A stretch of 43,889 nucleotides of DNA from a virus, in IMG/VR virus record IMGVR_UViG_3300036799_000028, positions 1 to 43,889 of that record; one strand, 5' to 3'. Both the position numbers and the translations under genes were made by a program. Below are positions 1-43,889 of the stretch, piece after piece. The notes beneath the pieces were generated by a model. That model was not told the origin of the DNA, did no database searches, and saw nothing but the letters and a program-made list of their open reading frames with translations. Position 1 is the stretch's first letter. Each line of letters starts with the position of its first letter.

Positions 1-161
1 CTTTATCTCGGACTGGATTTCGGTGGCGCTGAACTGTTCGGGGTGGGTCTGGGGCGTGGCCTGGCCGACCAGGGCGCGCTCGGGGAGGTAGGTCATGACC
101 GACTCCCGAGCGCGCGGCGGCAGTGCTTGCAAGTGACCAGCTGCGCGACCGGTGCCTGGTG
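1..161. repeat. Terminal direct repeat, left copy (circular contig overlap)
   Basis: Bases 36-161 are identical to 43764-43889. Bases 1-35 match 43729-43763 except at 4, 19, 24 and 35. The repeat lies inside genes on the minus strand, and joining the two ends gives an intact ATGA-overlapped gene pair. That is what an assembly overlap of a circular or circularly permuted genome looks like, and it does not resemble a biological terminal repeat placed between genes. The four mismatches change L to Q, S to T and D to E, with one silent change, so they look like a variant strain and not random error. Confidence 0.9.
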
Positions 162-452
162 GTTGATCGGGCTGCGAACCTGAAGGCCGCACAGGGTGGT
201 GGCCTGCATGGTGTTGCCCAGGCTCAGGTGATCCTGGCCGCTCATGCCCGGCCCGCCAGGGCGGCGGGCGGTGACCAGGGTGTAGATGGTGCGGTTCATG
301 GGTGGGTCTCCTTGGTCGTTGGCGTCGGCTGAGTGGTCGGCGCAGTAGTCGTCGGCTGGCAGGGCTGGCTGGGGGCAGAAGGCGGCCTGGCGATCGGCCC
401 AGGACATGGACGCTGAGACTGGCCGGAAGGCGTGGGCGCAGCCCCGGGTCAT
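93..452 (-). CDS. Small zinc-finger-like protein of the wrap-around leftward operon
   Basis: The reading frame is open from an ATG at 452, overlapping the previous stop as ATGA, down to a stop at 93 that in turn overlaps the ATG at 96 of the next gene. An internal in-frame ATG at 299 has a much better ribosome site (AAGGAG, about 9 nt upstream) and gives a 68-aa protein, so the true start is uncertain and could be either. The C-terminus holds a Cys pair followed by a CKHC pair and a basic end, the pattern of small zinc-finger phage proteins that often read like LCG...CKxCRRAL. I do not recognise a function. The neighbours are another zinc-ribbon protein upstream and a small helical protein downstream. 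The first 51 residues of the long form are Ala/Asp/Pro-rich and may not be translated. Confidence 0.55.
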   Translation of the reverse strand: MTRGCAHAFRPVSASMSWADRQAAFCPQPALPADDYCADHSADANDQGDPPMNRTIYTLVTARRPGGPGMSGQDHLSLGNTMQATTLCGLQVRSPINHQAPVAQLVTCKHCRRALGSRS

Positions 453-940
453 GCCTGCACCAGGCGGTGCAGGTCGTGATCGGCTGCGTAGCCGCAGGTG
501 CCGCAGAGGTTGGTCGGGCGGTCGTTGGTGGCCCAGATGGCGCGAGTGGCGGCGTCTGCCTTCGTCAGCGTGTGAGGGTGGTACGGGCGGCAGATTGAGC
601 AGTAGGCACTGGTCTTGCTGGCGCGGCCGTCGCCGCAGTCGGCGCAGGCGACCTTCTCGGTAACGGCTTTGGCCGCCTTGGCCTTGGTTGCCAGCTTCGC
701 CTGGCAACTGCTACAGAGGGTGACGCCCTCGCGGACGTTGGTCGGGTCGATCAGCCAGCCTGGGTTGATGTTCTGGCCGCAGACCGCCTTCATCATCGTG
801 TGCCGCACACGGCCGTGGCTCGTGGCGATGCGGATGAGGTAGTGGGCGGTGTCGGTCGTCCAGCCGGTGCGCCAGATGTTGATCTGGTGGTACGTGTCGG
901 TGGGAGTGGTGGTCGGCTTCGCCGATGTTGCGCTGTGCAT
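449..940 (-). CDS. Zinc-ribbon protein with four CxxC motifs, first gene of the leftward operon
   Basis: A 163-aa protein starting at ATG 940; a GTG two codons upstream at 946 is also possible. It carries four Cys-x2-Cys pairs (CSSC, CADC, CSIC, CGTC) in its second half, enough for two zinc sites, with an Ala/Lys-rich helix between the first and second pairs. The N-terminal third has a WRTGW...AHYLIR stretch that may be a small beta fold. There is no clear Shine-Dalgarno. The hexamer CAATAT ends 6 nt before the ATG, so the message may be leaderless. It is the promoter-proximal gene of the operon that crosses the contig ends, divergent from the late operon. The function is unknown; nucleic-acid or protein binding through zinc is the likeliest role. 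Confidence 0.75.
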   Translation of the reverse strand: MHSATSAKPTTTPTDTYHQINIWRTGWTTDTAHYLIRIATSHGRVRHTMMKAVCGQNINPGWLIDPTNVREGVTLCSSCQAKLATKAKAAKAVTEKVACADCGDGRASKTSAYCSICRPYHPHTLTKADAATRAIWATNDRPTNLCGTCGYAADHDLHRLVQA

Positions 941-1078
941 GGCCACATATTGCGCTGTGCATGGGCTGCTGTGTGAAACGCCTGTTCTAATTTCCGGGTA
1001 TCGAGATCAGACTGTGATGCCGCTGTGACGCGCCGGAAGGGATCGACACGCCGGCATGCAGCGTCTAGGGTGACCGGC
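941..1078. promoter_or_regulatory. Divergent promoter region between the leftward operon and the late operon
   Basis: Rightward, a good sigma70-type promoter is visible: TCGACA at 1043-1048, a 17-nt spacer, then TAGGGT at 1066-1071, placing the start of RNA at or just before the ATG at 1079. Leftward, CAATAT (read on the minus strand, 952-947) sits 6 nt before ATG 940. A 15-bp direct repeat, TTGCGCTGTGCATGG, lies at 928-942 and 950-964, offset by 22 bp (two helical turns), so one protein could bind both copies on the same face. The role of the repeat is inferred. Confidence 0.55.
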
Positions 1079-1540
1079 ATGGTGGTGGTGGACGGGGTGC
1101 AGGTGAAGCCCAAGAGAGCTACGCCGGCACAGAAAGCGAAGAAAGAAGCGACGCGCGTGCGGAGCCAGCAGGACCGCTACCTGGCTGCGGTGGGCAAGGT
1201 CGGGACGCTCACCGGGGGCTGCCGGGCGGCCAGGTGCTCACCCAACACGGTGTACGCCTGGCGTGAGCTAGACGAGGAGTTCGGGCTGCGCGAGAACCAG
1301 GCTCGGGCGCAGTTCGCTGACCAGCTGGAGGAGGAGGCGGTGCGGCGCGCCTGGCACGGCTTCCTGCGTCCCATCTACCAGCAGGGGCAGCGGGTGGGCT
1401 TCGAGCCGGTGTACTCGGACAACCTGCTCTGGAACTTGCTCAAGGCATTGCGGCCTGAGAAGTACCGCGATCGCCTGGACATGAACGTGGCCAGCATCGT
1501 CAAGGAAGTGGCCGGCTTCGATCCGTCGAGTGTGCTGTGA
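1079..1540 (+). CDS. Putative terminase small subunit (HTH DNA-binding)
   Basis: A 153-aa protein placed directly upstream of the large terminase, the usual site of the packaging-recognition subunit. Residues 1-35 are Lys/Arg-rich. A helix-turn-helix-like stretch follows (GxLTGGCRAARCSPNTVYAWR), then an acidic helix and a C-terminal segment with a DNLLWNLLKALRPEKYRDR-type motif that I associate with terminase-small-subunit-like phage proteins. I chose ATG 1079 because AGGGTG lies 6 nt upstream and TAGGGT fits a -10 box; an in-frame GTG at 1025 would add 18 residues. In the phage it would bind the packaging start on DNA and hand it to the large subunit. Assignment rests on position and the HTH-like segment, so it is probable and not certain. 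Confidence 0.7.
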   Translation: MVVVDGVQVKPKRATPAQKAKKEATRVRSQQDRYLAAVGKVGTLTGGCRAARCSPNTVYAWRELDEEFGLRENQARAQFADQLEEEAVRRAWHGFLRPIYQQGQRVGFEPVYSDNLLWNLLKALRPEKYRDRLDMNVASIVKEVAGFDPSSVL

Positions 1541-1661
1541 CCGTGGTGCGCTCTATTGGGTTCGAGTTCGCACAGACAGGACGTGAACACGTGGGGGTGC
1601 CACAAGCAATAGAGCGCAGCTGCCCGCGATCGCCCATCGTGCGCTCTAAGGACGCGCGACC
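1541..1661. promoter_or_regulatory. Terminase intergenic region with three TGCGCTCTA motifs, candidate packaging site
   Basis: TGCGCTCTA occurs at 1547-1555 (+), 1610-1618 (minus strand) and 1640-1648 (+). The first two extend into a perfect 12-bp inverted repeat (TGCGCTCTATTG / CAATAGAGCGCA at 1547-1558 and 1607-1618). The third sits just before the ribosome site AAGGA (1648-1652) of the large terminase. Repeated sites between the small and large terminase genes are where pac or cos recognition often lies. An operator controlling the large subunit is the alternative. Confidence 0.5.
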
Positions 1662-3080
1662 GTGCCGCTGATCAGCCGCCGTGGCCTGCCGCCGAGGCGG
1701 ACGGCACCCGTACCCGTAACCGACGAGGGCGCACGTATGGTTAGGCCCGCCGTCCCGAAAACTCACATATCGGCTTCCGGTGCCCCCCACGCCAATACCA
1801 GCCCCTACATGCCCAGGGGTGCCGCGCTCGAACTGATGAGCTTCAAGGGCAGGGAGGTGCTCCTGTCCGGACCAGCCAACACGGGCAAGAGCCGGGGGTG
1901 CCTCGAAAAACTCAACACCATCGCCATGCAGAAGCCGATTCGTGGCGCGATCGTGCGGAAGGTACGGGCGGCGCTCACCCAGGCGGCCATGGCCACGTTC
2001 GAGGAGAAGGTGCTGCCGGAGCCGAGCGGTGTGCATTTCCACGATGGCGATCAGGAGTACCGCTACCCGAACGGGGCGAAGGTGATCGTGGCCGGTCTGG
2101 ACGACCCGCGCAAGATCCTGTCGACCGACTTCGACATCATCTACGTGCAGGAAGCCACCGAATGCACCGAGGTGGACTGGGGCATCCTGCTCAGCCGCCT
2201 GCGGAACGGGGTGCTCAGCTACCAGCAGCTGATGGCCGACTGCAACCCGTCGTCACCCTCGCACTGGCTCAAGCAGCGGTGCGAGCGCGGCCAGACCGTG
2301 CTCATGGAGTCCAGGCATGACGACAACCCGACCGTCACCCCCGAATATCTGGAGGCGCTCGACTCGCTGCCTGGCTATCTCTACCAGCGGCTGCGGCTCG
2401 GCCTCTGGGTGGCGGCCGAGGGCATGTACTTCACCGAGTGGAATCCCGAGAAGCACCTGATCTACGACGACATTGCCGAGGACATCCCCAGCACCTGGCC
2501 CAGGTGGGTGAGCGTCGATTACGGCTTCGCGGTCCCGTTCTGCGCGCTCTGGCACGCACGGGATCCGGAGACCCACAACATCATCACCTACCGCGAGCTT
2601 TACCAGGCGGGCATCCGCGACGAGCAACAGGCCGACCTGATCATCGAGAAGACGGGCGACGAGTGGCTGCGCCAGGTGGTGCTGGACCCGAGCATGTTCA
2701 ACGCTCGCACCGAACAGCGCCGACCGTCGATCGCGCAGGTCTATGGCGATCGCGGCGTGGCTGAGATCACCAGTGACGGCATCTGGGCGGGCCAGAACAA
2801 CCGCAAGCAGGGCTGGGCGATCATGCGCCGCGCCCTGGCCTGGGACGAAAAGCACCCGCCCCGCTGGTCGATCGTGAAGTCGGCCTGCCCGAATCTGGTG
2901 CGGGAATTACCAGCCCTGGTACGCGACCCGTTCGACCCGGAGGATGTCGCCGACAAGATCGGCAGCCAGAAGATCGACGACCACGCCGCCGACGCCGCCC
3001 GCTACGGGCTGTGCGCCGAGGCGATCCCAGCCGCCGCGACCGGCAGCCGACCGGCCTCGATCGTGATCGGGCCGCGATGA
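1662..3080 (+). CDS. terL: Terminase large subunit (packaging ATPase/nuclease)
   Basis: A 472-aa DNA-packaging motor. The ATPase half shows a Walker A loop GPANTGKS (residues 70-77) and a Walker B-like strand DIIYVQEA (158-165), in which the catalytic Glu is kept but the preceding acid is Gln. The nuclease half shows the three acids of an RNase H-like fold: Asp286 in VSVDYG, Asp342 in VVLDPS and Asp444 in HAAD. It docks on the portal at the procapsid, pumps DNA using ATP and cuts the concatemer. The GTG start at 1662 is supported by AAGGA 9 nt upstream; an ATG at 1737 would remove 25 Pro/Arg-rich residues. Its stop overlaps the next ATG (ATGA). Length and motif order are normal for the family. 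Confidence 0.95.
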   Translation: MPLISRRGLPPRRTAPVPVTDEGARMVRPAVPKTHISASGAPHANTSPYMPRGAALELMSFKGREVLLSGPANTGKSRGCLEKLNTIAMQKPIRGAIVRKVRAALTQAAMATFEEKVLPEPSGVHFHDGDQEYRYPNGAKVIVAGLDDPRKILSTDFDIIYVQEATECTEVDWGILLSRLRNGVLSYQQLMADCNPSSPSHWLKQRCERGQTVLMESRHDDNPTVTPEYLEALDSLPGYLYQRLRLGLWVAAEGMYFTEWNPEKHLIYDDIAEDIPSTWPRWVSVDYGFAVPFCALWHARDPETHNIITYRELYQAGIRDEQQADLIIEKTGDEWLRQVVLDPSMFNARTEQRRPSIAQVYGDRGVAEITSDGIWAGQNNRKQGWAIMRRALAWDEKHPPRWSIVKSACPNLVRELPALVRDPFDPEDVADKIGSQKIDDHAADAARYGLCAEAIPAAATGSRPASIVIGPR

Positions 3081-3283
3081 CTAAGACTCTTCGGCTTGAC
3101 CTGGGTAATGGCGAATACATCCTGGCGGACGTGCCATCACCGCGTCTCCGGCGTGCATTGGCCCGGATCGCGACCCTCGCACCGCATTACGAGCGCGCCG
3201 ATCCCGCCGACACAGCCCTTCTGCTGGAGTGGCAAGCTCAGCAGGACGCCAGGCACGGCGGGATCCAACGAGAGGCGCGATGA
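3077..3283 (+). CDS. Small protein translationally coupled to the large terminase
   Basis: A 68-aa protein whose ATG overlaps the terL stop. It begins with a short beta-like stretch (LRLDLGNGEYILADVP) followed by an Arg/Ala-rich helix (PRLRRALARIATLA) and a Gln/Asp-rich tail. No motif is recognised. Its place between terminase and portal and its coupling suggest it is made with the packaging proteins. A further overlapping ATG at 3280 opens a 27-codon frame ending at 3363, which may only be a relay for ribosomes. Confidence 0.7.
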   Translation: MTKTLRLDLGNGEYILADVPSPRLRRALARIATLAPHYERADPADTALLLEWQAQQDARHGGIQREAR

Positions 3284-3304
3284 ACGTGGACATGGCGGCG
3301 ACGG

Positions 3305-3426
3305 GGGTGCCTCCAATTCCCCTAGTCTCCTTCGTCGCCAGTGGCACCCGACGGGGTGCCTGAGGGTGGTGTCTTGAAGCCCGAAGGGTGCGGGCCCAGG
3401 GCACTGGACACCACCCGCCCCGGCTG
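3305..3426 (+). other. Structured leader-like region with competing inverted repeats
   Basis: GGGTGCC at 3305-3311, GGCACCC at 3343-3349 and GGGTGCC at 3354-3360 allow two mutually exclusive stems, since the middle element can pair with either neighbour. A 10-bp perfect inverted repeat follows: GGGTGGTGTC at 3364-3373 with GACACCACCC at 3417-3426. The stretch 3284-3492 holds no convincing long gene, only 27- and 39-codon frames. An RNA switch or attenuator ahead of the portal gene is possible but unproven. Confidence 0.4.
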
Positions 3427-3493
3427 CCCGCGACCGTGTGAACGCCAATCCGCGCGTGCTGGTCGCGGCAGCCATGGGGGCTGGGCCGGCTGA
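3374..3493 (+). CDS. Possible 39-aa TTG-start ORF
   Basis: A TTG at 3374 with GAGGGTGGT just upstream opens a 39-codon Cys/Pro/Arg-rich frame. Its TGA at 3491-3493 shares a base with the ATG of the next gene, the same coupled arrangement used across this genome. There is no recognisable domain, and the frame lies in a region dense with inverted repeats, so it may be non-coding RNA with a chance ORF. Reported as tentative. Confidence 0.25.
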   Translation: MKPEGCGPRALDTTRPGCPRPCERQSARAGRGSHGGWAG

Positions 3494-3735
3494 TGCCCGT
3501 GCCACCGCTGGAGACCATGCCCGACGGCGCCCACAAGGCGATGCACTGGGCAGCCAAGTGCGCCCGACGGACCGTCGAGAACTTCGCCGAGCGCGGCGGC
3601 GGCGTGATGACCGCTACTGAACTCGAATCGCTCTTCATGCAGTGCTTCGCCGCCGGCGCCGTCTGGCGTGACAGTCATATCGAGGCGCCGATGGTGCTCG
3701 AATGCCCGGAGGGCACTGATGGCGCTGGCCGCTAA
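3493..3735 (+). CDS. Small unknown protein ahead of the portal gene
   Basis: An 80-aa protein starting at ATG 3493, ending 17 nt inside the portal gene. The central part (AHKAMHWAAKCARRTVENFAERGGG) reads as an amphipathic helix, and the C-terminus has an aromatic patch (FMQCFAAGAVWRDSH). No family is recognised. It sits where some phages keep small head-assembly accessory proteins. Its codon use and coupling on both sides support it being real. Confidence 0.6.
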   Translation: MPVPPLETMPDGAHKAMHWAAKCARRTVENFAERGGGVMTATELESLFMQCFAAGAVWRDSHIEAPMVLECPEGTDGAGR

Positions 3736-5941
3736 ACCGTCCACGCCCAGCAGCCTGCGCCTGGGCAGCACTCGCAGCTGGTCGCCGGCGCGGAGATCGG
3801 CACCGTCCGACGAGCAGACCATGGTGGAGGAGACCGTCGACCTGGCCAACGGGCTGCGCCAGACCTTCAAACACCGTGACGAGTTGTACGCCTACATCGA
3901 CCAGATCCTGTTCCAAGAACTCGAGGTGGAGATCCCGCAGGCGTACAAGAAGACCGCGTTGCAGGTCCGCGCCCCGCTCGCCAGCCACATGGCCAACACC
4001 GTGGCGGCGGCGTTGACCGTCAACCCGCTGACGATCCAGTTTCGGCCGATCGCTTTCGGCGACGTGGCACAGCAGAACGCGACCGTGCGCGAACACTTCT
4101 TCGAAGCCAGCTGGGCGCGCCAGGAGCAGGAGGCGAACCGGCAGCTGCTCCGGTTGTTCATGTACGCGCTCGCCACCAAGGGCGCGGCCGTGCTGAAGAC
4201 CGTCGAGCGCACCAACACCGCCTGGGCGCAGTACGCCACCCAGGCCAAGGCGCTGGAGGAGCAGCTGGCCTACGACAGGGAGTACGACCAGGACGCCAAG
4301 GACCGGCTGTACCACGCCGAGACCGAGCAGATGAAGCTCACCCTGCCGTTCCCGATCGCGACCACCGACGTGCCACCCGAGACGTTCTACTTCAACCGCA
4401 ACGAGAACGGCTTCACCGCCTGCGTCGAGATCAAACAGGTGCCCTACTCGGAGGCGCTGGACCGCTTCGGCACGGGCATGAGTCCGGATGGCACGGTCTA
4501 CCGCCCGCAGGACTGGGTCGATCTGGATCCGCGCGCCATGGGGCTGGCCAGACACCAGTACCGCGAGACGATGGATGGCACCAACAAGATGCTGACCGTC
4601 ATCGAAGCCTGGGACTATCAGGTCTGCTCGATCGTGTGCGTCGGCCCCGGCCAGTCGTCCAGCAGCAGCAGCAAGCTCGGCAACGGCACGCTGGTGAAAA
4701 GCTTCAAGCACGGCTACGGGGATGCCGTGCTCAAGACCCTGCGCGGGCCGTATTTCCAGGCGCTCGGCATCACCACCAACAGCCGAGCGCCGGCGCGCGA
4801 GGGCCTGGGCGTGCTGAGCGGCTTTCTGGATCTGTTCCCCCTGCTGGATAGCCTGCTCACGATCGAGGGCAACGCCGCCATGATGACGGGTTTCCCGGCC
4901 TTCAAGCGGACCTCCACGCCAGGCACGGTGCCGAATATCCCACCCACCGGCATGCCTTTTGGCTCCGACGGTCGCGAGCGCCAGGCCGAGGAGATCCGCC
5001 TGGGCGATATCTACCCGTACGACGTGGCGCCGATCGATCAGCCCAAGAGTGGGGTCTCGCTGACCGAGATGCTCCAGAACGTGCAGACGCTGGTGCAGCT
5101 GGCCCTGCCCAGCGTGGTGCAGGGGGTGATGGCAAGCGACCAGGCGTCGGGCTATGCCCTCAACCAGGCCGCGTACCTGGCCCGGTTGGCCTGGGATCCG
5201 ATCGTGAAGAACGCCCAGCAGACGCTCGGCATGCGCTGCGGCTTCGAGTCCTGGCTGATCGAGCACCACATCGGCGAGGACGTGTACGCCTGGGCCGAGG
5301 AGGCGCCCAAGAAGGCTGGCGCCAACCGCCGCTATGCCAACCAGCAGAAGGCGGGCTGGATCAGCGTCGGCCCGGACGACCTGAACGGTGTCCACCGCTA
5401 CGAGGCGCATCTCGACATCTCCACCCCCTCGGACGACGTGGTGAAGACGCGCGCCATCGCCGAGAAGCTCCAGCTGCAACTCATGACCTGGGAGGACGCG
5501 GCCAGGGAGATGGGTGGCAACCCGGACGAAATCGAGCACTCCAACCTGCTCCGCATGATGAAGCAAAGCCCGGCGATCATGAACCAGCTGCAACAGCTGA
5601 CGCTCCAGAAGCTGGGCTCGATCCAGGCCGAGCACATGCAGAACACGCCCGGTCCTGGGCCGGCCGAGATGATGTCTGCCGTCCAGGGCGGCGGGGCAGG
5701 CGGTCCGCCCGGCCCGAACATGGGCGGTATGCAGATCCCTGGCCAGCCGCCATCCGGGCCCTCGCCTGGTGGCATGCCGGCCAACCCTGTGCCCACCCCT
5801 GGCCAGGGTATGGGTGCGGGTGTCGGGGTCGCGTCGCCAGTGCCGGTCCGGGTCGGCCCTGGCGCCGGCCCCGGCGGTGTCAGCGGCGCGCCGGTGGTGC
5901 CCCAGATGCCGATGCAGCGACCACCGATCCCTGGAGCATAG
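3719..5941 (+). CDS. Portal protein
   Basis: A 740-aa protein directly after the terminase genes. Its long N-terminal helical section (DLANGLRQTFKHRDELY), the mixed central region and the Pro/Gly-rich C-terminal tail (from about residue 650) fit a portal of the large size seen in short-tailed phages (P22 gp1 is about 725 aa). Twelve copies would form the ring through which DNA enters and leaves and to which the tail attaches. I chose ATG 3719 because GGAGGG lies about 6 nt upstream; the frame is open further upstream to 3668. The last 100 residues are low-complexity Gly/Pro/Met, probably disordered. The call rests on size, position and overall look, as portals have few diagnostic motifs. Confidence 0.8.
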   Translation: MALAAKPSTPSSLRLGSTRSWSPARRSAPSDEQTMVEETVDLANGLRQTFKHRDELYAYIDQILFQELEVEIPQAYKKTALQVRAPLASHMANTVAAALTVNPLTIQFRPIAFGDVAQQNATVREHFFEASWARQEQEANRQLLRLFMYALATKGAAVLKTVERTNTAWAQYATQAKALEEQLAYDREYDQDAKDRLYHAETEQMKLTLPFPIATTDVPPETFYFNRNENGFTACVEIKQVPYSEALDRFGTGMSPDGTVYRPQDWVDLDPRAMGLARHQYRETMDGTNKMLTVIEAWDYQVCSIVCVGPGQSSSSSSKLGNGTLVKSFKHGYGDAVLKTLRGPYFQALGITTNSRAPAREGLGVLSGFLDLFPLLDSLLTIEGNAAMMTGFPAFKRTSTPGTVPNIPPTGMPFGSDGRERQAEEIRLGDIYPYDVAPIDQPKSGVSLTEMLQNVQTLVQLALPSVVQGVMASDQASGYALNQAAYLARLAWDPIVKNAQQTLGMRCGFESWLIEHHIGEDVYAWAEEAPKKAGANRRYANQQKAGWISVGPDDLNGVHRYEAHLDISTPSDDVVKTRAIAEKLQLQLMTWEDAAREMGGNPDEIEHSNLLRMMKQSPAIMNQLQQLTLQKLGSIQAEHMQNTPGPGPAEMMSAVQGGGAGGPPGPNMGGMQIPGQPPSGPSPGGMPANPVPTPGQGMGAGVGVASPVPVRVGPGAGPGGVSGAPVVPQMPMQRPPIPGA

Positions 5942-6370
5942 ATGCCCGGCCCGGGACACCCGAAGAGCCGCGATGTCTACTCGATGGTCGCCGAGGATCT
6001 CGCCTGGTGGCTGGAGGACACCTCCACCAAGCTGGCTGTCGGCATGTCGCCCCAGGGCGTGGCCCCGTTCGCGGCGGCACTCACCACCGACCAGAAGATC
6101 GCGTTCTACCGCGACACGATCTTCAATCCGGACGGCACGCCCAACGTCCAGGGGCGAACCGACCTGCTGGCGAGGCTCGGTCCGCTCGGCTTCCGCCAGG
6201 TCTACACGGCCGTCATCACCGCCTATCCGCAGCTGCGGATCCCGACCCCGCCCGAGCTATTGCCCCCCGAGGAGGCGCCCAATGCCCAGCACCAGCCGGT
6301 CCCAGGCCAGCCCGCTAATCCCGGAGTCGGTCCGCCGCCTCCCCAGCCCGTCGGCGCGCCAGGTGGCTAA
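5942..6370 (+). CDS. Unknown late protein with Pro-rich tail
   Basis: A 142-aa protein starting at the base after the portal stop. Residues 1-100 look globular, with an acidic Trp-rich helix (MVAEDLAWWLEDTSTKL) and a hydrophobic YTAVITAY stretch. The remainder is Pro/Gln-rich and probably disordered. Its last 89 nt are shared with the next gene in another frame, which could explain the odd tail composition. Position suggests a head or connector accessory protein; no family is recognised. Confidence 0.7.
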   Translation: MPGPGHPKSRDVYSMVAEDLAWWLEDTSTKLAVGMSPQGVAPFAAALTTDQKIAFYRDTIFNPDGTPNVQGRTDLLARLGPLGFRQVYTAVITAYPQLRIPTPPELLPPEEAPNAQHQPVPGQPANPGVGPPPPQPVGAPGG

Positions 6371-6437
6371 GTCGATGCCGCGCTACAAGCCACCGGGGCG
6401 TCGCAAGCGCAAAGCGGCGAGCGGGAAGTACGCCTGA
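6282..6437 (+). CDS. Small basic overlapping protein, 51 aa
   Basis: ATG 6282 is preceded by a strong ribosome site (GAGGAGG, about 6 nt upstream) inside the end of the previous gene, and the TGA is shared with the next ATG (TGATG). The product is strongly basic, ending in RYKPPGRRKRKAASGKYA, which suits binding DNA or the capsid interior. It overlaps the previous reading frame by 89 nt in a different phase, so both frames constrain one another. I judge it real because of the ribosome site, the coupling and the basic end. Confidence 0.6.
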   Translation: MPSTSRSQASPLIPESVRRLPSPSARQVAKSMPRYKPPGRRKRKAASGKYA

Positions 6438-6667
6438 TGGTCAAGACAACGGTGCGCGTGATGCCGTCCAGTACAGGCGACATCCAGACCCCGTTCCAGT
6501 GGGGTCCGGTGACCCGGCCGGTCGCCTGGGCCGGCTGGCGCCCGCGCGACGAGTTCCAATTGCGCTGGGAGGCGGCGCAGCGGATGCTGGGACGTGGCAC
6601 TTCTCGCCCCAGGGTCAGGAAATTTCTGCGTGGCCTTGAGCGGCGTCAACCGCTGAAAGGAAACTGA
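6437..6667 (+). CDS. Unknown late protein, 76 aa
   Basis: A TGATG-coupled small protein. The first half is beta-like with many Trp and Pro residues (FQWGPVTRPVAWAGWRPRDE), and the second half is an Arg-rich helix (LRWEAAQRMLGRGTSRPR). No domain is recognised. Its stop overlaps the next ATG, so it is part of the same translational chain of small late genes between portal and the large internal protein. Confidence 0.65.
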   Translation: MVKTTVRVMPSSTGDIQTPFQWGPVTRPVAWAGWRPRDEFQLRWEAAQRMLGRGTSRPRVRKFLRGLERRQPLKGN

Positions 6668-6873
6668 TGGCGATCTCTGCCGCGCGCCGCAAGCGATTGC
6701 CCAAATCGAGCTTTGGACTGCCTGAGAAGGACGGCTACCCGCTCGACACGATCGGACGGGCGCGGAACGCCCTGAGCCGCGCTGCTCAGAACGCCTCGCC
6801 CGCCGAACAGGCGCGGATCAAGCGCAAGGTCAAGGCGCGTTACCCGTCGATCAAGGTGGGCGGAAAGAAGTAA
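6667..6873 (+). CDS. Small basic phage protein with GRARNAL motif
   Basis: A 68-aa Lys/Arg/Ala-rich protein. It has the pattern LPKSSFGLPEK..YPLDTIGRARNALSRAAQ, then a basic end with KRKVKARYPSIKVGGKK. I recognise this YPxDTxGRARNALxR pattern from small conserved proteins in many phages and prophages, often annotated only as a domain of unknown function. Its role is not established; a structural or DNA-associated role is plausible because of the charge. Coupled to the gene before it. Confidence 0.75.
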   Translation: MAISAARRKRLPKSSFGLPEKDGYPLDTIGRARNALSRAAQNASPAEQARIKRKVKARYPSIKVGGKK

Positions 6874-6876
6874 CCG

Positions 6877-8502
6877 ATGGGGATTCCTGCTCCGGCCAGC
6901 ACAACCACCGGGGGCGGCACCGTTGACCCGAGCATGCTCAACGCGGTCACCGGCGCCAGCCAGAGCCAGGCGTCGCTCGCCGCCCAGACCGCCTACAACA
7001 ACGCCGTCCTGAGCGGTCAGTCCCAGGACCGCGCCCAGAAGGCTGCCCAGGACGCCTTCACCAACGCCATGTCGGTGGCGACCGGCTTCGGCTACTCGCC
7101 TGGCGGCGCCGGCATGCCCGCCCAGGGCACACCCACGATGGGTCAGATGAAGCAGTGGGCCGACCTGTACGGCACCGCCGCCGCGCCCGCCAACCAGTAC
7201 CAGATGACGCTGGCCGCGCAGCAGCAGCAGTTCGCGCAGCAGCAGGCCCAGCAGGCGCAGTACGCCGCGCTCAGCGGCACGTACACGCCGACCAGCGGCG
7301 GCACGCTCTCGGGCAGCGTCAACGTCGGCCAGATCGACCAGGCGCTCCAGAACGCGCTCGGCCGCGACTACAACCAGAACGTCTTCCAGGCGATGACGCG
7401 CAGCTTGCAGGGTCAGAACCTGAGCAACCCGTCCGCCCTCCAGGCGGTCGACGCGGCCATCAAGTCCGCCTCGCAGGGTCGTCTCCAGGGCGTGGGGGAT
7501 ATCGCTGGCCAGCTGGGCCAGGGCGCCTACACCGCGCCCCAGGACGCGCTCAGCATGGCTGCCCAGCAGCAGTACGGCGCCATGTACGGCTACGCCGGCG
7601 CGCCGCTGCCTGGCGAGATGACGCAGTCGATGCAGGCCCAGCTGGCCCAGCAGGCGATTGCCCAGGCCGGCGTGACTGGCTACTACAACGCGCCGAGCTA
7701 CACGCCCCAGGCGCAGGCTGGCACCACCAGCTGGGACCAGCTATCTGGACAACTCCAGGGCGCGGCTGGCGCCAACTACAACGATGCCGCCGCCAAGGCC
7801 GCCTACCAGCAGGCAGTCGGCCAGCAGGGTGGCAACTTCGCGGGCAACCAGGCGGCGCCACTCACCCAGGCGCAGATGCAGACGATCTACAACGCGGGCG
7901 GGGTGCCCCAGCAGCAGCCTGGCTCGGGTGCCGGCGCTGGCCAGGGCATCATGACGGTTCAGTACCAGCAGCAACAGCAGCAAGCTGCCCAGGCGTACCT
8001 GAACCTGCTCAGCCAGCTACAGGGGCCAGCCGACTACGGCAAGTACCTGAACGTGCTCGGTAGCACGCCCCAGGGCTTGCAGAGCCTGGTCGGCGCCGCC
8101 GCTGGCCAGTACCTGCCAGGTGGCGGCACCACCGGCGTCCAGCCCCAGGGCCAGAACCTGACCAATCTCGTCAACAGCGCCACCAGTGGTTACAGCCAGG
8201 CTGGCGGCGGTGTTGCAGGCAGCACCCAGGGAACCGGCCCCGCAGCCACAACTGGCGCCGCCAGCGGCAGCAACGGCACCAGCTATCAGGACTACATGGC
8301 TGCGGCCAGGGCGATGCCCAGCCCGAACCAGATCGCGCCCCAGGCGTACAACGGCATGACCGACTCGCAAAAGCAAATGATGCAGGGCATGTACGGTCAG
8401 CTGGGCTACAACCCGAACGACGTACAGAGCCTGTTCAACAGCAGCCTGCCGAAATATTCAGCGGGCACGGGCCAGTCGACCGGGAGCTTCCGCCTGGTTT
8501 AG
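6877..8502 (+). CDS. Gln/Ala/Gly-rich late structural protein, unknown
   Basis: A 541-aa low-complexity protein built of Gln, Ala, Gly, Tyr and Asn with many short QQQQ and AQQQ runs and alternating helical and glycine-rich stretches. The N-terminus (residues 1-60) is Thr/Ser/Ala-rich. It precedes the giant internal protein by 3 nt. Composition and place suggest a virion protein that is extended or helical and possibly packaged with the DNA, but nothing in it names a family. The composition resembles that of the 906-aa protein downstream, and the two may act together. Confidence 0.7.
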   Translation: MGIPAPASTTTGGGTVDPSMLNAVTGASQSQASLAAQTAYNNAVLSGQSQDRAQKAAQDAFTNAMSVATGFGYSPGGAGMPAQGTPTMGQMKQWADLYGTAAAPANQYQMTLAAQQQQFAQQQAQQAQYAALSGTYTPTSGGTLSGSVNVGQIDQALQNALGRDYNQNVFQAMTRSLQGQNLSNPSALQAVDAAIKSASQGRLQGVGDIAGQLGQGAYTAPQDALSMAAQQQYGAMYGYAGAPLPGEMTQSMQAQLAQQAIAQAGVTGYYNAPSYTPQAQAGTTSWDQLSGQLQGAAGANYNDAAAKAAYQQAVGQQGGNFAGNQAAPLTQAQMQTIYNAGGVPQQQPGSGAGAGQGIMTVQYQQQQQQAAQAYLNLLSQLQGPADYGKYLNVLGSTPQGLQSLVGAAAGQYLPGGGTTGVQPQGQNLTNLVNSATSGYSQAGGGVAGSTQGTGPAATTGAASGSNGTSYQDYMAAARAMPSPNQIAPQAYNGMTDSQKQMMQGMYGQLGYNPNDVQSLFNSSLPKYSAGTGQSTGSFRLV

Positions 8503-8505
8503 CCA

Positions 8506-11500
8506 ATGACGCTCCCCGACACGCTGCCGGACGTTCCAGCTGAGGACTGGTTCCAGCACCAGGCGCAGCAGTTCCAGCAGCAGGCGCAGGCACAGATCGA
8601 CTCGCTGCACTCCGGTGCGGCCATGGACGCGATCCATGCTGCGCCGCCACTCCAGGCACTGCCGCAGCTGCCGACGGTCCAGCCGCCCCAGATCCAGCTG
8701 CCCCAGGTACAGGGACCGCCGAACCCGATCGACGCGATCTTCGGAGGCGGTGCGCCGGCAGCCCCCGCACCGGCGGCGCCGCCTCCGATAGCCCCCGCGC
8801 CAGCTGCGCCAGCGCCAGCTGCGCCAGCGCCGGTCGCGCCGACGGCCGCCCCTCCGTCGGCGCCTCCCGCGCCCACAGCTGCACCCGACCAGTCGTGGTT
8901 CGGCGATGCGCTCACCCACGTTGCCAACGCGGGTGGCGACGTGCAGCAGTTCGCCTCCGACCTGGGCAACCGTGTCGACCCGAGCGTGACCGACCCGGGC
9001 CAGATTTACGGTCATGCGCTGACCGCAGCTGCGAACTCTGGCGCGGACGTATCCCAGTTCGCCCAGAACTTCACCCCGCCACCACCGCCGCTGCCCGCCA
9101 ATCTGCCCGGCGCCGACCAGCTGAGCGCAATCTTCGACCAACCCGCTGCCAGCCAGGTGGCTGCCCGTTCGAGCGCCGGCCTGGGCACGGGCGAGATCAC
9201 CAGCGCCGGTGCGCCAGCTGGTGGGATCGACAACAGCAGCCGTGCCGCGTTCGCGCGCAGCTTCGCCCCCTACGCTGCCTACATCAGCCAGAAGACGGGC
9301 ATTGCGCCGGATCTGATCACGGCCATGTCCGGCTCCGAGTCGAACTTCGGCAACGCGCCCGGGAATGAGCTATTCGGCATCAAGGCGCTGCCTGGGCAGA
9401 AGTCGCAGAGTCTGGCCACTCACGAAGGCGAGTGGGGCGGCACGAACATGAATCAGGACTTCGCCGCCTATGACACGCCGCAGGAGTCGGCGGATGCCTA
9501 CATCAACCTGATCACCAAGCACTATCCGGGTGCGATGGGCGCGCAGACCGCCCAGGATCTGGCGCACGGTCTGAAGCAGGGCGGGTACTTCACCGCAAAC
9601 GAGCAGGAGTACGCCAACAGCCTGGCCGGCATCCAGAAGCAGGTCAGTGGGCCGGTTAGCGAAGCCCTGGGTGGCGGCGCGGGTGATGCCCCTGGCCAGG
9701 GCTACACCGTGCCGACCACTGTCGGCGAGGCGCAGCGCCAGGACTTCGGCCGACCGGTCGCGGTCGAAGAGCAGCGCCAGTTCGAGAACGAGGCGGGCCT
9801 GAGCGCCGGCGACGCCTACAGCGCCTGCGGCCCGGTGGCGGCAGCTGCCTTCGCCAAGACCTACGGGCGGAATCCAACGCCCGTCGAGGCGATGGATCTC
9901 GCCCGACAGGTCGGCTGGACGGGCAGCGCGGGCATGGCCGGGCCGGCGTCGGAGCAGGCGCTGCTCAACAGGATGGGCGTCTCGACGCACCTCACCCAGG
10001 GCGTCGACTGGGATCAGGTCAAGCAGGACGCCCAGAGCGGTAACCCGGTCATCATCAGCATGGCCGGTCACGGCGCCGGCCACTACGCCTATATCGACGG
10101 CTACGACCCGAACACGGGCGCCTTCCACGGTGGGGCTTCCACCGGGGCATCGCTCAAGGGCGGCCAGGAGTGGGTCACGCCCCAGGATCTCAGCCGCATG
10201 GGCTGGACGCCCCAGGTGGCGCTCTTCGCTGACAACCCGGCCACGCCGCACCCCAGCCCGGCCGCGTCCAACGCCCCGCCGAATGCCACCTTCACCAGCA
10301 GCACGATCAGCAACAAGGCGCAGCAGGTTGAGCAGGCGGTGCAGGACGTTGGCACCCAGGCGACCACTGGTGCCCAGAACCTGTTCGATCAGCTGAACCC
10401 GAACAAGCCGCCGGCGCCCAACCAGCCACCACCCGGTACGCCGCTCGCGCCGCAGGCTCCGCAGCAACCCGGCTTCACCCAGGGCAGCCAGCCACCGACG
10501 ACCCCTGGACTAGCTGATTCCACGTCAGCTAGTCCGCCGCCGCAGCCGCCGACCAACCCGCTGGATCAGTTCAAGCAGCAGATCGGCGACGCCTTCGCCA
10601 ACCTGCTCGGGCCGGTCGTGGGCGGCACGCAGCAAGCTGGTGGTGCGCTGGCCAGTAGCGGTGCCGGCCAGGCGGCGCAGGCGGCCGTCAATCAACTGAG
10701 TCAGCCACCAGTGAGGACCGGCACGCCTGCACCGCCTGACTACACGGTCCCGACGACGACCGCCGAGGCGCAGCGTCAGCAGACGCTCCAGCAGCAGGCA
10801 GCTGGGCCGACCAACGCGCCCAGCGGCGACGACGAGGCGACCTTCGCCGCGCTGCACCCCGACCAGGCGCTGACCGACGACCACGTCAGCGCGCTCCAGT
10901 CGATCGGCGCCGGTGCCAGCGCACTGGGCGCGACCGTCAGTAATCCGGCCCAGGCGTACCAGCGGCTCAGTGACACGGTCGACCAGGCGCTGGCGTCGAT
11001 CCCGCCCGATCGGCAGTCGACCGACTGGCAGAACATCAAGGCGCAGGCCGACACGATCAGCGCCCAGAACCCGGCCCAGGCGGTGCCGATCATCGGCAGC
11101 GTGATCAGCGACCTGGCCACCTCGGGCCAGCTGGCACCCCAGTCGGCGGTGGCCCTGTTCCACGACTTCCAGGCAGCCGAGAAGGCGCGCCAGGACGTGA
11201 TCGCCCAGAACAACCCGGTGCGCGACGAGCCGATCCTGGGCGGCCTGACCACGATGGGCGCCCAGATGGCGACCGATCCACTCACCTACCTGCCGGGGAT
11301 CGGCGAAGGCGCGGGTGCGCTGACCAGCGGCATCGGCAGCGACGTGCTGCGCGGTTTGGCCAAGTCGGCCCTGGAGGGCGGCCTCTATGGCGGCATCCAG
11401 GGCGCCGAGGATCCAGCCGCCACGCTTCAGGACTACCTGCTCAACGTCGGCGCCGGTGCCGGCCTGAACGTGGCTGGCCACGTCGCCGCGCCTCTCGCGC

Positions 11501-14500
11501 TGCGCGGTGGTCGGGCGCTGCTCGGCGGTGCTAGCGACCTGGGCAGTCGCGTGCTCAGCGAGCTAGGCGATCGCCTCGGCGGCATGGGGCTGGGCGAGCC
11601 GGAGACGGCTTACGCCAGCCAGGGCATGAGCAACCTGACGCCCCAGGTGGCCCAGGACTTTCTGGACTACGCCAAGCACCTTGGTGCCCAGACGCCGCCG
11701 CCGGCCGAGGACATCGCCCGTGCCGGCGTCGCCATCCGCGACCCTGGCTACGCGGCTGGCTCGCCCGAGCAGGCCGCCGAGGATCTGTTCAACCGCAACT
11801 CGGCCGCCCAGGGCAACGCCACGCGGCCAGCGGTCACCGCCCAGGATCTCCAGCAGCTGCCGGGCCTGGCTGGCGCCACGCGCAATGTCGATGATCTGCG
11901 CGCCGCCGTTGACGCGGGCAGGCCGTTCTCCGACTGGTACGGCCACTTTGCCAACTGGATGAAGGGCATGGTGGGCGAGGACAACACGCCCGAGGCGCTC
12001 TCGATCTTCGCGCATACCTCGCCCCGTAACCCGGTGCCGACCAACGCCGCCGCCGTGATCTCGCTCATGCGTGCCGCTCGCCAGACGGGACGTGATGGCA
12101 ACTGGGATCTGGAGGCGGTGCGCGACTTCTCGAACGCCTATCGCGATCCGGTCAGCGGCGAGATCAACCAGATCCAGAACTTCGGCCGCGATGGCGTGGC
12201 CAACAACCCGACCATGAAGGCGATCTGGGACATCGTCAGCGGCCAGGACAAGGCCCAGGCAAGCCGCGAGAACATCGGCAAGCTGATGCAGGGCTATCTG
12301 GACGGCACCGTCCAGCAGACCACGAACGCGAAGACCAGCAGCTACTACGAGAACCTGATCAACGCACTGGCGGGCGTGTACGACCCCTGGTCGACCAACG
12401 ACACATGGATGGGCCAGCTGTTCGGCCCGCTGGGCAGCTTCAAGGCCGACAACCCGGACTGGTATCGGTCCACCTATGGCGTGGTCAACCGCGTGGCGCG
12501 CGAGTTCGGCATGGCGCCCCGCGACGCCCAGGCAGCTGCCTGGACTTCGTTCCGCTCGCTCATGGAGCCGAAGGTGGCCAAGCCGGCCAATATCGCCGCG
12601 ATCGCGGATCAGGTTCGCAACGGCAACATGTCGATCGCTGACGGCATTCGAGCGGCCGACCAGGCGGGTTTCTATCGGGACATGGTCAACAGCGGCACCG
12701 AATGGTCGCAGGCCAACGACCTCCCGTCGGCGCTTCAGGAGGTGTATCAGAACCCCAAGTTCCAGCAGACACTGGCCAACCTGCACGCTTCGGGCATCGA
12801 CCTGAAATCACCTCCGCCCGAGGGCGCCATCAGCGATGTTCGCGTCGAACACGCGGGCCGTACTCGGGGTGGCGTGGCCGGTCGGACGGTGAGTCGCACC
12901 GCTGGTACGGGCGCCACCGAGATCGCGAGCGCGGCCGGGCCGAACATCCCGATCTCGGGCATGGGTGGCCTGGGCTACGACGCCGCCAGAGGTCGACTCG
13001 ACATCCTGGGGTCGATACCGCATGAGGTGGTGCCGTTCGGCGACGGCGCCACGGTGCGCCTGCCTGGCGGGAACGCCGATACCGCTCGAACGGTGGCGGC
13101 CACGATCGGCAACACGCTGCGCGAGCCGTCGATGACGATCCACTACCCGGACTCGTCGGTGCCAACGCGCGCCGGCCTGGCGCTGGAGAAGGCCGACGGC
13201 TCGGCCTACACCGCCGACGAGCTAACCCAACTGGGCCAGACCATGGCCGAGCACGGCCTGGTCGCACACCCGTCCTCGGATGGCACGACGATCCAGATTC
13301 CGCATACCGATGGCAGCGCGCGGAGCTTTCTGGACGGGGTGTTCAATGCCGCGTCCGACAGCGACATATCGAATAAAATAGGAGCCTACAGGGGTGACTA
13401 TGAAACCATCGCGCGAGCCGATTACGGACGCTTTGCTCAAGGAGTACGGGATCAAGGACTTGCCGCCGGACCATCCTATCTACAAGCAAGGCCCGGTCGT
13501 CGTGCTCCCCAGGGGGTCGGTGCAGCCGCCCAACGCGCCCTCTCAGACTTCTCCGGTTCCCAATCCGGATCAGCAGACCCCCGCCTAGCTCTGCGCCTGG
13601 GCGCAGGCGTCGGGTCGGGCCTGCTCACCTATTCCCAGACCGACCCGAACGACCCGATGCGCTGGCCGAAGGTGGCAGCTGCCACGCTCGGCGGCGCGGC
13701 TGCCCCCGACATCCTCGGTCGCGGCCTGGTTCGGGCGGGCTTCGGTGGCGTCGCCCACGACGTGGAAGCCGGCGCCGCCGCGATCGCTCGGGAAGCTGCC
13801 GATCGCGGCGTCGACCTGTCGAAGCCGGCCGAGACGACGCCCGCTGTTGAGACGGCCGCCGCCAAGATCCTCGATCACGTCGACCAGCGTGCGCCCGGCC
13901 TGGGCCAGAACTACGCCGACACGGCGCCCACCCACAAGGACGCGGTTGCCCAGCTGTCGAGCGACCTGAGCCGCTTCTCGAAGACGACCAGCGAGACGCC
14001 GAAGTTCACGGCCGACGGCAAGCCCAACAACCTGGCTGCCAACGACGTGGAGAGCGCCGGTAAGGCGCGTGCCAACCAGACGCGGCTGGCTAACGGCGAC
14101 ACGGTCCGCGTGCGCTCAGTGGACACGCTGGGCAAGCTGGACAACGCGACCGTGATCAGCCCCAACCCCAACGGGCGCGGCGTGTACGTCATGACGGACG
14201 CGGGCGAGCGCCGCTACGTCGCGACTGACGACGTGTACCCGAGCGCCCAGACCGCGCGGCGCCTGGCTGGCACGCCCACGGCGCCCACGCCGCCGCCGGT
14301 AACTGGCCAGCAGCCGATCAATATGACCGACGCCGAGCAGCTGGCGCGGCTGCGGCTGCAGCAGTTCCCCGAGCATCTGCGCCAGACGATCGGCGACGCC
14401 GCCCAGGACGTGGGCTGGGCCAATGCCAACCGCCGAGGCGTGATGCCGGACGCGGTCGTCGCGAACCAGGCCAAGCTGATCGCGGCGGACAAGTCCTTCA

Positions 14501-16827
14501 CCCAGATGCTCATGGATCGGCCGCCAGGCAGCGCGCTCAACGCCGAGCAGATGCTGGCCATGCAGAACGCGGTCGGCGGCACCGGCGCGCGCGTCTACGA
14601 CCTGGCGGCGAAGATCAACGGCGGCGATCGGTCGGACGCGACCATGGCCAACTTCCTGCACGAGGGCGATCGGCTGCGGCAGCTGGTGGCGGTGGCCGAG
14701 GGTGGTCGGGCCGAGATGGGGCGTGGGCTGCGGGTATTCCAGCAGAAGCCGCAGCTGATTGACCTGGCACCGGAGCAGGCGCTGGCCGAGATGACCAACA
14801 CCCTGGGCGGGCGGGAGAACCTGCTCAAGGCGGCCCAGGACTACGAGATGCTCCAGCGGGCGCAGACCAGCCCCGCCCAGCTAGCGGCGTTCTGGGGTGG
14901 CCTCCAGAAGGGGCCGCCGCGCGGCATCAAGGGCGTGGGTGAGTGGATCACCGCCCTCCGCTACTCAAGCATGATCTCGGGGCTGCCTACCGCCGAGCGG
15001 GTTGGCGTGGGTGGCGCTATCAACGCCGTCTACGGCCTGGCGCGCGATGGTGGCGTGTCGCTGGTGGGCGACACGATCCACGCCGCGAAGGGCGACATCC
15101 CGCTCACCAGCATTGGTCACAGCGGCTCGGCCATGTTCAAGGGCGCTGTCCTGGGCATGATCGACGGCTTCCACGGCTTCGGCCAGATCATGCGGCACGG
15201 CATCAGCGACTGGCGCGCCGGGCAGGGTGAGCTACCGGTCGACATCGCCAGCCGCCTGGGGCGTGAGAACGCGGCGGTGCGAGGCGCCGGTTATTCGCTG
15301 AGCTTCTTTGGCCGCACACACCAGGGGCTGAACGAGCTTGCCCAGCGCACCGCCTTCAACATGCGGCTCTACCAGCGGGCTGCCGAACTGGCGCAGTCGA
15401 AGGGCTATTTCGGCAAGACCGAGGGCGAGTTCATCGACAACTTCGTCAAGAACCCATCAGCACCCGGCTACCAGGCTGCCTTCCACGACGCTATGGAGTA
15501 CGGCCGCGTGGCGGCTAACCGTGGCGAATTGGGCAACCTGGGCCAGTTCATGCAGGGCGTGCGCCACATCCCGGTTGCGGGCCAGTTCATCCTGCCGTTC
15601 GCACGGGTGGCGTACGGCATCGGCTCGCGCATGGTCGACCTGACCCCGCTCGGCGCGGCCGGCACCGCCTTCGACATCGCCCGCACCGGTGGCCGCTACG
15701 CCCGCGCCACCTCGGTGGAAGATGTCGAAGGGCTGAAGACGATGACGGGCGGGCGGCTGAGCGGCGTGCGGCCGATCCAGCAGCGCCTGGCCGACAACCT
15801 GATCGGCTCGGCCATCTTCGGCGCCAGCATGTACGAGGCGCTCAACAGCAGCGAGAACGCCGACGGCAGCTGGTCGCCGAACCTGACCGGCGCTGGCCCG
15901 GATAGCCCGGCCGCGCGCGCGCAACTCGAGTCGACCGGCTGGCAGCCCTACTCGCTCAAGGTCGGCGGCCACTACGTGCCGATGCGCATGCTGGGCGCGT
16001 TCATGGGGCCGATGGGCATCGCCGCCGACATGGCCGAGGCGTACCGCTACGCGAAGCCCAAGGCGGGCGAGGACGCACCTTCCGCCGGCGACATAGCAGG
16101 CAACGCGGTCCACCGGCTGGGCCGCTTCGCGACCAACGAAACCTACCTGCAATCGATCGCGGACTCGCTCAACGCGGTGCAGGATCCGACCCGCTACGGC
16201 AGTACCTGGGCAACCAACCAGGCAAGCTCCTTCGTGCCGTTCGGCGCGGCCGGGCGCAGCGTGGAGCAGGTCACCGACCCGTACCAGCGGGCGACCAACC
16301 TGGGCAACCCGCTCATGCAGGCGGGTGAGCGCGCCGCGTCCAACATCCCTGGCCTGGCGGGCACGCTGCCGACGCGCAACGACGTGCTCGGGCGGCCGAT
16401 GAGGAACCAGTTTGGTGCTGGCTGGTTGCCGGCCAATATCAGTGCCGGTCAGCACGATCCGACGCTGGATGCGCTCGATGCGGCGGGCGTGACCGTGCCG
16501 CGAGTCGACCCCGTGGCCACGAGCCGCAACGGCGTGACCGGGGTGAAGCTGACTGAGGCCGAACAGCGCCAGGTGGAGCGCGAGCAGGGCCAGCTGATCC
16601 AGCAGTACGTGGGCACCATGCTGGAAAACCCCAACTTCCAGAGTTACTCGGCGGACCAGCGGGCGCAGCTGCTCCAGCACGCTGTTAGCGCCGCTCGCAG
16701 CCAGTCCCAGAACCAGGCGGTGGGCCGTGCCCTCCAGCAGGATCCCAACCGCCGCCTCCCCGCGCACAGGATCATGCCGACGGTCATTACCACGCCGCGC
16801 GTACCACTGCCGACGCCGAGCCGCTAG
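8506..16827 (+). CDS. Giant internal virion/ejection protein with two peptidoglycan-hydrolase-like domains
   Basis: A 2,773-aa polyprotein-like product. In order: a Gln/Pro/Ala-rich N-terminus (1-130); a glucosaminidase-like domain at about 243-385 with likely catalytic Glu278 in SGSESNFG; a C39/papain-like peptidase domain at about 404-575 with Cys441 (SACGPVAA) and His526 (GHYAYIDGYD); long Pro/Gln linkers; Gly/Ala-rich hydrophobic segments near 920-1000; a helical region at about 1140-1420 that resembles domains found in large phage polyvalent proteins; and a helical C-terminal half with hydrophobic stretches. Short-tailed phages carry large proteins that leave the head with the DNA and form a conduit through the cell wall. 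Two wall-cutting domains plus hydrophobic helices fit that job. A tail-tip lysin or tape-measure role cannot be excluded. The start at ATG 8506 follows the previous stop by 3 nt. Confidence 0.8.
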   Translation: MTLPDTLPDVPAEDWFQHQAQQFQQQAQAQIDSLHSGAAMDAIHAAPPLQALPQLPTVQPPQIQLPQVQGPPNPIDAIFGGGAPAAPAPAAPPPIAPAPAAPAPAAPAPVAPTAAPPSAPPAPTAAPDQSWFGDALTHVANAGGDVQQFASDLGNRVDPSVTDPGQIYGHALTAAANSGADVSQFAQNFTPPPPPLPANLPGADQLSAIFDQPAASQVAARSSAGLGTGEITSAGAPAGGIDNSSRAAFARSFAPYAAYISQKTGIAPDLITAMSGSESNFGNAPGNELFGIKALPGQKSQSLATHEGEWGGTNMNQDFAAYDTPQESADAYINLITKHYPGAMGAQTAQDLAHGLKQGGYFTANEQEYANSLAGIQKQVSGPVSEALGGGAGDAPGQGYTVPTTVGEAQRQDFGRPVAVEEQRQFENEAGLSAGDAYSACGPVAAAAFAKTYGRNPTPVEAMDLARQVGWTGSAGMAGPASEQALLNRMGVSTHLTQGVDWDQVKQDAQSGNPVIISMAGHGAGHYAYIDGYDPNTGAFHGGASTGASLKGGQEWVTPQDLSRMGWTPQVALFADNPATPHPSPAASNAPPNATFTSSTISNKAQQVEQAVQDVGTQATTGAQNLFDQLNPNKPPAPNQPPPGTPLAPQAPQQPGFTQGSQPPTTPGLADSTSASPPPQPPTNPLDQFKQQIGDAFANLLGPVVGGTQQAGGALASSGAGQAAQAAVNQLSQPPVRTGTPAPPDYTVPTTTAEAQRQQTLQQQAAGPTNAPSGDDEATFAALHPDQALTDDHVSALQSIGAGASALGATVSNPAQAYQRLSDTVDQALASIPPDRQSTDWQNIKAQADTISAQNPAQAVPIIGSVISDLATSGQLAPQSAVALFHDFQAAEKARQDVIAQNNPVRDEPILGGLTTMGAQMATDPLTYLPGIGEGAGALTSGIGSDVLRGLAKSALEGGLYGGIQGAEDPAATLQDYLLNVGAGAGLNVAGHVAAPLALRGGRALLGGASDLGSRVLSELGDRLGGMGLGEPETAYASQGMSNLTPQVAQDFLDYAKHLGAQTPPPAEDIARAGVAIRDPGYAAGSPEQAAEDLFNRNSAAQGNATRPAVTAQDLQQLPGLAGATRNVDDLRAAVDAGRPFSDWYGHFANWMKGMVGEDNTPEALSIFAHTSPRNPVPTNAAAVISLMRAARQTGRDGNWDLEAVRDFSNAYRDPVSGEINQIQNFGRDGVANNPTMKAIWDIVSGQDKAQASRENIGKLMQGYLDGTVQQTTNAKTSSYYENLINALAGVYDPWSTNDTWMGQLFGPLGSFKADNPDWYRSTYGVVNRVAREFGMAPRDAQAAAWTSFRSLMEPKVAKPANIAAIADQVRNGNMSIADGIRAADQAGFYRDMVNSGTEWSQANDLPSALQEVYQNPKFQQTLANLHASGIDLKSPPPEGAISDVRVEHAGRTRGGVAGRTVSRTAGTGATEIASAAGPNIPISGMGGLGYDAARGRLDILGSIPHEVVPFGDGATVRLPGGNADTARTVAATIGNTLREPSMTIHYPDSSVPTRAGLALEKADGSAYTADELTQLGQTMAEHGLVAHPSSDGTTIQIPHTDGSARSFLDGVFNAASDSDISNKIGAYRGDYETIARADYGRFAQGVRDQGLAAGPSYLQARPGRRAPQGVGAAAQRALSDFSGSQSGSADPRLALRLGAGVGSGLLTYSQTDPNDPMRWPKVAAATLGGAAAPDILGRGLVRAGFGGVAHDVEAGAAAIAREAADRGVDLSKPAETTPAVETAAAKILDHVDQRAPGLGQNYADTAPTHKDAVAQLSSDLSRFSKTTSETPKFTADGKPNNLAANDVESAGKARANQTRLANGDTVRVRSVDTLGKLDNATVISPNPNGRGVYVMTDAGERRYVATDDVYPSAQTARRLAGTPTAPTPPPVTGQQPINMTDAEQLARLRLQQFPEHLRQTIGDAAQDVGWANANRRGVMPDAVVANQAKLIAADKSFTQMLMDRPPGSALNAEQMLAMQNAVGGTGARVYDLAAKINGGDRSDATMANFLHEGDRLRQLVAVAEGGRAEMGRGLRVFQQKPQLIDLAPEQALAEMTNTLGGRENLLKAAQDYEMLQRAQTSPAQLAAFWGGLQKGPPRGIKGVGEWITALRYSSMISGLPTAERVGVGGAINAVYGLARDGGVSLVGDTIHAAKGDIPLTSIGHSGSAMFKGAVLGMIDGFHGFGQIMRHGISDWRAGQGELPVDIASRLGRENAAVRGAGYSLSFFGRTHQGLNELAQRTAFNMRLYQRAAELAQSKGYFGKTEGEFIDNFVKNPSAPGYQAAFHDAMEYGRVAANRGELGNLGQFMQGVRHIPVAGQFILPFARVAYGIGSRMVDLTPLGAAGTAFDIARTGGRYARATSVEDVEGLKTMTGGRLSGVRPIQQRLADNLIGSAIFGASMYEALNSSENADGSWSPNLTGAGPDSPAARAQLESTGWQPYSLKVGGHYVPMRMLGAFMGPMGIAADMAEAYRYAKPKAGEDAPSAGDIAGNAVHRLGRFATNETYLQSIADSLNAVQDPTRYGSTWATNQASSFVPFGAAGRSVEQVTDPYQRATNLGNPLMQAGERAASNIPGLAGTLPTRNDVLGRPMRNQFGAGWLPANISAGQHDPTLDALDAAGVTVPRVDPVATSRNGVTGVKLTEAEQRQVEREQGQLIQQYVGTMLENPNFQSYSADQRAQLLQHAVSAARSQSQNQAVGRALQQDPNRRLPAHRIMPTVITTPRVPLPTPSR
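10507..10535. repeat. Perfect 11-bp inverted repeat inside the giant gene
   Basis: GGACTAGCTGA (10507-10517) and TCAGCTAGTCC (10525-10535) pair perfectly around a 7-nt loop. It lies in the Pro-rich linker after the peptidase-like domain. It contains CTAG twice, a tetramer often rare in bacterial DNA. It has no U-run, so it is not a standard terminator. Confidence 0.7.
13400..13588 (+). CDS. Possible nested gene in the +1 frame of the giant gene
   Basis: A 62-codon frame fully inside the 2,773-aa gene, in the +1 phase. ATG 13400 has AGGGG 6 nt upstream, AGGAG further up and an unusually AT-rich patch (AATAAAATA at 13372-13380) before it; an in-frame GTG lies at 13394. The product starts with a normal-looking charged helix (ITDALLKEYGIKDLPPDHPIYKQGP) and ends in a Pro/Gln/Ser tail. 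Most out-of-frame ORFs here are Arg-rich shadows; this one is not. Reality is unproven, as the host frame also looks coding there. Confidence 0.35.
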   Translation: MKPSREPITDALLKEYGIKDLPPDHPIYKQGPVVVLPRGSVQPPNAPSQTSPVPNPDQQTPA

Positions 16828-16836
16828 GAGCCAGCC

Positions 16837-19557
16837 ATGCCACCCTGGGACATCTTCAACCAGCAGCCCGATACGTCGACCACCACTGCTGCGCCGGCCA
16901 AGGCGGGTCCGACGGCGGCCCAGGCTGCGGCGCGCGACGCGATCGCGCAGCAGGCAGCTGCCCAGATGAAGACCAGCATGGTCGGCTCGTCCTATGACGT
17001 GCCAGCTGGCATCGACTCCAGCGGCCAGATCACGCCGGCTGTCACGCGCTACACGTTCGAGAACGGCGCCACGCTCGAACTCGAATCGGCGACCGGCCAG
17101 ACCGTCAAGGCGACACCGCCGACCAAGCAAACGACCGCCCAGACCACGTGGACGAACCTCCAGAAGAGTCCCGACCCGGCGCACCCAGGCCAGGAGATCT
17201 GGGTCGGCACTGATCCAGCTGACGGCCAGTTCAAGCCGGTGCCGAACATGCCGTCGGTGCCGAACACGACGAGCGCCGTCTACGGTCAGCACCCGCCGAT
17301 CGAGAACAAGGCTGACGGCACGACGTGGACGTGGGACGAGAACAAGGCCGGTGGCCCTGGCTACTCACCGTCGGGCGTACCAGGCAGTCCGTCGATCGCC
17401 GCCGACACCCAGGCGCAGGCTCGGGCAACGATCAACAAGACGCTCAGCGACGCCGGCTACACGTGGGAGCAGCAGCAGGCGCTCATGCTGACGACGCCTG
17501 CCAATATCACCAAGGTTCTGGCAGACGCGGGCCTGTCCTCGGCCAACGCCCAGACCGCCGTCGTCAACGCCAACATCGCCCAGGCTAAGGCCGGTCCCGA
17601 GATCGGCCAGATCCAGGGCCAGGCGAACCAGGCAAACGCGACCGCGCTCAACCAGCAAGCCACTGCGCTCGCGACCCAGGCCAACATCCCCTTCGACCAG
17701 GCGTTCAAGCTGGCCCAGGCCGGCGCCCAGAACGCAACCACCGCCGAGGCGCTCCAGAAGATGGGCCAGCCGACCCAGCTTCAGGGCAACATCACCCAGC
17801 CGACGATCCAGTACACGCTACCCAACGGTCAGGTCGTCACCACCCAGAACCCGAACTACCAGCCGACCGATCCGGGCAAGATGGTCGCCCAGCTGAACCT
17901 GCAAGCCAGCCAGATGCGCGACCAGCTGAACCAGCAGGTCGCCGACGGCAAGATCAGCGCCGATGCCGCCACCAGCCAGTTCAAGGACTGGTACGGCCAG
18001 ACCATCCAGCCCCAGGCGGCGTCGGTACAGAATGCCCAGCTGGCTCAGGCGCAGTTGCTCCAGCAGGGCCAGGCGAACATCGCGAGCACGCTGGCTACGA
18101 CCGCCGGCAACACCCTGACCACCGCCGACACGATCGGCAAAAACGCCGCCGACATCGCGCTGCGGACGATGCCCTATCAGGTCGGGCCGGGCTTCGATAA
18201 GGCGTTCAACCAGCTGATGCAGGGCTACGCGGGCGCGGCCAAGGGTGTGGCGCCAGCGCCGATCGACTGGTCGAGTGCCCTGGTCACGCACGGTCCCAGT
18301 CCGAGCGATATCGGCGCCCAGGCGACGAACCAGGCACTGGCGCGGCTCGGTCCGCAGGCGGGCGGCCCGCCGGGTGGCATGCCACCCCCACCGCCTGGCT
18401 ACAGCCCGCTGGCCCCGTACACGCCACCGGGTGGCCAGCCAGGTCGGCCGGATGCCGATGCGCGGTTCACTCAGCAGGGCCAGGGTGCTCCGCAGGGCCA
18501 GGGTGGCTGGACGCCGGCGGCGATGGGTTCAAACCTCGTGCCGACGGCGCAGCTGGCGACGGCTGGCCTGACCAACCCTGGTGGTGGTGGTGCCGGTGGG
18601 ATCGCCAGCACGCCGATGGTCTTCCAGGGTGGTCGCATGGTGCCTGCACCGGCCAGCCAGGGTGGGCCACCGGTGCCGTTTGCGAGTCCAGACTCGCAGA
18701 TGATGCGGGACTTCAGGCAGGCCATGGGCGGTGGGGCGGCGCCAGGCAGCGGTTCGATGGCCAACGCCAACGCACCCTTCTCGGGTCCGGGTGTCCCAGG
18801 CCAGGGTTCGGCCATCAACCAGGGTGGAGCGCCCATGGTCGGCGGCCTGGACGCGATCTTCAACCCAGGCGTTGCCACCCAGAACCTGGGCGCGGGTGCG
18901 CCGCCCACGAACTGGGGCCAGATCGGCATGGGCACGCCGCAGCTGCCAGCTGGTCCGAGCCAGCCAGTGATGCCGTCCCTGCCGACGCAACCGACCGCCC
19001 AGTTCAACCCGATGGCGCTCACCCCGCCGTCCGCCGTCCCCCCGCAGAAGCCGCTGACGTTCGATCCCGCCTCGGTCTACCAGAACAACCCGTACGTCTT
19101 CGGCCAAGGCGGCGCGCAGCCCCTGGGCGCCGGCGCCGGTGGTCCGCAGCCGCCAGCTGGCATCAACGCCCAGGGCGGGACGACCCAGCCGGTGGGCGCC
19201 ATGGCTGGAGGTGGGCTGAGCCTGGCCGACATGGGCGTTGACCCGAGCGGTGGTGCGCTCAAGCTGCCCATGACCCAGGGCAGTCAACCGCCGGTCAATA
19301 CCTGGCCAGGCGCGGTGCCCATGACCCAGGGCAGCCAGCCACCCGTAAACACCTGGGCGGGCACGCCGCCTGGCCCAGGCAGCCAGCCGCCCTACAACCC
19401 GTGGCAGGGCACGCCCATGCCGGCCTACCAGCCAGCTGGGCCGCCCATGCCAGCGACGCCCGGCGCGATCGCCTACGGAGCAGCGCCATCGCAGTGGGGT
19501 CCACCCGGCAGCTGGGGCCCACCCGGCAGCTGGGGCCCGCCCGGCAGCTGGCGCTAG
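16837..19557 (+). CDS. Low-complexity Pro/Gln/Ala virion protein with C-terminal tandem repeats
   Basis: A 906-aa protein with ribosome site AGGAGC about 6 nt before ATG 16837. Residues 1-470 are Ala/Gln/Thr-rich and probably helical. Residues 500-906 are Pro/Gly-rich and likely disordered, ending in repeats: PMTQGSQPPVNTW twice and then three WGPPGS units encoded by 18-nt tandem repeats at 19495-19548. No family is recognised. It sits between the giant internal protein and the scaffold, so it is probably a head-internal or tail accessory protein. The repeats are prone to copy-number change by slippage. Confidence 0.7.
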   Translation: MPPWDIFNQQPDTSTTTAAPAKAGPTAAQAAARDAIAQQAAAQMKTSMVGSSYDVPAGIDSSGQITPAVTRYTFENGATLELESATGQTVKATPPTKQTTAQTTWTNLQKSPDPAHPGQEIWVGTDPADGQFKPVPNMPSVPNTTSAVYGQHPPIENKADGTTWTWDENKAGGPGYSPSGVPGSPSIAADTQAQARATINKTLSDAGYTWEQQQALMLTTPANITKVLADAGLSSANAQTAVVNANIAQAKAGPEIGQIQGQANQANATALNQQATALATQANIPFDQAFKLAQAGAQNATTAEALQKMGQPTQLQGNITQPTIQYTLPNGQVVTTQNPNYQPTDPGKMVAQLNLQASQMRDQLNQQVADGKISADAATSQFKDWYGQTIQPQAASVQNAQLAQAQLLQQGQANIASTLATTAGNTLTTADTIGKNAADIALRTMPYQVGPGFDKAFNQLMQGYAGAAKGVAPAPIDWSSALVTHGPSPSDIGAQATNQALARLGPQAGGPPGGMPPPPPGYSPLAPYTPPGGQPGRPDADARFTQQGQGAPQGQGGWTPAAMGSNLVPTAQLATAGLTNPGGGGAGGIASTPMVFQGGRMVPAPASQGGPPVPFASPDSQMMRDFRQAMGGGAAPGSGSMANANAPFSGPGVPGQGSAINQGGAPMVGGLDAIFNPGVATQNLGAGAPPTNWGQIGMGTPQLPAGPSQPVMPSLPTQPTAQFNPMALTPPSAVPPQKPLTFDPASVYQNNPYVFGQGGAQPLGAGAGGPQPPAGINAQGGTTQPVGAMAGGGLSLADMGVDPSGGALKLPMTQGSQPPVNTWPGAVPMTQGSQPPVNTWAGTPPGPGSQPPYNPWQGTPMPAYQPAGPPMPATPGAIAYGAAPSQWGPPGSWGPPGSWGPPGSWR

Positions 19558-19585
19558 TTGACGCCAAGGAAGGAAAAGCTCGAAG

Positions 19586-20323
19586 ATGGCCGACGAACAA
19601 AACAATCTTTCTGCCGCGCCAGGCCCGGCCGATGCCGCTCCCGCGACACCGCCTTCGGAACCAGCCGCTGCGGAGTCTGAAGACCGCTCATGGTGGCACC
19701 GCCTGCTCCGCAGGCCGGACCCCAACGTGGGCGCTCAGGATTCGGAAGCTGGTACGGAAGCCTCCTCGCGAGACTCGTCACAACCGCTCAACCTGACCGA
19801 GGAAGATTTAGAGCGTCGTATCCAGGCCGAGACGGACCGCCGCGAGGCGCGCCGTCAGCAGGCATCTGCGGCCGAAGCCAGGCGCAAGCTGCGCGACACG
19901 AACCCGTTCGAGTACGCCCAGCAGGAGCGTGAGCAGGAACAGCAACTGGTGCAGGGCCAGCAGTTCAACCAGCTGCTGGGAAGCGTGGGCCTGCACCATG
20001 ACCGCGCGGTCATCGACCCGATCGTGATGTCGCTCGACGACAAAGAGCGCGATCGGATCATGGCACTGCCGAACGCGGGTGTCGGACTGGACGGGCGCAA
20101 GCTAGTTGTCACCGAGACGCTCAAGGCGCTCGAAAAGAAGTGGAAGGCCGAGGGTGCTGCCCAGGCCGAGGCCAGGCTCCGCAAGAACCCCGCCTTCCGC
20201 AAGCAAGTCTTCACCGAGCAGCGCGGCACGATCACTGAACCTGAGCTTCTCCCCTCCTCGGGCAGCGTCGAGGGTGGAAGCGATGTATCCACCCTCCTGC
20301 GCCGAGCGATCGGACGCGGGTAA
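19586..20323 (+). CDS. Capsid scaffolding protein
   Basis: A 245-aa highly charged helical protein directly before the major capsid gene, the standard place for scaffold. The N-terminus (1-65) is acidic and disordered with a WWHRLL patch. Residues 70-125 form a Glu/Arg/Gln-rich coiled-coil-like stretch (EEDLERRIQAETDRREARR). The C-terminal part has Lys/Arg helices, a typical capsid-binding end. It would guide procapsid assembly and then leave. ATG 19586 has AAGGAAGGAAAAG upstream. No protease gene is apparent nearby, so exit would be without cleavage, or by a protease I cannot recognise. Confidence 0.75.
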   Translation: MADEQNNLSAAPGPADAAPATPPSEPAAAESEDRSWWHRLLRRPDPNVGAQDSEAGTEASSRDSSQPLNLTEEDLERRIQAETDRREARRQQASAAEARRKLRDTNPFEYAQQEREQEQQLVQGQQFNQLLGSVGLHHDRAVIDPIVMSLDDKERDRIMALPNAGVGLDGRKLVVTETLKALEKKWKAEGAAQAEARLRKNPAFRKQVFTEQRGTITEPELLPSSGSVEGGSDVSTLLRRAIGRG

Positions 20324-20351
20324 GCCCGCACCTCCCCCCGACCCGCATAAG

Positions 20352-20370
20352 GGGGCCAATGCAAGGCCCC
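20352..20370 (+). promoter_or_regulatory. Hairpin just upstream of the major capsid start
   Basis: GGGGCC (20352-20357) pairs with GGCCCC (20365-20370) around a 7-nt loop, ending 4 nt before the TTG start. The purine run AAGGGGG (20349-20355) that could serve as ribosome site is about 20 nt from the TTG in linear sequence but is brought close when the stem forms. It may tune capsid translation. Confidence 0.45.
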
Positions 20371-20374
20371 TCCG

Positions 20375-21385
20375 TTGCCATACAACTCGATTACCGCCCG
20401 AACCGCGTCGCTGCCGTCGGCGACGCCGCTCATCCCCGAGGACGTGCAGCACGAAATCGTGCAGTCCGTCGAGGTGAAGAGCGCGGCTATGCAGCTGATG
20501 CCCCACGTGACGATGAAAAGGGCGCAGCAAAGAATCCCCGTCCTGGCCCAGCTTCCGGTGGCCTACTGGATCACCGGCGCCACCCTGGACGCGCGCGACA
20601 TCGGCATCAAGCAAACCACCAACCTGGCCTGGGACAACGTCTACCTGAACGCCGAAGAGATGGCGGTGCTGGTGCCGATCGCCCAGAACCTGCTCGACGA
20701 CATGGACTACGACTTCTGGAGCGAGGTCAAGCCCAAGGTCACCGAGGCGTTCGCGGTCGCGCTCGACGACGCGATTTTCTTCGGCACCAACGCCCCGACC
20801 ACCTGGCCGACGGCGATCGTGCCGGCCACCGCCGCAGCTGGCAATCAGGTGGTCGTCGGCACCAACACGCCCGACTTCCTACAGGACGTGTCCGCTGGCA
20901 TGGGCACGGTAGAGGCTGACGGGTTTGATGTCTCAGGCTTCTGGGCTCGTCGTCAGGTCAAGGCTGCCCTCCGCAAGCTCAGAACGACGACCAACGCCTT
21001 TCTCATGTACGGCGATGACCAGGGGCCGCAGGGCGCGCCGAACATCGGCACCCTGTTCGGCGAGCCGATCGTCTTCTCGAACGCGGGCCTGTCGAGCTTC
21101 AACACGGGCGCGACTGGCTTCAGCCTGATCGGCGGTCAGTGGGACCAGTCCATGCTGGCGATCCGCGAGGACATCAGCATGCAGATGTTCGATCAGGGCG
21201 TGATCACCGACAACACCGGCGCCGTGATCTACAACCTGATCCAGCAGGACATGGTGGTGCTGCGGGTAATCGCCCGCTTCGCCTGGGCGGTGCCGAACCC
21301 GATCAACCGCCAGCAGGCGACCAAGGCGTCGCGCTACCCGTTCTTCTCGTTGCAGCAGAAGGCGGCCACTGGCGGCGAGGGCTAG
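20375..21385 (+). CDS. Major capsid protein, HK97-type fold
   Basis: A 336-aa coat protein. The N-terminal LIPEDVQHEIVQSVEVKSA, the VAYWITGA/LAWDNVYLNAEEMAVLVPI stretch of the E-loop and spine helix, the VALDDAIFFG helix end and the LIGGQWDQSMLAIREDI..VVLRVIARFAWAV C-terminus are the usual order in HK97-like coat proteins of the phage_capsid type. Several hundred copies form the shell. The start is a TTG at 20375, which gives the MPYNSITART beginning expected for this group; no ATG or GTG fits. TTG is a weak start for the most abundant virion protein, so the hairpin upstream may matter. Confidence 0.9.
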   Translation: MPYNSITARTASLPSATPLIPEDVQHEIVQSVEVKSAAMQLMPHVTMKRAQQRIPVLAQLPVAYWITGATLDARDIGIKQTTNLAWDNVYLNAEEMAVLVPIAQNLLDDMDYDFWSEVKPKVTEAFAVALDDAIFFGTNAPTTWPTAIVPATAAAGNQVVVGTNTPDFLQDVSAGMGTVEADGFDVSGFWARRQVKAALRKLRTTTNAFLMYGDDQGPQGAPNIGTLFGEPIVFSNAGLSSFNTGATGFSLIGGQWDQSMLAIREDISMQMFDQGVITDNTGAVIYNLIQQDMVVLRVIARFAWAVPNPINRQQATKASRYPFFSLQQKAATGGEG

Positions 21386-21387
21386 TC

Positions 21388-21987
21388 GTGGCCGAGGATC
21401 CCCAGGTCGAGCCGCAGGCGCTACCTGCGGCGATCCAGATCCTGGCGCCGGTCAGCTACAACGGCATCCCGTACGCGGCGGGTCGGGTGATCGCGCCACC
21501 CGACCAGGCCACGTACACCGAGTGGCGGCAGAGCGGCAAGGCAGGCGAGACCAGCCTGGCGGCCGACGCTCAGGTGCTCAACCAGGGCACGGCCGTGGGC
21601 AGCTTCACCGCACCCTGGAGCGATTCGAGTGGCCGCCTGTACCCGAGGGGGCTGCCGGCCACGATCACCGCTGGCGACGCCGCCGTGGCCAAGCGCGAAG
21701 GCAAAGTCGACTCGGCCACGCTCTCGGCGCCGGCGCTCACGGCCGTGTCCGCGACCGGCGGCGTAGCTAGCTTCACCGTGAACTGGACCTCCGACCAGTA
21801 TGCCAGCGCCCAGATCCAGTTCGGCCCGACCACCGGCTACGGCACGACCGTGACCGCGCCGGTCGCCAGGGGGCCGCAGACCTACGTCGTCGGGCCGGCG
21901 AGCGCGGGCACGGTCCACTACCGCGTCGTGCTGACCAGCGTCTGGGGCACGACCACCGGCACGGACCTGACCGTGGTGGTGACGTAG
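21388..21987 (+). CDS. Ig/fibronectin-III-like capsid or tail accessory protein
   Basis: A 199-aa protein starting at GTG 21388 (GAGGG just upstream), two bases after the capsid stop. The last 90 residues (ALTAVSATGGVASFTVNW...QIQFGPTTGYG...VHYRVVLTS) look like one fibronectin-III/Ig-type beta-sandwich. The first 110 residues have beta strands ending in a LYPRGLPATITAGD motif. Ig-like domains on phage heads and tails often bind cell-surface sugars weakly and help capsid or tail decoration. Here, position right after the coat gene favours decoration. The exact role is inferred. Confidence 0.65.
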   Translation: MAEDPQVEPQALPAAIQILAPVSYNGIPYAAGRVIAPPDQATYTEWRQSGKAGETSLAADAQVLNQGTAVGSFTAPWSDSSGRLYPRGLPATITAGDAAVAKREGKVDSATLSAPALTAVSATGGVASFTVNWTSDQYASAQIQFGPTTGYGTTVTAPVARGPQTYVVGPASAGTVHYRVVLTSVWGTTTGTDLTVVVT

Positions 21988-22146
21988 GTGCCGCCCTACA
22001 AACGGCCTGTCAGTCGCGCCCAGGCGCGGCTGTTCGGGGCAGCTGCCGGCGGGAACATCCCTGGCTTCTCGCCGGCGGAAGCCCGCAACAAGCTACGCGG
22101 GACCAAGGAGTCGAAACTCCCCGCCCGCAAGAAGAGGAAGAAGTAA
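21988..22146 (+). CDS. Small basic protein, 52 aa
   Basis: GTG 21988 follows the previous TAG with no gap, and the TAA ends one base before the next ATG. The product starts MPPYKRPVSRAQARLFGA, then AGG...PAEARNKLRGTKESKLP and a Lys/Arg end. I have seen this AQARLFGA..EARxKLRGTK pattern in small conserved phage and prophage proteins whose function is unknown. The strong positive charge suggests contact with DNA or an acidic partner. Confidence 0.65.
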   Translation: MPPYKRPVSRAQARLFGAAAGGNIPGFSPAEARNKLRGTKESKLPARKKRKK

Positions 22147-22416
22147 ATGCCCAGGTCAATCCTGATTGCACCGTGGTCCGACAAGGACGGCAAGCCGCAC
22201 GCAGCTGGCGAGGAGGTCGACCTGTCCGACGAGGAGTACCAGGCGCTGCGCTTGGACGGGAAGGTCGCCAACGTCGACCAGCCCTATCAGGGTGAGCCTG
22301 GCCACTATGGCGATCGTACGACCCGCCCAGCTGGGGCCGAGGATCCCAGCGTCCCGACGCCCGAGCCGCCCGAGCCGCCCAGGCAACAGCAGCAGCAGGC
22401 GCCCAAGAAACGCTGA
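22147..22416 (+). CDS. Small head-tail region protein, 89 aa
   Basis: An ATG immediately after the previous stop and a TGATG overlap with the next gene. Residues 1-50 form a short globular unit (ILIAPWSDKDGKPHAAGEEVDLSDEEYQALRLDGKV), which is a compact beta/helix shape often found in small phage head proteins. The rest is Pro/Gln-rich and likely disordered. The role is unknown, probably a connector or head accessory. Confidence 0.65.
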   Translation: MPRSILIAPWSDKDGKPHAAGEEVDLSDEEYQALRLDGKVANVDQPYQGEPGHYGDRTTRPAGAEDPSVPTPEPPEPPRQQQQQAPKKR

Positions 22417-23366
22417 TGCCCACGCTGGCCGCGATCGAGCAGGAGGTGGCGCGGCGCGTCGGCCCGTACAAGATCCTGACCGCCGACGCGACCACGCCCA
22501 CGATCAGCACGACCACCTTCGGGGTGATGCCGTACATGCAGTCCAGCCTGGCGCTGGATGAGTTCTCGGGCCTGTACGCGCTCCGTAGAGGCGTCCACGC
22601 CGATGGCAGTGCGGTCGCCACCCTCAACCCGCTCGATCGCACGCGGCGTGTGCTGTCGGTAGACTCCAGCAAGGGGGTGTTCGAGGTCGATCGCCCCTGG
22701 CAGAACCCGCTCGATCCCGTCGAGGTGGTCGAGTTCCATCATCTGGATCCCGAGCAGGAGCTTCGGCCAGCAGTGCTGGCGGGTCTCCGGCGCTGCACCG
22801 CCGAAGATCGCTTCCTGCTCGGGCCTGGCTTTGTGTACGAGGCGGATCTGACCGCCGCCGTACCCTGGTTGACCACACCGAATCAGGTCCGCCTCTGCCA
22901 GGCTGGGCCGAACCCAGGCGGCTGGCCAGGCGTCTGGGGCGGCATGATCGACCTGCCCTTCGAGACGTTCATGGAGTGCGGCCACGTCTGGCTGAGGATC
23001 GCGAATGGCGACATGAGTCCCTACTACGGGGGCCTGTACATCACTGCGCTCCACTCTTTCGTCGACCTGGCCGGTGGCTGCCCAGGCGGGGCAATCGAGG
23101 ACGCCGCTAACTTCAGCTGTGATCTCGACTGGGCAGCTGCGATGGGCCATATCGAAGCCTGGCACCTCGGACCAGCCCGTCTCCAGGCAGCTGCTGGCGT
23201 CGGCTGGCAGTCGACCCAGCAGATGGCCGCGAACGAGGCTAGCCGCCAGGCGTGGCTGCACCGACCACCGAGTCGAGACAAGTACGCCTTCGACCGCGTC
23301 GAGATGTGGGGCTTCGGCCAGGGCCGGAACGACGGCTCGACTCGGCCGACGGTGGTCAACAGCTGA
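22416..23366 (+). CDS. Head-tail adaptor-like protein
   Basis: A 316-aa protein in the place where phages keep the proteins that close the portal and join the tail. The N-terminal helix ([16 protein letters not shown]), the beta-rich middle ([15 protein letters not shown].. [18 protein letters not shown]) and the [25 protein letters not shown] helix resemble adaptor or completion proteins that begin with a short helix and test the DNA exit. The C-terminal part has a conserved-looking [20 protein letters not shown] segment. Coupled by TGATG on both sides. The family name is not certain. Confidence 0.55.
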
Positions 23367-25309
23367 TGCCCCCGACCGCGCCGATCATCACCGGGTCGGT
23401 GCCGTCGGCGCCGCTGGTTTCCCCGCCGCCGCCCGTCATCCCCTGCCCTAACAGCGAGGGCCCGCCTGGGCCGCCTGGCCCGACAGGCCCTTCCGGTCCC
23501 CAGGGCCCAGGGGGCGTCCAGGGGGCCCCAGGAGCCGCAGGAGCCACTGGGGGACCGGGACCAGCTGGTCCGACAGGGCCGACGGGAGACACGGGCCAGA
23601 GCGGCCCTGGTGGCCCTACAGGGCCTACTGGACCGATGGGACCAGCTGGGCCGACCGGTCCCCAGGGTACGAGCATCACTATCAAGGGTTCGGTCCCGAG
23701 CTACGCCAACCTGCCGACGGCGGGCAACACCAACGGCGACGGCTGGATCACCAGCGACACCGGCCACCTCTGGCTGTACAGCGACGGCGTCTGGACCGAC
23801 GCCGGCCCGTTCCAGGGACCGCCTGGACCCCAGGGTCCGCAGGGTATCCAGGGGAACACGGGCGCGACTGGCACCACGGGCAGCACCGGTGCCCAGGGTC
23901 CGATCGGCAATACTGGTCCGACCGGTCCGCAGGGTCCGATCGGCAACACCGGCCCCCAGGGGGCGACTGGTCCGCAGGGTACGACCGGCGCCACTGGTGC
24001 AGCTGGCCCAGGCGTGCCCGCCGGTGGCGCCACCGGCACCGTGCTGACCAAGAACAGCGCCACCGACTTCGCCACGATCTGGCAGACGCCGTTCAGCCAG
24101 GCTGCCGCCGACGCGCGCTACCTGCAACTGGGCGGCGGGTCGCTGAGCGGCGGGTTGACGTTCTCCCCCGACAACACGATCGACATCGGCGGGAGCCCGA
24201 CCACGCTCCGTCCGCGCACGCTCTACGCGGGCACCGACGTGAGCGTGGGACGGATGGTGCTGCTCAACTCGACGCAGCCGATCCGCTGGAACAACGACGC
24301 CGGTCACCAGATCTCGGACTTCCCCGCCTCGAACTACATGGAGTTCAAGGAGTGGCAGGGCGAGGTGCATTTCGCGCGTGCGGACACGGGCGGCGTGGCG
24401 CGCATTCGCGGCATTGGCTCCGCTTCGGACTTCCTGCTCGAAACTGCCGGCGGCTCGCTCTTCATCGGGTCATCGGGCGTGCCCCAGATTAGCTCGAACG
24501 CCTTCTACGACGGCACCAACTGGCAGCGGTACTCGACTGGCAGCCCGAGCGCGATGACGTACATCCAGAACAACGCTGGTGTTGCATTCGGGATTCGCTA
24601 CGTCGCCGCCGGCTCAGGAGCGATCAGTTGGGGAGCCGACATTTTCCAGATCAACGGGGTCGGTGAGCACCTCATCCCGTTCAGTCACGGCATCAACTGG
24701 GGCACCATCAACGGCCAGAACGTCTATTCGATCTACAACGCGGGCGGGTTCTACTACGGGCTGTTCGATATGTACTACGCGAACGGCGGGAGCGTGCATT
24801 TCCGCGACTCGTCCAACTCCCTGACCGATGTGGTGGGCTGGAACCAGTCGGGCACCATGACGCTCAAGGGCAGTCTCATCGCCCAGGGGGGCACGATCAC
24901 CATTGGCAGCAGCGGGCAGGCCCACATCGACAACTCCGGTGACACGATGTACTGGCACTGCAATAACCTGCATGTCCAGGCGCCGGGTGCCAGCGGCAGC
25001 TACTACAGCGTCTACGCTGCCGCGTTCACCATCTCGTCTGACGAGCGCACCAAGGCCGACATCCAGCCCCTGGCCGATACCGACTGCCTGGCGCGCCTGC
25101 GGAAGTCGGTCGATGTAATCACCTGGCAGCCGGAGTGGAAGGACGGGCGCGACGTGGGCTTCACCGCCCAGGCGATGCGTGAAGCAGTGCCCGAGGTCGT
25201 GAGCGAGAGCGACGGCAGCCTGTTCCTGTCCTACGCCAACCTCGTCGCCATCCTCTGGGGTGCGCTCCGCACCATGGATCAGCGACTTCAGGCACTGGAG
25301 GTCCGATGA
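23366..25309 (+). CDS. Tail fibre with collagen-like repeats and S74 chaperone
   Basis: A 647-aa receptor-binding fibre. Residues 30-110 and 150-220 are Gly-x-Y collagen-like repeats ([19 protein letters not shown]), which trimerise into a rod. A beta-rich central section follows (220-540). The C-terminus is an intramolecular chaperone of the peptidase S74 type: [13 protein letters not shown] with likely nucleophile Ser558 and Lys563, then [15 protein letters not shown] and a coiled-coil end. Family knowledge: the chaperone trimerises the fibre and then cuts itself off before Ser/Asp. ATG 23366 overlaps the previous stop (TGATG); the frame is open upstream to 23252. It would recognise the host surface. 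Confidence 0.85.
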
Positions 25310-25590
25310 CACTACCCGACACGACAGCCCCGCCAGACACCATCGGCAGCCAGCCCAAGAACGCCGGCCAGGTCAACGACACGGTCGGCCTCCATCTGCG
25401 CCAGTTCCTGGGTGCCAAGGCGGCGGTCAATCAGGATCAGGACTTCTTCGCCGGCGTTGACCTGAAAGCTGCGCCCTACTACTTCACTCCGGATCAGGAG
25501 ACGCAACTCAAAACCGCCATCTCTCAACTTGACGCCGCGCTCGATGCCATCGACCTGACCTTCGTCAACCGCATCGTGGGCATGTACTGA
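25306..25590 (+). CDS. Small protein between fibre and tail protein
   Basis: A 94-aa protein coupled to the fibre by ATGA. It has a disordered Pro/Thr N-terminus, then [39 protein letters not shown] and a C-terminal helix ([22 protein letters not shown]). This could be a fibre attachment or assembly factor, which is often encoded right after a fibre gene. No domain is recognised. Confidence 0.65.
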
Positions 25591-25594
25591 GCCA

Positions 25595-27637
25595 ATGCCG
25601 CCTAGCTCACGCCGTCGTCCGTACCCGTACGACGCCCGGTTCCGCACCTCGCCGGATCCGAACGCGCCGTCGACTGGCAACGTGGGCGTGATGTTCGTGC
25701 AGAAGCAGGACGGGACGCTGACCGGCAAGAAGCAGAACATCGTCGAATACTCGATCCCGAACAGCTACGAGTATTCGAGCGCCCCGCTTTACAAGGAGCG
25801 AACGTTTATCTTCCGCCCGACCGGTGGCATGGGTGAGCGCATCCAGAGTTCGATTACCGACCACCGCTATTACTACGGATTGAACGTCACCGTGCAGGGC
25901 GGACTTACCGGCAAGGGACCGTTGCTGCACGCGATCGCGCCGGCTACCACCGGCCAGGTCCGCCAGTTCATCGACGCGCTCGGCCCAGGCGGTGCGATCG
26001 CCCAGTACATCCTGACCGCTGGCCAGGTGCTGCGCCGCACCGACGACACCAACGCCGGCCAGGTGGTCGATGACAGTCGCCCAGGCCACATCGCCCAGTC
26101 GGCGGTGCGCTTCCGCGCCCAGGGCACGACGCCCGTGGACGCGCTCTACGTGGCCTGGGACGACGGTGTGCTGCGCCAGCGATCGAGCACCGCCTGGGCG
26201 GCTTGCACACTGCCGACTGGCTTCAATGCGAACTTCCTGGCCACCGTCGGCCCCGAGCTTGTGGCGGCGGACTCGGCCAACGCCGTCATCCGCGTGGCCA
26301 CCAATGACCCGACCGTGGCGGGCAGCTGGGGCGGTCCCATCTTCGTCGGCAACCCGAGCGTGCCTATCACCGGCATGACCCAGGCTGCCAACAAGCTGAT
26401 CATGTTCAAGGCAGACGGCGGCATCTTCACAGTCAACCCGGACGGGTCGACCAACGACGAGGTGCCAGGCGCGCGGGTGCCGATCGACCCCACCAACGGC
26501 CGCACCGCCGTGCCCTGGTTGAACAATGTCTATGTCCGCCTGGGGCCGACCTTCTGGCAGGTCAGCATGCCCGACGTGGGCCTCACCCCGATCGGGCCAG
26601 AGCGGCAGCTGGACAACGCCAGCCCGGTCTACGGCCCGGTGCAGGCGTTCGTGGGCTGGGGCGCGCAGCAGGGATTCGCGGCCATCTACAACCGTGTCGC
26701 CAGCCCCCCTACCAGCTACTTACTTTCGTACGGAGACTGGGTGCCGGACGCCACCGACTCGTTCAAGTTCGTCGACACCTACAACGGGGCGCTGGCGTAC
26801 TGGCCCAACCAGCAGGTCACCGCGCTCGGCGTGTCCAACGCTAGTGGCCAGGACCGCCTGTACGTGGGCTTCATGAACGGCACGTACAACTGGTTCAAGC
26901 TGGTGCCGAACCCGCTCGCGCTCAACTCGGGCGCCGAGTTCACCACCGCCGAAGCCGATCTGGTTCTCCCCTGGCATACCGCCATGTTCGAGGCAGACGT
27001 GAAGGCGACCACCGGCATCACCGTCTTCGGGCCGATCATCACCCAGCAAAACTTCGTCAACCTCCAGTACCGCATCCAGGGCGGCTCGGGGCCGCCACCG
27101 ATGCCGGACGCTATGGCGGTCTGGTCGCTCCTGACCGGTGATATGAACTACTCGGGCTTCCGCCTGGACTGCCCGCCGAACATGTTCGGCTCGATGCTCA
27201 GCCTGCTGGTCAAGCTGACCAACTTCGACTCGACGCAGACGCCGGTGCTGGAGGGCCTGGGCATCCATGAGCGGGTGATCCCCCGCTTCAGGCTCGACTA
27301 CTCGGGCACGATTGACGCCAGCGACTGGGTGGCCAGGCGCGATGGTGCGGCCATGCGCCAGGCTGGCAAGAGCATTCGCGCGATCGTGCAGCAGTTCACC
27401 TCCAGCCCGAACCTGGCCGTGATCGAGCTACCCGACGAGACGCTCGATAGCCTGGCCATCTTTGAGTACACCGAGCACATGGAGCCGTGGAAGCTGGGTG
27501 GCGCCCAGCAGTGGCAGATCGACTTCTCGGCGAGCCAGTTCGCCACGCTCTCGGTCTACGGGATCATCCGTCGGCTGCGGGGCAACAGAATCGGAGACCT
27601 GCGCGGGTACAAGATCAGCCAGCTTCGGGTGATGTAG
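25595..27637 (+). CDS. Large beta-rich tail protein, nozzle-like
   Basis: A 680-aa protein after the fibre. It is beta-strand-rich with recurrent Trp/Gly/Asp blade-like stretches (DALYVAWDDGVLRQRSS, LIMFKADGGIFTVNPDG, YLLSYGDWVPDATDSFKF, DRLYVGFMNGTYNWF) as expected for a beta-propeller. In P22-like tails the nozzle protein gp10 has such a fold and closes the DNA channel below the adaptor. The C-terminal third has non-propeller beta domains. The assignment is by fold appearance and position only; a host-binding protein is the alternative. Confidence 0.55.
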   Translation: MPPSSRRRPYPYDARFRTSPDPNAPSTGNVGVMFVQKQDGTLTGKKQNIVEYSIPNSYEYSSAPLYKERTFIFRPTGGMGERIQSSITDHRYYYGLNVTVQGGLTGKGPLLHAIAPATTGQVRQFIDALGPGGAIAQYILTAGQVLRRTDDTNAGQVVDDSRPGHIAQSAVRFRAQGTTPVDALYVAWDDGVLRQRSSTAWAACTLPTGFNANFLATVGPELVAADSANAVIRVATNDPTVAGSWGGPIFVGNPSVPITGMTQAANKLIMFKADGGIFTVNPDGSTNDEVPGARVPIDPTNGRTAVPWLNNVYVRLGPTFWQVSMPDVGLTPIGPERQLDNASPVYGPVQAFVGWGAQQGFAAIYNRVASPPTSYLLSYGDWVPDATDSFKFVDTYNGALAYWPNQQVTALGVSNASGQDRLYVGFMNGTYNWFKLVPNPLALNSGAEFTTAEADLVLPWHTAMFEADVKATTGITVFGPIITQQNFVNLQYRIQGGSGPPPMPDAMAVWSLLTGDMNYSGFRLDCPPNMFGSMLSLLVKLTNFDSTQTPVLEGLGIHERVIPRFRLDYSGTIDASDWVARRDGAAMRQAGKSIRAIVQQFTSSPNLAVIELPDETLDSLAIFEYTEHMEPWKLGGAQQWQIDFSASQFATLSVYGIIRRLRGNRIGDLRGYKISQLRVM

Positions 27638-28918
27638 ATGAGCGACTCGACGACCGAACTCGGCCTGCAACTGGCAGTCGATGCCGACGACTCGGCCGAT
27701 TACCTCACGATCGGCCTGCGGCAGTCACTCCAGTCGATCGACGGGCTGTACAGCCAGGCCACTGGCCACACCCACTCTGGCCCACACCAGGGCGGCTTGC
27801 TGGCAGCAGCTGCCTTCGGCGGTCCGTTCGATCTGCCCGACTGGTTCCGCAGCACGGGCCAGCGCACGGGCTTCCCGAACAGCGCCCAGGGCATCGAGAT
27901 GTACTGGAGCGGCGTGGCGGGCATCCTCCAGGCGTACGACCGTGGGGCGAACCAGTACCGCGACCTGATGCTGGAGGGCTCCACCATCCACCTGGCGCAC
28001 GCCGGCACCGATGCGCTGGTGATCGATGGCTCGGGCAACGTCAACATCGCCAACAGTCTGACCGTGACGGGCACGCTGAACGCGACCGGCACGACCGCAC
28101 TCACCGGTGCGGCCACGCTCAGCAGCACCCTGAACGTGACGGGCCAGACCACGCTGAACGCGACCCAGGTCAATGGCACGCTGACCAGCAGTGGGCTTCA
28201 GGTCAATGGTGCTGGTGCGGTTACAGGTGCGCTCACTGTGAATGGCCTGGTGACCGGCGGCGGGCTCCAGGTCAGCGGCAACGGCACGCTCACCGGCACC
28301 CTCAACGTGGGTGGCAACCTGACCGGCAACGGGTCAGTCGCGGCGGGTCCGAGCGTCGCCACCAGCGCGGGCGACCTGTCGGCCAACCGTGGTGGCGGTC
28401 AGGGCTTCCTGTTCCTGGGCGATGTCAACCACCGCCTGGAGTACAACGCCGCCAACTACGTGCTGCGGAACGGTGGCCTGTCGTGCGACTGGCTGGCCAC
28501 GAACACCGCCGCACGCAACGACAGCTACGCGCTCACCCTGCCGAACACCGCCGGCACCGATCACACCGGGAAGGCGATCGCGACGGGCTACGACTCGTAC
28601 TCGGCGGCCAGGGGCAAGCAGGACATCACGCCGATCGCCGAACCGCTCGCCATCGTTACCCACCCGAACGTCCACGGCGTGACCTACCAGCCGCTCGGCG
28701 GCGGGCCAGACATGGTCGGGTTCGTGGCCGAGGACTGGCACGCCGTCCTGCCCGCCGTGGTCGGCCTGGACGAGGACGGTAACCCGCAGGCGCTCGACTA
28801 CGGCCGCATCGGCGCGGTCACGTTCCAGGCGGTCAAGCAGCTGGCCGCCCAGGTGCAGGCGCTACAGGAGCAACTACAGGCACTCCAGGCTGCACAGGAG
28901 GGGCAACAGACCACATGA
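27638..28918 (+). CDS. Second tail fibre/spike with Thr/Gly/Asn repeats and S74-like chaperone
   Basis: A 426-aa fibre. Residues 135-240 are short beta repeats (LTVTGTLNATGT, LSSTLNVTGQTTLNATQ, LQVNGAGAVTGALTVNG), typical of a trimeric beta-helix or triple-beta rod. The C-terminus (from about 318) is S74-like: SAARGKQDI with Ser322 and Lys327 in the same spacing as in the first fibre, then MVGFVAEDWHAVLPAVVG and a Gln/Leu coiled coil. The usual Asp after the Ser is Ala, so self-cleavage may be altered. The N-terminus (1-60) probably binds the tail. Stop overlaps the next ATG (ATGA). Confidence 0.8.
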   Translation: MSDSTTELGLQLAVDADDSADYLTIGLRQSLQSIDGLYSQATGHTHSGPHQGGLLAAAAFGGPFDLPDWFRSTGQRTGFPNSAQGIEMYWSGVAGILQAYDRGANQYRDLMLEGSTIHLAHAGTDALVIDGSGNVNIANSLTVTGTLNATGTTALTGAATLSSTLNVTGQTTLNATQVNGTLTSSGLQVNGAGAVTGALTVNGLVTGGGLQVSGNGTLTGTLNVGGNLTGNGSVAAGPSVATSAGDLSANRGGGQGFLFLGDVNHRLEYNAANYVLRNGGLSCDWLATNTAARNDSYALTLPNTAGTDHTGKAIATGYDSYSAARGKQDITPIAEPLAIVTHPNVHGVTYQPLGGGPDMVGFVAEDWHAVLPAVVGLDEDGNPQALDYGRIGAVTFQAVKQLAAQVQALQEQLQALQAAQEGQQTT

Positions 28919-29196
28919 CCAACGTATTGAGCCAGGCAGCCCTGCGCCGCCTGATGCGCCACCATGCGCGTCTGGAGGGTGCTCAGAGCGCGCTCCAGGC
29001 TGTTGACGGTGCCTACAAGGCCCTGGCGTCCAACTTCGAGGACGCGCTCCGCAGCGCGTGTGAGGACGCCTCGATCGACCTGCCGCCGCCTGGCGAGCAG
29101 GCCCAGATCCACGTCGACTGGAACACGGGTGATGTCAGCTGGCAGGCAGCTGCCCCCGAGTCGACGAACGGCCAGGTGCAGGAGGTGCCGACATGA
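28915..29196 (+). CDS. Small helical protein next to the fibre
   Basis: A 93-aa protein coupled by ATGA on both sides. It is mostly helical (AALRRLMRHHARLEGAQSALQAVDGAYKALASNFEDALRSACED), with an acidic end. Small helical proteins here often help fibre assembly. No domain is recognised. Confidence 0.65.
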   Translation: MTNVLSQAALRRLMRHHARLEGAQSALQAVDGAYKALASNFEDALRSACEDASIDLPPPGEQAQIHVDWNTGDVSWQAAAPESTNGQVQEVPT

Positions 29197-29429
29197 GTGG
29201 CAGCGCGATCGACCATGTGGTCTGGGGCGAGTACTGGACCGACACCGAGAACGGCATCTACCGCTACTGGCGCTCGCTCAAGGCGGCTGACCCGCCACAG
29301 TACCTGGGGCCGCCAGTCAGTGACGAGATCGAGGTGAGTCCAGGCGTGGTGCAGCGCGCCTTCGCCTCGGGCGCCGTGATCGAGTGGTCGGCTGACGGCG
29401 GCGCCAGCCTGGCGAACGACCCGCTATGA
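29193..29429 (+). CDS. Small protein with an LGFP-like repeat
   Basis: A 78-aa protein. The core reads YLGPPVSDEIEV..GVVQRAFASGAVIEW, which fits one LGFP-type repeat (GxPxxdE...G..QxFxxGxIxW), a unit found in cell-wall-associated actinobacterial proteins and phage lysins. It sits just before a C39-like peptidase and might target it to the wall. Coupled by ATGA on both sides. Confidence 0.6.
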   Translation: MSGSAIDHVVWGEYWTDTENGIYRYWRSLKAADPPQYLGPPVSDEIEVSPGVVQRAFASGAVIEWSADGGASLANDPL

Positions 29430-29989
29430 CCGCCTGGTGGACGCCGGTCTGGAAGCCGACGCCGCAGGAGCCGTATCCGCCCGATCCCGAGGAGCCGACC
29501 CAGGAGCTTGACTACAACACCTGGGAACCAGCCGTGATCCAGACATCCGACTGGACGTGCTCATGTGCCTCAAGTGCCTGGATTTTGAATGCCGTGGGCG
29601 ACTTCAGCCTCGGCCGTAAGTGGAACGAGTACGACGTGGTCAACGCGCTGCGCGCCGCCACCTACTACGGCGCCGTCGACCCCGCCTACGGGCTGGCCAG
29701 GGCGGACATGGCGGATCTGGAGACGATGTTCCGCAGCCTGGGCTACAGCGTGCTGCGGAAGCAGTACCTGAACCGCGATGACATCCTGCGCTGGTCAGGT
29801 GCCTTTCCGCTCCAGATGAACGGAGCCGCCTGGTATCACCACACCGGCGCGAGGACGATCGGCCCGGGCATCATCGAATTGGCCAACCCGGCGCCGAATT
29901 GGAAGGGCGTTGGTCAGCAGTTGGACGCTAACGAGGCAGCTGCCTGGGGCAGCTGGAACGGCATGGTGATCACGGGGAGGAGTGACTGA
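29426..29989 (+). CDS. C39/papain-like cysteine peptidase, candidate endolysin
   Basis: A 187-aa protein. After a Pro/Glu-rich N-terminus, SDWTCSCASSAWIL gives likely nucleophile Cys47 (Cys45 is the other candidate). His138/His139 in AAWYHHTGA and Asn154 in ELANPAPNW could complete the triad, with a WNGMVITGR end strand. It has no signal peptide, so export would need a holin; small membrane proteins follow immediately. The likely job is peptidoglycan cleavage at lysis, or it could process a virion protein. The substrate is unknown. Confidence 0.6.
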   Translation: MTAWWTPVWKPTPQEPYPPDPEEPTQELDYNTWEPAVIQTSDWTCSCASSAWILNAVGDFSLGRKWNEYDVVNALRAATYYGAVDPAYGLARADMADLETMFRSLGYSVLRKQYLNRDDILRWSGAFPLQMNGAAWYHHTGARTIGPGIIELANPAPNWKGVGQQLDANEAAAWGSWNGMVITGRSD

Positions 29990-30147
29990 TGGTGATCAGC
30001 GGCGTCCCGACCTGGGGCGGAACCGTAATCGGCGGGCTGATTGCGCTGCTCGCGCTGCTTATCGACATCGTGTTCATGGCAACGGGTCAAATCGACCTGA
30101 AGGTCGGGTTGCTGATCGGCGGCGTGGCGCTCTCGCGTCTGGTGTGA
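29989..30147 (+). CDS. Holin-like small membrane protein, 52 aa
   Basis: ATG 29989 is part of TGATG and has GGGGAGGAG upstream. The product has two hydrophobic segments (TVIGGLIALLALLIDIVFMA and VGLLIGGVALSRLV) with a short polar GQIDLK turn, the shape of a two-helix class II holin. It follows the peptidase gene, as expected for a lysis cassette. Its function as a pore is inferred from topology and place. Confidence 0.6.
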   Translation: MVISGVPTWGGTVIGGLIALLALLIDIVFMATGQIDLKVGLLIGGVALSRLV

Positions 30148-30236
30148 ACGAGTGGCAGGCGTGGGCGGCGTCGGTCTTTGTGATGGTCGGCCTGTTCGCC
30201 TTCCTGATCTACCTGCGCCTTCGTCGCGAACGCTGA
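30144..30236 (+). CDS. Single-pass membrane peptide, 30 aa
   Basis: GTG 30144 overlaps the previous stop (GTGA). The peptide is one transmembrane helix (WAASVFVMVGLFAFLIYL) followed by a basic RLRRER end. Very small, but coupled and well-formed: a typical inner-membrane anchor or antiholin-like partner. Its TGA overlaps a CTG of the next frame. Confidence 0.5.
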   Translation: MNEWQAWAASVFVMVGLFAFLIYLRLRRER

Positions 30237-30388
30237 CCTGCCTCGCCGACGAGCGGGGCCAGGATGTTGTTGAGTACGGGCTGCTGATCGCCACCGTCGC
30301 GATCGTGGTGCTGCTCGCGGTCACGGCCTTCGGCTGGCAGATCGAGGGCTGGTTCAGCCTTCTGGCCAGTCACATCACGACGACGTGA
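30152..30388 (+). CDS. Flp/type IVb prepilin-like protein in the lysis region
   Basis: The last about 50 residues match the Flp pilin pattern: a short charged leader (ADERG), then QDVVEYGLLIATVAIVVLLAV, with Glu5 and Tyr6 of the mature pilin and a prepilin-peptidase-type cut after Gly. A hydrophobic helix and a short tail WQIEGWFSLLASHITTT follow. The full open frame starts at GTG 30152 but its N-terminal part looks like shadow coding. A CTG at 30233, overlapping the previous TGA, would give a normal 51-aa prepilin. Which start is used is unknown. It sits among tiny membrane proteins after a lysin, so a holin-like role or interference with host Tad pili are both possible. Confidence 0.6.
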   Translation: MAGVGGVGLCDGRPVRLPDLPAPSSRTLTCLADERGQDVVEYGLLIATVAIVVLLAVTAFGWQIEGWFSLLASHITTT

Positions 30389-30596
30389 ACGGCGTGCCCT
30401 GGTGGGGGGTTCTGCTGGGGTTTCTGTCCGAGCATAGTCCGCCGTTCGTGGCGGGCTTCCTGGGTGGCGTCGTCGGATCGCAGGCAGCTGCCTGGGTAAA
30501 GCGCAAGCGGAGCAGCAAGTAGTAGACGGAGCAGGCGAGCCAGCCGAGCCCGAAGCCAGCCAGCAGCGAACCGATGACCACGAACGGGTCAGGCAT
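30375..30596 (-). CDS. Small membrane protein, antisense to the end of the late operon
   Basis: ATG 30596 overlaps the stop of the previous gene (TGATG). Residues 5-33 are a clear transmembrane segment (FVVIGSLLAGFGLGWLACSVYY) followed by LLLRLRF. From about residue 34 the tail is Pro/Thr/Asn-rich and is exactly opposite the rightward membrane gene at 30385-30522. The N-terminal half is the part I trust; the tail may be a by-product of the overlap. Confidence 0.5.
   Translation of the reverse strand: MPDPFVVIGSLLAGFGLGWLACSVYYLLLRLRFTQAAACDPTTPPRKPATNGGLCSDRNPSRTPHQGTPFTSS
30385..30522 (+). CDS. Small membrane protein, 45 aa, end of the late operon
   Basis: GTG 30385 overlaps the previous stop (GTGA). 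The product has a Gly-rich hydrophobic core (GVLLGFLSEHSPPFVAGFLGGVVGSQAAAW) and a basic end KRKRSSK. It is the last gene of the long rightward operon. It shares its whole length on the other strand with the 3' part of a leftward gene. A holin or anchor role is plausible. Confidence 0.45.
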   Translation: MNGVPWWGVLLGFLSEHSPPFVAGFLGGVVGSQAAAWVKRKRSSK

Positions 30597-30742
30597 CAGA
30601 TCAATCCGTATGTCTTCAGCAGCAGGTAGGTGACGACGGCGCCGATCGCGACCATGGCCAGGATGAACACGCCGCACGTCGCGCACCCCAGGCCCTGGTC
30701 GTAGTCGTCGTCGTACTGGCGACGGCGGTACGCCTGGGGCAC
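30596..30742 (-). CDS. Single-pass membrane protein, 48 aa
   Basis: GTG start at 30742. A Tyr/Arg/Asp-rich cytoplasmic part (AYRRRQYDDDYDQG) with CATC is followed by a hydrophobic helix (VFILAMVAIGAVVTYLLL). The stop overlaps the next ATG. The upstream frame stays open but lies inside the previous gene. No family is recognised; its pairing with another membrane protein suggests a small membrane complex. Confidence 0.5.
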   Translation of the reverse strand: MPQAYRRRQYDDDYDQGLGCATCGVFILAMVAIGAVVTYLLLKTYGLI

Positions 30743-30746
30743 ATGG

Positions 30747-30929
30747 TCATTGTCTTTGACGCGCCTCGTGCAGGAACCGCTGGGCCGCGCGGGCATCGAG
30801 CAGCTGCCCGAGGAGATCGACGAGCATGCGATCGGTCCCGGTGTTGCTCGCGATGATGGCCAGCAGCAGCTGCTGGATAACGGCGATCTCGACGGCGATC
30901 TCGTCGAGGGCCTCGTCGACTGGCGTCAC
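30747..30929 (-). CDS. Small helical protein, 60 aa
   Basis: GTG 30929 overlaps the previous stop as GTGA. The product is helical with Leu/Ile heptads (VDEALDEIAVEIAVIQQLLLAIIAS...MLVDLLGQLLDARAAQRFLHEA). It could form a coiled coil or lie on the membrane. The function is unknown. Confidence 0.6.
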   Translation of the reverse strand: MTPVDEALDEIAVEIAVIQQLLLAIIASNTGTDRMLVDLLGQLLDARAAQRFLHEARQRQ

Positions 30930-31255
30930 CCGAACCCCATCCGTGGGACCGGCTTGCGCCGGCGCTGGAATTCTTTGTGCAGCTGGGCAGCTGCCAGCAT
31001 GGCCGCACGTCGCTCCCGGCGGTTGTGGATCCGCGTCATGGTCCGTGGGTTCTCGATGACGCTCCGCTTGGCCAGGGCTGCCCAGGATCCCTGCTCGATC
31101 AGCGCCGAGCAGGGATCGCACGCAGCCCAGGCGCCGACCGAACCCCAGCCGGCGTTGAACGGGGACGGCGCCCCCGTCATGTCGAAGTCTGCGGTCGGGT
31201 AGACCCAGACCGGGGCCGGCTGCGAGCAGAAGTCGCACTGGCCTGCCTCGGTCAT
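30926..31255 (-). CDS. Zinc-ribbon-like protein, 109 aa
   Basis: ATG 31255 overlaps the stop of the ParB-like gene (ATGA). CDFC near residue 7 and CDPC near residue 46 are spaced as one zinc site. A Trp-rich middle and an Arg-rich C-terminal helix (RTMTRIHNRRERRAAMLAAAQ) follow. I recognise the general pattern from small actinophage and prophage proteins but not its function. Coupled on both sides, so it belongs with the ParB-like gene. Confidence 0.65.
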   Translation of the reverse strand: MTEAGQCDFCSQPAPVWVYPTADFDMTGAPSPFNAGWGSVGAWAACDPCSALIEQGSWAALAKRSVIENPRTMTRIHNRRERRAAMLAAAQLHKEFQRRRKPVPRMGFG

Positions 31256-32241
31256 GCGTCCAGGCCCAGATGCTGTGGTGCGGGCGCGTCGCCGCGTTGG
31301 TGCCAGGCAGCGGACATCGGCTCGGGTTGGTGCCCCATTCTCGGGAGCCCCCTGAACTCGGGACCGAGTACCGACTCCTGCCACTCGGGCAGACGTTTCG
31401 TGTTGGGTGCCGTGTTGTACATCTCGGCCATGGCACGGCCGACGGAGTTGCCGGGGCTGGTCGCGAAGCGCCTGAAGATCGAGCCGCTGCGGTCTTCCAG
31501 GGCCTGTATCCCAGCCCCTTTCAGGCGGTCGACCAGAATGTCGCGGTTGACCAGCTTGGCGTAGCGTAGCCAGAAGCCGAACGTGCCTTCCAAGAAGCGG
31601 CTGCCCAGGCTATCGCGGAGGCCGTCGTAGGCGTCGCCCACCAGATTGAGCACCCATCTCAGGCCCTCTTCGCCGCCGCGAGCGTAGATCCACTCGGTCC
31701 TCGCCACCGCCTGGATCGTGCCGTCGCGGTACGTGCCGCCGGTCAGGTCGAGTTCGAACTGGCATTCTTCGACGATACGGATGACCTCGTTCGCAACGTC
31801 CTCGCCGCTGACGATCCTCGCTCGGAACCGGGTCATCGGCGTCTGGCCTAACACCGTGCCCAGCTTGGTATACAGGTCGGCCTCGCGCTCGCGGCTCAGG
31901 CCCGAGAAGACCTGGGCGGGCAGGGTGGTCATGCCCATCTCGTAGGCGACCACGCGGCGGTGGTTGCCGTCGATCACCCAGAGCGTGTTGTCGATGCGCC
32001 TGGAGATCACCAGGGGCGAGCAGGCCATCGCGTCCCACTCCCTCCGCAGCCGCGCCAGACGCCCCTGGGAGAGCGGCCTGGCGTACCCCTCGCCGTGCGG
32101 CGGCGCGTAGTCGACGCTCAGCGCGGCGACGTGGACCCGATCGAGGCGGTACTTGGGAAGCTCGATCGGGTGGCGCGCCAGGATCTCTTGGGCCTCGGCC
32201 TCGCCAGCCTCGGGCGACATGCCGATGGGTTCGCTGGACAT
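31252..32241 (-). CDS. ParB-like nuclease-fold protein (leftward)
   Basis: A 329-aa protein with a ParB N-terminal-type domain: YARPLSQGRLARLRREWD, then PLVISRRIDNTLWVIDGNHRRVVAYEMG with DGNHRR at 91-96 in place of the GERR motif, and VFSGLSREREADLYTKLG. The remainder is helical. ParB-like domains bind or hydrolyse nucleotides. Phage versions act in regulation, replication, or as nucleases, and no role is certain here. ATG 32241 has GAGGAG 10 nt upstream; a GTG at 32259 is in frame. It is divergent from the excisionase-like gene. Confidence 0.75.
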   Translation of the reverse strand: MSSEPIGMSPEAGEAEAQEILARHPIELPKYRLDRVHVAALSVDYAPPHGEGYARPLSQGRLARLRREWDAMACSPLVISRRIDNTLWVIDGNHRRVVAYEMGMTTLPAQVFSGLSREREADLYTKLGTVLGQTPMTRFRARIVSGEDVANEVIRIVEECQFELDLTGGTYRDGTIQAVARTEWIYARGGEEGLRWVLNLVGDAYDGLRDSLGSRFLEGTFGFWLRYAKLVNRDILVDRLKGAGIQALEDRSGSIFRRFATSPGNSVGRAMAEMYNTAPNTKRLPEWQESVLGPEFRGLPRMGHQPEPMSAAWHQRGDAPAPQHLGLDA

Positions 32242-32383
32242 TGGATCTGCACTCCTCACGTCCTAGTGTCCACCGTCGACTCCCCAGCCCTGGGCGGATC
32301 ACCTCGGAGGATACGCCACTCGCTCGGGGCCGCATCACCGCGAATGCACGTTTTTTCAAAAGAGGGCAACGTAGGATGTGCGG
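32242..32383. promoter_or_regulatory. Divergent intergenic region with AT-rich motif
   Basis: It separates the leftward ParB-like gene from the rightward lysogeny block. ACGTTTTTTCAAAA lies at 32348-32361, a motif that recurs near 34640 and 35330. TAGGAT at 32372-32377 would be a -10 box ending 6 nt before ATG 32384, a leaderless-type layout. The motif sits at the -35 place of that promoter, so it may be an operator or an activator site. Confidence 0.5.
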
Positions 32384-32674
32384 ATGGCAAGTAAGACAAT
32401 CGCTGATCTTTTCATGGATGACATCATCGAACAGGTGACAGGGCGTGTCCTGGCACGCCTGGCCGTGAGCCAGCCGGTCGTGGCCAGCCAGCCCCAGGTC
32501 GACACGCTGCGCCTGGACGAGGCGGCTGACCTCATCCGCCTGAGCGAGCGCGAGCTACGCCGACGGATCGCGTCAGGGGAACTGCGGAGTATAAAGGTGG
32601 GCCGCGCACGGCTGATCCCCCGTGCGGCCCTGGCCGAGTTTCTGGAGAACTTCGAGCACAACGGCACTCGATGA
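32384..32674 (+). CDS. Excisionase-like HTH DNA-binding protein
   Basis: A 96-aa protein. Residues 42-90 form a MerR/excisionase-type winged helix: LRLDEAADLIRLSERELRRRIASGELRSIKVGRARLIPRAALAEFL. Such proteins act as recombination directionality factors beside integrases, or as small transcription regulators. The N-terminal 40 residues are helical and may oligomerise. It begins two genes before the integrase. ATG 32384 is 6 nt after a possible -10 box, and a GTG six nt upstream is in frame. An excision partner to the serine integrase is the best guess. Confidence 0.75.
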   Translation: MASKTIADLFMDDIIEQVTGRVLARLAVSQPVVASQPQVDTLRLDEAADLIRLSERELRRRIASGELRSIKVGRARLIPRAALAEFLENFEHNGTR

Positions 32675-32919
32675 CCGCCGCGCCTACTCTCGAGGAGCGG
32701 CTGCGCGGCATCGAGGACCGTCTGCTCAGGATCGAGATCCAGCTGCCGAACCTCGCGACCAAGGCCGACGTGGCTGAAGTGAGGTTGCTCGCCAAGGCCG
32801 ACCTGGCTGAGGCCAAGGCGGACATCCTGCGCTGGTACGTGGCGCTGACCGTGCCTGGCTTCGGTGCGGTCATCCTGCTGGTGGTCGGCGCGACGGTGGT
32901 AAGCCACTTCTGGAAGTGA
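32671..32919 (+). CDS. Coiled-coil protein with C-terminal membrane anchor
   Basis: An 82-aa protein coupled by ATGA. Residues 6-52 are a heptad coiled coil (LEERLRGIEDRLLRIEIQLPNLATKADVAEVRLLAKADLAEAKAD), and 55-77 a transmembrane helix (VALTVPGFGAVILLVVGATVV). Similar small coiled-coil/TM proteins occur in many phages and lysogens. A membrane-tethered trimeric rod is likely; the purpose is unknown. Confidence 0.7.
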   Translation: MTAAPTLEERLRGIEDRLLRIEIQLPNLATKADVAEVRLLAKADLAEAKADILRWYVALTVPGFGAVILLVVGATVVSHFWK

Positions 32920-32960
32920 CCTGCTGATCTCGTAACGCTATTGTGCTACGGACATAGGCG

Positions 32961-32987
32961 TGGACACGCTCATGCTCCAGCTACAAT
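32961..32987 (+). promoter_or_regulatory. Integrase promoter, leaderless type
   Basis: TGGACA (32961-32966), a 15-nt gap and TACAAT (32982-32987) are followed by 7 nt and the integrase ATG at 32995. RNA would start at or next to the A of the ATG, so the message would be leaderless. No ribosome site is present, which supports this. The 15-nt gap is shorter than usual. Confidence 0.6.
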
Positions 32988-32994
32988 ACAGGGC

Positions 32995-34449
32995 ATGGCA
33001 CGTTCTTCCGCTGCGGCCACTGCCGCCAAGCCAAGATTCACCCCCGCTCGCCGACGCGCCGTCGGCATCATCCGCGTCTCCGAGGTCGACGGTCGCTCGG
33101 GCGAGGCGTTCCGCAGCCCAGGCGACCAGCTGGGCATCCTTGAGCGCCACTGCGCCAGCCGCTCGTACAGCCTGGTCGCGTCGTTCCAAGAACTCGATGT
33201 CTCGGGCTACACCATTCAGGAGCTTCACAAGCGCAAGCTTGGCCTGGCCCCTGCGGTCGCCATGATCGAGGCGGGCGAGGCTGATGTCATCCTGCTCCCA
33301 TGGCTCGATCGCATCGCGCGCAACTTGCAGCTGTATCGCGCCGTCGTCAAGAAGGTCCGAGCAGCTGGCGGCACGATCGAGGCGGTCGACTTCGGCGAGG
33401 TCACCGGCGGCAGCGCCGCCCAGCGGTTCAGCGCCGAGACCCTCATTCGCGTCGCGGAGTTCTTCGCTGAGTTGACCGCCGAGAAGACCAACGCGGCGCA
33501 GGAGAAGGCGATCGCCGAGGGCATCCCGACCTTCGCCAACATCCCGATCGGTTACCGCTCCGACGACTCGCGCCGCCTGGAAGTCGTCGAGGAAGAGGCG
33601 GCGCTTGTGCGAACCGCCTACGAGATGCGCGAGATCGGCACTCCGCTCGAAGACATCCGCGACTGGCTGCACGCGCAACCAGCTGCCCAGGCATGGATGG
33701 CGGCGCACAAGCGCAAGCTGGGCATTCGTGGCGTGCAGAACCTGCTCAAGCAGCGCATGTACCTGGGCGAGCTTCACTTCGGCAAGATGAGCAACCTGCG
33801 CTCGCATGAGCCGATCATCGACCCGGCGCTGTTCCGCACCGTCCAGGGCATGCGTATCAAACGCGACACAAAGCGTGAGCCGTCCGACCGCCTGCTGGCT
33901 CGGCTCGGCATCGTCCGTTGCGCTACCTGCGACAAGGCGATGGTGGTCGGTGGCCAGTGGCATGAGAACGCGGCCGGCGAACGGGTCCACTACCCCGACT
34001 ACCGCTGCTCCAGCATGCAGACCTGCACCCGGCGCGCCTACGTGAGCGCCGAGGTGCTCGAAGAGGCAGTGGTCAGGTTCGTGCGGACGGCACACGGCGA
34101 AGGCAACGCCTCAGCCGACGAAGAACTCGCCCAGGCCGAGCGTGCGTTTCAGGAAGCCGAGCAGCAGCTGAGCACGTTCATCACGCTGCTCGCTGGCGTG
34201 GGCGACCTGGCTGCCACCCAGGCCAAGCTCGAAGAGATGAAGGCGGCACGCGAGACTGCCTTCGAGCACTGGCAGTCGCTACGGGTGCTCAGCGGTACGA
34301 GCAACATCCGCGCGTCGGCCTGGGACGACCTGAGCCTATCGGGGCGTCGTGCCCTGATCCGCGCCACGGTCAAGCGGGTGGTCATCACGCGCGGCGCCCG
34401 TGGCACGCACCAGGCGAGCCGGATCACGATCGAGCCGTTCGCGCAGTAG
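32995..34449 (+). CDS. int: Large serine integrase
   Basis: A 484-aa site-specific recombinase. The resolvase-type catalytic domain covers about 22-165, with nucleophile Ser29 in IIRVSEVDG, the LDRIARN motif and the SAETLIRVAEFFAELTAEKTNAAQ long E-helix. A recombinase DNA-binding domain follows (PIGYRS..LEVVEEEAALVRTAYEMRE.. GIRGVQNLLKQRMYLG). Next comes a zinc ribbon (CATC and CSSMQTC), then a coiled coil (EELAQAERAFQEAEQQLSTF) that gates direction. It would join attP to attB with no host factor. It is at the usual size. ATG 32995 is chosen because a promoter lies right before it. No att site could be identified from one sequence. Confidence 0.93.
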   Translation: MARSSAAATAAKPRFTPARRRAVGIIRVSEVDGRSGEAFRSPGDQLGILERHCASRSYSLVASFQELDVSGYTIQELHKRKLGLAPAVAMIEAGEADVILLPWLDRIARNLQLYRAVVKKVRAAGGTIEAVDFGEVTGGSAAQRFSAETLIRVAEFFAELTAEKTNAAQEKAIAEGIPTFANIPIGYRSDDSRRLEVVEEEAALVRTAYEMREIGTPLEDIRDWLHAQPAAQAWMAAHKRKLGIRGVQNLLKQRMYLGELHFGKMSNLRSHEPIIDPALFRTVQGMRIKRDTKREPSDRLLARLGIVRCATCDKAMVVGGQWHENAAGERVHYPDYRCSSMQTCTRRAYVSAEVLEEAVVRFVRTAHGEGNASADEELAQAERAFQEAEQQLSTFITLLAGVGDLAATQAKLEEMKAARETAFEHWQSLRVLSGTSNIRASAWDDLSLSGRRALIRATVKRVVITRGARGTHQASRITIEPFAQ

Positions 34450-34605
34450 TCGGCGGGCTTCCCGGTCGAGGATGCGCTGCACCTCGGCCTGGACCCGTGG
34501 GGGCATCGGGTTGAGCGGCGGCTGGCGGTCGAGCCACTCCTGCCACGCCGCCTCACTGATTCGGTGTTTGACCACCCGTCCAGTGTGCGTGCAGCTGCCC
34601 GCCAA
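34336..34605 (-). CDS. Possible small helical protein, antisense to the integrase end
   Basis: The open frame begins at TTG 34605 (AGGGG upstream), with GTG 34575 as an alternative, and ends within the integrase gene. Residues 12-60 look like a real charged helical unit (ISEAAWQEWLDRQPPLNP, AEVQRILDREARRLLRERLDR). The end is opposite the integrase C-terminus and may be an unavoidable tail. It overlaps the integrase by 114 nt on the opposite strand. Its status is uncertain. Confidence 0.4.
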   Translation of the reverse strand: MAGSCTHTGRVVKHRISEAAWQEWLDRQPPLNPMPPRVQAEVQRILDREARRLLRERLDRDPARLVRATGAARDDHPLDRGADQGTTPR

Positions 34606-34618
34606 GTCAGCCCCTATC

Positions 34619-34657
34619 TGCGCTCTTTTTCAGAGTTGACTTTTGAAAAAAAGCGCA
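34619..34657. promoter_or_regulatory. Operator-like inverted repeat with TTGACT
   Basis: TGCGCTCTTTTTCA (34619-34632) and TGAAAAAAAGCGCA (34644-34657) form a 14-bp inverted repeat with one mismatch and an 11-nt centre that includes TTGACT (34636-34641), a -35-like hexamer. A repressor dimer here would block a promoter. The interval 34606-34790 holds no other gene I can support. The same half-site recurs at 35325-35360 and 32348-32361. Confidence 0.55.
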
Positions 34658-34790
34658 TTCAGGGCTACCGGTCTGACGCGCGGCCGGCTATTGTCCTTCG
34701 GCATGAGGCTCGCGGTTGTCGCCACCCTGCATCACATTCGGGCGTCAGCTGCGATTGGGGAAGCCACGAAGGGGAGGCGACGGCGCCCCG

Positions 34791-35354
34791 ATGTCGGATA
34801 CAGACGATGTCGCCACGACGATCTGGCGCGACGATGGCGGTGGTACTGGAGGCGGTGACCCAGGCCGCCAGCTGGATACCCAGGCGAACTACGTTCGCCT
34901 CTTCCACGACGTTTCCCCCGGCCTGTACCTGCTGCTGCCGGTGGACGTGCCACCGCCGACGCCAATCGCCGAGCGTCGAGGCGGCGAGCGCAAGGGCTCC
35001 GGTCGACACCGGGGCGACTACGAGCTTTCGGATGACGACCTGCGGGACAAGGTACGCAGGTACGTCGAGAAGTGCGCGGAGGATAGTCTCCGTCCGAGCC
35101 TGCGTGGTCTGGCCTCGTCTATCAGCATGAGCGCCAGCTGGACGAAGCAGCGCCTGGCACGCGCCGAGATCCAGCTACCGTCCTATATCCCGAAGCTACT
35201 GGCGGCGAGCCTCCTGCTGATGTCGATGGTGGCAATCGACGCCGCCGATGGACGCACCGATAACCGCATCGATGTCGCGGGGGTTGCAGCGCACCTCTGC
35301 CACCACGCCTCCCACCCCCCGATGTACGTTTTTTCAAACCACGCTTTGAAATAA
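34791..35354 (+). CDS. Putative regulator flanked by operator-like repeats
   Basis: A 187-aa protein. The N-terminus is Gly/Asp-rich and flexible. Residues 95-150 hold a helical unit (DDDLRDKVRRYVEKCAEDSLRPSLRGLASSISMSASWTKQRLARA) that reads like a helix-turn-helix DNA-binding segment. A hydrophobic stretch (LLAASLLLMSMVAID) and a His/Cys-rich end follow. Upstream and overlapping its own stop lie copies of the same AT-rich inverted motif, as expected for an autoregulated phage repressor or early regulator. ATG 34791 is chosen; GGGGAGG is 12 nt upstream. No family name can be given. Confidence 0.55.
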   Translation: MSDTDDVATTIWRDDGGGTGGGDPGRQLDTQANYVRLFHDVSPGLYLLLPVDVPPPTPIAERRGGERKGSGRHRGDYELSDDDLRDKVRRYVEKCAEDSLRPSLRGLASSISMSASWTKQRLARAEIQLPSYIPKLLAASLLLMSMVAIDAADGRTDNRIDVAGVAAHLCHHASHPPMYVFSNHALK

Positions 35355-35360
35355 AGCGCA
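35325..35360. promoter_or_regulatory. Second operator-like inverted repeat
   Basis: TACGTTTTTTCAAA (35325-35338) and TTTGAAATAAAGCGCA (35345-35360) face one another across 6 nt with a perfect TTTCAAA/TTTGAAA core. The 3' half encodes the last codons and TAA of the preceding gene. A short hairpin (ACCCCC/GGGGGT, 35363-35379) follows. CATAGT at 35392-35397 sits 6 nt before the next ATG and could be a -10 box. Confidence 0.5.
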
Positions 35361-35403
35361 TAACCCCCTATGCGGGGGTGGCTTGCCTCCGCATAGTGGG
35401 TGA

Positions 35404-35592
35404 ATGCCACGGTTCAGCATTGACCTGACGAAGCGGGAGTGGGAGAAGCTCCTGCTGGATGCGGAAAGGCAGCACCGTCCACCGCGCGACCATGCTGCCT
35501 TTCTTGTTGCGCGCGGGCTGGGTCTGGCGAAGCGTGAGGATCCGCTGCCGGAGCCGGAGTCTGATGGTCAGGTTGCATTCGCTGCGGCGTAA
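35404..35592 (+). CDS. Small RHH-like protein, 62 aa
   Basis: The product starts with a beta strand and two helices (PRFSIDLTKREWEKLLLDAERQHRPPRDHAAFLVARGLGL), which is the size and order of a ribbon-helix-helix-type DNA binder. The tail is acidic. It begins the early rightward operon right after the operator-like site, so a regulator is likely. The fold is a guess from pattern. Confidence 0.6.
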   Translation: MPRFSIDLTKREWEKLLLDAERQHRPPRDHAAFLVARGLGLAKREDPLPEPESDGQVAFAAA

Positions 35593-35594
35593 CT

Positions 35595-35927
35595 ATGGTG
35601 GATCCGAGCCGCCAGGCGGCGCATGGCCTGTTGCTCGATCGGGTCTCCGAGCGCGAGTGGCAGGAGCAGGTTCTCGCCTGGGCGAAGCGGGGTGGCTGGC
35701 GCCACTACCACAGCTATAGCAGTCTCCGGTCGCCCACTGGCTGGCCGGACCTGTACCTGATTCGCGACACCGACGCGATCGCGGCCGAGCTAAAGCGAAA
35801 TGTGGGCCGGGTATCACCGGCCCAGGACGCCTGGCTCGACGCCCACGCTCGCGTCACCCATGTCGGCGCGCACGTCTGGCGGCCACGGGACTGGCAGACC
35901 GTGCGCGACATCCTGCTCAGGAGGTGA
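35595..35927 (+). CDS. VRR-NUC domain nuclease
   Basis: A 110-aa protein with the PD-(D/E)xK core of the VRR-NUC family: GWPDLYLI with Asp52, then AAELKR with Glu65 and Lys67, and RVSPAQDAWLDAHARV. The Glu-rich N-terminal helix EREWQEQVLAWAK fits as well. Stand-alone VRR-NUC proteins from phages can act as branched-DNA nucleases, such as Holliday-junction resolvases. Its length is typical. The next gene's ribosome site is inside its end. Confidence 0.85.
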   Translation: MVDPSRQAAHGLLLDRVSEREWQEQVLAWAKRGGWRHYHSYSSLRSPTGWPDLYLIRDTDAIAAELKRNVGRVSPAQDAWLDAHARVTHVGAHVWRPRDWQTVRDILLRR

Positions 35928-35932
35928 GTGCA

Positions 35933-36325
35933 GTGCTCCTCTTGTTTCTGCGCGCCTGGACGATCGGCATGCTGCTCGCGGCGATCGTGCTCATGGTGCG
36001 CAATGCCCACGCGGAGGCGTACTCCGCAGACGATACGGAGGCAGCGATCGCCGACGTGCATGCCGCCTATGGGGTGCCCATTGGGCGTTTGCACGAGATC
36101 GTCAGCTGCGAAACCGGGCGCACCATGGATCCGAACGTGGTCGGCGACCACGGTACGTCGTTCGGCGCTGTGCAATTGCACAGGGGCGGTGCCCTGAGCC
36201 ATTTCTTCAGCCTGGGCTACACCGACCCGTTCAACCCCTGGCAGGCGATCGAGTACCTGGCCCGCGCTCTCATTGGGGAGTTCCTGGGCCTGGGCATCGG
36301 CGGCTGGTCATGGACGTGCTCATGA
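35933..36325 (+). CDS. Secreted transglycosylase-like protein
   Basis: GTG 35933 is 8 nt after AGGAGG; an in-frame GTG at 35924 overlaps the previous stop. Residues 1-27 form a signal peptide or anchor (LLLFLRAWTIGMLLAAIVLMV, then NAHA cut site). A lysozyme-like pocket follows: IVSCETGRTMDP with likely catalytic Glu60, and GDHGTSFGAVQLH. The fold fits a small lytic transglycosylase of about 100 aa. It lies in the early region between a nuclease and a ParB-like gene, unusual for lysis. It might act in wall remodelling or conjugation-like uptake. Confidence 0.65.
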   Translation: MLLLFLRAWTIGMLLAAIVLMVRNAHAEAYSADDTEAAIADVHAAYGVPIGRLHEIVSCETGRTMDPNVVGDHGTSFGAVQLHRGGALSHFFSLGYTDPFNPWQAIEYLARALIGEFLGLGIGGWSWTCS

Positions 36326-37311
36326 GGTCGCTCGCACACGAAGCCTGGCTCACCGAGCACCATCTGCGCGAGGGCAAGCACCCAGGCTGGGAGTACCAGC
36401 CCGCGATCCCACTGGGCGGCTTCGACCTGTTCGCCTCGGTGCGGAACCAGGCGCGGCTGGCGCAAGCCATCATCGAGCCGCTGGTTGAGCGGTACGCGCT
36501 CGACATGATGGACGGCCAGGACTTCCCGGCCGTGATCGCCTACCAGGGGCAGCGTGGCCTGGTACTGATGGACGGCAACCAGCGGCTGCGCGCGGCGCAG
36601 TTGTCGGAGCGGCTGGCGTTCGACTGCTACGTGGTCGACGAGCCCGACCGGCAGAAGCGGACGATGCTCATCCGCACGGCCAACCGGCTGAATGGGCTGG
36701 GGCAGACCGACGACGAGCGCCTGCTCCAGGCGAAGCACTATGCCCGCGAGTTCCCGGGCGTCCACATCAAGATCGTCGCCCGAGAGTTCGGGTTCAAGCA
36801 TGAGTTTCTGGAGCGCATGCTCCGCGTCGACATCGTGAACGCGCGCTCGGCAGCTGCCGGGCTCGATCTGTCAGACCTGGCGCCGACGCTGCGCGACCAG
36901 CTGCACGCGATCCAGAGCGACGTGGTCTTCGTCGCGAGCGCCCAGCTGCTCAAGGAAGCCGGGCTCAAGGGCGCCCTGGCCCAGGAGTTCCTGGCCGACG
37001 TGAAGAAGGCGCGGTCTGAGGCTGAGGTGGAGCAGGTCATCGAGCGTTGGCGCAACCGGCGGGACATCATCGAGATGATCGACGCGCGTCAGAAGGGGCG
37101 GTCGCGGCCAGCCAACCCGCAGCGGACGCGGCTGTTCCTGCACCTGAACGGACTGGTGCGCGTGCTCGAACAGGCACGGGCCCTGGCCGATGTGCAGCTG
37201 AACACGCCCGACGAGGTCGACCGCCTGATCGACGGCATGCGGACCGCCGAGAAGCACGTCCGGCGGCTGGTCAACGCGGCTGGTAACGACCCGACGGCGG
37301 CAGCGGCATGA
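36322..37311 (+). CDS. ParB-like protein with HTH (rightward)
   Basis: A 329-aa protein, coupled by ATGA; an in-frame ATG lies 12 nt upstream (36310). A ParB N-terminal-like domain has VLMDGNQRLRAAQL at 81-94, with DGNQRL in place of GERR. A helix-turn-helix follows (HIKIVAREFGFKHEFLERML, 148-167). The C-terminal half is helical and charged (EAEVEQVIERWRNRRDIIEM). It may bind phage DNA near the replication region, as plasmid-type ParBs do. No ParA is present, so it is not a full partition system. Confidence 0.8.
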   Translation: MRSLAHEAWLTEHHLREGKHPGWEYQPAIPLGGFDLFASVRNQARLAQAIIEPLVERYALDMMDGQDFPAVIAYQGQRGLVLMDGNQRLRAAQLSERLAFDCYVVDEPDRQKRTMLIRTANRLNGLGQTDDERLLQAKHYAREFPGVHIKIVAREFGFKHEFLERMLRVDIVNARSAAAGLDLSDLAPTLRDQLHAIQSDVVFVASAQLLKEAGLKGALAQEFLADVKKARSEAEVEQVIERWRNRRDIIEMIDARQKGRSRPANPQRTRLFLHLNGLVRVLEQARALADVQLNTPDEVDRLIDGMRTAEKHVRRLVNAAGNDPTAAAA

Positions 37312-37661
37312 GGGGCAACTGGACGCCGGCGCGGCGGCAGCTGGAGTTCTGGCTGGAAGACGGGGAGTGGCACACGTTCGACGAGATCTTCCCGTACGTG
37401 TCACTGCTGATCGACCCGCGCTACGCGGCGCGGATCTGGCAGCGCGAGCACGATCACATCCGCCGCTATCGCGGCACGCTGACCTGCGCCGAGCGAGGCA
37501 GCTGCCCGCACTACAACGCCGAGCGTGTCGTCGCGCGCGGTCGCTGGGGCTGGTTCATCCACGTCCTGCGCAGTGGTCGCGCGAACGGGCGGTACGAGGT
37601 GGAGCACTGGGAAGGCAGGCACCGTGGCCGGATGCGGCTGGTTCAGGAGGTGACACCGTGA
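37308..37661 (+). CDS. Winged-helix-like protein with zinc-type residues
   Basis: A 117-aa protein coupled by ATGA. The N-terminus (TPARRQLEFWLEDGEWHTFDEIFPYVSLLIDPRYAARIW) resembles a winged-helix fold. A CAERGSC stretch may bind metal. The end is beta-like with many Arg residues. The function is unknown; it may regulate early genes. Confidence 0.65.
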   Translation: MRGNWTPARRQLEFWLEDGEWHTFDEIFPYVSLLIDPRYAARIWQREHDHIRRYRGTLTCAERGSCPHYNAERVVARGRWGWFIHVLRSGRANGRYEVEHWEGRHRGRMRLVQEVTP

Positions 37662-37963
37662 ACGTGGGCAACCCAGCGCCAGCCGAGGTGAGCCTGGCGC
37701 GCATCGAGGCGCTGCTGGCGGTGATCTACGACCAGCTGATCGCCTCGCGAAACCTGCTGGAGACGATCAGCACCGCGATCGGGGCCGAGGCGGACTCGAA
37801 GCCCTCGGCCTGGGTAGAGAACAACAGCCGAGGCACCACCACCGGTGCGAAGGCGTATGGCCAGCGGCTCGCCGAAGTGGTCGACGACGTGGCGCGCGAG
37901 AGCAAGCGCCTACAGGTGATGGCCAGCGGCAGTCTGGCGGGAGTGATGCGTGACGACGACTGA
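37658..37963 (+). CDS. Small helical protein before the annealing-like protein
   Basis: GTG 37658 is part of a GTGA overlap, giving 101 aa. Helices (LARIEALLAVIYDQLIASRNLLETISTAIGA, RLAEVVDDVARESKRLQVM) dominate. Its stop lies 14 nt inside the next gene. No family is recognised. Confidence 0.6.
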   Translation: MNVGNPAPAEVSLARIEALLAVIYDQLIASRNLLETISTAIGAEADSKPSAWVENNSRGTTTGAKAYGQRLAEVVDDVARESKRLQVMASGSLAGVMRDDD

Positions 37964-39212
37964 CAACCAATCGCTGGCGCTGCGGGACGCGCTCGACGAT
38001 GACGAACTGGCGATCGTCGAGAAGGGTACGGGTGGCTTTGGCCTGGGCGGGGTGAGCCCGCCCCAGCGTGCCGCGCTGCGCGTCCTGGCGCGGGCCTGGC
38101 GCCTACAGCTGGGGCGCGAGATCACGTTCATGTTCGACCAGCCGTACGTGACCTTCCCAGGCCGACTGACGATTGCGCGGCGCCATCCGCAGTTCGCCGG
38201 CTGGTCGGCGCGGGCGATCTCCGACGACCGCGAGAAGGCGGCCTGGGGCTTCGCGTCGACCGACATCGTGGTCGAAGGCACGATCCACACGCGCACCTGG
38301 GGCGAGATCACCGCCCGTGGTCGGGTGACCGAAGCAGAGCGCACGCCAACCAGGGGCAAGGATGCCTGGCTGCCGGTGCAGAAGAACCCAGGCGAGCAGG
38401 CCGAGAAGCGTGCGCTGATGCGGGCATCGCGGCTGGCGTTCGGCGAAGACCAGCCCACTGACGAGGACTTCGAGCGCGCCTACCAGCAGCAGCTGGGTGA
38501 GCCGCTCGCCCAACGCGGTCGGGTCGAAGTGCGCGAGCGGCCAGCGGTGACCGCAGCTGACTACGACCGGATCATCGGGCGCTGGTACGACGACGAGCCG
38601 GCCCAGGTCGACACAGTGACCGGCGAGGTGCTGGAGCAGCTGCCTAGTCCGCAGTCCGCAGTGCCTAGTCCGCAGTCCGCAGTGCCGACCGTGGCCGACA
38701 TCCCTGCCATCCAGCAGGCGATCGCGGCCCAGGCCGAACCACTCGACATCACCGCCCAGGCGGGGCCCAGGCCGAGCGCAGCTGACCTACCTGCGATCGG
38801 CCGAAATCCTCGGGAGTCGGCCGACATCCTTGAGGAATTGCCCGACCTGGGCGAGCCGATCGAGCCGCCGATGCCGACGCCGGAGCGTCGCGACTCGGAC
38901 TCGCTGGGCGCGTTCCTGGCGCGACTGCGGCGCAGGATCGAGGCGCATCCCGATCGGGACGTAACCGCCAACAAGGCGCTACAGATGGCAGCTGGGACGG
39001 CGGTGCTGGCTGGCTGCGATAACGATCGAGCCGCCGCCAAGCGGGTGCTGAAGGTGCTTACCGCACGCACCGACAACCTCACCCAGCTGACCATGGGCGA
39101 GGCCGAGGAGATCCTCTCGCTCAGCGGCGTTGATCCAGCCGCCAATGAGGAGTGGCAGACGTGGTGCGGCCTGATGGACGAGCGCGCGACGGCGTTGCAA
39201 GCGGCGAGGTAG
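37950..39212 (+). CDS. Putative single-strand annealing/recombination protein
   Basis: A 420-aa protein. The first 200 residues have a compact fold with YVTFPGRLTIARRHPQFAGWSARAI, a beta-rich core and KNPGEQAEKRALMRASRLAFG, which recalls single-strand annealing proteins of the RecT/Erf class, where a late Arg/Lys helix is common. The middle (residues 225-310) is linker-like and contains a 21-nt tandem repeat encoding PSPQSAV twice (38641-38682). The C-terminus is helical (ANKALQMAAGTAVLAGCDNDRAAAKRVLKVL). GTG 37950 has GGGAG about 7 nt upstream. The family is tentative; it could be an unrelated DNA-binding protein. Confidence 0.45.
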   Translation: MTTTDNQSLALRDALDDDELAIVEKGTGGFGLGGVSPPQRAALRVLARAWRLQLGREITFMFDQPYVTFPGRLTIARRHPQFAGWSARAISDDREKAAWGFASTDIVVEGTIHTRTWGEITARGRVTEAERTPTRGKDAWLPVQKNPGEQAEKRALMRASRLAFGEDQPTDEDFERAYQQQLGEPLAQRGRVEVRERPAVTAADYDRIIGRWYDDEPAQVDTVTGEVLEQLPSPQSAVPSPQSAVPTVADIPAIQQAIAAQAEPLDITAQAGPRPSAADLPAIGRNPRESADILEELPDLGEPIEPPMPTPERRDSDSLGAFLARLRRRIEAHPDRDVTANKALQMAAGTAVLAGCDNDRAAAKRVLKVLTARTDNLTQLTMGEAEEILSLSGVDPAANEEWQTWCGLMDERATALQAAR

Positions 39213-39214
39213 CC

Positions 39215-39571
39215 ATGTGGGGGCGACTGGACGATGGCTGGTACGACCACCCCAAGGTGGTGGCCTGCGGCCCGATCGGCATGGCGCTGCACGCCTGGTC
39301 GATCAGCTATTGCAGTCGCCACCTGACCGATGGCTACGTGCGGAAGGGTGCGCTGCCGACCTGGGCGAGACCAGCTACGCGCACCCTGGTCGACAACGGA
39401 CTCTTCGACGAACTCGTGGGCGGGTTCATGGTTCATGACTACCTCGACTGGAACCCTAGTCGCAATCAGGTGCTCCACGAGCGCGAGCTAGCAGCTGCTC
39501 GCAAGGACCGCTGGAAGGCCCACAGGAGTGGCGTTCCGGACGGCGGAAAAGACACCAATGGGACGGAGTGA
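39215..39571 (+). CDS. Replication-initiator-like protein, short form
   Basis: A 118-aa protein with GGCGAGGTAG before ATG 39215. Its opening MWGRLDDGWYDHPKVVACGPIGMALHAWSISYCSRHLTDGYV and LVDNGLFDELVGGFMVHDYLDWNP match the winged-helix start of phage replication initiators or replisome organisers. These are normally 200-300 aa, so this version is short. The region right after it is rich in inverted repeats. It would bind the origin and bring in the host helicase. A C-terminal truncation is possible. Confidence 0.65.
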   Translation: MWGRLDDGWYDHPKVVACGPIGMALHAWSISYCSRHLTDGYVRKGALPTWARPATRTLVDNGLFDELVGGFMVHDYLDWNPSRNQVLHERELAAARKDRWKAHRSGVPDGGKDTNGTE

Positions 39572-39775
39572 GAACGGCGTTCCCTCGCCGTTCTCTCGGA
39601 TGCCCCGTACCCGTACCCGGTATTACCGGTCTCCGGTAGAGCGTTACAGGTACCGGTTTATCTACCTCCGGCCGGGTTCTGGGTCTCAATACGAAGTGTC
39701 AGGTTGGTTGTTAGTTGGTTGGTCCGGCAAGCCGGTTACGCGCGCGAGGCTGAATTGGCCGACCAACCAACGACC
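39570..39775. other. Candidate replication origin with dense inverted repeats
   Basis: The non-coding gap 39572-39807 holds: a 10-bp perfect hairpin GAGAACGGCG/CGCCGTTCTC (39570-39595, loop 6); clustered CCGGTA/TACCGG palindromes with CCCGTA repeats (39604-39656); CCGGC/GCCGG (39724-39735); and an 11-bp inverted repeat GTTGGTTGGTC/GACCAACCAAC at 39714-39724 and 39761-39771. It sits next to an initiator-like gene. Attenuator or terminator structures are an alternative. Confidence 0.5.
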
Positions 39776-39807
39776 GACCGTCTTGCTTCGCAAGGACGAA
39801 GACGACG

Positions 39808-40386
39808 GTGCTGACGGAGTTTGAGGCGCGTCTGGTGGCTCGCGAGTACCGGGGCCAGTTTCGCGACGACGTGATGTTCCAGCGATCGTGGGAGCGGTAC
39901 TTCGAGCGCGCCAGGGGGCGAGAGAACATCGACGACCTGCGACGCTGGCTGGCGAATGACCTGCGCGGTGAGGCGGTCATGGCGATCGGACTCGGTCCGC
40001 GTGAGCCACTGGTGTCCACGCCGAATGGGGTCGAACTGAGCAGCTGCTGGCACTGCCGTGGGCGAGGCTTCGTGCGGCGCGAGCTTGAGCCAAGCCATCC
40101 GGACTTCGGCAAGGCGCTGGAGTGTCCGGCGTGTCGGGCTGGGCGCAGGCAGTGCGACTGTCAGCGGTGCCAGCCCCGGGCCGAGGGGCAGAAGCTGATG
40201 GATCACACGCTGTGCGTGGACGAGACTGGCCACGACTTCGAGCATCCCGACGCCTGTCCGAAGTGCGAGGACGCCCAGGTGGTGATGATGCGGATGCCGA
40301 AGGGCATCAACCACGCCCAGGTGCTGGCAGGCGTGCAGGATGCGCTCGGGGTGCATCGGAGGCGTGATGAAGCGCGAACACCCTGA
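39808..40386 (+). CDS. DnaJ-type zinc-finger-like protein
   Basis: A 192-aa protein from GTG 39808. Residues 1-60 are helical. Cys-x2-Cys pairs (CWHCRGRG, CPACRAG, CDCQRC, CPKC) recall the central zinc region of DnaJ. The rest is short. It may assist replication or protein binding. It follows the initiator and candidate origin, consistent with a helper of replication. No J domain is seen. Confidence 0.65.
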   Translation: MLTEFEARLVAREYRGQFRDDVMFQRSWERYFERARGRENIDDLRRWLANDLRGEAVMAIGLGPREPLVSTPNGVELSSCWHCRGRGFVRRELEPSHPDFGKALECPACRAGRRQCDCQRCQPRAEGQKLMDHTLCVDETGHDFEHPDACPKCEDAQVVMMRMPKGINHAQVLAGVQDALGVHRRRDEARTP

Positions 40387-40672
40387 GACGCGGCGCTGGC
40401 GGGAGGTCGCGGAACGCTACCAGCGCCAGATGCAGGCGATGCTGTTCGAGCTTGGGCGGGTGCAGGTACTGCTGGGGGATAGCGTGACGGTGTCACTCAC
40501 GGGGGAGCCACCGGTGACGCTGTCACACGACGAGCACGAGCCGGTGCCGTGCGGATTCTGCGGGCATCTGATCGAGCCGTACACCAGCCTGGGCAGCGTG
40601 CGGCGGTACTGCGACCACCGCTGTCAGCAGCGTGCCTATCGAGCGCGACGGAAGCTAGAGGTACTGGCGTGA
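40367..40672 (+). CDS. Small zinc-finger protein with CGFC and YCDHRCQQRAYRAR
   Basis: ATG 40367 has GGAGG upstream and lies 20 nt inside the previous gene, giving 101 aa. The C-terminus has CGFC..YCDHRCQQRAYRARRK, a zinc finger well known from small phage and bacterial proteins (YCs..CrQRAYRaR). The N-terminus is a charged helix. It may be a nucleic-acid binder. Confidence 0.7.
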   Translation: MKREHPETRRWREVAERYQRQMQAMLFELGRVQVLLGDSVTVSLTGEPPVTLSHDEHEPVPCGFCGHLIEPYTSLGSVRRYCDHRCQQRAYRARRKLEVLA

Positions 40673-40887
40673 CGGTTGTGACGGATCCGAAGACGAACAT
40701 CCTGAAGCTGGTGGAGCGGTGCCGCTCATGCGGCGCGCAGATTTACTGGTCGACGACCGACAAGGGCAAGCTCTGCCCGTATGACGTGGTGAACGGCAAG
40801 CCGACGCGCGAGTCGCACTTCGCCGGCGCTGCGGACGGCAGTCGGCCAGGGTGTCCCCAGGCGAGGCGGTGGAGCAAGAAGGCATGA
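40669..40887 (+). CDS. Small zinc-finger protein, 72 aa
   Basis: GTG 40669 is in GTGA. CRSCGAQIYW and LCPYD and a C-terminal Cys make one zinc finger. HF...GCPQAR follows. It is one of a run of tiny zinc proteins coupled by overlaps. The function is not known. Confidence 0.65.
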   Translation: MTVVTDPKTNILKLVERCRSCGAQIYWSTTDKGKLCPYDVVNGKPTRESHFAGAADGSRPGCPQARRWSKKA

Positions 40888-41084
40888 ACGAGGACATGGT
40901 GACGTTCAGGCGCCAGGTGAGCGATGGCAGCTATGGCAGCGAGACGATCGAGGTGGTGCTGACGGTCTCGAAGCTGGAGGATCTGGAGTCGGTGCTGATG
41001 ACCGCGCGCAGGATCGTGCAGGAGGAACTGCAACGGAGTCCGAACCCGACCATCCGGCGGACCATGGAGCGGGAGTTGTCGTGA
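40884..41084 (+). CDS. Small unknown protein, 66 aa
   Basis: ATG 40884 is in ATGA. It has a beta hairpin-like start (VTFRRQVSDGSYGSETIEVVLTV) and a helix (LEDLESVLMTARRIVQEELQ). No family is recognised. Overlaps on both sides support it. Confidence 0.6.
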   Translation: MNEDMVTFRRQVSDGSYGSETIEVVLTVSKLEDLESVLMTARRIVQEELQRSPNPTIRRTMERELS

Positions 41085-41407
41085 CAGACGACGATCTCTG
41101 GGCCATGGCGGGCGACGGGATCGAGGCTGCCTTCTGGCGCTTCCATCGGGAGAACCCGATCGTCTACGACCTGCTGCGCCAGTACGCCTTTCAGGCCCAC
41201 GACGCTGGCCGGGGCCACTGGGGCATCGGGATGATCTGGGAACGGATGCGCTGGTACGTGCTGGTTGAGACGAGCGATCCGAGCGGGTTCAAGCTGAACA
41301 ACAATCATCGGAGTCGGTACGCGCGCCTGCTGATGCTTCAGGAGCCCGAACTGGACGGCATCTTCGAGACGCGGCGCCTGAACGGCGCGACGGTGCTGGA
41401 GCGGTGA
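41081..41407 (+). CDS. Conserved phage/prophage protein, 108 aa
   Basis: GTG 41081 is in GTGA. The stretch FWRFHRENPIVYDLLRQYAFQAHDAGRGHWGIGMIWERMRWYVLVET followed by FKLNNNHRSRYARLLMLQEPELDGIFETRRL is one I recognise from many prophages and phages, mostly annotated as hypothetical. It may bind DNA through its conserved NNNxRSRYAR. The role is not established. Confidence 0.75.
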   Translation: MTDDDLWAMAGDGIEAAFWRFHRENPIVYDLLRQYAFQAHDAGRGHWGIGMIWERMRWYVLVETSDPSGFKLNNNHRSRYARLLMLQEPELDGIFETRRLNGATVLER

Positions 41408-41640
41408 TGCGAGCGTTGAGTCTGCGCCAGGCGATCACGTGCGAGATAGCGATGGCGCCCAGGTGCAAGTGCCGCTGCCATGGGACGTTCCACGGGCGGC
41501 AGGCTGGGCTGATGCGCCTGGATGTTGACCCGCTCTACTTCCAGCAGCTGCCCGACGAAGATCCGCACAAAGTAAAAGCCCCAGTGCAACTTCCGTTGCC
41601 GCCGGGGCTGGTGTTGGATGTGCGCTACGGTGCGGCTTAG
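41407..41640 (+). CDS. Cys-rich small protein, end of early operon
   Basis: ATG 41407 overlaps the previous stop; a GTG at 41404 also fits. CKCRCHGTFHG near the N-terminus looks like a metal site. The rest is Leu/Pro-rich. Its TAG and the opposing gene's TAA share bases at 41637-41640. Confidence 0.65.
   Translation: MRALSLRQAITCEIAMAPRCKCRCHGTFHGRQAGLMRLDVDPLYFQQLPDEDPHKVKAPVQLPLPPGLVLDVRYGAA
41568..41609 (-). terminator. Intrinsic terminator of the leftward operon
   Basis: Read leftward, AGCCCC/GGGGCT (41577-41582 and 41604-41609) plus inner GCAAC/GTTGC make a stem, followed by TTTTACTTTG. It lies about 28 nt past the last stop of the leftward operon, inside the end of the early operon's last gene. 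Confidence 0.7.
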
Positions 41641-41891
41641 TGCATGTCGCGCACGATGCGCCGCGCCTCAGTGCGAGCGAGTAGACGGAAGGCAACTGCC
41701 GGGATGCGGATCGGCTCCAGGCACGTGCCGCAGCGGTGCGTGCTGCCGGGCAAGAGGGTGCCTGGCCTGTCCTCGTCGGTCAGAGTGAACGAGCCGTTGT
41801 ACGGAGATTCGATGCCACCGCCGCAACCCGGGCGCGGGCAGTCGATGCGGATGGCGACAACGTAGACGATGCCGAGCGGTGGGCGCGTCAT
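41637..41891 (-). CDS. Small zinc-finger-like protein, 84 aa
   Basis: ATG 41891 overlaps the previous stop. CPRPGCGG and CGTC make a possible zinc site in a beta-rich body. The C-terminus is Arg-rich (FRLLARTEARRIVR). It is the last gene before the terminator. No family is recognised. Confidence 0.65.
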   Translation of the reverse strand: MTRPPLGIVYVVAIRIDCPRPGCGGGIESPYNGSFTLTDEDRPGTLLPGSTHRCGTCLEPIRIPAVAFRLLARTEARRIVRDMH

Positions 41892-42283
41892 GCGGTTCTC
41901 CTTCGCGATCGGGGTCGGCGGGTGAGCGCCTGGGTGGCGAGCAGGGCGAGCAGGGGAGCGCCTTCACGCTCCCAGCGGCTGACGCTGGACGGGTTCACTT
42001 CGAGCGCCCGGGCCAGGGCGCCCTGGCTCATGCCCAGCTGCTCGCGCAGGGCGGTGATCGCCGCGCCGCGTTCGAGCGGGAGGGCGCTGGCCACGTGCTG
42101 GAGGTCGCGGATTTTCTGCTCGGCGGCGGCGAGCGCCTGGGCGTCCGAGCCGAACGACTCCGGCTCGCTTGACCAGACCAGCTGGCCGTCCTGATCCCAG
42201 ACGCCGGCGAGCCAGAAGTCGGTCGCGTACGTCGACCACGGGTCGGTGAGCCGAGCAGTCTCGGCGTGGTAGGTGGGGCTCAT
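41888..42283 (-). CDS. XRE-type HTH protein
   Basis: A 131-aa protein. Residues 74-118 make a Cro/CI-type helix-turn-helix (ITALREQLGMSQGALARALEVNPSSVSRWERE). The N-terminal 70 residues have a small beta fold (TDFWLAGVWDQDGQLVWSSEPESF), perhaps for oligomer or signal binding. It could be the phage repressor or a Cro-like regulator. It is coupled on both sides, in the leftward operon. Confidence 0.8.
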   Translation of the reverse strand: MSPTYHAETARLTDPWSTYATDFWLAGVWDQDGQLVWSSEPESFGSDAQALAAAEQKIRDLQHVASALPLERGAAITALREQLGMSQGALARALEVNPSSVSRWEREGAPLLALLATQALTRRPRSRRRTA

Positions 42284-42501
42284 GCCCGCTCATGCTCGTG
42301 GTCGGTGGGCCGGTTCAGCCCGAAGCGGGCGCCGATCAGGTAGCCGATCAGGAACACGACCAGGGCCGCGAGCAGGATCATCGAGACAAGACCGCCCGGA
42401 TCCATCGGGATCAGGCTGTAGGTGATCGGCCCGCTGGATGAGGTGCAGAACATCTCGGCGGGGCGGGAGTCCCAGATGAACGCGCAGCTGGCGGGGGTCA
42501 T
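42280..42501 (-). CDS. Small membrane protein, 73 aa
   Basis: ATG 42501 overlaps the previous stop (ATGA). A short N-terminal part with two Cys residues (PASCAFIW, EMFCTSS) would be outside, a helix (LVSMILLAALVVFLIGYLIGARFG) crosses the membrane, and a His/Glu end lies inside. It might be an exclusion or immunity protein, as many phages encode. This is an inference only. Confidence 0.6.
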   Translation of the reverse strand: MTPASCAFIWDSRPAEMFCTSSSGPITYSLIPMDPGGLVSMILLAALVVFLIGYLIGARFGLNRPTDHEHERA

Positions 42502-42776
42502 ACGGGACTCCCGGTCAGCTGCTCGAACGTCTCCTGGGCGATGCGGTTGGCCTGGGACTGGAGGCCAGAGAAGTACTCGTGGTCTGCCCACTGGCGGTGC
42601 TCCTCAGCGATGGCAACCAGGGCGATCGCCTGACCCAGCGCCATGCTGGCGTCGCGGAGGCGGCGCTCGCCCCGGTTGTTGCGGGCGAACGACTTGAGGT
42701 TCGCCTCCAGCTGGTAGCGGATGGCGGCGAGCGATCGGGCGGTGGCCGGCGAGTAGCGGACGGGTTCGGTACGCAT
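42498..42776 (-). CDS. Small helical protein, 92 aa
   Basis: ATG 42776. It is helical throughout (ARSLAAIRYQLEANLKSFARNNRGERRLRDASMALGQAIALVAIAEEHRQWADHEY). It lies downstream of the Mom-like gene. Many phages pair Mom with small accessory proteins; that link is a guess. Confidence 0.6.
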   Translation of the reverse strand: MRTEPVRYSPATARSLAAIRYQLEANLKSFARNNRGERRLRDASMALGQAIALVAIAEEHRQWADHEYFSGLQSQANRIAQETFEQLTGSPV

Positions 42777-42778
42777 GG

Positions 42779-43636
42779 TCAGGAATCCTTCTTGGGGTAG
42801 GGCAGCTGCCCGAAGCCGAGCGAGACGCTGCGGCGCTGGCGGCGATCGCCCAGGGCGAACTGGTAGCGGTGGTTGCCGGGGTGGCGGGTGCTGGTGCAGC
42901 CAGCCTCGGTGCGAGCGCGGCGCCAGTAGTCCAGGCCAGACTCGCGACGGCGGCGTGGGCTGGCGCCGAAGCTGCGGAGCACTTCCTCGGAGTACTCGTG
43001 GCCCTGCTTCTGCTGGCGGATCTTGCCGATCTCCTGCTCGTTGAAGACCCGGCCGGTGGGCAGGTGCCAGATGGTCCGGCCGTCGGCGCGGCCGGTGTAG
43101 GTGGCGTTGCTGGCCTGGTAGATCGTGCCGATGTGGCCAGGCATGGTCTGGTTGCCCTGGGCGTCGAAGCGAGCGACCGGGTCGCTGTGGCTGACGATGC
43201 CCCGGAAGCCCAGGGCAGCTGCCTGGCGGAACGCCTCGGCCAGGAACCACGACTCGGCATTGGCTGGCACCTCGTCGGTCAGCACGAAGCGGCCGAGTTC
43301 GGCGCTCTCGCGGTACGGCACCAGCTTCGGGAACGCCTTGAGCAGCACCCGCTCGAAGCCAGCGTTGGTGAGGCTGGCGATGCCGACCAGCTGCTCGCCC
43401 AGGTACAGGCCGAAGTTGGCCAGGTAGCCACCGGCCTTGCCGGCGTAGTGGTGGCGAGCGGTGAACGCGATCGCGACCGGCTGGGTGATGGACGCCACCT
43501 CGAACAGGCGGCTGTTGAAGCCACCCTCCGAGATGTGTCGCCAGGACTGCTGGCGGTTCGTGTGCCGCTGGCAGTAGTCAGAGGCGGGCGAGAGGAACGA
43601 GGCGGTCTTGCCGGTCGCGATCGAGGCGGTGGTCAT
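42779..43636 (-). CDS. Mom-like adenine-modification protein (GNAT fold)
   Basis: A 285-aa protein. RHHYAGKAGGY (61-71), LVGIASLTNAGF, AELGRFVLTDEVPANAESWFLAEAFRQA (113-140), GFRGIVSHSDP and HIGTIYQASNATYTGR (168-183) follow the order of GNAT-like Mom proteins from actinophages. The Mu Mom protein turns adenine in phage DNA to a carbamoylmethyl form that stops many restriction enzymes. The C-terminal third (FNEQEIGKIRQQKQGHEY.. HPGNHRYQFALG) is typical of this subgroup. The likely job is protecting phage DNA on entry. Coupled (ATGA) to the gene before it. Confidence 0.75.
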   Translation of the reverse strand: MTTASIATGKTASFLSPASDYCQRHTNRQQSWRHISEGGFNSRLFEVASITQPVAIAFTARHHYAGKAGGYLANFGLYLGEQLVGIASLTNAGFERVLLKAFPKLVPYRESAELGRFVLTDEVPANAESWFLAEAFRQAAALGFRGIVSHSDPVARFDAQGNQTMPGHIGTIYQASNATYTGRADGRTIWHLPTGRVFNEQEIGKIRQQKQGHEYSEEVLRSFGASPRRRRESGLDYWRRARTEAGCTSTRHPGNHRYQFALGDRRQRRSVSLGFGQLPYPKKDS

Positions 43637-43824
43637 GGCTGGGTCTCGGCCAGGTAGGCGACCAGGCGCAGGTAGGTGGCGGTGCGGATCGGGTTCGAGC
43701 CGTGCTGCCGGTTGAGGCGCATCAGGTGCTTGATCTCGGACTGGATGTCGGAGGCGCTGAACAGTTCGGGGTGGGTCTGGGGCGTGGCCTGGCCGACCAG
43801 GGCGCGCTCGGGGAGGTAGGTCAT
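43633..43824 (-). CDS. Small helical protein spanning the contig junction
   Basis: A 63-aa protein from ATG 43824 (equivalent to base 96 at the left end), with GGGAG about 8 nt upstream. It starts TYLPERALVGQATPQTHPELFSASDIQSEIKHLMRL. On the circle its ATG overlaps the stop of the gene at 93. The left-end copy of the repeat encodes EQFSATEIQ in place of ELFSASDIQ, a conservative variant that supports translation. No family is recognised. Confidence 0.7.
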   Translation of the reverse strand: MTYLPERALVGQATPQTHPELFSASDIQSEIKHLMRLNRQHGSNPIRTATYLRLVAYLAETQP

Positions 43825-43889
43825 GACCGACTCCCGAGCGCGCGGCGGCAGTGCTTGCAAGTGACCAGCTGCGCGACCGGTGCCTGGTG
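43729..43889. repeat. Terminal direct repeat, right copy
   Basis: Matches bases 1-161, with an exact 126-bp part at 43764-43889. Together they show that the contig closes into a circle of about 43,728 bp. Confidence 0.9.

Follow-up and report, generated by a model that had tools for sequence, protein, structure and literature searches.

A Flp/Tad-type pilin homologue encoded in the lysis cassette of a phage probably infecting soil Chloroflexota

The IMG/VR virus record IMGVR_UViG_3300036799_000028 was analysed over its whole length of 43,889 bases (hereafter the window), and sequence comparison confirmed that positions 30233–30388 on the forward strand encode a homologue of Flp/Tad-type pilins rather than a chance match. 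This pilin is best explained as derived from the major Flp pilin of the Tad system of a Chloroflexota host. With regard to function, the chances appear about evenly balanced that the product is an accessory pilin mimic, which would engage the host Tad machinery and jam, cap or alter its pili, leading to superinfection exclusion or receptor masking.

The pilin frame and its start codon

Counted from a CTG at 30233, the pilin frame comprises 51 codons. Positions 30257–30310 encode GQDVVEYGLLIATVAIVV, in frame with the stop codon at 30386–30388; the Gly(-1) codon occupies 30257–30259, and the mature part, QDVVEYGLL..., begins at 30260. The prepilin peptidase site containing Gly(-1), G/QDVVEY, is present in the window copy and in its counterparts in phages L002 and L003, and the same motif supplies Glu5 and Tyr6 of the mature window pilin.

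The original prediction of a Flp (type IVb) pilin, for which a profile search against the Flp/Fap family had been proposed, is upheld by matches to Pfam and to solved pilins and by the constraint on the frame. The frame matched Pfam Flp_Fap (PF04964) with an E-value of 9.1e-7 and 29.0 bits against a cut-off of 32.2, and a six-frame search of the record gave 1.2e-7. In the tad locus of G046, one of the two nearest Chloroflexota genomes, cellular Flps score 31.0–32.3 bits against this model; some cellular members of the nearest clade, among them one adjoining an A24 peptidase (G046 C30, 31.0 bits), also fall slightly below the cut-off, so the shortfall of the phage frame is largely a property of the clade. 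Using phmmer, the window pilin was matched to the solved Tad pilins 8U1K (Caulobacter, E-value 6e-4) and 8U2B with E-values of 6e-4 to 9e-4. The frame is kept without stops in L002 (88% identity) and L003 (62%) and is under purifying selection, with dN/dS values of 0.15, 0.26 and 0.34 for the three pairs formed by the window, L002 and L003; no alternative frame among the remaining five combines an open reading with similar constraint throughout these comparisons. AlphaFold modelled the window pilin as a single helix over residues 2–50 (pLDDT 88), in agreement with the single helix of 40–50 residues that characterizes mature Flp/Fap pilins. A Foldseek search of this lone helix against the PDB returned zero matches, which is uninformative, and a PHROG search with the pilin also returned none.

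The pilin frame is free of ATG, GTG and TTG codons from 30164 up to the Gly codon at 30257. The nearest conventional in-frame starts, GTG 30161 and GTG 30152, would produce leaders of 33–36 residues, and this reading was rejected because the stretch is conserved mainly as the frame of the upstream gene, TM2. The start initially listed for the gene, GTG 30152, was accordingly abandoned: it falls within this 30-aa membrane gene, and the resulting leader of 36 residues would be atypical. The same prediction had named a CTG overlapping the previous TGA as the best-sized start, and this codon (30233–30235) is retained as the probable start, the CTGA overlap being conserved in L002 at 4171. Initiation at the CTG would give a leader of nine residues in the window copy and of seven in L002, while the L003 pilin has a GTG start and a ten-residue leader. 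The last leader residues of the phage proteins (CLADERG and LIRDEDG) resemble those of host Flps (FLSDESG and FIHDEDG). Translation from CTG 30233 by termination-reinitiation is, on the sequence, the most likely if unproven mode of expression.

The lysis/membrane cassette and the phage record

The pilin gene belongs to a run of small forward-strand genes at 29193–30522, encoding an LGFP-like protein, a peptidase, TM1, TM2, the pilin-like protein and P45. Stop/start overlaps occur at 29987 (TGATG), 30144 (GTGA), 30233 (CTGA) and 30385 (GTGA), in line with the membrane cassette originally described, in which two tiny membrane proteins follow a peptidase. Upstream of the peptidase gene, positions 29193–29429 encode a 78-aa LGFP-repeat-like protein (Pfam LGFP E-value 7e-4, 20.4 bits, below the cut-off of 22), which is conserved in L002, L005, L006 and L025.

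The peptidase (29426–29989) had been called C39-like, a designation that holds for its fold and not for its Pfam profile: no Pfam family was matched, C39 included, and the AlphaFold model (pLDDT 84) retrieved with Foldseek the C39 domains of PCAT1 and ComA, with E-values to 1e-5, together with the pseudomurein endoisopeptidase PeiR. The protein displays a Cys-His-Asn triad on a C39 fold, formed by C45, H138 and N154, all invariant across 38 homologues. Based on these invariant residues and the structural matches, the enzyme is likely an endolysin.

TM1 (29989–30147), a small membrane protein of 52 aa and a candidate holin, adjoins the peptidase gene in 54 of the 70 homologous loci with at least 1 kb of downstream sequence. 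The 30-aa single-TM protein TM2 (30144–30236), whose gene overlaps that of TM1 through GTGA, is present in L002, L003 and L039, the last of which carries no pilin gene. P45 (30385–30522), a glycine-rich membrane protein of 45 aa, has its own GTGA overlap with the pilin gene; all 44 residues aligned with its L002 counterpart are identical and the two genes differ by 10 synonymous changes, and P45-like proteins recur in other cassettes. Most cassettes of this kind have no pilin, and the pilin and TM2 genes are accessory members. A 157-aa gene lies between the peptidase and TM1 genes in L002 (L002:3463-3936) and is not at that place in the window. Among the phage isolates of INPHARED, no match was found with the C39 protein, nor with the window pilin, a Flp consensus or the L098 pilin, although low-complexity filtering may hide short hydrophobic proteins in such searches.

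The record also encodes terminase, major capsid, tail-fibre and large internal-virion-like proteins. As it carries a serine integrase gene (32941–34449, forward strand) together with an excisionase-like gene (32378–32674), the phage is probably temperate. Neither a T2SSE ATPase (PF00437) nor an A24 peptidase (PF01478) was matched in the record, so the phage cannot assemble a pilus on its own.

Several further features of the window were recorded. A 66-aa single-TM protein encoded on the reverse strand at 30596–30796, convergent with the lysis cassette, has a similarly placed counterpart in L002 with 72% identity. The 2773-aa protein encoded at 8506–16827 contains an endolysin-like segment at residues about 240–380 and an internal-virion-protein match close to its C-terminus. 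A Mom-like DNA modification gene (PHROG 1384, E-value 9e-30) occupies 42779–43636 on the reverse strand. The palindrome GGCAGCTGCC occurs 13 times (at 9840, 12531, 13674, 16953, 22038, 29145, 29935, 30483, 30986, 36849, 37497, 42801 and 43214) versus 0.33 expected, a count that none of 100 shuffles reached, and GCAGCTGC is present in 31 copies. This is an iterated palindrome like HIP1 of cyanobacteria, specific to the phage or to its true host; it is nearly missing from all close phage relatives and Chloroflexota contigs examined.

Cellular relatives, other phage carriers and leader length

A cellular search covering one genome per species across 84,980 species yielded relatives above 60% identity at only three loci, located in two soil Chloroflexota metagenome-assembled genomes (MAGs), with 66–71% identity to the window pilin. 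Two of the three are tad loci: L012 comprises two Flps, an A24 prepilin peptidase, TadE, a TadG-like protein, CpaB, a TadZ-like protein, TadA and two TadB/C-like genes, and L014 comprises two Flps and an A24 peptidase. The third, L013, is a lone cellular Flp adjoining metabolic genes. Flp genes were present in 74 of 151 sampled Chloroflexota genomes, and three sampled genomes of the phylum contain homologues of the major capsid protein with 34–45% identity. From the pilin's own relatives and these moderate capsid homologues, the host is probably a soil Chloroflexota. C39-like matches in Chloroflexota genomes were rejected as proof of such prophages, since TM1 and the pilin are absent nearby. 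One soil Chloroflexota MAG, G045 (containing L012, L013, L116 and L118), has at least five Flp-type genes; several lie outside the tad locus, and one has PEPCK and malate/lactate dehydrogenase-like genes as neighbours.

Among 2.9 million viral contigs of IMG/VR, eleven including the window were found to carry the pilin gene, so the similar phage neighbourhoods on which the original prediction also depended do exist. Six of the eleven copies (window, L002, L003, L070, L076 and L132) lie inside the lysis cassette, where they are mostly joined to their neighbours by stop/start overlaps. L025 and L026 represent the same pilin on two contigs, on the opposite strand and about 2 kb from the peptidase; in L025 the pilin-like MRRRGQSLVEYALLLAAV... 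(L025:10562-10708, reverse strand) is followed by an overlapping 79-aa gene, on the strand opposite to the lysis cassette. In L098, L107 and L130 the pilin is a separate gene with no peptidase cassette detected nearby, and the L098 gene is alone on its strand, both neighbours being on the opposite one. Three further loci, L009, L010 and L011, carry ordinary Flps on contigs called viral and were left out of the count because the viral nature of these contigs is doubtful; the PHROG matches in L011 were limited to one endolysin-like protein and some of unknown function.

By eye, the hexamer TATAGT was seen exactly 8 nt before the start codon in both L098 and L130. It would suggest a dedicated promoter suited to a leaderless message, a sign that is weak alone; TATAGT-N8-ATG also occurs at other loci, namely L009/L102 (one contig) and L127. 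Promoter consensus scans of the window (sigma-70 consensus) and of L098 found nothing, and a hairpin after the L098 gene was rejected as its terminator because the T-run is on the other strand.

The phage copies differ in leader length: none in L070 and L076, four residues in L107, five in L098 and L025, six in L130, seven in L002 (CTG), about eight in L132 (TTG, uncertain), nine in the window (CTG) and ten in L003. In 48 sampled cellular Flps, one of which is L011 from a contig called viral, the median is 11 residues to the nearest start of any kind and 13 to the nearest ATG, with a minimum of six. The L070 and L076 versions begin at the mature N-terminus (MATVEYG...), and an in-frame stop just upstream excludes a longer leader in L070. 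Residue -1 is Gly in the window, L002, L003, L025 and L130, Ala in L098 and L107, and Thr in L132. Processing by the host prepilin peptidase, as originally proposed, is consequently plausible for the window copy with its Gly at -1 but does not stand as a general requirement, given two leaderless copies and three others without Gly at this position. Val4-Glu5-Tyr6, on the other hand, is invariant across nine phage proteins, the most diverged of which shares 33% identity with the window copy. The corresponding residues of the Caulobacter prepilin, Glu19 and Tyr20, belong to the hydrogen-bond core holding the Tad pilus filament (PMC11067988).

Proposed pilus interference and alternative explanations

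Phages are known to use Tad pili as receptors (PMC11067988), and some shut out other phages by blocking the assembly of pili (reviewed in PMC11436027). Among the functions originally proposed, interference with Tad pili is favoured by the invariant Glu5-Tyr6 pair and the solitary genes outside lysis cassettes, and a pinholin is weakened by the near-universal TM1 already in the cassette. Termination-reinitiation after the preceding membrane gene would yield modest amounts of the pilin, which would insert into the inner membrane as one helix, its leader cleaved or not. Through its Glu5-Tyr6 end it might then dock to Flp subunits of the host or to the TadB/TadC platform, and the protein would be built into the Tad pilus, cap it or block it. 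The phage could benefit through loss or change of the pilus receptor, exclusion of competitors, or progeny being kept off the dying cell. The invariant Glu5-Tyr6 pair points to pilin or platform proteins as contact partners, and loss of the leader in some phages argues that normal processing is not required. As the gene occupies a presumably late lysis cassette in six phages including the window, exclusion in the lysogen would need a separate promoter. A bolder version, which we advance tentatively and consider possible though below even chances, is that counterfeit Tad pilins form a family in phages of Chloroflexota, with a leader that is progressively lost, and would poison or cap the pilus machinery without the host prepilin peptidase, thereby achieving superinfection exclusion by pilin mimicry.

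Recruitment of a pilin helix to lysis, as a pinholin-like or holin-regulating single-TM protein acting with the C39 endolysin, TM1, TM2 and P45, is unlikely judging from gene context. The six cassette copies with their overlaps would fit such a role, as would the leaderless L070 and L076 versions, which would be simple membrane helices. However, TM1 already fills the holin-like slot, the pilin is missing from most cassettes, and a generic holin would not be expected to conserve Glu5-Tyr6 where its helix begins; the solitary L098, L107 and L130 copies, away from any detected peptidase cassette, further argue against a purely lytic role.

It is similarly improbable that the pilin is a lysogenic-conversion gene, which would give the Tad pilus of the host a working variant of its subunit and alter adhesion or receptor specificity in the host's favour instead of blocking assembly. 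The window, L002 and L003 pilins retain Gly(-1), the end of the leader and a C-terminus like that of the host (WF..LA..IT.T), so processing and co-assembly would be feasible for them; an integrase is present, and Flp genes in Vibrio harveyi prophages have been interpreted in this way (PMC12482185). Nevertheless, other phage copies have leaders of 4–8 residues or none, the window copy lacks a conventional start near the leader, strong expression would be desirable for a protein with a major structural role, and a late-cassette position does not suggest expression in the lysogen.

A frameshift fusion, in which the upstream membrane protein and the pilin region would form the two halves of one product, was rejected as very improbable: the pilin frame of the window, L002 and L003 is offset by -1 from that of TM2, across which it stays open, but any NTGA overlap gives a -1 frame, no slippery site is shared, the L132 pilin lies at +1 to TM1, a stop in frame immediately precedes the L070 pilin, and the L098, L107, L025 and L130 genes are free-standing with ATG or GTG starts. 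The odd start codon and eroded leader could also mark a captured host gene that has lost its function and lies in the cassette by chance, an equally remote explanation given an open frame with dN/dS of 0.15–0.34 over three phages and repeated occurrence in diverged phages.

Compared with cellular Flp/Fap (type IVb, Tad; PF04964) pilins such as Caulobacter PilA (8U1K) and the L012 Flps, the window pilin has the same mature size, single helix, G/QDVVEYG junction and Glu5-Tyr6, and it is 66–71% identical to Chloroflexota Flps, with the WF..LA..IT.T tail in common. Unlike them, it is encoded by a phage in a lysis cassette without Tad machinery and has a short, probably CTG-started leader, and in further phage versions Gly(-1) or the leader as a whole is missing. 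Lambda-type morons such as bor are likewise accessory genes near lysis genes, sometimes with their own promoter; bor resembles the window pilin in this placement, while protein and target are unrelated.

Carriage of Flp by phages is already known, since the Vibrio harveyi prophages phi345 and phiGAN1709, tailed like the window phage, carry Flp-type pilin genes; the Flp, with 40.8% identity to V. vulnificus Flp, was reported as similar to a known virulence factor (PMC12482185). Their host belongs to another phylum, and the available text of that report does not describe lysis-cassette placement, leader reduction or recurrence (PMC12482185). In the open-licence literature, we found no description of lysis-cassette placement, repeated leader loss or an origin from Chloroflexota tad loci. 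Small accessory proteins of Pseudomonas phages, D3112 Gp05 and DMS3 Aqs1, stop pilus assembly and exclude other phages by inactivating the assembly ATPase PilB (PMC11436027), whereas the window protein would be a pilin mimic acting on a Tad system.

Known pilus-directed phage exclusion proteins target assembly enzymes, pilin expression or the receptor itself (PMC11436027). If the proposed role is true, a phage-made pilin mimic, including its leaderless forms, would represent a different exclusion strategy and a natural inhibitor for probing the role of the leader and of Glu5-Tyr6 in Tad assembly. It would also provide one of the few functional leads on the phages of soil Chloroflexota.
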